From the NCBI GenBank assembly GCA_903859215.1, contig CAIOLW010000043.1, forward strand, positions 1-32,247: a stretch of DNA of 32,247 nt, read 5' to 3'. The translations under genes and the position numbers were made by a program. The stretch comes from an uncultured bacterium (GTDB lineage Bacteria; Krumholzibacteriota; Krumholzibacteriia; LZORAL124-64-63). Under the pieces are notes generated by a model. It did no database searches. It saw only the letters and a list, made by a program, of their open reading frames with translations, and was not told the DNA's origin. Position 1 is the stretch's first letter. Each line of letters opens with the position of its first letter. Below are positions 1 through 32,247 of the stretch, in pieces.

Positions 1-952
1 CCAGCGCCGCATCGCGCGTCGCGCGCACGCCGGCGACCGCGGTGGCGGCGTTGTCGCGCGCGACCTCTGCCGCCTTCAGGGCGTCGACGTGGGCCTGCAA
101 GCCGACCGGGTCTGCGGCGTCATCGTCGGCGGCGACCCGCAGGCCGGCCAGATCACCTTCCGCGGCGGCCAGGCGCAACGCCGCGGTCGCGGCCTCGTCG
201 GCGGCCACGCGCAGTCGTCCGAGCCCTTCCTCGAGCAGGCGCTTGTCGTCGGCCCCGAACGCGGCCAGCGCGGCCGGAAACGCCGCGAGCGCCAGTGCGG
301 CCGCCTGCGCCGCCGCGCGCGCCGGGAAGACCTGCATCGCGGCGGCCAGCGCGGGGGCTTCGTCCGCCAGCCGCTTCACTTCGGCCAGTTCGGCGCGCAA
401 CGATTCCAGTTCGTGCTCGCGATCCCGCAGGCTGTTGAAGGCGCGCACGAGGGCATCGCACGCCATCTGTCGCCGCTGGAATTCGTTCAGCTTGCGCGTC
501 GTCGCGACCTGCGAGCGCGGGAACAACGTCGTGCCGGCGATATCGAGGTCGAAGCCGCCGGCCATCTGCAGGCGCACTTCCGCGGCAAAGCCGTCAACAC
601 CGCCATCGCGTCCGGCCAGCTCGAGCAGTCCCAGTTCGTAGCGGTCGCGCAAATGGTCGGCCGGCACGCGCGGGGGCGTCGCGTCCGCGCCGTCGCGGGT
701 CCAGGTCACCGCGCCGTCGATCGGGCGGCGGGCCACCAACACCCCGTCGGCCTCGTCCATGTGCAGCGCCAGCCGGTAGCGCGAGGCGCCGGGCAGCGAG
801 TCGGGCCACAGCAGGCTGCGGACGGCGCGGGCCAGCGACGACTTGCCCGAGGCGTTGGGGCCGATCACCAGGTTGACGCCGGGGCCCGGCTCCAGCGTGA
901 AGCCGTCGGGCAGGCCGGGCAGGCTCTTCACCTCAAGACGGGTCAGGCGCAT
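1..952 (-). CDS. SbcC/YhaN-like AAA ATPase, N-terminal part (cut by window edge)
   Basis: The reading frame is open from an ATG at 950-952 to the window edge, giving about 317 residues of a longer protein. It begins MRLTRLEVKSLPGL and has a Walker A motif, GPNASGKSS, near residues 30-38, as in the SMC/Rad50-type ATPases SbcC, RecF and YhaN. Past about residue 150 it becomes an Ala/Arg/Glu/Leu-rich heptad-like region, as expected for the start of a coiled coil. The start lies inside the end of the upstream phosphoesterase gene (20-nt overlap), so the two are probably translationally coupled and form a nuclease-ATPase pair for processing DNA ends. Walker B and the signature motif would lie beyond the edge. 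Family membership is fairly sure; whether it is SbcC itself or the YhaN branch cannot be decided from this part. Confidence 0.8.
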   Translation of the reverse strand, partial: MRLTRLEVKSLPGLPDGFTLEPGPGVNLVIGPNASGKSSLARAVRSLLWPDSLPGASRYRLALHMDEADGVLVARRPIDGAVTWTRDGADATPPRVPADHLRDRYELGLLELAGRDGGVDGFAAEVRLQMAGGFDLDIAGTTLFPRSQVATTRKLNEFQRRQMACDALVRAFNSLRDREHELESLRAELAEVKRLADEAPALAAAMQVFPARAAAQAAALALAAFPAALAAFGADDKRLLEEGLGRLRVAADEAATAALRLAAAEGDLAGLRVAADDDAADPVGLQAHVDALKAAEVARDNAATAVAGVRATRDAAL

Positions 953-2264
953 GGCGTCCCTTCCGGTCCTGGTCCAGGTGCTCGAGCAGCGCCCACGCCG
1001 TGGCCAGCGCCTCGCGGCGGACTTCGTCGTCGCTTACGGGCTCCTCGAGGCCGCGGTACGAGGCCAGGTGGTCGACATCATGGATGACGCGGCGCGCCTC
1101 GGTCAGCAGCAGCGCGCGCCAGGCCGCCGGGTCGTCGACGCCCGGCACGTCGTCGGCGCCCTCGAGCGCGAGGATGCGCCGTGCGAGCAGCCCCGGCGGG
1201 TCATCGCCCTGCGCGGCCTCGCCCAGGGCGACGCGCTGGTGTGTCTCGACGGTGATCGTCTCCAGGAAGGCGACGGCTCCTGCGGCCGGCATCGACTCCG
1301 ACTTCTCGCCCAGGGCGACTGCCGCGGCGCGCACGGCCGCCGGGTCGTCGACGGCGCCCCGCAGCGCCAGCCTGACGCCGAAGGCCAGCGTGGCGTCGTC
1401 CGCCTCGCGCGAGGCTTCGCAGGCGCCGGCCACGGCGTCATACACCAGCGCCGCGAGGGCGGCAGCCGGCTCGCGCGTGTCTTCGAGGTCCAGGTCCACC
1501 GCCAGCCAGCGCAGCGGCGCCAGGGGCATCCGCCGCATCGCCACGTCGCCACCCTCGCCGACGCTCACGAGCACCGGGCCGTGGACTCCCGTTTCCGTCG
1601 GGTCCAGGCCGCTCAATGAGCCGAGGTAGAAGGGACGCCCGGAGGTCGACGGCGCGCCCGGCGCGTGGATGTGTCCCAGCAGCCAGCCCGCGTAGCCCGC
1701 CGCGGCAAGCCCCGCGCCCGACACCGGCGCGTAGCGGCTGCCCGGCACATCGAGATCGGCGTGGAGCAGGCCCAGCGTCACGAGGCCCGGCACCGCGGGC
1801 GGCGGCGCCACCGCCAGCGGGCTGTCGGTCCAGTGCGGGCGCGGGAACGACCACCCGACCACGCGCACCGCGGGTCGCCCTTCCGGCGCGATGTCCGCGA
1901 ACGACCACGTGCCCTCGGGCCCCAGCAGCGTGATGCCGCCGTGGCGCGCCAGTTCGGGAAGCACGCGCGTGTCGTGGTTGCCGGCCACCGCCAGCACGGG
2001 GATGCCGGCGCGCGCGAGGATCACCAGGCCGGTGGCCAGTTCGCTCGCGCCTTCGAACGTGTCGCCGGCGCCGTGCACGACATCGCCCGCCAGCGCCACC
2101 GCGTCGACTTTCAGGCGCACCGCTTCGTCGGCCGTGCGCCGCCAGGCCGCGCCCGGACCGAGCTCCGCCAGCGGCGGCAGGCGGTCGGACGCCTGGACAC
2201 GCGCCGGCAGGCGACCGAGGTGCATGTCGCCGACGAAGAGGATCTGCGTTTGACGAGCGGACAA
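933..2264 (-). CDS. SbcD-like DNA repair exonuclease (calcineurin-type metallophosphoesterase)
   Basis: This 443-residue protein carries metallophosphoesterase motifs in order: GDMHLG near the N-terminus, LAGDVVHG near residue 60, and AVAGNHDTR near residue 95, with later histidines in LLHADLD and LLGHIHAPG. These are the metal ligands of the SbcD/Mre11 nuclease family. The C-terminal 200 residues are Ala/Glu-rich and probably helical, as in the capping region that contacts SbcC. The start is taken as TTG at 2262-2264 because the first motif follows only ten residues later and the next ATG would destroy it; a G-rich stretch just upstream can serve as ribosome binding site. The partner ATPase overlaps the 3' end. 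Nuclease activity is inferred from the family. Confidence 0.85.
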   Translation of the reverse strand: MSARQTQILFVGDMHLGRLPARVQASDRLPPLAELGPGAAWRRTADEAVRLKVDAVALAGDVVHGAGDTFEGASELATGLVILARAGIPVLAVAGNHDTRVLPELARHGGITLLGPEGTWSFADIAPEGRPAVRVVGWSFPRPHWTDSPLAVAPPPAVPGLVTLGLLHADLDVPGSRYAPVSGAGLAAAGYAGWLLGHIHAPGAPSTSGRPFYLGSLSGLDPTETGVHGPVLVSVGEGGDVAMRRMPLAPLRWLAVDLDLEDTREPAAALAALVYDAVAGACEASREADDATLAFGVRLALRGAVDDPAAVRAAAVALGEKSESMPAAGAVAFLETITVETHQRVALGEAAQGDDPPGLLARRILALEGADDVPGVDDPAAWRALLLTEARRVIHDVDHLASYRGLEEPVSDDEVRREALATAWALLEHLDQDRKGRHAPDPS

Positions 2265-2336
2265 AGGGATACCCCCGCCATGGCGCCAGGCGGCGCGGTC
2301 GATACCGGGGGGCCAGTATGGGGCGGGTGCTGCGGT

Positions 2337-2372
2337 AAGTAAAGAGCGGCGGGCGCCGCTTGCGACGCCCGC
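2337..2372 (-). terminator. Probable terminator after the HDOD gene
   Basis: A GC-rich inverted repeat, GCGGGCG (2349-2355) with CGCCCGC (2366-2372), is followed on the minus strand by CTCTTTACTTA. It sits 28 nt past the stop of the HDOD gene and before the SbcD-like gene. The T-run is short, so strength is uncertain. Confidence 0.5.
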
Positions 2373-2399
2373 TCCCGGAAACCGGTCCTGCGGATGGGG

Positions 2400-3290
2400 C
2401 TATTCGACCAGCTTGAGGATATCCAGCGAAGTGTCCAGCTCGGCGCGGACCATCTCGTGGAACTCGACCGTCTGCGCCTCGGTGATGCCCAGCACCTTGA
2501 GCGCTGCCGGCGAGCAGGCCGACGGCGGGTAGGCGCCAGGCGCGCCCAGACGCATTTCGTAGGTCATGAAGTCGGCCACGTGCACAAGCGCCGCCAGCTG
2601 CGGCACGGTGCCGGCCTTTTCCGGCTCGTGGTGGTAGTGGATGCCGTCGACGACCGTCGCGGGGAAGTCCCAGGCGCGGAACACGGCCTTGCCGATCGTG
2701 GCATGGTTGATCTGGAAGAGCAGCTGCTCGCCGCCGTACCACGACAGGTGCTGTTCCTGCGCCGCCTTGTACAGGTCGTCGAAGTCGCGCGCGAAGTAGC
2801 GCTTCTCGATCAGCTTGCCCACGTCGTGCAGCAGGCCGACGACGAAGGCCTCTTCCTGCTGGGGCAGGTTCAGGCGCTCGGCCAGGACCTTGCAGGTGCT
2901 GGCCGCGGCGATCGAATGCACCCAGAAGTCCTGCATGTTGATGCCGCTGGTCTCGCCCTCGTCCTTGAAGTAGTCGAAGACGCTGATCGCGAGCGCAGCG
3001 CTGCGCACGGCGCGGAAGCCCAGGATGACCACGGCGCGGCTGATCGTCGTGATCTGATTGCTGTGGCCGTAGAAGGCCGAGTTCACCAGGTGCAGGATCT
3101 TCGTCGACAGGGCCTGGTCCTGCGCGATCAGGTCCGACACGTGCGGCACCGACACGTCCGGGTCCTGCATCAGCTGGAACAGGTGCTGGTAGATGACCGG
3201 CAGCGTCGGGATGTCCTTGACGATTCCGGACAACTCGCGCGGGTGCACGTCCATCAACGACTTGTTCAGGAAGACCGCCAAATCGGACAC
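2400..3290 (-). CDS. HDOD domain regulatory protein
   Basis: This 296-residue protein is almost entirely one HDOD domain (residues 20-230), a relative of HD phosphohydrolases found in signalling, chemotaxis and cell-cycle proteins. It starts with the usual IPTLPVIYQHLFQL segment, continues with QDQALSTKILHLVNSAFYG, and has an HD pair in LLHDVGKL (residues 155-160). YHHEPE follows near residue 215. No GGDEF, receiver or membrane part is present. The start is placed at GTG 3288-3290 because a GAGCGCGGGA stretch precedes it; ATG at 3252-3254 is possible but has no visible ribosome binding site. The gene lies 101 nt after selD on the same strand, so it may be read through from glnS-selD, but that gap also holds a sigma-28-like site. 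The domain call is secure; the cellular target is unknown. Confidence 0.85.
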   Translation of the reverse strand: MSDLAVFLNKSLMDVHPRELSGIVKDIPTLPVIYQHLFQLMQDPDVSVPHVSDLIAQDQALSTKILHLVNSAFYGHSNQITTISRAVVILGFRAVRSAALAISVFDYFKDEGETSGINMQDFWVHSIAAASTCKVLAERLNLPQQEEAFVVGLLHDVGKLIEKRYFARDFDDLYKAAQEQHLSWYGGEQLLFQINHATIGKAVFRAWDFPATVVDGIHYHHEPEKAGTVPQLAALVHVADFMTYEMRLGAPGAYPPSACSPAALKVLGITEAQTVEFHEMVRAELDTSLDILKLVE

Positions 3291-3330
3291 TCCCGCGCTC
3301 GATGCAGATTTAGTCCCCCGGTCAGCCCCG

Positions 3331-3357
3331 GTATCGTCCTTGGGGGGAGCTGGTTGA
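3331..3357 (-). promoter_or_regulatory. Candidate sigma-28 (FliA-type) promoter before the HDOD gene
   Basis: On the minus strand TCAA (3354-3357) is followed after exactly 15 nt by GACGATAC (3331-3338). The FliA consensus is TAAA, 15 nt, GCCGATAA. Spacing is exact and 9 of 12 positions match. The site lies about 40 nt upstream of the HDOD start. Chance similarity is possible. Confidence 0.28.
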
Positions 3358-3391
3358 GCGCTTTCGCCCGGCGGCGGGCGGGTCGGCAGGG

Positions 3392-4447
3392 TCAGGGCAG
3401 GAAATCGAGCCAGGGGCCGTCCGGGCGGCGCAGCGCGGCCTCGCCCACCACGGCCGCGGCCAGGGTCCCGGCCTCGCCCAGGAAGGCCAGGACCTCGTCC
3501 AAACGGGCCGGCGGGACCGCCAGGAGCAGGCCGCCGCTGGTCTGGGGGTCGTTCAGCAGGCCGATCATGCCCTCTTCCAGCAAGGGATCGAACCGGAGCC
3601 CGCCGGCCGTGAAGCCGGCGTTGGACTTCGTGCCGCCGCAGGTGAACCCGGCCGCGCAGAGGGCGGCCGCCCGGGGCAGCTGGGGCAGGGCGCCCGCGCT
3701 GATGGCCAGGGTCAGGCCCGAGCCGCGCGCCATCTCCGAGGCGTGGCCGGTCAGTCCGAAGCCTGTCACATCGGTGCAGGCCGTCACGCCCAGGGCGTGC
3801 AGGCCCATGCCGCAGCGGTTGAGCGCGGTCATGCAGGCGACCAGCGCCTCGTACTCGCCCGGCAGCAGCGCGCCCTTCTTCATGGCGGCCACCAGGGCGC
3901 CGGTGCCCAGGGGCTTGGTCAGCACCAGTTGGTCGCCGGGCCGCGCGCCGCAGTTCTTCAGGACACGGTCCGGGTGCACCACGCCGGTGACGCTCAGCCC
4001 GAACTTCACCTCGTCGTCGCGCACCGAGTGCCCGCCGCCCACGGCGCAGCCCGCCTCGGCGCAGATCTCGCCCGCGCCCAGCAGGATCTCGCCCAGCACG
4101 CTGTTCGGCAATCCCGCCGGCGGGTAGCCCAGCAGGTTCAGCGCGACCAGCGGCACGCCGCCCATCGCGTAGACGTCGCTCAGCGAGTTGGCCGCCGCGA
4201 TGCGGCCGAAGGTGCGCGGGTCGTCGACCACCGGGGTGATGAAGTCGGCGGTGCACACAAGGGCGCGCTCACCGTCCAGACGGTAGACGGCGGCATCGTC
4301 CGACGTCTCGAAACCGACCAGCAGGTCGGGCGGGGCGACGGCGCGGATGGGTGCCAGGATCTGATCCAAGTCCGCCGGACTCAGCTTGGCTGCTCAGCCG
4401 CTGCTCTTGGCGAAGCGGGTCAGGAAGACCTTTTCTCCATCGCTCAT
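3392..4447 (-). CDS. selD: Selenide, water dikinase SelD, itself a selenoprotein (Sec at codon 18)
   Basis: SelD makes selenophosphate from selenide and ATP for selenocysteine and selenouridine synthesis. The gene starts at ATG 4445-4447, preceded by AGGGGG at good spacing, and runs through an in-frame TGA at 4394-4396 (codon 18). The context reads S-S-G-(TGA)-A-A-K-L-S-P, which aligns with the catalytic Cys/Sec and Lys loop of the family (GCGCKISP in E. coli, from memory). The rest is a complete SelD: DDAAVY near residue 50, NSLSDVYAMGG, GGGHSVRDDE, TDVTGFGLTGH and NDPQTSGG, with the Mg/ATP-binding aspartates kept. Total length is 351 codons, close to the usual 347. A start after the TGA would lose the catalytic residue. 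A hairpin just downstream of the TGA fits a bacterial SECIS. Upstream, glnS ends 37 nt away on the same strand. Confidence 0.92.
4366..4389 (-). promoter_or_regulatory. Bacterial SECIS-like hairpin in selD mRNA
   Basis: Starting 5 nt after the TGA, the mRNA can fold CCAA with UUGG and GUCC with GGAC around a three-base GGC loop, leaving GCUGA bulged on the 5' side. A CCAAG/CUUGG register is an alternative. The loop begins 17 nt after UGA and its first base is G, which fits the bacterial SECIS model as I remember it (small G-first apical loop, 16-37 nt from UGA). It would bind SelB to insert selenocysteine. selA, selB and selC are not in the window. Confidence 0.7.
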
Positions 4448-4465
4448 CGTCACACCCCCTTCCGT

Positions 4466-4484
4466 GCGCGCGGGGTCCGCGCGC
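4466..4484 (-). repeat. Perfect inverted repeat between glnS and selD
   Basis: GCGCGCGG and CCGCGCGC form perfect 8-bp arms around a three-base loop, touching the glnS stop codon and ending just before the selD ribosome binding site. No T-run follows on the minus strand, so this looks more like an mRNA-processing or stability hairpin, or an attenuator, than a standard terminator. Confidence 0.5.
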
Positions 4485-6215
<1,731 letters not shown>

Positions 6216-6363
6216 GCGGAGGCAGCCCTTTCGAGGGTCGGAAACGGGGCCCCCGGCTTGCCGGGGTGGCTGCGCAGAAGCTAGCGGGAGCCGCGGGGAT
6301 TGTCCACCGTGCGGCGGCCCGGTCCCCGGCTGTTGAATGTTCCTTTGCGGAAGGCGACGGGCG

Positions 6364-6378
6364 TGGTATGGAATGTGC
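6364..6378 (+). promoter_or_regulatory. Candidate sigma-54 type -24/-12 promoter for the cytochrome operon
   Basis: TGGTATG, four bases, GTGC matches the sigma-54 pattern TGGCACG-N4-TTGC at 8 of 11 positions, with the GG and GC dinucleotides at correct spacing. It ends 43 nt before the ATG of the first operon gene. No sigma-54 activator gene is visible nearby, so this is tentative. Confidence 0.3.
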
Positions 6379-6421
6379 CTGCGACTACCGCGGATGGATC
6401 CGCACTCACTGGGAGTAAGGT

Positions 6422-7291
6422 ATGGAACCCCGCAGTTCGAAAGTCCACGCCGTCGTGCTGATGGTGTTCTCGCTGGCCGTTGCCGCCCAGATCGCGTGGA
6501 CCGTCCACGCCGGTTGGGGCTACTACACCACGCCGCTCGCAAACAGGCCCCACCAGGCCGAACTCCGCGATTTCCGGGCCGCGGGCACCATTGGCCACGG
6601 GCTCGGCATCCTCGGCAGCTTCATGATCATCCTGCTGCTGCTGTATTCGCTGCGCAAGCGGATGAACGTTCTGCAGCGCGCCGGCGAGCTGCGTATCTGG
6701 TTGCGCTACCACATCTTCCTTGGTGTGGCGGGCCCGATTCTGATCACCCTGCATACGGCCTTCAAGGTGGGCGGCCTGGTTGCGGTCAGCTACTGGTCGA
6801 TGGTCGCGGTGGCCCTCAGCGGTTTCATCGGGCGCTACCTGTACCAGCAGCTGCCCCGCAACGTGCTGGGCGAGACGCTGGCCGTGGAGGAGATCGAGGC
6901 CCGCAACGAGGCCCTCCTGGTCGAGTTGTCCACCCGCTTCGGCATGGACGACCGCGCCGCCTCCCTGTTGGAAGACATCGCCCTGCGCAAGCTCGAGCAC
7001 CGGTCGGCGCCGGTCGCCCTGATTTTGCTGCCTTTTCTCAATGGCATTTTGGCGCGACAATTGCAGAGGTGGGCACTCCGGTATGCGGAAGGGGATCGGG
7101 CCGCCGCAGCGAAACTGGCCAAAACCTGGGCGCTCCAGACCCGGCGACTGCGGTTGTTCGACTTGATCCGGGACCTCTTCCACTACTGGCACGTGTTTCA
7201 TAAGCCCTTTGCGTTCATCATGATCATCGTGATGATCGTGCACGTGACGGTCGCGGTGATGCTCGGGTACGTGTGGAAATTCGGCTCCTGA
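6422..7291 (+). CDS. Cytochrome-b-like inner-membrane protein of a cytochrome operon
   Basis: This 289-residue protein has about five hydrophobic helices: residues 8-28, 57-77, 93-112, 118-140 and 262-285. Two pairs of histidines are spaced exactly 14 residues apart and lie in or beside membrane helices: H97/H111 and H260/H274. That spacing is the one used by diheme cytochrome b, where one helix supplies a ligand to each of two hemes. Extra histidines (H29, H59, H254, H257) are also near helices. Between helices 4 and 5 lies a charged cytoplasmic-type segment rich in Glu and Arg. The start ATG has GGAG about 8 nt upstream. The gene opens a five-gene run with two multihaem cytochromes, a barrel and a ferredoxin-flavoprotein, so a role in moving electrons between the quinone pool and periplasmic hemes is a reasonable inference. 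I do not recognise a named family. Confidence 0.8.
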
Positions 7292-7305
7292 CGGGGGATG
7301 GAAAT

Positions 7306-9075
7306 TTGGCTGGTGCAAAGCATGCCGCGCGTTGCGGATCCTGGACATCGTGTGGCATTTCCCGCTCAATCTGCTTTGTGATTCTGCAAATCATGATCGC
7401 TTCGATCGCCCAAGCTCAACTCTCGCCGGGGCCGCTGAGCCGTCCCCATGCCCAACTCGAGGGACTCAAGAAGTGTGACCAGTGCCATGAGATGGGCAAT
7501 CGCCAGGTCGGCGACAAGTGCGTGGCCTGCCACCAGGAGATCGCGGCCGAGCGCACCTCCGGCAAGGGCCTGCACGCCGAGCCGGCGTTCGCCCGCTGCG
7601 TCGACTGCCACACCGAGCACCACGGCGCGGACTACAACCTCGTGTTCTGGAAGGACGGGCAGGACAAGTTCGACCATCACCGGGCGGGCTGGGACCTGAC
7701 CGGCGCCCACGCCAAGCTCGAGTGCCGCAAGTGCCACAGCGTGAAATACCTCGCCGATCCCGGTTCGCTGAGCGCGCGCCACAAGGACCTGAACCGGACC
7801 TTCCTGGGCCTGCCCAGGGACTGCGTGGGCTGCCACGGCGACCACCACCGCGGCCAGCTCAAGACCGACGGCAAGGTGCGTGCCTGCACGGCGTGCCACG
7901 ACACGGCCCGCTGGAAGCCGGCGGCCGCTTTCGACCACGCGAAGACCGCGTTCCCGCTGACCGGGCGCCACCAGCCGGTCCTCTGCGCCAAGTGCCATCC
8001 CGTGCTGCCGGTCGAGGCGAGCGATCGCGGCGCGCCGCCGACCGCGAAGTACACGCCGGTGGCCCACGCGAACTGCACCGACTGCCACAAGGACAAGCAC
8101 GCCGGGCAACTGGGGCCCGAGTGCGCGAAGTGCCACGTGACCGAAGGCTGGAAGATCATCAACGGCGCCGGCTTCGATCACGCGAAGACGAAGTACCCGC
8201 TGGTCGGGCGCCACGCGAAGCTGGCCTGCGGCGATTGCCACGGCCCGGGCCGCCAGAAGCCGCCCTTCGCGGCCTGCCGCGATTGCCACCGCGATGCCCA
8301 CGACGCCGCGGGCCGGCAGCGGCCGGCGTACCTGGCCTGCGAGACCTGCCACACGGTCGACGGGTTCAAGCCGGCGCGCTTCGGCCTTGAGCAGCACGCC
8401 AGGACGGCGTACCCGCTGCAGGGCGCCCACCAGGCCGTGCCGTGCCTGATGTGCCACAAGCCGCTTGCCGCGGCGGCCGGGCAGAAGACTCCCTACGCGT
8501 CCACACCCGACCTCAAGCCTGTGGGCGCGCGCTGCGTGGATTGCCACCGTGATCCGCACCTGGGCCAGGGCGACAAATACGCGGTCGACGCGAACGCGGG
8601 CGCCTGCGTGGCCTGTCACAACCAGGACAGCTGGCGCAAGGTCGTCTTCGACCACAACCGGGCCGAGTTCAAGCTGGACGGCCGTCACCTGAAGGCCGCC
8701 TGCACGAGTTGCCACAAGCCGGTCGCCGCGACGAAGAAGGAGCCGAAGTCCCTGCCGTTCAAGGTTGCCGCGAAGCACTGCGCCGCGTGCCACCAGGATG
8801 TCCACAAGGGCCAGTTCGACGACCGCCCTGTCGCCGGGATCCAGGCCGCCGATTGCGCGCGCTGCCACGTGACGACCGACTGGCTGGCCGAGAAATTCGA
8901 CCACGAGAAGGACAGCCGCTTCCCGCTGCGCGGCGGCCACGAAAAGGTCGCCTGTCAGAAGTGCCACCTGCCGATCGCCGCGGACAACCCGCGCCTGTTG
9001 CACTTCAAGCCCTTGCCGATCGATTGCCGCGCCTGCCACGCGAATACGCCGGCAGGCCAGAAAGGCCAATCATGA
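7306..9075 (+). CDS. Periplasmic multihaem c-type cytochrome with 20 CxxCH motifs
   Basis: The protein contains 20 CxxCH haem-attachment motifs spread over about 590 residues. Many are in the recurring patterns CxxCHxDxH and FDHxxTxFPLxGxH...CxxCH, typical of cytochrome c3-like, doubled-CxxCH proteins; the extra histidines are probable distal haem ligands. The start is taken as TTG 7306-7308, which has GGGGGA seven bases upstream and yields a signal peptide ending near AQA (residue 37). An in-frame GTG at 7273 would overlap the previous gene and lacks such a site, and ATG 7393-7395 would cut the signal peptide. It lies 14 nt after the membrane protein gene and overlaps the next cytochrome gene by an ATGA. 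Likely role: an electron carrier in the periplasm handing electrons to or from the larger cytochrome. Lysine-rich composition and lack of a lipobox argue for a soluble protein. Confidence 0.9.
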   Translation: MAGAKHAARCGSWTSCGISRSICFVILQIMIASIAQAQLSPGPLSRPHAQLEGLKKCDQCHEMGNRQVGDKCVACHQEIAAERTSGKGLHAEPAFARCVDCHTEHHGADYNLVFWKDGQDKFDHHRAGWDLTGAHAKLECRKCHSVKYLADPGSLSARHKDLNRTFLGLPRDCVGCHGDHHRGQLKTDGKVRACTACHDTARWKPAAAFDHAKTAFPLTGRHQPVLCAKCHPVLPVEASDRGAPPTAKYTPVAHANCTDCHKDKHAGQLGPECAKCHVTEGWKIINGAGFDHAKTKYPLVGRHAKLACGDCHGPGRQKPPFAACRDCHRDAHDAAGRQRPAYLACETCHTVDGFKPARFGLEQHARTAYPLQGAHQAVPCLMCHKPLAAAAGQKTPYASTPDLKPVGARCVDCHRDPHLGQGDKYAVDANAGACVACHNQDSWRKVVFDHNRAEFKLDGRHLKAACTSCHKPVAATKKEPKSLPFKVAAKHCAACHQDVHKGQFDDRPVAGIQAADCARCHVTTDWLAEKFDHEKDSRFPLRGGHEKVACQKCHLPIAADNPRLLHFKPLPIDCRACHANTPAGQKGQS

Positions 9076-11492
9076 GCATCCGATCCGCGATGAATCGCCG
9101 CGGGCGTCCGCTGGCGGTCGTGCTGCTGGCCGTGCTGGTCGCCGGGACGGCGGTGGCGGCCGGCGCCGCGAAGAAGGCGGACGCTGCGCCAAAGGCCGCG
9201 AAGGACACGAAGGCCGCGCCGGCCACGGCCGAGCCGCCGGCGCCCCATGCCGGGAATCCCCACGGGGACATGTCGCTGGACTGCCGCCTGTGCCACAACG
9301 CGCAGGGCACCGCCAACGACAAGGCGCTCTCCTTCGACCACGCGACGACCGGCTTCGTGCTGGAAGGCCAGCACGCGCGCGTAGCCTGTCGCGACTGCCA
9401 CAGGCAGCCGCAGTTCTCGAACATCGGCACGCGCTGCTCGGACTGCCACCAGGACGCGCACCAGGCGCGCCTCGGGCCCGTCTGCGAGCAGTGCCACACG
9501 CCGGACGGCTGGGTGCAGCGCACCCGCGCCCAGCGCGATCACGACAACACGCGCCTGCCGCTGGTCGGGGCGCATGCGAAGGTCGACTGTGACGCGTGTC
9601 ACGAAGGGGCCGTGAGGGGCACCTATGTCGGCACGCCCTTCGAATGCTATGCCTGCCACCAGGCGGATTTCGAGGCGACGAGCAATCCCAACCACCGCAC
9701 GGCCGGCTTCACCACCGACTGCAACCGCTGCCACGGCGTGTTCTCGTCGTCCTGGGGTCGGGGCGACTTCATCCACTCGCTCAACTTCCCGCTGACGGGC
9801 GCCCATGCGACGGCGCAGTGCGCCGCGTGCCACACCGATCGCTTCGCGGGCACGCCGACCGACTGTTACGCGTGCCACCAGCCCGCCTACGACAGTTCCG
9901 TGAACCCGCCCCATGCGGCGGCGAACCTGGGCACCGACTGCGTCACGTGCCATACCACGGCGGCCTGGCGCCCGACGTCCTACAACCATGCCACGACCGG
10001 CTTCGCGCTGACGGGCGGGCACAGCCAGGTGGCGTGCATGGCGTGCCACCAGTCGGGCTACGTCGGCACGCCGGCCGACTGCTATTCGTGCCACCGCACA
10101 AACTACGAGGGCACGACGAACCCGAACCACGTCGCCGGCGTCTTCCCGACCGACTGCACGATATGCCACACGGCGACGCGGTGGGACCAGTCGAACTTCG
10201 ACCACGCGCGCACGACGTTCCCGCTGACCGGCGCCCATGCAAGCCGGACGTGCGTGGAGTGCCACGCGACGGGGTACACCGGCACGCCCACGGACTGCTA
10301 TGCGTGCCATCGCACGAACTACGAGGCGACCGCGAACCCGAACCATGCGGCGGCCAACATCCCGACGACGTGCGCGACCTGCCATTCCACCACGGGCTGG
10401 ACGCCGGCGTCGTTCAACCACAACGCGACCTCGTTCCCGCTGACGGGCGCACACACGGCGCAGACCTGCACGGCATGCCACGCCACCGCCTACACGGGCA
10501 CGCCTTCGGACTGTTACGCCTGCCACCAGGCCAACTACACCGGGGCCACGAATCCCGAACACGCGGCAGCCGGCTATCCCACGGCGTGCGTGACGTGCCA
10601 CTCGACGGCAGCCTGGTCGCCGGCGCAGTTCAACCACAACTCGACGTCGTTCCCGCTGACCGGGGCGCATACGGCGCAGGCCTGCGTGGCCTGCCATGCA
10701 ACGACGTTCAACGGCACGCCGACTGACTGCTATGCCTGCCATCAGGCCAACTACACCGGGGCCACGAATCCCGAGCACGCGGCAGCCGGCTATCCCACGG
10801 CGTGTGCGACGTGCCACTCGACCACCGGTTGGTCGCCGGCGCAGTTCAACCACAACACGACCACGTTCCCGCTGACCGGGGCGCATACGGCGCAGGCGTG
10901 CGCGGCCTGCCATGCAACGACGTTCAACGGCACGCCGACTGACTGCTACGCGTGCCACCAGAACGACTACACGCGGGCCGCGAACCCGGAACACGCGGCA
11001 GCCGGCTACCCGACGGCGTGCGTGACCTGCCATTCGACCACGGCGTGGTCGCCGGCGCAGTTCAACCACAGCACGACGTCTTTCCCGCTGACCGGGGCGC
11101 ACACGACACAGGCGTGCGCGGCCTGCCATGCCACCACGTTCAACGGCACGCCGACCGACTGTTACGCGTGCCACCAGAGCGCGTATGCGCAGACGACGAA
11201 CCCGAGCCATGCCGCAGCGTCGTTCCCGACGACGTGCACGACGTGCCACACGACGACCGCCTGGGCGCCGTCGACGTGGAACCATGAAACGCTGTTCCCG
11301 ATCAAGACAGGCAAGCACACGAACCTCTCGTGCACGCAGTGCCATGTCACGCCGAGCAACTATGCGAATTTCGAGTGCATCCTTTGCCACGAGCACAACC
11401 AGGCGGACATGAACAGCAAGCATTCCGGGCGAGCCGGCTACTCCTGGGTCAGCTCGGAATGCTACCGCTGCCATCCGAGGGGGCGCACGTGA
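9072..11492 (+). CDS. Giant repeat-built multihaem c-type cytochrome with 31 CxxCH motifs
   Basis: This 806-residue protein has a signal peptide (residues 1-30, ending near VAAGA), an Ala/Lys/Pro-rich linker to about residue 60, and 31 CxxCH motifs. Five lie before residue 190, twenty-four are in eight tandem modules (residues 192-767), and two are in the C-terminal tail. Each module starts with a CYxCH motif and carries three haem motifs plus three other histidines in the patterns NPxH, FNH and TGAH, so each can supply both axial ligands for its hemes. The ATG shares ATGA with the stop of the preceding cytochrome, and its own TGA overlaps the barrel gene start. Thr/Ser/Asn-rich modules, unlike the Lys-rich first cytochrome, suggest an exported or surface location. 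Whether it plugs the barrel or forms an extended wire cannot be told from sequence. Confidence 0.9.
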   Translation: MSIRSAMNRRGRPLAVVLLAVLVAGTAVAAGAAKKADAAPKAAKDTKAAPATAEPPAPHAGNPHGDMSLDCRLCHNAQGTANDKALSFDHATTGFVLEGQHARVACRDCHRQPQFSNIGTRCSDCHQDAHQARLGPVCEQCHTPDGWVQRTRAQRDHDNTRLPLVGAHAKVDCDACHEGAVRGTYVGTPFECYACHQADFEATSNPNHRTAGFTTDCNRCHGVFSSSWGRGDFIHSLNFPLTGAHATAQCAACHTDRFAGTPTDCYACHQPAYDSSVNPPHAAANLGTDCVTCHTTAAWRPTSYNHATTGFALTGGHSQVACMACHQSGYVGTPADCYSCHRTNYEGTTNPNHVAGVFPTDCTICHTATRWDQSNFDHARTTFPLTGAHASRTCVECHATGYTGTPTDCYACHRTNYEATANPNHAAANIPTTCATCHSTTGWTPASFNHNATSFPLTGAHTAQTCTACHATAYTGTPSDCYACHQANYTGATNPEHAAAGYPTACVTCHSTAAWSPAQFNHNSTSFPLTGAHTAQACVACHATTFNGTPTDCYACHQANYTGATNPEHAAAGYPTACATCHSTTGWSPAQFNHNTTTFPLTGAHTAQACAACHATTFNGTPTDCYACHQNDYTRAANPEHAAAGYPTACVTCHSTTAWSPAQFNHSTTSFPLTGAHTTQACAACHATTFNGTPTDCYACHQSAYAQTTNPSHAAASFPTTCTTCHTTTAWAPSTWNHETLFPIKTGKHTNLSCTQCHVTPSNYANFECILCHEHNQADMNSKHSGRAGYSWVSSECYRCHPRGRT
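9645..11375 (+). repeat. Eight tandem 216-219 bp tri-haem coding repeats
   Basis: Units begin at the first Cys codon of each CYxCH motif: 9645, 9864, 10080, 10296, 10512, 10728, 10944 and 11160. The first is 219 bp and the other seven are 216 bp. The units starting at 10512, 10728 and 10944 are nearly identical at DNA level, pointing to recent duplication or gene conversion; outer units have diverged. Reading frame and haem spacing are kept throughout. Confidence 0.93.
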
Positions 11493-13096
11493 TGCCCATG
11501 GCCGTTCGACGCGCCGGTGCGGCCTTCGTGCTCCTGGCGTTCCTGCTGGCGGTCCCGGCGGCTTCCCGCGCCGCCGAGGCCGAGTGCCACGTGCGTTTCG
11601 TTTCGATCGACAACGTCTACCTGGACGCGGGCAGCGCCGCGGGCCTGGACATGGGCGTGAAGGTGCACATCGTGCGCGAGGGCAAGGCCGTGGCCGAGCT
11701 GGAAGTGACCTATGTCGCCGAGAACTCGGCCTCGTGCCGCATCGTCAGCGGCGCCGGGACGATCAACACCGGCGATCGCGCCGTCTTCGCGCCGGTCGGG
11801 GCGGCGGCGCCGGCGGCGCCCGACACGCTCGTATCACGCGCCCGCGCAGTGACCCCGACGGCGACCAGGCCGAAAGCCAGGGTCGAGGACCGCTTCGACG
11901 GCTGGCTGGCCGTGCAGTGGGACGGCAGCACCGAGACGACATCGCGCGACCTGCGGACCGACCTGCTGAGCGTGCCGTTCCGCGTGCGCGCCCGCGACCT
12001 CGGCCACGGCTTCGAGTTCTCGGGCCGCGGCAATTTCCGGCGCATCACGCGCCAGGGCTTCGGCGCGAGCACGCCGGCCTCGGAGTGGCGCAACCGCATC
12101 ATGGAGGCGGCGTTCGTGCGCGAGGGCCGCGACCTGGGTTGGCAGCTGGCGTTCGGTCGCGTCGGCAGCCGCAACACTGCCGCAGCCGGGCCTTTCGACG
12201 GCCTTTCGGTGACGCGTCGCCTGGGCAAGGGGACGACGTTCGGCGCCTTCGGCGGCTTCGCCCCGGCGTGGGGCGACCTCGGTTTCAACACGAACGACCA
12301 CCTGGCCGGGCTCGTCTTCGACCACGAGCGCGCGGGCGCGGGCGGTCGCCGGCTCGACCTGACGCTGTCCGCGATCGGCCGCTACCGCCAGGGCCAGATC
12401 AGCCGCGAATACCTGTCGCTGGTCACCAGCTGGCGCGACGGCAAGCGGCTGAGCCTGCTGCAGGCAGCCGAAGTCGACCTGAACCGCGGCTGGCGGCGCG
12501 AGGGCACCGGCAAGAGCGCGCAGCTGACCAGCACGGCGCTGACCGGCCGCATCCAGGTTTCCCGGCCGCTGGCCGTCACTTTGGGCTACGACGGCCGCGA
12601 ACCGGTCAGGACCTGGGAGACGCGCTCGCTGCCGGACAGCCTGTTCACCGACGCCGGCCGCAACGGCTGGCGCGCCGGCGCCGCGTGGCGCGGCCCGGGC
12701 GGCACGGCCCTCGACATCTCGAGTGGCGCTCGCCACGAGCAGCGCAGCGGCGAGGACGTCACGTCGTGGCAAACGATGCTGCGGCTGCCGACGCGTGTCC
12801 TGCACGTGGCCGACGTGGCGCTGTCGGCGCGCGGCTTCGACGGCCCCTGGCTGTCGGGCTGGGCGCCGAGCGCGAGGCTGACGCGATCGACCGGCAGCGT
12901 GCTCTGGTCGCTCGACGGCGGTCGTTTCTCATACACCGGCAAGCAGGCGGATGCGACGCGCAACAACACCTGGGCCGAACTGGGCGCGTCCTGCGCCCTT
13001 GGAACCGGCTGGTCGCTGGCCGGTTCATGGCATCGTGACTGGGGCGACGACATCACCGGGCAGCGGTTGTTCGTGGAACTTGGCATGCGTTTCTAG
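11492..13096 (+). CDS. Outer-membrane beta-barrel of the cytochrome operon (porin-like)
   Basis: This 534-residue protein has a signal peptide (cleavage near SRAAEA, residues 26-30), a small N-terminal domain (about residues 32-105) with the pattern VYLDAGSAAGLDMG...GDRAVF, a Pro/Ala/Thr linker, and then about 400 residues of alternating amphipathic strands with aromatic girdles. It ends ELGMRF, a C-terminal aromatic strand typical of BAM-inserted barrels. The small domain resembles short beta domains seen in FlgT-like periplasmic proteins; that comparison is from memory. The start overlaps the previous stop (TGATG). Its place directly after two multihaem cytochromes suggests the porin part of a porin-cytochrome conduit. 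No MtrB-type Cys motif is present, so homology to MtrB is not claimed. Confidence 0.8.
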   Translation: MPMAVRRAGAAFVLLAFLLAVPAASRAAEAECHVRFVSIDNVYLDAGSAAGLDMGVKVHIVREGKAVAELEVTYVAENSASCRIVSGAGTINTGDRAVFAPVGAAAPAAPDTLVSRARAVTPTATRPKARVEDRFDGWLAVQWDGSTETTSRDLRTDLLSVPFRVRARDLGHGFEFSGRGNFRRITRQGFGASTPASEWRNRIMEAAFVREGRDLGWQLAFGRVGSRNTAAAGPFDGLSVTRRLGKGTTFGAFGGFAPAWGDLGFNTNDHLAGLVFDHERAGAGGRRLDLTLSAIGRYRQGQISREYLSLVTSWRDGKRLSLLQAAEVDLNRGWRREGTGKSAQLTSTALTGRIQVSRPLAVTLGYDGREPVRTWETRSLPDSLFTDAGRNGWRAGAAWRGPGGTALDISSGARHEQRSGEDVTSWQTMLRLPTRVLHVADVALSARGFDGPWLSGWAPSARLTRSTGSVLWSLDGGRFSYTGKQADATRNNTWAELGASCALGTGWSLAGSWHRDWGDDITGQRLFVELGMRF

Positions 13097-13111
13097 GGAA
13101 GCGGGGCGGAC

Positions 13112-14500
13112 GTGGAAGCGACATTCATCTGGCTGGGCGTCGGCGGGTTGTTCTGCCTGAGCTTGCTGATCTACGTGCGCCAGTTCCGCAACCGGCGCAG
13201 CGCCGACCTGGAACGATTGATCCAGAACCGCGAACTGGGCATGGACCGTCCCACGGGCCAGTACCCGCTCATCGACGCCGCCGCCTGCATCGGGTGCGGC
13301 ACGTGCGTGTCGGCCTGCCCCGAGCACGACGTGCTCGGCATCGTCATGGGCCGTTCGGTGGTCATCAACGGCGCCCGCTGCATCGGCCACGGCAAGTGCG
13401 CCGAGGCGTGCCCGGTCGGCGCCATCCGCATCGGGCTCGGCGACATCACCAAGCGCGACGACATCCCGGTGCTCAGCGCCGAGGGCCAGACCAACCTGCC
13501 CGGCCTGTGGATCGCCGGCGAGCTGAGCGGCTTCGCCCTGATCAACAACGCTGTGGCCCAGGGACGCAAGGTGATCGAGGCGATCGCCGCGACCGGCGGC
13601 CCGCGCGAAGTAGGGCCGTCCGAGGTGTTCGATGTCGTGGTCGTTGGCGCCGGTCCGGCCGGCATGAGCGCCGGGCTGGTGGCCGGAGAACTCGGGCTGT
13701 CGTGCGTCATCCTGGACCAGCAGGGCGCCGGCGGGACGATCCTGCAGTACCCGCGCCGCAAGCTGGTGATGGTGCAGCCGGTGGAGTTCCCGCGCATGGG
13801 CCGGCTGCCCCGGCACGAGTACGTCAAGGAAGAGCTGCTGGAGATCTGGGACAGCCTGCACCGCGACTACGGCCTGGATATCCGCGTCGGCCCGCGCGTG
13901 ACGGGCGTCAAGGGCAGGAAGGGCGATTTCACGGTCGAGACGACCGCCGGCAACTGGCGTGCGCGCCACGTGGTGCTGGCTTTGGGCCGCCGCGGTTCGC
14001 CGCGCCGCCTGAACGTGCCGGGCGAGGACCTGGGCAAGGTGGCGTTCCAGCTGATCGATGCCGAGGCCTACAAGGGGCGCCGGGTGCTGGTCGTGGGCGG
14101 CGGCGACTCGGCGGTCGAGGCCGCGATGGGATTGGCCCACCAGGACGGCTGCCAGGTGACGCTGTCCTACCGCAAGCCCGAGTTGATGCGCATCAAGCAG
14201 CGCAACTCCGAGCGCGTCGAGGCGCTGATCGCCCAGGACCGTATCGCGTTCCTCGGCGGCACCAACGTCAAGACGATCCTGGCGGACCGCGTCGTGCTGG
14301 AGGGTCCCACCGGTCCGATCATGCTGCCGAACGACGAAGTCTTCATCCTGGCCGGCGGCGTGCCGCCGTTCGCGCTGCTGCGCGAGATCGGGGTCGCCTT
14401 CGGCGGCGACCAGAAGGATGCCGAGCGCGCGGAGGCCGCGAGAGCGGCCAAGGCTGCCGAATCGCCCGGCGGCGTGGGTTCGGGCGTCCAGTCCGCCTGA
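13112..14500 (+). CDS. Membrane-anchored ferredoxin / FAD-NAD(P) oxidoreductase fusion
   Basis: The 462-residue protein has one N-terminal membrane helix (residues 4-22) and then a two-cluster ferredoxin domain. The first cluster motif, CIGCGTCVSACP (59-70), is complete; the second, CIGHGKCAEACP (90-101), has His in place of the second Cys. Residues 118-160 (TNLPGLWIAGELSG...A..GRKV) resemble the C-terminal FAD segment of thioredoxin-reductase-like enzymes, yet they come before the FAD Rossmann motif VVVGAGPAGMSAG (176-188) and the NAD(P) motif VLVVGGGDSAVEAA. The usual C-terminal FAD segment is missing at the end, so the fold looks circularly permuted. The start is GTG with a GGGGCGG stretch upstream, 15 nt after the barrel gene. 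It probably links cytoplasmic NAD(P)H or ferredoxin to the membrane cytochrome of the operon. Confidence 0.85.
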   Translation: MEATFIWLGVGGLFCLSLLIYVRQFRNRRSADLERLIQNRELGMDRPTGQYPLIDAAACIGCGTCVSACPEHDVLGIVMGRSVVINGARCIGHGKCAEACPVGAIRIGLGDITKRDDIPVLSAEGQTNLPGLWIAGELSGFALINNAVAQGRKVIEAIAATGGPREVGPSEVFDVVVVGAGPAGMSAGLVAGELGLSCVILDQQGAGGTILQYPRRKLVMVQPVEFPRMGRLPRHEYVKEELLEIWDSLHRDYGLDIRVGPRVTGVKGRKGDFTVETTAGNWRARHVVLALGRRGSPRRLNVPGEDLGKVAFQLIDAEAYKGRRVLVVGGGDSAVEAAMGLAHQDGCQVTLSYRKPELMRIKQRNSERVEALIAQDRIAFLGGTNVKTILADRVVLEGPTGPIMLPNDEVFILAGGVPPFALLREIGVAFGGDQKDAERAEAARAAKAAESPGGVGSGVQSA

Positions 14501-14528
14501 CCGCGGCCCGGTGACATCCCGCCGCCGC

Positions 14529-14556
14529 TTGAACATCCTGCCGGCGCCTGTATCAT
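14529..14556 (+). promoter_or_regulatory. Sigma-70-like promoter for the crotonase gene
   Basis: TTGAAC (14529-14534), 16 bp, TATCAT (14551-14556), placed 33 nt before the ATG. This suggests that the crotonase gene is transcribed apart from the cytochrome operon that ends at 14500. Confidence 0.5.
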
Positions 14557-14589
14557 GGCGGCACCCTTCCACCCGCGAGAGGCGCCGCC

Positions 14590-15384
14590 ATGTCCGTTGA
14601 GAGCTCCCTGGAGATCCGCGATACCGGTCCCTGGATCGAGATCATCCTCGACCGCCCGCCGCGCAACGTCCTGGATGCGTCCCTGCTCGGGGCGCTGCGC
14701 GATGCCCTGGACGAACTGGCTGCGGCCGGCGGCCCGCTGCTGCTGCTGCGCGCGCGAGGCAAGCACTTCTCGACCGGTTACGACATCGCGGACATCCCGG
14801 CGGAGATCTTCGACGAGGACCCCGACGTGCGCGCCGCGCATCCCTTCGAGCAGGTGATGGCGCGCCTGGTGGCGTACCCGTCGCCGGTCGTGGCGGCGGT
14901 CGGCGGCGATGCCTGGGGCGGGGCCGTGGAGTTGCTGGCCTGCGCGGACCTGCGCATCGGGGTGGAGGGCGCGCGCGTGGGGTTGCCGCCCGTGCGCCTG
15001 GGCCTGGTCTACAGCCACACCGGCCTGCGCCGCCTGCTGCGCGCGCTCGGCCCGGCGCTGGCGCGCGAGATGTTGTTGACCGGTGAGGCGATCGACACCT
15101 CGCGCGCGCTGGCGGCGGGGTTCTTCTGCCGGGTGGTGCCGCCCGCCGAACTGGACGTGACGGCGATCGCGTTGATGACGAACGTGTCGCGCGGGGGGCC
15201 GCAGGCGCTGCGGGGCACGCGACGCGTGCTGCACCTGCTGGAAGAGACCGAGACGCTGCCGGCGGCGGCGCTGGCGGAGATCGCGGCGCTGCGGCATGCG
15301 GCGCGCCACTCGGAGGACTTCGCGGCGGCGCAGGCGGCGTTCCTGGCGCGCAAACCGTCGCCGTTCGGGCCCTCCTGGGGATAA
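14590..15384 (+). CDS. Enoyl-CoA hydratase/isomerase (crotonase) family, ScpB-like
   Basis: This 264-residue crotonase-fold protein has the oxyanion-hole segments FSTGYDI (60-66) and GDAWGGAVELLACAD (106-120). The spacing, the W in AWGGA, the LVYSHTG segment (139-145) and the ending SEDF...AFLARKPSPF are closest to methylmalonyl-CoA decarboxylase (E. coli ScpB) as I recall it. The residue matching hydratase Glu164 is Pro134 (GLPPV instead of GLPEV), which argues against hydratase activity. The position of ScpB His66 is Tyr64, while a Tyr equivalent to ScpB Tyr140 is kept (Tyr141). A GAGAGG ribosome binding site precedes the ATG. It is convergent with the next gene, 4 nt away. The family is certain; the decarboxylase role is only a guess. 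Confidence 0.85.
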   Translation: MSVESSLEIRDTGPWIEIILDRPPRNVLDASLLGALRDALDELAAAGGPLLLLRARGKHFSTGYDIADIPAEIFDEDPDVRAAHPFEQVMARLVAYPSPVVAAVGGDAWGGAVELLACADLRIGVEGARVGLPPVRLGLVYSHTGLRRLLRALGPALAREMLLTGEAIDTSRALAAGFFCRVVPPAELDVTAIALMTNVSRGGPQALRGTRRVLHLLEETETLPAAALAEIAALRHAARHSEDFAAAQAAFLARKPSPFGPSWG

Positions 15385-15388
15385 TGGG

Positions 15389-16702
15389 CTAGAACGTAAA
15401 GCGGTCCCCGAAGCAGAAGAACCACTTGTGGTCCTCGTTGCGCGCGCCCTCGAAGCGCAGCTGCCACGTGTCGAGGCTCACGTGCGCCCCGGCGCCCCAG
15501 GTGACGACGGGGTCGCCCGGCGTGGCGCCGTCCCACCAGGCCTGGCCGCCGTCGACGAACGCGTGCAGGCCCAGTCCCACCGACTCGCCGCCCGGCGCGA
15601 TCGGCACCATCACCAGCGGCAGGCGGTACTCGGCCGTCAGCAGCCAGCCCTCCTCGCCCTCGAGCGACCCGAAACCGGCGCCGCGGATGGTGTCCGGCCC
15701 GCCCAGGAACAGCACGTTGTCCAGCGGCACGGGACCGCTCACGCGGCGGCCCCAGGCGCGCAGCGCCAGCAGGTGCCTGCCCGCGGGCAGCGGCAGGAAG
15801 GCGCGCGCGTCGCCCGTCACCTCGCGGTAATCGGCGAAACCGTTGCCTGCCCACCAGGCCGACTCGACCAGCACGCTGGCGCCGCGGTGCGGGTAGATCG
15901 GGTTGTCGCGCGAGTCGAGGCCGGCGCCCAGCGCCAGGCGCCAGTGATCCTCGTCGCCGGCGGCGTAGTCGGTCGCGACGCCGGCCGACCCGGCGCCGCG
16001 CGTCGGCGACTGCGCAAGGTAGGCGTCGCGCTGCGCGAAGTTGCCCCGCCGCGCGCCGCCCTGCACGAACGCGGGGCCGGCGAAGGTCCAGCGCGTCGAC
16101 AGGCCGGCGTCCCACTTGCGATAGCGCGTGGGGCGGAAGACGAAATCGGCCTGCTCGCCGCGCAGCGACAGCGTGCCCTGCAGTCCGCGCACGCCGCCCA
16201 GCCAGGGCACGTGCCACTCGGCGCCGGCCGCCTGCAGGCGCCAGGCCGAGACCTCGAAGCGCAACAGCTGCCCCGTGCCGCCCAGGTTGCGCTCCTCGAG
16301 CCAGCCGCCCAGCTGGTAGTTGTGGCGGCGGTTGTAGCGCACGAGCGGCCCGTAGTACGTCGTGATGTCCTCGGCGACCTCCACCGTCAGCACCAGCTTG
16401 CCGTCCCCGTCGCGGTCGGCGCCCATGTCGACGAAGCGGAACCAGCCGCAGTCCTCCAAAGCGTCCCAGGCCTTGTCCAGGCGGTCGGCGTTCAGCGAGT
16501 CGCCCTCGGCCAGGCCCATCACCCGGCGCACCGCGATCTCCTTCGTGTGTGCGTTGCCGGTGATTGCGATGCGGGCGATGCGTCCCTTGGCCGACGGCAG
16601 GGCGCGCGCGGCGCCGGCCGGCACGAGGACCGCCAGCAGGAGCGCCAGCACGGGGACCAGGGCGGACCGGAAGCGACGCGAAGAAGAAGACGGGTTGGGC
16701 AT
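15389..16702 (-). CDS. BamA/TamA-family outer-membrane barrel with one POTRA domain
   Basis: A signal peptide (residues 1-35, ending ARALP) is followed by one POTRA-like domain (about 38-115; ITGNAHTKEIAVRRVMGLAEGD, then the CGWFRFVDM strand) and a barrel of about 320 residues. LGGPDTIRGAGF near residue 335 corresponds to the conserved RGF/RGY loop motif of the Omp85 family, and the protein ends with Phe. With a single POTRA it is shorter than BamA (five) or TamA (three), so it is probably an accessory Omp85-type translocation, assembly or lipid-related protein. It stands alone between a convergent crotonase gene and an unrelated pair of genes. Confidence 0.85.
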   Translation of the reverse strand: MPNPSSSSRRFRSALVPVLALLLAVLVPAGAARALPSAKGRIARIAITGNAHTKEIAVRRVMGLAEGDSLNADRLDKAWDALEDCGWFRFVDMGADRDGDGKLVLTVEVAEDITTYYGPLVRYNRRHNYQLGGWLEERNLGGTGQLLRFEVSAWRLQAAGAEWHVPWLGGVRGLQGTLSLRGEQADFVFRPTRYRKWDAGLSTRWTFAGPAFVQGGARRGNFAQRDAYLAQSPTRGAGSAGVATDYAAGDEDHWRLALGAGLDSRDNPIYPHRGASVLVESAWWAGNGFADYREVTGDARAFLPLPAGRHLLALRAWGRRVSGPVPLDNVLFLGGPDTIRGAGFGSLEGEEGWLLTAEYRLPLVMVPIAPGGESVGLGLHAFVDGGQAWWDGATPGDPVVTWGAGAHVSLDTWQLRFEGARNEDHKWFFCFGDRFTF

Positions 16703-16802
16703 GGGCTCGACACATCCCGGTTGCGGGGACCGTCAGGACGAACGCGGCAGATCGACGATCAATGTCGCCGCAACCGCGCGGATTGTCCAGACATGGGGGG
16801 CG

Positions 16803-17555
16803 CTACGCAGGCACCACGGGACGCTCGATGGTCGTCCGCTGTGACGCGGCCGCCGGCGTCGCGTGCAGCGCCAGTTGCCGGCAGGCCAGGCCGCATGGGG
16901 CCAGCATCGCCGTCAGGTCTTCCGGTCGCGTGGCTTCCGCGATGCCCGGCCCCGGACCGGCGAGCCCGTCCTGCACCAGGCGATCGACCAGCAGCTGGAC
17001 GAAGGACGGGTCGACCAGGCCGCCGCCGGCCAGGAAGGTCTCGAAGAAGGGCACGGGGTCGACGACGGCCAGGCCGCAGGCGCCGGTCAGCGCCGGCGTC
17101 CCCGGATCCCCGGATCGCAGCGGGGAAGCCGCGCTCCAGATGAGGGTGGGCCCTTCGCCGGCCGCGAAGAAAACCAGGCGGCATGCCGGATCGATGCCGG
17201 CGTCGCCACAGCCGATCGCCAGGTCGTGCGTGCCGGGGCCGAAGGAGGCCAGCACGCGGTCATCGTCGACCAGCAACGCCGACTGCCCGGCGCGCAGCGC
17301 CAGCGACAGGCGGCGTGCGCCCAGGTAGCACAGTTCCAGCGGGCCCTGCAGCCAGCCGTCGGCGTCGTCGACCGACCAGGCGATGGGGGCGTCTTGGCCC
17401 GAAGCGTCTTGGCCGGAAGCGTCTTGGCCGGAAGCGTTTTGGCCGGAAGCGTTTTGGCTGGAAGTGTTTTGGCCGGCCGGCGACTCGCAAACGGAGGCGC
17501 CGGCGACGAACAGGTCGGCCGCGGGCGGGCCTGCCTGCCGGTCGCCGGCGCTCAA
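16803..17555 (-). CDS. Hypothetical protein with weak SPFH-like segment and minisatellite linker
   Basis: This 250-residue protein is translated from TTG 17553-17555, whose TTGA overlaps the stop of the upstream gene, so coupling is likely. An Ala/Pro-rich N-terminus leads to a linker of five-residue repeats (Q-N/D-A-S-G, residues about 27-57). Next comes IAWSVDDADGWLQGPL...LRAGQSALLVDDDRVLASFGPGTHDL, written here with a gap. It resembles the opening of SPFH/virion-core-like proteins (an I-x-W segment, then a QSALLV segment and F-x-PG-x-H-x-L). The last third is Ala/Leu-rich with FFETFLAGGGLVDPSFVQLL. There is no signal peptide. The SPFH link is by eye only and the function is unknown. Confidence 0.6.
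   Translation of the reverse strand: MSAGDRQAGPPAADLFVAGASVCESPAGQNTSSQNASGQNASGQDASGQDASGQDAPIAWSVDDADGWLQGPLELCYLGARRLSLALRAGQSALLVDDDRVLASFGPGTHDLAIGCGDAGIDPACRLVFFAAGEGPTLIWSAASPLRSGDPGTPALTGACGLAVVDPVPFFETFLAGGGLVDPSFVQLLVDRLVQDGLAGPGPGIAEATRPEDLTAMLAPCGLACRQLALHATPAAASQRTTIERPVVPA
17386..17475 (-). repeat. 15-bp tandem repeat inside a coding region
   Basis: Six copies, the last one imperfect, of a 15-bp unit related to GAAGCGTTTTGGCCG (plus strand) lie at 17386, 17401, 17416, 17431, 17446 and 17461. They encode Gln-Asp/Asn-Ala-Ser-Gly. The unit is a multiple of three, so copy-number change would alter linker length without frameshift. Confidence 0.85.
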
Positions 17556-18115
17556 GACGCTTTCCGCCCGCGGTTCTGGAATTCGGATTCCCAGCCCAGG
17601 CCCAGCAGGTAGTTGCGCTCCTCGGTCAGCTTGCCGAACTCGACCAGCCCGCGCACCAGGCGCGGCGCGTCGGTCTTGAACCAGTCCGAAGCCGGCACGT
17701 CGGTGCCCAGGTTGTGCACCATCGCCACCGACTGCTCGATCAACTGCACGAGTTGCGAATCGATGAGTTCGATCTCGGCGATCGTGCGCGTGGAGTGCCC
17801 CACGAGCGTGACGACGCCCTCGCGGTCGAGGCGGCGGAAGATGTCGCCGATGCGATCGACCAGCACGTCGATCACCTGCTCCATGTCGGCCGTCATGATC
17901 TGCGATTTCTTCTCGACCACCGACAGCAGCCGGTCGCCGCACTCCTTCAGTCGCGTGCCCATCGCGCGCCGGTAGGTGCGCTCGGCGGACACCGCGTGCG
18001 CGTTCGACGTGTACCGGGTGTAGTTGGGCATGTGCTGCATGAGCGAGCCCATCGCTGCGAAACTGAGGCTGGCCGCCATGGGGCGGGCTTCACCGGGAAT
18101 GCGCTGGCGATCCAT
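17552..18115 (-). CDS. Hypothetical helical cytoplasmic protein
   Basis: This 187-residue protein has no signal peptide or membrane segment. It is mostly amphipathic helix (for example SQIMTADMEQVIDVLVDRIG and IELIDSQLVQLIEQSVAM). Its N-terminus (residues 1-35) is Met- and aromatic-rich. The ATG at 18113-18115 has a GGGAGAG stretch about 13 nt upstream. It is the first gene of a two-gene unit with the SPFH-like protein, and their stop and start overlap, so the products probably act together. I recognise no family; the repeated heptad-like spacing suggests a dimer or an oligomer. Confidence 0.7.
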   Translation of the reverse strand: MDRQRIPGEARPMAASLSFAAMGSLMQHMPNYTRYTSNAHAVSAERTYRRAMGTRLKECGDRLLSVVEKKSQIMTADMEQVIDVLVDRIGDIFRRLDREGVVTLVGHSTRTIAEIELIDSQLVQLIEQSVAMVHNLGTDVPASDWFKTDAPRLVRGLVEFGKLTEERNYLLGLGWESEFQNRGRKAS

Positions 18116-18289
18116 GATGTCTTGCTCTCCCGAGGCTCTGTCGACCTTGCATGATGCTTGTTATCCGGCCTTGCGGGAAGGGAACGGCAAGGAGCGTTCC
18201 ACCGCGCCGGGGAACGATGGGACGATTTCGGCAACATTCGGAAGATCCATCAACGACAACACGTTAGCGGCGTGGAAAGCAGGCCGGCG

Positions 18290-18330
18290 CCAAAGACGGC
18301 GGGCGCCGAACCCGTTGGTGCGGCGCCCGC
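18290..18330 (-). terminator. Probable terminator after the FAH-family gene
   Basis: GCGGGCGCCG (18299-18308) and CGGCGCCCGC (18321-18330) form a perfect 10-bp stem with a 12-nt loop, followed on the minus strand by CGTCTTTGG. The short T-run lowers confidence. The rest of 18116-18392 shows no gene and presumably holds the promoter of the 187-residue protein gene. Confidence 0.5.
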
Positions 18331-18392
18331 TGCGGGCAGGATGCAAGGTCCGGGAAAGGTCCGGGCGCGGGCCCGGCACGGTCACCCGGCGG

Positions 18393-19307
18393 TCAGGCCG
18401 AAGGCGCCCAGCGTCGCACCGGGTTGGTCAGCCGGCCGATGCCCTCGATCTCGACGGTCACCGTGTCGCCCGGCTTCAGGAACACCGGCGGGTCGCGGAA
18501 CACGCCGACGCCGCCCGGCGTGCCGGTGGTGATGATGTCGCCCGGCAACAGCGTCATGTGGCGGCTGACGTAGGCGATCAGGAAGTCGATCGGGAAGATG
18601 AGCTGGTTCGTGTTGCTGTCCTGCATCACGACGTCGTTCCACAGGCAGCGGATGCGCAGGCCGCTCGCCAGGTCCGGCAGTTCGTCGGGCGTCACCAGCC
18701 AGGGGCCGCAGGGGCCGCCGGTGTCGAGGCTCTTGCCGCGGAAGAACTGCTTGTCGCTGTACTGCGCCTCTCGGTCGCTGATGTCGTTCATGCACATGTA
18801 GCCGCCGATGTGCTCGCGCGCGCGCTCGCGCGGGATCATGCGACCCGGGCGCGAGATGACCACGGCCAGCTCGCCCTCGGCATCGACCTGCAGCAGGTCG
18901 TCCATCAGTTCGATGGGGCCGCCATCGCACTGCAGGCATGTCGAGGCCTTGCTGAACAGCAGCGGCTTTTCCGGCAGCGGCTTGTTCTGCTCCTCGGCGT
19001 GGTCGCGGTAGTTCAGGCCCACGGCGATGATCTTCGAGGGCAGGATCACCGGCGTCGTCAGCCGGCAGCGGCGCAGGTCCACGAAGGGCAGGGGCACCTC
19101 GCCGCCGGCCGCCAGGGTGGCGGCGGCCTTCTGCGCGGCCGGCAGCAGCCGGTCGTGGAGGTCGCGCACCACCTCGAGTCGCGTCAGCAGTCCGTGCCAG
19201 TTGGGGAGCAGCGATGGGTCGGCGGCGAGCAGGTCCAGGACCAGCGTGCCTTCGACCACCAGGCCGGGCCGCGGGGCGGCCCCTTGGGAGTACGTGATGA
19301 GTTTCAT
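18393..19307 (-). CDS. Fumarylacetoacetate hydrolase (FAH) family protein
   Basis: This 304-residue enzyme has an N-terminal domain of about 85 residues followed by the FAH fold. The fold shows IIAVGLNYRDHAEE near 95, DAEGELAVVI near 145 (metal-binding glutamates), NDISDREAQY near 175, KSLDTGGPCGPWL near 190, and GDIITTGTPGGVG near 265. Members cleave or isomerise C-C bonds in diketo acids, usually in aromatic or sugar-acid degradation (2-hydroxyhepta-2,4-diene-dioate isomerase and acylpyruvase types). The substrate cannot be set from sequence, and no catabolic neighbours are present. The start codon has no ribosome binding site, but CATAAT ends 7 nt before it, so the transcript could be leaderless. 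It is transcribed alone, with a hairpin terminator downstream. Confidence 0.9.
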   Translation of the reverse strand: MKLITYSQGAAPRPGLVVEGTLVLDLLAADPSLLPNWHGLLTRLEVVRDLHDRLLPAAQKAAATLAAGGEVPLPFVDLRRCRLTTPVILPSKIIAVGLNYRDHAEEQNKPLPEKPLLFSKASTCLQCDGGPIELMDDLLQVDAEGELAVVISRPGRMIPRERAREHIGGYMCMNDISDREAQYSDKQFFRGKSLDTGGPCGPWLVTPDELPDLASGLRIRCLWNDVVMQDSNTNQLIFPIDFLIAYVSRHMTLLPGDIITTGTPGGVGVFRDPPVFLKPGDTVTVEIEGIGRLTNPVRRWAPSA

Positions 19308-19319
19308 GCGGCGGATTAT

Positions 19320-19339
19320 GCGGCGCGCCCGCGCGCCGC
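19320..19339. repeat. Perfect palindrome upstream of the FAH-family gene
   Basis: GCGGCGCGC and GCGCGCCGC form 9-bp arms around CC, between the FAH start and the Hsp20 terminator. It sits in the -35/-10 region expected for the FAH gene and could be an operator. In such GC-rich DNA chance is also possible. Confidence 0.4.
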
Positions 19340-19348
19340 GTCCATCGC

Positions 19349-19394
19349 AAAAAGCGGCGCGGCCCCGGCGGAGACTCCTCGCCGGGGCCGCGTC
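19349..19394 (-). terminator. Rho-independent terminator of the hsp20 gene
   Basis: GCGGCCCCGGCG (19359-19370) pairs perfectly with CGCCGGGGCCGC (19380-19391) around a 9-nt loop, and further outer pairs are possible. On the minus strand the stem is followed by five T residues (19349-19353). It begins about 30 nt after the Hsp20 stop. Confidence 0.85.
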
Positions 19395-19425
19395 GTGAGA
19401 GGGCCTCCGTGCCCGCCCGCCTGCG

Positions 19426-19833
19426 TTACCGGACTTCGATCCGGCGCGGCAGGCTGCGCTCGGACTTCGGCAGGGTCAGCTGCAGCACGCCGTCGGTGAA
19501 GGCGGCCGCGACGGCCTCGGTGTCCACACCCACGCCGAGGCTGAAGCTGCGGCTGAACGAGACCGGGCCGGGACGCTCGTGGCGGCGCAGCTGGAAGCCT
19601 TCGGGCACGCTCGAGGCGCGCTTCGCCTTCACGGTCAGGCTCTGGTTCTCGACACTGATCTCCACGTCGCTCGCCTGCACGCCGGGCAGGTCCATCAGGA
19701 TGCGGTACTCCTTGTCGCCCTCGAGGATGTCGGCGCGGGGGGTGGCCCAGGCGTCGGCCTCGTTCGTGCTGGCGGCCTCCAGGTTGCAGGCGAGGGCGTC
19801 GAGCATGCGGGTCATCGGGAGCAGGGTGTTCAT
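19426..19833 (-). CDS. Small heat shock protein, Hsp20/alpha-crystallin family
   Basis: This 135-residue ATP-independent holdase chaperone has an alpha-crystallin domain from about residue 30 (PRADILEGDKEYRILMDLPG) to the end, with VEISVENQSLTVKAKR and RSFSLGVGVDTEAVAAAFTDG, written here as two blocks. It keeps the DGVLQLTLPK segment. The C-terminal RRIEVR contains an I-x-V motif of the kind that links oligomers. GGAG at ideal spacing precedes the ATG. No CIRCE element is seen upstream. It is divergent from a BamA-like gene, with 256 nt between them. Confidence 0.96.
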   Translation of the reverse strand: MNTLLPMTRMLDALACNLEAASTNEADAWATPRADILEGDKEYRILMDLPGVQASDVEISVENQSLTVKAKRASSVPEGFQLRRHERPGPVSFSRSFSLGVGVDTEAVAAAFTDGVLQLTLPKSERSLPRRIEVR

Positions 19834-20089
19834 GGTGGTTCTCCTTGTCGGCCTGTGGTATCAGTTGTTCCGGCCCGGGGCCGGCGTTGTGCGCTCGTGC
19901 CCCGTAAGATCAACCCGCGTGCCTGATCCTGCAGACCGGTGGCATCGAACTTTGAATTTATTGCACGACAACGGTTTGGCGATGTGTCGCCGGCTTCGGC
20001 GTCGGTTCCGGGCGCCGGCTGTAGCCCACGCTCTGTCAGGATTTATCTGCCAATGTGGCAACCATGACAAGCGCGTTTCCCGGTTTGTC

Positions 20090-21787
20090 ATGACAGCCGC
20101 CGTGTTCGTTGCCTCCCTGGCCATGGGCGCCCCGGCTGTCCGCGCGGGGGAGCCCGCTTCCCCGTTGATGGTCGGCCCGATCAGCCTTTCCCGGGACGAT
20201 GTCTTCACGCAGGCCGAGGTCGACAGTGCGCACGGCGCGGTGGGATTCATGAAGCGCCTGTCCAACCGCCTGCACCCGACGACCAGCGCGCGCGTGCTGC
20301 GGCACGAGCTGCTGTTCCGCGAAGGCGACCGCTACCGGCCCGACCTTTTGGCCGAGACCGAGCGCAACCTGAGGGCGCTCGGCTTCCTGGCCGACGTCGC
20401 CGTGGCGCCGGTCGACACCACGGCCGACGGGCGCATCGCCGTGCTCGTGGCGACGCGCGATGCCTGGACCCTCAAGTCGGACGTCTCCTGGTCGCTCGAT
20501 GCCGGCGGGGCCGCGCAATGGACGGTGCAGCTTTCCGACGTGAACTTCCTGGGCCAGGGCGTGACGGCGGGCGTGGGTCTCGGACGCGACCTGACGAGCG
20601 ACTACTGGAACGTGTGGACCCGGCAGCGCCGCGTGGCGGGCACCGGGCTGACGCTCGGCCTCGACTACGCCGACCGCACCGACGGGAGCCTGCGCCGGCT
20701 CGAACTGTCGCGCCCGTTCTACGCGCTGGACGACGCCTGCGGCGTCGAGTTCCGCGCCTGGGACAACCAGTGGCGCAACCGTTTCTACCTGAGCAACGCG
20801 GGCCCGGCCGGCGCCGATCCCGCGCGCGCGGCCAGCCTCTACGCGTCCATGCCCTACACCGACCGTGCCGTCGAGTTCAGCGCGCAGGCGCGCCTGAGCG
20901 GTCGCGAGGTCGGCCGCGTCTGGCGGCTGGGCTTCGGCGCCCGCGTGCAGGAACGCCGGTTCGTGATCCGGGAGGGCGAGGTGCCGCTCAGCGACGGCCG
21001 CCCGGCCGCGCTCGGTTGGCTGACCGGGCCCGGCCAACCGTTCGCGCGCGAGCAGGGCACCACCGTGTTTCCCTACCTGTCGCTGCGCACGCAGGGCCGC
21101 CACTGGGTGAAGGCGCGCCACGCGCTGCGCTACGGCTCGCTCGAGGACCTCGGACTGGGCTGGGACGCGGACCTGCGCGTGGGGCCGGCGGGCGGCGCGA
21201 TGGGTTCGACCACGGCCGGCTCGCTGCCGCGCTGGCGCGTCGAGGCGCACCTGCAGCGGTGGTCGCCGCTCGGCCCCGGCTATGCGTTGTTGATGGGTGA
21301 CGGCGAGGCCGACTTCGGCGAGTCCGCGGTGCGCAACCACCGCTGGAACGTGGCTGCCGGGTGGATGACTGCGAGCGGCGCCGAACAGACGCCGTGGCTG
21401 ACGCGCCTGTTCGTCGAAGCCGGGCGCGGCAGCGGCCTGACCGGCGCGCGGCCGTTCCTGCTGGGCTCGGCGCGGGGGATGCGCACCCTGTCGGTCGACG
21501 GCATGGCCGGCGATCGCCTGCTGCGCGCCAACGCCGAACTGGGCCGCGCCACGGGCTTCAAGCCGCTGGGCGTGTTCCGCGTCGGCGTCGCCGCCTTCGT
21601 CGGCGCCGGCAGCGCGTGGTGGGCCGACGAGTCGCGCACGGCGCGTGACCTGCGCCGGGAAGTGGGCGTGGGCCTCCGCTTCGGGCCGGTGCGCGCGGGC
21701 AACGCCGACGTCGCGCGCCTGGACTTCGCCTGGTCGCTGGACGGCGGCGGGGCCGAGATTGCGGCCGTGACCGGCGGCCTCTTCTGA
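20090..21787 (+). CDS. BamA-like outer-membrane protein with POTRA and barrel
   Basis: About 565 residues. A hydrophobic export signal (MTAAVFVASLAMGAPAVRA) leads into a POTRA-type domain: DVFTQAEVDSAHG, RLSNRLHPTTSARVLRHELL, LAETERNLRALGFL and the ending TRDAWTL. The TRDAWTL segment recurs in BamA-like proteins of uncultured FCB-type bacteria, from memory. The remaining 430 residues are amphipathic strands of an outer-membrane barrel ending GGLF. The start is uncertain: ATG 20090 gives a signal peptide with no basic N-terminus and no clear ribosome binding site, while an in-frame ATG at 19982 would add an Arg-rich stretch. It is divergent from hsp20 and followed by a methyltransferase gene 168 nt later. 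Confidence 0.8.
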   Translation: MTAAVFVASLAMGAPAVRAGEPASPLMVGPISLSRDDVFTQAEVDSAHGAVGFMKRLSNRLHPTTSARVLRHELLFREGDRYRPDLLAETERNLRALGFLADVAVAPVDTTADGRIAVLVATRDAWTLKSDVSWSLDAGGAAQWTVQLSDVNFLGQGVTAGVGLGRDLTSDYWNVWTRQRRVAGTGLTLGLDYADRTDGSLRRLELSRPFYALDDACGVEFRAWDNQWRNRFYLSNAGPAGADPARAASLYASMPYTDRAVEFSAQARLSGREVGRVWRLGFGARVQERRFVIREGEVPLSDGRPAALGWLTGPGQPFAREQGTTVFPYLSLRTQGRHWVKARHALRYGSLEDLGLGWDADLRVGPAGGAMGSTTAGSLPRWRVEAHLQRWSPLGPGYALLMGDGEADFGESAVRNHRWNVAAGWMTASGAEQTPWLTRLFVEAGRGSGLTGARPFLLGSARGMRTLSVDGMAGDRLLRANAELGRATGFKPLGVFRVGVAAFVGAGSAWWADESRTARDLRREVGVGLRFGPVRAGNADVARLDFAWSLDGGGAEIAAVTGGLF

Positions 21788-21955
21788 GCAGACAGCGTGC
21801 GCGCGCCATTCGGTGGTTGCCAGATCGGGTCGCTGTCGTTTATTCGTCGTGATCCGCGCCGACGCACCGCCCGCATCGTTCGGCCCCGGGAACAGCGCCG
21901 GCGCAGGTCCCGCGTCCCGGCCACATCCGTCACCAGCCTCGGGGAGCCACAGCCC

Positions 21956-22825
21956 ATGACCCGCGCCACCAGCACCGCGAAGAACAAGAGCCTCAAGCCC
22001 GTGGGTCCCCGCATGGCCGCCCTGGCCGACGCCGGCCAGTTGACCAGCCGCAACGCCGACAAGCACTGGCTCTATCAGAACTCGGTGCAGAATCCCAAGG
22101 TCGAGGTCGAGTTCATCGACCGCATCTTCGCCAAGGAGTTCGGCCGCAAGCCGACGCTGCTGCGCGAGGACTTCTGCGGCACCGCGCTGCTGTGCGGCTG
22201 GTGGGTCAAGGCGCGCGAGGCCAACCGCGCCATCGGCGTCGACTTCGACGGTCCCACCCTGGAGTGGGGGCGCGTGAACAACCTGGCGCCCCTGGGCGAC
22301 AAGGCCGACCGCGTGACGCTCATCCAGGACGATGTGCGCAGCGTGCGCGCCCCGAAGGCCGACGTGCTGATGGCCTCGAACTTCAGCTGGTGGGGCTTCA
22401 AGACCCGCGACGAGCTGGCCGGCTACCTGCGCAACTGCCGCGCCTCGCTCAAGCCCGAGGGCATGCTGGTGATGGACTGCTACGGCGGCCCCGAGGCCCA
22501 GGTGGTCCAGGAGGAGCTGCGCGACCAGGACGGCTTCACCTACGTCTGGGACCAGGACCACTACAACCCGGTCACGGGCGAGGTGCGCTGCCTGATCCAC
22601 TTCGACTTCCCGACCGGCCCGCGGATGAATCGTGCCTTCACCTACGACTGGCGCCTGTGGACCGTGCCCGAGACCTGCGACCTGCTGCGCGAGGCCGGGT
22701 TCAGCCGCGTCATGGTCTACTGGGAGGGCACCGACAAGAAGGGCGAGCCGAACGGCGTCTTCCGGGTCAGCGAGAAGGGCGACCTGGCGCCGGCGTGGAT
22801 CGCCTACATGGTGGCGGTGCGCTGA
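21956..22825 (+). CDS. Class I SAM-dependent methyltransferase
   Basis: This 289-residue protein has a Rossmann-type methyltransferase core: motif I in TLLREDFCGTALLCGWWV (about residues 62-80), the acidic end of strand 2 in AIGVDFDGPTLEWG, DDVRSV, and SNFSWWGFKTRDEL. The segment LREDFCGTA with DLDGPTLEWG-type wording marks a conserved bacterial methyltransferase family without a named substrate that I know of. GGGGAG lies about 9 nt before the ATG. It has no membrane segment. Neighbours give no pathway context, and the substrate is unknown. Confidence 0.88.
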   Translation: MTRATSTAKNKSLKPVGPRMAALADAGQLTSRNADKHWLYQNSVQNPKVEVEFIDRIFAKEFGRKPTLLREDFCGTALLCGWWVKAREANRAIGVDFDGPTLEWGRVNNLAPLGDKADRVTLIQDDVRSVRAPKADVLMASNFSWWGFKTRDELAGYLRNCRASLKPEGMLVMDCYGGPEAQVVQEELRDQDGFTYVWDQDHYNPVTGEVRCLIHFDFPTGPRMNRAFTYDWRLWTVPETCDLLREAGFSRVMVYWEGTDKKGEPNGVFRVSEKGDLAPAWIAYMVAVR

Positions 22826-22993
22826 TCCGGTCGGCCGGGCAAGTGACGGCATCTTCGCGTGACGCGCCGGACGACAGCGCCTTGATTCGTACTTTATATC
22901 ATAAATGGTCACGGGGACTATTTATTAATCCGCTTTGCCGCAACAAGTTGTCACTGTTTCGCATTCACCACGACATGTTATTTTTTTGCGCTA

Positions 22994-23022
22994 TTGACTT
23001 CAATATGCAAAAGACGTGTAAT
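22994..23022 (+). promoter_or_regulatory. Sigma-70 promoter in an AT-rich island
   Basis: TTGACT (22994-22999), 17 bp, TGTAAT (23017-23022). It lies in the only AT-rich stretch of the window: about 22884-23035 is full of A/T runs, whereas the rest of the window is strongly GC-rich. The stretch 22826-23167 contains no gene I can support. Transcription from here would give a leader of about 140 nt before the giant secreted protein. Confidence 0.75.
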
Positions 23023-23167
23023 TTAGTCGACTGCTCGTGGGTACGGAGATGGCCTGAGTCGCCCCAGCGCTCGCTTCCGCACGTCTCCCTCCAAAGTTCG
23101 TCGCCGAGCCGGGCGCCCAGTCGGGCGCCTTGTGCGGCTTTCGCCCTTGCCTGATCCGGGAGTTGCC

Positions 23168-26100
23168 ATGAAAGCCCTGCGTCTTCGCCTATTCCCCATC
23201 CTGCTGACGCTTGCGTTGGCCGGCGCGCTCGCCCTGCCGGTGTTCTCCGCGCCGCAGGATGCCCCTGTCGCCGGGATGACCACCGAGGGTGTTCGTGGCG
23301 TCGCCGAGTCGATGTCCGCCATCAATGCCCGCCAGGCGATCGAGGATGCGCGCGGCAACCAATCCATCCGCGAACAGGAAGACCAGGACGAACGGGAGGA
23401 GAAGGTCGACCGCAGCTCCCTGCCGCAGAATCCCTTCGCTCCCGAGTCGGCGGCGATGGTCGACGGCCAGCCCACGGCCCTGCCGGCCGAGAAGTCGCTG
23501 TCCGAGGCCCAGCAGACGGTGAGCACCACCTTCACGGGCGCGACGCTGTCGGGCACCAACCCGACGCTCTCGTTCCCGCCCGACAGCATGGGCGCGGTCG
23601 GCCCCACGCAGTACGTGGTCTTCGTCAACGGCCGTCTGGTCACGTTCAACAAGAACACCGGCGCGGCTGACGGCGTGCTGAACGCCAATCCGGACGTGTT
23701 CTTCGCGTCGGTCATCACGAGCGGTTCCTACACCAGCGATGCGCGCATCCGTTACGATCGCCTGTCCGGCCGCTGGTTCCTGGTGATGATCGACGTGGCG
23801 ACGCCCAATCGCATCATGTTCGCGGTCAGCGACGCCGCCAGCGCCAGCGCCATCACGCTCTCGACGGTCTGGACGAAGTTCTACCTCACCAGCCCGACCG
23901 GATGCCTGTCGGACTACCCGACCCTGGGCGTCGACGCCAACGCGCTGTACATCGGCACGAACAACTTCTGCAGCGGCGGCACAAGCTTTGCCGGCACCGA
24001 CGGCTACGTCGTGCGCAAGAGCTCGATCATGGGCGCCGGCCCGATCGTCTACACGCGCTTCGCCAGCCTGTGCACCGCTTCGAGCGCCGGCCCGTACACG
24101 CCGCAGGGCGTCGACAACTACGACCCGAGCGCGACCGAGGGCTACTTCATCGGCACCGACAACGCCGCGTACGGCCTGCTCCAGCTGCGCCGCGTGTTCA
24201 ATCCCGGCGGCACGCCGACGATTTCGGCCAACATCCCCATCACCGTGACGTCCACGGTGGCGCCGGTGCTGGTCAACCACCTGGGCAACACGAAGGGCAA
24301 CAACGGCCGGCTCGACGCGCTGGACGACCGCCTGTTCGCCGCGCACATCCGGAACGGCCGCCTGTGGACGGCCCATAACATCCAGGTCAACGCCAGCGGC
24401 GTGGCCAACGCCACCGGCGGTCGCAACGGCGTGCGCTGGTACGAACTGAACGGCGTCCGCACCGTCGACAACGGCGGCGCGCCGGTCGTCGTGGAATCCG
24501 GCACGATCTTCGATCCGACCGCGACCAGCCCGGTCTCGTACTGGATCCCGTCCGTGATGGTGTCGGGCCAGGGCCACGCCGTCTTCGGCTTCAGCCACGC
24601 CGGCGCCGCGGCCAACGCCAACGCGGCCGTGTCCGGCCGCCTGGCTGGCGACGTGCTGGGCGCCACGCAGGCCGTCCAGAAGTACACCAACACCGCGACG
24701 GCCTACAACCCGGCCAGCGACGTGGGCGGCACCTACGGCCGGCGCTGGGGCGACTACTCGTACACCAGCCTCGATCCGCTGGACGACATGTCGATGTGGA
24801 CGATCCAGGAGTTCTGTGACGCCACGAACTCGTACGGCCTGCGCGTGGCCAAGCTGCTGGCGCCGCTTCCGGCCACGCCCAGCGTGCTGGCGGACATCAA
24901 CGCGGGCCAGGCCTCTGTCGCCGTCACGCTGACCGGCGTTTCGACCAGCGGTTCCGGCTACTACGACCCGGGCGCGAACCTGCCCGCGGGCCCGGCCTTC
25001 ACCCACCTGTCGGCCAGCATCAGCAACGGCAGCGCCACCGGCACGCCGCCCACCGTGGTCTCGGCGACCTACGTCAACCCGACGACGGTCAACCTGGTGC
25101 TCAACGCCAGCGCGGCCACGGGCAACGTGGGCGCCGAGAAGTACACGCTGACGATTACGAACCCCGACGGCCAGACCGCCGCGGCCGCCGTCGTGCACGT
25201 CGTCGGCGCGGCGCCGCCGCCGAGCGCGACTCTCGCTGCCAACGTGGCCGGCGCGGAGGGCAACTCCGGCAACACGCCGTTCACGTTCACGGTGAACCTG
25301 TCGGGCGCCGCGGCGTCGCCGGTCACCGTGCGCTGGCACACGAACGACGGCACCGCGACGGGCGCCGACCTCGACTTCACCGCCGTCGCCGCCGACTCGG
25401 TGACCATCGCGGCGGGCAGCACCTCGGGCACGTTCAACGTGGTCGTCAAGGGTGACACCAAGTTCGAGAACAACGAGACGTTCGGCGTCGTGCTGACCTC
25501 GGCGACCAACGCCACCCTGGGCGCGACCACGACGGCCACGGGCACGATCACCAACGACGACACCGCGCCGACGATCGCCATCGCGCCTGTTGCGCAGGCC
25601 GAGGGCAACAGCGGCACGACGGCCTATGCGTTCACGGCGACGCTGTCGGCCGCCAGCGGCCTCGCCGCCTCGGCCGGCTACGCGACGGCGGACGGCACGG
25701 CGACGGTTGCCGACGGCGACTACACCGCCGCCTCGGGCACCCTCAACTTCCCCGCCGGGACCACGACGCAGCCGATCACGGTCAACGTCGCCGGTGACGT
25801 GAAGTACGAGGCGAACGAGACCTTTGCGGTGAACCTGTCGAGCCTGACGGGCATCTCGTCCGTGACGACGCAGGGCGCCGGCACCATCACGAACGACGAC
25901 ACGGCGCCGACCGTGGCCCTGGACAACGTGACGCTGGCCGAGGGCAACAGCGGCACCACCGCGTTCACGTTCACGGCGACGCTGTCGGCCGCGAGCGGCA
26001 CGGTCGCCACGGCGGACTATGCCACCAGCGATGGCACGGCGACCACGGCCGACGGCGACTACGCGGCCGCCGGCGGCACGGTCACGTTCCCGGCCGGTAC

Positions 26101-27532
26101 GACGACGCAGGCCGTCACGGTCAACGTTGCCGGCGACACGAAGTACGAGGGCGACGACGGCTTCGCGCTGGCGCTGTCCAACCTGGCCGGCATTTCGTCG
26201 GTGACCGCGCAGGGCGCCGGCACGATCACCAACGACGACACGGCCCCGACCGTGGCGCTCGACGCGGTGTCGCACGCAGAGGGCAACAGCGGCACCACCG
26301 AGTACCTCTTCACGGCAACGCTGTCGTCTGCGAGCGGCCTGGCCGCCTCGGCGGACTACACCACCGTGGACGGGACGGCGACCGTCGCCGACAACGACTA
26401 CGCGGCGGCCACCGGCACGATCACGTTCCCGGCCGGCACGACCACGCAGCCGATCACGGTGCTGGTCAACGGCGACACGGCGAACGAGACGGACGAGGCC
26501 TTCGCCGTCGACCTGTCGAACCTGGCGGGCATCGCGTCGGTGACGACGCAGGGCGCCGGCACCATCGTCAACGACGAGGCCGGCCCGGTGCTGTCGATCG
26601 CGAACATCGCCACGCCCGAGGGCAACTCGGGCACGACGCCGTTCGTGTTCACCATCACGATGTCGGTCGCCAGCGCCAGCGACGTCACGGTGCATGTGGC
26701 GACGGCTGACGGCACCGCGACCGCCAGCGACTACACGGCCCGCTCGGCCACGCTGACCATCCCGGCAGGCGCGACCACCCTGGCCGACACGGTGCAGGTC
26801 AATGGCGACACGTGCGGCGAGGTCGATGAAACGTTCACGATGACGCTGTCGTCGCCCGTGGGCGCCACGATCGGCACCCCGACCGCGACCGCGACCATCC
26901 AGAACGACGACGACGTCACGTCGCCGTCGGTGACCGTCACGTCGCCCAATGGCGGCGAGGCGGCCTACCTGGCCGGCACGATCGACATCACCTGGACGGC
27001 GACCGACGATGTCGCGGTTTCCAGCGTGGACATCCTGCTGTCGCGCGATGGCGGCGGCACCTGGAGCGAAACTCTGGCTTCCGGCATCGGCAACACCGGC
27101 ACGTACGAGTGGACGGTCACCGGCCCGGCGGCCCCCGGCACGGCGCTGGTGAAGGTCGTCGCCTATGACGGCGGCTGCAACAGCGGCAGCGACGTCAGCG
27201 ACGCGGCGTTCAACATCGCGGACCCGGCGCTGTCGGGCGTCTCGGACGGCCCGGTCACCGAGTTCGCGCTCAGTTCGCTGCGGCCGAACCCGACCGCCGG
27301 CCAGACGCTGATCCAGTACCAGCTGCCGCAGGCCAGTCATGTGCGGCTGTTCATCGTCGACCTGCGCGGCCGCATCGTGTCGCGCGTCATCGACAACGAA
27401 GTGGGCCCCGGCCGCCACACGGCGAACTGGTCCGGCCACACCGACACGGGCCCGGCTCCCGCCGGCATCTATTTCGTGATCTTCGAGGCGGGCGGGCATC
27501 GCTTCCACAAGAAGCTGGTGCTGGCGCACTGA
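23168..27532 (+). CDS. Giant secreted protein: propeller-like domain, five Calx-beta repeats, FlgD-like sorting tail
   Basis: This 1454-residue protein has a signal peptide (residues 1-28, ending PVFSAPQ). After an acidic, low-complexity spacer to about 105, residues 110-570 look like a propeller-type domain (PPDSMGAVGPTQYVVFVNG, YDRLSGRWFLVMID, RRWGDYSYTSLDPLDD). Five Calx-beta domains follow (about 685-1250), each with AEGNSGTT-like starts, ADGTAT turns and an ITNDD end. An Ig-like domain opening TSPNGGE (about 1257-1355) precedes a FlgD-like C-terminal domain (LRPNPTAG, then PAGIYFVIF and FHKKLVLAH), related to type IX-style sorting tails. GGGAG precedes the ATG. Calx-beta repeats bind calcium and occur in adhesins, so a surface or adhesive role is inferred. 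No protease or glycosidase motif was seen. Confidence 0.88.
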   Translation: MKALRLRLFPILLTLALAGALALPVFSAPQDAPVAGMTTEGVRGVAESMSAINARQAIEDARGNQSIREQEDQDEREEKVDRSSLPQNPFAPESAAMVDGQPTALPAEKSLSEAQQTVSTTFTGATLSGTNPTLSFPPDSMGAVGPTQYVVFVNGRLVTFNKNTGAADGVLNANPDVFFASVITSGSYTSDARIRYDRLSGRWFLVMIDVATPNRIMFAVSDAASASAITLSTVWTKFYLTSPTGCLSDYPTLGVDANALYIGTNNFCSGGTSFAGTDGYVVRKSSIMGAGPIVYTRFASLCTASSAGPYTPQGVDNYDPSATEGYFIGTDNAAYGLLQLRRVFNPGGTPTISANIPITVTSTVAPVLVNHLGNTKGNNGRLDALDDRLFAAHIRNGRLWTAHNIQVNASGVANATGGRNGVRWYELNGVRTVDNGGAPVVVESGTIFDPTATSPVSYWIPSVMVSGQGHAVFGFSHAGAAANANAAVSGRLAGDVLGATQAVQKYTNTATAYNPASDVGGTYGRRWGDYSYTSLDPLDDMSMWTIQEFCDATNSYGLRVAKLLAPLPATPSVLADINAGQASVAVTLTGVSTSGSGYYDPGANLPAGPAFTHLSASISNGSATGTPPTVVSATYVNPTTVNLVLNASAATGNVGAEKYTLTITNPDGQTAAAAVVHVVGAAPPPSATLAANVAGAEGNSGNTPFTFTVNLSGAAASPVTVRWHTNDGTATGADLDFTAVAADSVTIAAGSTSGTFNVVVKGDTKFENNETFGVVLTSATNATLGATTTATGTITNDDTAPTIAIAPVAQAEGNSGTTAYAFTATLSAASGLAASAGYATADGTATVADGDYTAASGTLNFPAGTTTQPITVNVAGDVKYEANETFAVNLSSLTGISSVTTQGAGTITNDDTAPTVALDNVTLAEGNSGTTAFTFTATLSAASGTVATADYATSDGTATTADGDYAAAGGTVTFPAGTTTQAVTVNVAGDTKYEGDDGFALALSNLAGISSVTAQGAGTITNDDTAPTVALDAVSHAEGNSGTTEYLFTATLSSASGLAASADYTTVDGTATVADNDYAAATGTITFPAGTTTQPITVLVNGDTANETDEAFAVDLSNLAGIASVTTQGAGTIVNDEAGPVLSIANIATPEGNSGTTPFVFTITMSVASASDVTVHVATADGTATASDYTARSATLTIPAGATTLADTVQVNGDTCGEVDETFTMTLSSPVGATIGTPTATATIQNDDDVTSPSVTVTSPNGGEAAYLAGTIDITWTATDDVAVSSVDILLSRDGGGTWSETLASGIGNTGTYEWTVTGPAAPGTALVKVVAYDGGCNSGSDVSDAAFNIADPALSGVSDGPVTEFALSSLRPNPTAGQTLIQYQLPQASHVRLFIVDLRGRIVSRVIDNEVGPGRHTANWSGHTDTGPAPAGIYFVIFEAGGHRFHKKLVLAH
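25601..26617 (+). repeat. Tandem 339-bp Calx-beta coding repeats
   Basis: The Glu codon of the AEGNSG-type motif recurs at 25601, 25940, 26279 and 26618, exactly 339 bp (113 codons) apart; a more divergent unit starts at 25256. Three full 339-bp units share long stretches of sequence, suggesting expansion by duplication. Confidence 0.88.
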
Positions 27533-27566
27533 TGCCGCTGCCGCAACGGCGAGTGGATTGACGATG

Positions 27567-27602
27567 ACGGGGAGTCCCTTGCGGGGCTCCCCGTTCGTCT
27601 TG
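27567..27602 (+). terminator. Terminator of the giant secreted protein gene
   Basis: ACGGGGAGTCCC and GGGGCTCCCCGT can form a 12-bp stem (one G-T pair) around TTGC, followed by TCGTCTTG. It starts 34 nt after the stop codon. The following 27603-27669 holds two direct copies of GCTGCCGTTGCCGGCC but no gene. Confidence 0.75.
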
Positions 27603-27669
27603 CCGGCCAGCTGCCGTTGCCGGCCCGCTGCCGTTGCCGGCCTGTCGGGGGGCCGCGCTCCGGCCCTGC

Positions 27670-27698
27670 TTGCCGTGCACCGCTGGTGGTGCTAGGTT
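27670..27698 (+). promoter_or_regulatory. Promoter of the lysine riboswitch operon
   Basis: TTGCCG (27670-27675), 17 bp, TAGGTT (27693-27698). The predicted transcription start near 27705 falls just before the first paired bases of the riboswitch, which supports the assignment. Confidence 0.6.
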
Positions 27699-27706
27699 GC
27701 CGCTAC

Positions 27707-27911
27707 CGAATGGAGGAGCGATCCCCATGAGTAGTCGCGCACGCCGGCCGCAGGGCCGCGGGGTGGGGAACCCCAAAGTGCGCGGTGAAGGGGGAGGATC
27801 GCCGAAGGATGCCGGGTACCCCGCCCGCCGTCCTGGACGACCGGGCTAAATCCCGGCGGCTGTCGCGGAAGGCCGGCCCCCGAAGGCTGCCTTTTTCGCG
27901 GAGTGCCATCG
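27707..27911 (+). ncRNA. Lysine riboswitch (L box)
   Basis: The RNA carries the conserved L-box blocks in order: GGAGGAGCG (27712-27720), GAGTA (27729-27733), GGTGAAGGGGGAGG then ATCGCCGAAG (27784-27807), GGCTGTC (27858-27864) and GGAGTGCC (27900-27907). The closing helix P1 pairs CGA-a-TGG (27707-27713) with CCATCG (27906-27911), leaving one bulged A. The last long stem pairs CGCG..AAGGC with GCCTT..CGCG. These blocks match the B. subtilis lysC leader as I remember it. A terminator hairpin lies 55 nt downstream and lysC, lysA and dapL follow, so lysine binding should stop transcription into lysine biosynthesis. The leader between the terminator and lysC also has a GCGCCCA/TGGGCGC hairpin (28024-28041). 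Confidence 0.9.
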
Positions 27912-27966
27912 ACGCAGCGATCGCGCCCCGGGGCCCCGGTCCCCAGGCGCGCCGACGCTCGCATGG

Positions 27967-27997
27967 GATCTCCACGGGTTGGGGATCTTTTCTTTTT
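27967..27997 (+). terminator. Riboswitch-controlled intrinsic terminator
   Basis: GATCTCC (27967-27973) pairs with GGGGATC (27981-27987; one G-T pair) around ACGGGTT and is followed directly by TTTTCTTTTT (27988-27997). It stands between the L-box and lysC, in the expected place for transcription attenuation. Confidence 0.85.
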
Positions 27998-28147
27998 CCC
28001 CCTCCCGTTGCTCCCCTGCCGTTGCGCCCAGCGTTGGGCGCGTCGAGGCTCCCCCGCATGTCCGCTGCTTTTCCACTTCGGTTCCCGGCGCCGCCGGGTC
28101 TCGACGGGCATACCGAGCCGCGCCGCCTGGCGCAGCGGAGGAACGCG

Positions 28148-29593
28148 ATGAACAGGGAAACAGGGGGCAACGCCGGACCGGCCGGCCCTCTCGTGATGAA
28201 GTTCGGCGGCACCTCGGTGGCCGAAGCCGACAAGCTGAGGCGCGTCGCGCAGCTTGTCGACGCCGGTCGGGAGTGCGGGGTCCTTGTCGTCCTGTCGGCC
28301 CTGGCGGGCGTGACGGATGCCCTGCTGGGCGCGGGCCGCAAGGCGGCTGCGGGAGACGGCGCCGCCGCCCTCGCGGACCTCGACGCGATCATCGAACGCC
28401 ACCGGACCGTGGCGGCCGACCTGTGCGGCCCGGGCGTTCCGGCGTCCATCGAACGGGATCTCGCCGCGGCGGTCGCGGAACTCGGCGACCTCCTGCGCGG
28501 CGCGAGCCTCCTGGGCGAGATGCCTGCGCGCAGCCTCGACGTGCTGGCCGGGCGCGGCGAACTCCTCTCGTCGGCCATCCTCGCCGACTTCACGGGCGCC
28601 ACCTTTGTCGATGCGCGCACGGTGCTGCGCACGGACTCGCGCTTCGGCCAGGCCCGTCCCTGCCGTGACGCGACCCGTCGCCTGGCGCAGGAACGCCTGG
28701 TGCCCCTCCTCGGCCCGGGCGCGGTCGTCGTCACGCAGGGCTTCATCGGCGCCGACGAGGCGGGCGTGCCCACGACGCTCGGTCGCGGGGGTTCGGACTA
28801 CAGCGCCAGCCTCCTGGGCGCCGCCGTCGATGCCCGCGAGATCCAGATCTGGACCGACGTGGCGGGCGTGCTCACCTGCGACCCCGGCATCGTCAAGGCG
28901 GCGCGGCCCGTGCCCGTGCTCGGTTACGACGAGGCGGCGGAACTCGCGGCCTTCGGCGCCAAGGTGCTTCACCCGGCGACCATCCTGCCGGCCATCGAGC
29001 GCGGCATCCCCGTGACCGTGCGCAACAGCCTGAGCCCCGAGGGCAGCTTCACCACGATCTCGCGCGAGGCCGCCAGCGGCCTGCCGGTCACGGCGATCGC
29101 CTCGCGCGGGCCGGTCACCGTGGTCACCGTGCGCACGCCGCGCATGCTCGGCGGCACCGGCTTCCTGGCGCGCATCTTCGAGGTGTTCAGCCGCCACGGG
29201 GTCAGCGTCGACCTCGTGGCCACGTCCGAAGTCGGCGTGTCCGCGACGGTCGACGGCGCGGTCGACCTGTCGGCGCTCTCCAGCGAGCTGGAGGCCTTCG
29301 CCGAACTGCGCATCGAACGCGGGCGGGCGGTCATCGCGCTGGTCGGCGAGTCGCTGCGCCGCACGCGCGGCGTGCCGGCCCGGGCCCTGACCGCGCTGCG
29401 CGACACCAACGTCGAGATGATCAGCATGGGCTCCAACGAGATCAACCTGAGCCTCGTCGTCGAGGCCGCCGAGGCGCGCGAGGCGATGATCCGGCTCCAT
29501 GCCGCGTTCTTCGAGAATGGCGGGGCCGCGGGTGACGACGGGGACCCGGCCGACGCGAATGCCGTCGCGGCCAATGGCGGAGGGATGCGCTGA
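28148..29593 (+). CDS. lysC: Aspartate kinase, monofunctional LysC type
   Basis: Aspartate kinase phosphorylates aspartate as the first step towards lysine, threonine and methionine. The 481-residue protein has the N-terminal KFGGTSVA motif, RGELLSSAIL near 135, GRGGSDYSAS near 215 and VLTCDPGIV, followed by two ACT domains: VTVVTVRTPRMLGGTGFLARIF near 320 and VIALVGESL...TNVEMISMGSNEINLSLVV near 400 (gap shown). ACT domains are the usual site of lysine feedback inhibition. A short Gly/Asp/Ala tail is extra. ATG 28148-28150 is chosen because GGAGG ends about 5 nt upstream, although the frame is open further 5'. The stop overlaps the lysA start (TGATG). Regulation is by the upstream lysine riboswitch. 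Confidence 0.96.
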   Translation: MNRETGGNAGPAGPLVMKFGGTSVAEADKLRRVAQLVDAGRECGVLVVLSALAGVTDALLGAGRKAAAGDGAAALADLDAIIERHRTVAADLCGPGVPASIERDLAAAVAELGDLLRGASLLGEMPARSLDVLAGRGELLSSAILADFTGATFVDARTVLRTDSRFGQARPCRDATRRLAQERLVPLLGPGAVVVTQGFIGADEAGVPTTLGRGGSDYSASLLGAAVDAREIQIWTDVAGVLTCDPGIVKAARPVPVLGYDEAAELAAFGAKVLHPATILPAIERGIPVTVRNSLSPEGSFTTISREAASGLPVTAIASRGPVTVVTVRTPRMLGGTGFLARIFEVFSRHGVSVDLVATSEVGVSATVDGAVDLSALSSELEAFAELRIERGRAVIALVGESLRRTRGVPARALTALRDTNVEMISMGSNEINLSLVVEAAEAREAMIRLHAAFFENGGAAGDDGDPADANAVAANGGGMR

Positions 29594-30849
29594 TGAAGAA
29601 GACGTTCCCCCTGTCGCCGGCGGCCGCCGAGGCCCTGACGCGTGAACACCCGACGCCGTTCCATCTCTACGACGAGGCGGCGATCCGCGAGAACGCGCGG
29701 CGCCTGAACGCCGCCTTCTCCGGCTGCGAGGGCTTCCGGGAGTACTTCGCCGTCAAGGCCCTGCCGAATCCCTGGATCATGAGGATCCTGCGCGAGGAGG
29801 GCTTCGGCGCCGACTGCTCGAGCCTGACCGAGCTGCTCCTGGCCGGGAAGGTCGGCTACCGGGGCGAGGACATCATGTTCACCTCGAACGACACGCCGGC
29901 GCGCGAGTTCGCCGAGGCGCGCCGGCTCGGCGCCATCATCAACCTCGACGACATCTCGCACATCGACGCCCTCGAAAGGGCGGCCGGCCTTCCCGAAGTC
30001 GTGTGCTGCCGCTACAATCCCGGCCCCCTCAAGGCCGGCAACGCCATCATCGGCAAGCCCGAGGAGGCCAAGTACGGCTTCACCCGCGAGCAGCTCTTCG
30101 AGGGCTTCCGCCGCCTCCGGGACAAGGGCGTGGCGCGCTTCGGCCTGCACGCGATGGTCGCCTCCAATGAACTGGATCCGGCGTACTTCATCGAGACCGG
30201 GCGCCTGCTGTTCAAGCTCGTGGTGGACCTCTCGACGGAACTGGACATCCGTTTCGAGTTCGTCAACCTTGGCGGCGGCATCGGCATCCCCTACCGGCCG
30301 GGCGAGTCGGCGGTGTCGTACGAGGCGATCGCGGGGGGCGTGAAGGAGGCCTACGACGGGATCATCCGGGCGAACGGGCTGCATCCCCTGAGGATCTGCA
30401 TGGAGTGCGGCCGGGTGATCACCGGGCCCTACGGCTGGCTGGTCACCCGCGTCCTCCACCTGAAGCAGACCTACCGCACCTACGTGGGGACCGATGCCTC
30501 GATGGCCAACCTGATGCGGCCGGGCATGTACGGGGCCTACCATCACATCTCCGTGCTCGGGAAGGATGGTTCCGGCGGGCGGGCGGTCTACGACGTCACC
30601 GGCAGCCTCTGCGAGAACAACGACAAGTTCGCCATCGCGCGCGAACTGCCCGCGGTGGCGGTCGGCGACCTGCTGGCGATCCACGACACCGGGGCCCACG
30701 GCCACGCGATGGGCTTCAACTACAACGGCATGCTGCGCTCGGCCGAGCTGTTGCTGCGCGCCGACGGGAGCGTCACGTCGATCCGGCGGGCCGAGACCGT
30801 CGACGACTACTTCGCGACCCTGGACTTCACCGGACTGGAGGCGCCATGA
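29593..30849 (+). CDS. lysA: Diaminopimelate decarboxylase
   Basis: This 418-residue fold-III PLP enzyme decarboxylates meso-diaminopimelate to lysine. The PLP lysine is K55 in EYFAVKALPNP; FGADCSSLTEL and the phosphate-binding NLGGGIGIPY near 230 follow. The C-terminal catalytic part has TGSLCENNDKFA (substrate Cys) and HDTGAHGHAMGFNYNG. The common substrate motif EPGR is ECGR here, which I believe is found in a subgroup of LysA proteins. The start overlaps the lysC stop and the stop overlaps the dapL start (ATGA), so the three are likely translated together. Confidence 0.95.
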   Translation: MKKTFPLSPAAAEALTREHPTPFHLYDEAAIRENARRLNAAFSGCEGFREYFAVKALPNPWIMRILREEGFGADCSSLTELLLAGKVGYRGEDIMFTSNDTPAREFAEARRLGAIINLDDISHIDALERAAGLPEVVCCRYNPGPLKAGNAIIGKPEEAKYGFTREQLFEGFRRLRDKGVARFGLHAMVASNELDPAYFIETGRLLFKLVVDLSTELDIRFEFVNLGGGIGIPYRPGESAVSYEAIAGGVKEAYDGIIRANGLHPLRICMECGRVITGPYGWLVTRVLHLKQTYRTYVGTDASMANLMRPGMYGAYHHISVLGKDGSGGRAVYDVTGSLCENNDKFAIARELPAVAVGDLLAIHDTGAHGHAMGFNYNGMLRSAELLLRADGSVTSIRRAETVDDYFATLDFTGLEAP

Positions 30850-32057
30850 TCCGCCGCAATCCCGCCCTCGCGGCCCTCGCGGCCGGATACCTCTTTCCCG
30901 AGATCGCGCGGCGCCGTCGGGCCTTCCAGGAGGGGCATCCTGACGCGAGGATCATCAGCCTCGGCGTGGGCAACACGACCGAGCCCCTGACGCCCCACGT
31001 GACGAGGCGCCTTGTGGAGGCCGCCGAACGCCTCGGCACGCGCGCGGGTTACACCGGCTACGGCGACGAGCAGGGCCTGGCCGAGCTGCGGGCGAAGATC
31101 GCCGACGTGCTGTACGGCGGCCTCGTGGCGCCCGACGAGGTCTTCGTCTCGGACGGGTCCAAGTGCGACATCGGGAGGCTGCAGCTCATGTTCGGCGGCG
31201 GCATCCCGGTCGCGGTGCAGGACCCGGCCTACCCCGTCTATGTCGACGGCTCGGTCATCGCGGGCGCCGCCTCGCGCGCCGGGGCCGACGGTCGCTACGG
31301 CGGCATCACGTACCTGCCCTGCGTCGCGGAGAACGGCTTCATGCCCGACCTGGCGGCGTTGCCCCGCGACGGCCTCGTGTACTTCTGCTCGCCCAACAAC
31401 CCGACGGGCGCCGTCGCCACGAAGGCGTGGCTCGCCGGCCTCGTCAAGGAGGCGCAAGCGAAGGGCTGCATCATCATCTTCGACGCCGCCTACTCCGAGT
31501 ACATCCGCGACCCCGCGCTGCCCCGTTCCATCTTCGAGGTCGAGGGCGCGCGGACCTGCGCCATCGAGGTCAACTCGTTCTCGAAGTCCGTCGGCTTCAC
31601 CGGCGTGCGCCTGGGCTGGACCGTCGTGCCGCGCGAACTGGCGTGGGAGGGCGGCAGCCCCGTCGCCGCGGACTGGAACCGCATCATGACGACGATCTTC
31701 AACGGCGCCTCGAACCTGGCCCAGCAGGGAGGGCTCGCCGCGCTCGAACCCGAAGGCCGGCGCGAGGGGGCGGCCCTGGTCGCGCACTACATGGGCAACG
31801 CCGACCTCATCGCCAAGGGACTCGCCGCGCAAGGCATCGCTTCGTGCGGCGGGGATAACGCGCCGTACCTCTGGGCCGCGTTCCCCGGCCGGTCGTCGTG
31901 GGAAGTGTTTGAAGAGATCCTCGAGCGCTGCCACGTCGTGACCACGCCCGGTTCGGGCTTCGGACCCTGCGGCGAGGGCTTTGTCCGCTTCAGCGCGTTC
32001 GGGCGGCGCGAGGACGTCGTCGAGGCGGTGGGGCGGCTTGTTCGGCTCGGGGGGTAG
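30846..32057 (+). CDS. dapL: LL-diaminopimelate aminotransferase
   Basis: DapL converts tetrahydrodipicolinate to LL-diaminopimelate in one step, replacing the succinylase or acetylase branch. This 403-residue fold-I PLP aminotransferase starts NPALAALAAGYLFPEIARRR, close to the typical DapL opening, and continues ISLGVGNTTEPL, GYTGYGDEQG, YFCSPNNPTGAV and DAAYSEYI. The PLP lysine is K247 in NSFSKSVGFTGVRLGW. It ends with GEGFVRFSAFG, a usual C-terminal substrate-binding Arg segment. It shares ATGA with lysA. Its presence indicates the aminotransferase variant of lysine synthesis; dapA, dapB and dapF are not in the window. Confidence 0.95.
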   Translation: MIRRNPALAALAAGYLFPEIARRRRAFQEGHPDARIISLGVGNTTEPLTPHVTRRLVEAAERLGTRAGYTGYGDEQGLAELRAKIADVLYGGLVAPDEVFVSDGSKCDIGRLQLMFGGGIPVAVQDPAYPVYVDGSVIAGAASRAGADGRYGGITYLPCVAENGFMPDLAALPRDGLVYFCSPNNPTGAVATKAWLAGLVKEAQAKGCIIIFDAAYSEYIRDPALPRSIFEVEGARTCAIEVNSFSKSVGFTGVRLGWTVVPRELAWEGGSPVAADWNRIMTTIFNGASNLAQQGGLAALEPEGRREGAALVAHYMGNADLIAKGLAAQGIASCGGDNAPYLWAAFPGRSSWEVFEEILERCHVVTTPGSGFGPCGEGFVRFSAFGRREDVVEAVGRLVRLGG

Positions 32058-32137
32058 GCGATGGTGCTGATGGCGCGCCGCGAACTTGTGCCGGCGCAAC
32101 TGTGTTGGTTGTGCCCGGAAGATTGCGCCTGAAGGTC

Positions 32138-32168
32138 AGAGACCCGGCGGCCAGGCTGCCGGGTCTCT
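32138..32168. terminator. Hairpin between dapL and the convergent gene
   Basis: AGAGACCCGGC (32138-32148) and GCCGGGTCTCT (32158-32168) form a perfect 11-bp stem with a 9-nt loop, between convergent coding regions. There is no T-run on either side, so it is either a factor-assisted or a weak bidirectional terminator. The stretch 32058-32137 shows no gene. Confidence 0.55.
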
Positions 32169-32172
32169 CGCA

Positions 32173-32247
32173 TCAGAACCCGTACTTGAGCCGGTGGCGG
32201 CGGTTGACGGCCAGCGCCTGCGTGTCCACCTCCCCCCGGTAGTAGCG
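32173..32247 (-). CDS. C-terminal end of a minus-strand gene, possibly an outer-membrane protein
   Basis: The last 24 codons before a TGA at 32173-32175 read RYYRGEVDTQALAVNRRHRL then KYGF. The alternating pattern and final Phe are like the closing strand of an outer-membrane beta-barrel. The stop lies right next to the convergent hairpin, as expected for a real gene end. Too short to identify further. Confidence 0.45.
   Translation of the reverse strand, partial: RYYRGEVDTQALAVNRRHRLKYGF

Follow-up and report, generated by a model that had tools for sequence, protein, structure and literature searches.

The five genes at positions 6422-14500 of the window (the whole stretch of 32,247 nucleotides analysed here) probably encode a porin-cytochrome system of the PCC3 type together with a dedicated cytoplasmic flavoprotein, a wire linked to NAD(P)H (or ferredoxin) that would probably carry electrons outward. 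The name PCC3 stands for a porin-cytochrome cluster reported from Proteobacteria, which comprises a porin, an extracellular multihaem cytochrome (MHC; median of 34 haems), a periplasmic MHC (median of 21) and an inner-membrane protein or IMP (He et al., 2017; PMC5566968). Sequence comparison establishes that the IMP, the first cytochrome (MHC1) and the barrel of the window are homologous to PCC3 components, that the second cytochrome (MHC2) is PCC3-like, that the clustering of the genes is conserved and that the flavoprotein (FLV) is linked to them across phyla. On these comparisons, each of the first four genes has its own counterpart in PCC3, and the new element is the fifth, FLV, as a PCC3 partner. 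The text passages of the PCC3 literature covered count four genes and mention no flavoprotein, though a figure or supplement may draw one unnamed; a joint search for PCC3 and a flavoprotein in openly readable text returned no paper. The original suggestion of a gene set without a known match had to be given up for the four genes described by He et al. (2017; PMC5566968). The complex that they match is a described and uncharacterised one: the same portions of the literature hold neither biochemistry nor demonstrated extracellular electron transfer for any PCC3.

Organisation of the operon

All five open reading frames are present on the + strand. The first (6422-7291) encodes the IMP, an inner-membrane, di-haem-b-like protein of 289 aa. 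The frame of MHC1, a periplasmic-type multihaem cytochrome c, opens with GTG at 7273, and its likely start is the TTG at 7306, which has a GGGGGA ribosome site ahead and lies after a 14-nt gap from the IMP end at 7291; the alternative GTG would create a 19-nt overlap with the IMP gene. MHC1 (7306-9075) overlaps MHC2 (9072-11492) by 4 nt at 9072-9075, MHC2 overlaps the gene of the outer-membrane beta-barrel (11489-13096; 535 aa) by 1 nt (or 4 nt) at 11489-11492, and a 15-nt gap precedes FLV (13112-14500; 462 aa). With the TTG start, the tight junctions originally predicted for five same-strand genes are borne out: the longest overlap is 4 nt, and no gap exceeds 15 nt. The predicted 51 haem motifs are likewise exact by CxxCH count, with 20 in the MHC1 frame (7273-9075) and 31 in MHC2 (9072-11492); the remaining frames of the window hold one CxxCH in total, and background Cys and His frequencies give about 0.003 by chance per 1,400 aa. 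Upstream lies a divergent gene judged by eye from its translation to be glutaminyl-tRNA synthetase-like, and an enoyl-CoA hydratase gene starts 90 nt after FLV. A promoter scan upstream of 6422 detected no promoter-like site, and a terminator scan gave candidates at chance level only.

The inner-membrane protein

PCC3 IMPs are about 300 aa long, and the published signature of PCC3 and PCC4 IMPs combines SGxxG with WX3HX13H in two places (He et al., 2017; PMC5566968). The window IMP carries this signature in full, with WX3HX13H at 93-111 and again at 256-274 and SGFIG at 133-137, and it has five hydrophobic segments predicted to be transmembrane (TM) helices. The cytochrome-b-like membrane protein of the original prediction is therefore recovered, with five helices and two HX13H haem-b motifs. 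These motifs are invariant across 15 aligned relatives and are present in all 31 proteobacterial IMPs inspected, and the profile aligns with that of proteobacterial PCC3 IMPs at an HHalign probability of 100% (E=6e-43). Searches of Pfam, including its ferric reductase domain, and of NCBIfam returned no family match. By hydropathy and charge, H97 and H260 would lie on the cytoplasmic side and H111 and H274 on the periplasmic side, and the protein would hold its two b haems one above the other. NADPH oxidase and ferric reductases are built in this way, and the PCC3 authors had already compared the IMP with them (He et al., 2017; PMC5566968). Since the AlphaFold2 model, built on an alignment of four sequences, is too poor to use (pLDDT 56), these haems are read from the motif only. 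The likeness to the NADPH oxidase and ferric reductase core (FRD superfamily) would be an analogy of function, in that the HX13H pairs of TM3 and TM5 would be fed by a cytoplasmic NAD(P)H flavoprotein; unlike in that superfamily, FLV is encoded by a separate gene and has a thioredoxin-reductase-like FAD/NAD(P) fold with Fe-S, and the IMP is without the Pfam ferric-reductase match.

The multihaem cytochromes

Both cytochromes have Sec signal-like N-termini, MHC2 being without a lipobox, and both have histidines to spare (28 for the 20 haems of MHC1 and 33 for the 31 of MHC2), so that bis-His ligation is possible in each. At 30 and 26 aa per haem, respectively, they fall within the published PCC3 range of 22-39. 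Searches of solved structures with either protein returned no match. MHC1, with 20 CxxCH, lies close to the roughly 21 haems of the periplasmic PCC3 cytochrome, and would likewise be periplasmic. Nearly all complete orthologues in its two home phyla also have 20 CxxCH, whereas those in Proteobacteria (scores of about 320-530 bits) have 21, 24 or 27, in agreement with the counts published for Gallionellaceae (PMC10734462). A component whose size has to suit the periplasm would be expected to keep such a near-constant haem number.

MHC2 would correspond to the extracellular cytochrome of PCC3, and we propose from its sequence that it forms the outer, surface wire. An array of about five copies of a 216-bp unit (72 aa, three haems) was identified within it by Tandem Repeats Finder at 10064-11270. 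Haem counts in the window's family range from 16 to 49 (31, 28, 22, 16, 19, 49 and others), and all are 1 modulo 3, a three-step variation that agrees with the three-haem repeat and shows that the length of the wire evolves in whole three-haem modules. Variable length is what a free surface wire would be expected to show.

The predicted outer-membrane barrel

The barrel gene adjoins the cytochrome genes, as the porin gene does in PCC3, and its product is predicted to be an outer-membrane protein, as originally proposed. Following a signal peptide and a small N-terminal beta domain (residues ~31-100), the AlphaFold2 model has 22 long strands (mean pLDDT 76), and the sequence ends in a C-terminal Phe. 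The best PDB matches of the model are outer-membrane barrels of a generic kind (ushers, TonB receptors, OprD), with no specific partner among the matches, and Pfam returned no match, MtrB_PioB included. The profile nevertheless aligns with that of proteobacterial PCC3 porins at E=1.2e-8 in HHalign, against 0.01-0.5 for negative controls comprising unrelated barrels and a POTRA protein, and window-type barrels and PCC3 porins have the motif GR-x(n)-G-x-FDG in common. By sequence, the barrel is thus a distant but detectable relative of the PCC3 porins, and a clearly smaller one.

Relation to PCC3 and other known systems

The closest published counterpart is Slit_1446-1449 of Sideroxydans lithotrophicus ES-1, in which the order is IMP, periplasmic MHC, extracellular MHC and porin (PMC8788666). 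The window operon resembles it in gene order, IMP motifs, haem counts, low number of residues per haem and repeat-built outer cytochrome. It differs in lying outside Proteobacteria, in having an FLV gene within the operon where the published clusters, in the parts covered, have four genes, in the 20 haems of MHC1 as against 21, 24 or 27, and in a barrel of 535 aa and 22 predicted strands as against about 600-900 aa and up to 42 strands. Because the IMP and barrel profiles, the haem counts and the ES-1 gene order agree, the operon can be regarded as a PCC3 outside Proteobacteria with a smaller barrel.

Other assignments were considered and set aside. With PCC4 the operon shares the IMP motifs and the combination of a porin with multihaem cytochromes (He et al., 2017; PMC5566968); PCC4 cytochromes, as far as described there, have 4, 5 and 10 haems, an extracellular MHC is lacking and the redox protein is larger, and the 20 and 31 CxxCH of the window led to the rejection of this assignment. 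Two PCC4-like loci (L179 and L180; MHCs with 10, 4 and 5 haems) have a larger FLV-related redox protein adjoining the IMP, and from these loci PCC3 and PCC4 may share flavoprotein ancestry. MtrCAB, MtoAB and PioAB likewise combine a barrel with a multihaem cytochrome across the outer membrane, but the window operon has no CymA-like tetrahaem donor. MtrCAB/MtoAB was rejected on the barrel, which has no MtrB_PioB match, and on the cytochromes, which score 56-62 bits against a cut-off of 192 for the DmsE family and fall far below the DmsE/MtrA and OmcA/MtrC cut-offs. The Geobacter Omb-Oma-Omc set, with its 8-haem periplasmic and 12-haem outer cytochromes, was rejected on haem numbers. The original view that the operon is neither MtrCAB nor a Geobacter set is in line with these results.

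The flavoprotein

FLV begins with a hydrophobic helix (residues 1-23) followed by positive residues, and continues with Fer4 and Pyr_redox domains, which agrees with the membrane-anchored ferredoxin-flavoprotein first proposed; by the positive-inside rule, its C-terminal part would be cytoplasmic. The FAD site reads GxGPAG and the NAD(P) site GGGDSA, with R354 and R360, which would bind the phosphate of NADPH by analogy with thioredoxin reductases; R354 is invariant wherever covered and R360 nearly so. Candidate Fe-S ligands are C59, C62, C65, C69, C90, H93, C96 and C100. Six of these (C59, C65, C69, C90, C96 and C100) are invariant across 70 sequences. Position 62 is occupied by C, S or T and rarely by A, V or I, and position 93, in the second Fe-S motif, is His in 70 of 70. 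Classical 2[4Fe-4S] ferredoxins have Cys at this place. A group of FLV-related proteins of about 780 aa was set apart as another family: only FLV residues ~118-433 were matched, and the three loci inspected (L296-L298) have neither IMP nor MHC nearby.

Could FLV be co-inherited for cytochrome maturation or redox repair, outside the electron path? The thioredoxin-reductase-like FAD/NAD(P) domains, which make FLV kin to the thioredoxin reductase/YpdA family, would favour this, as would its divergent transcription in Proteobacteria (see below). None of the 70 sequences has a CxxC in the FAD/NAD part, so FLV is no disulphide reductase of the usual kind; moreover, the Fe-S domain and membrane anchor are conserved, and the predicted cytoplasmic location is away from the site of haem attachment. 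We consider such a role highly improbable.

Linkage and distribution

Among 80 genomes of the window's phylum, 22 have strong IMP matches and 22 full or large FLV matches, in nearly the same genomes (Fisher p=8e-19, kinship ignored), and the FLV tree agrees closely with the IMP tree in this phylum (correlation of the distance matrices, 0.98), as expected of co-inherited genes. The order IMP-MHC1-MHC2-barrel-FLV on one strand is kept in many genomes of the window's family, and the genes are not scattered in relatives. Deeper relatives (G008, L012 and an Emticicia plasmid) have the order IMP-FLV-MHC1-MHC2-barrel, and loci of the phylum KSB1 the order FLV-IMP-MHC1-MHC2-barrel. In KSB1, 23 of 82 genomes have an FLV match, and the 17 full-length loci fetched, a few of them cut by contig ends or frameshifts, are PCC3-linked. 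The cultured Bacteroidota member Emticicia oligotrophica DSM 17448 carries all five genes on plasmid pEMTOL02, where they have a haem-attachment gene of the CcsA/ResB type as a neighbour. The genome samples consist in part of fragmented MAGs, and the phylum of genome G084, with two genomes only, was uninformative.

Proteobacteria were sampled from L011, a contig of a 'Nitrosomonas' MAG (JAJFJH010000299.1), which served only as the centre for sampling. It carries a barrel nearly identical to that of KSB1 locus L008 in a genome without an IMP, was therefore taken to be probably misbinned, and was rejected as a genuine Nitrosomonas locus. In 300 genomes of one proteobacterial order, an IMP-profile search and an independent FLV-only search were made. 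Fifteen loci fetched with the former combine an IMP with two large MHCs, one of which has 24-27 haems, and only about half of them have a porin-like match to the window-type barrel model. The latter found FLV in 16 of the 300 genomes, every time (16/16) within a PCC3 cluster, and no other genome reached the threshold (Fisher p=7e-24, kinship ignored); three loci in which IMP relatives are paired with a 10-haem cytochrome are without FLV. A class-wide sample gave FLV matches in 44 of 369 genomes and added PCC3 forms with a 21-haem MHC; all 20 of the FLV loci fetched are PCC3-linked, 18 with an IMP and 2 with a barrel and an MHC in the stretch read. FLV and IMP lie on opposite strands in 32 of the 33 proteobacterial loci showing both, mostly within 210 bp of each other, which may explain the omission of FLV from a same-strand cluster definition.

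By sequence matches, then, PCC3-type systems have FLV as a companion in nearly every case, FLV accompanies them in three or more phyla besides Proteobacteria, and PCC3 itself is extended to at least three phyla beyond them. Two KSB1 loci (L287 and L288) have the gene order of the window, and L288 groups with the window's phylum in the tree, a pattern for which lateral transfer of the operon is possible.

Proposed mechanism and direction of electron flow

A trans-envelope electron conduit, as first proposed, is well supported by the co-localisation of the genes, the signal-like N-termini, the predicted barrel, the haem-b signature and the homology to PCC3. FLV would oxidise NAD(P)H (or exchange electrons with ferredoxin), and by way of its FAD and Fe-S clusters the electrons would reach the IMP, where a stack of two b haems would span the inner membrane in an architecture resembling the NADPH oxidase/ferric reductase core; MHC1 would take the electrons across the periplasm, and the barrel and MHC2, with its length set by three-haem repeats, would deliver them to the surface. 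The claim of a whole path from NAD(P)H or ferredoxin stands as a good inference, favoured by the linkage of FLV to PCC3 and by IMP relatives that lie beside another NAD(P)H-type flavoprotein; the electron flow along it is the part that we infer. Those distant relatives, on plasmids of Alteromonas, Methylophaga and Methylocystis, directly follow a FAD_binding_6/NAD_binding_1/2Fe-2S reductase (plant-type FNR with 2Fe-2S) that has no Pfam family in common with FLV, and the pairing of two unrelated NAD(P)H reductase folds with the IMP family argues that this family is fed by, or feeds, nicotinamide.

PCC3 is found in iron and manganese oxidisers and has repeatedly been discussed as a possible iron oxidase, and its authors proposed inward electron flow to the quinone pool (He et al., 2017; PMC5566968). 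The IMP would then be a quinone-reactive cytochrome b passing electrons from extracellular Fe(II) or minerals inward, with FLV as a side branch only. The rise of the IMP of one PCC3 copy in strain CL21 when cells could oxidise iron, as described, speaks for this and, like the authors' proposal, counts against outward flow from NAD(P)H. Conversely, both PCC3 clusters of ES-1 were reported to be down on Fe(II) (PMC8788666), and the tight linkage of a membrane-anchored, NAD(P)-type flavoprotein would be left unexplained; we regard quinone-linked inward flow as a conceivable but rather unlikely account. It is less likely still that FLV produces NAD(P)H or reduced ferredoxin from electrons moving inward, by low-potential uptake or confurcation. 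Its FAD and two Fe-S sites, with an invariant His ligand candidate suggestive of a tuned potential, would suit such chemistry; inward flow opposes the membrane potential, and a bifurcation partner subunit is absent from the operon.

It is more likely that electrons run outward to an extracellular acceptor, with direction, donor and acceptor all deduced, because their exit from the cytoplasm is favoured by the membrane potential, because reduction of NAD(P)+ by Fe(II) electrons over the PCC3 route would be strongly uphill, and because of the reported ES-1 response. With its divergent promoter in Proteobacteria, FLV could be under separate regulation or act indirectly, which counts against this explanation. 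A broader generalisation, which we advance tentatively and which may fail somewhat more readily than it holds, is that PCC3 works as a trans-envelope reductase of five components, driven by NAD(P)H independently of quinones and shared by at least four phyla, in which a NOX-like flavoprotein/di-haem-b module is joined to a periplasm-spanning and a surface haem chain, the His-containing Fe-S motif of the flavoprotein is conserved throughout, and iron oxidation is not the primary function. With the linkage of FLV across phyla, PCC3 gains a likely missing component, and direction and donor become testable; such tests would be feasible in cultured organisms, namely Emticicia oligotrophica DSM 17448, Sideroxydans and Leptothrix.

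Additional observations

The plasmid loci in which an IMP relative comes right after the FAD/NAD-binding 2Fe-2S reductase number four (L116-L119) and include one of Roseomonas. A small multihaem cytochrome comes next in those of Methylophaga and Alteromonas, without a barrel, and the Alteromonas locus adjoins a [NiFe] hydrogenase operon.

The window has a G+C content of 70% and comes from a 4.33-Mb genome spread over 391 contigs. This genome encodes CcsA/CcmF-type proteins for haem attachment (PF01578), a requirement of cytochrome c synthesis. Multihaem c7-type cytochromes lie on many other contigs (C36, C11, C152, C274, C32, C67 and C196), two of them in frames of 1049 and 945 aa, so the genome is cytochrome-rich beyond the operon. 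Downstream of the operon and convergent with it, the window encodes a short Omp85-family protein with only one POTRA domain detected (15389-16702, - strand). A further frame of the window, at 23132-27532, encodes 1466 aa, with five or more Calx-beta domains, one bacterial Ig domain and a weak Por_Secre_tail at the C-terminus; its product is likely to be a large secreted surface protein.
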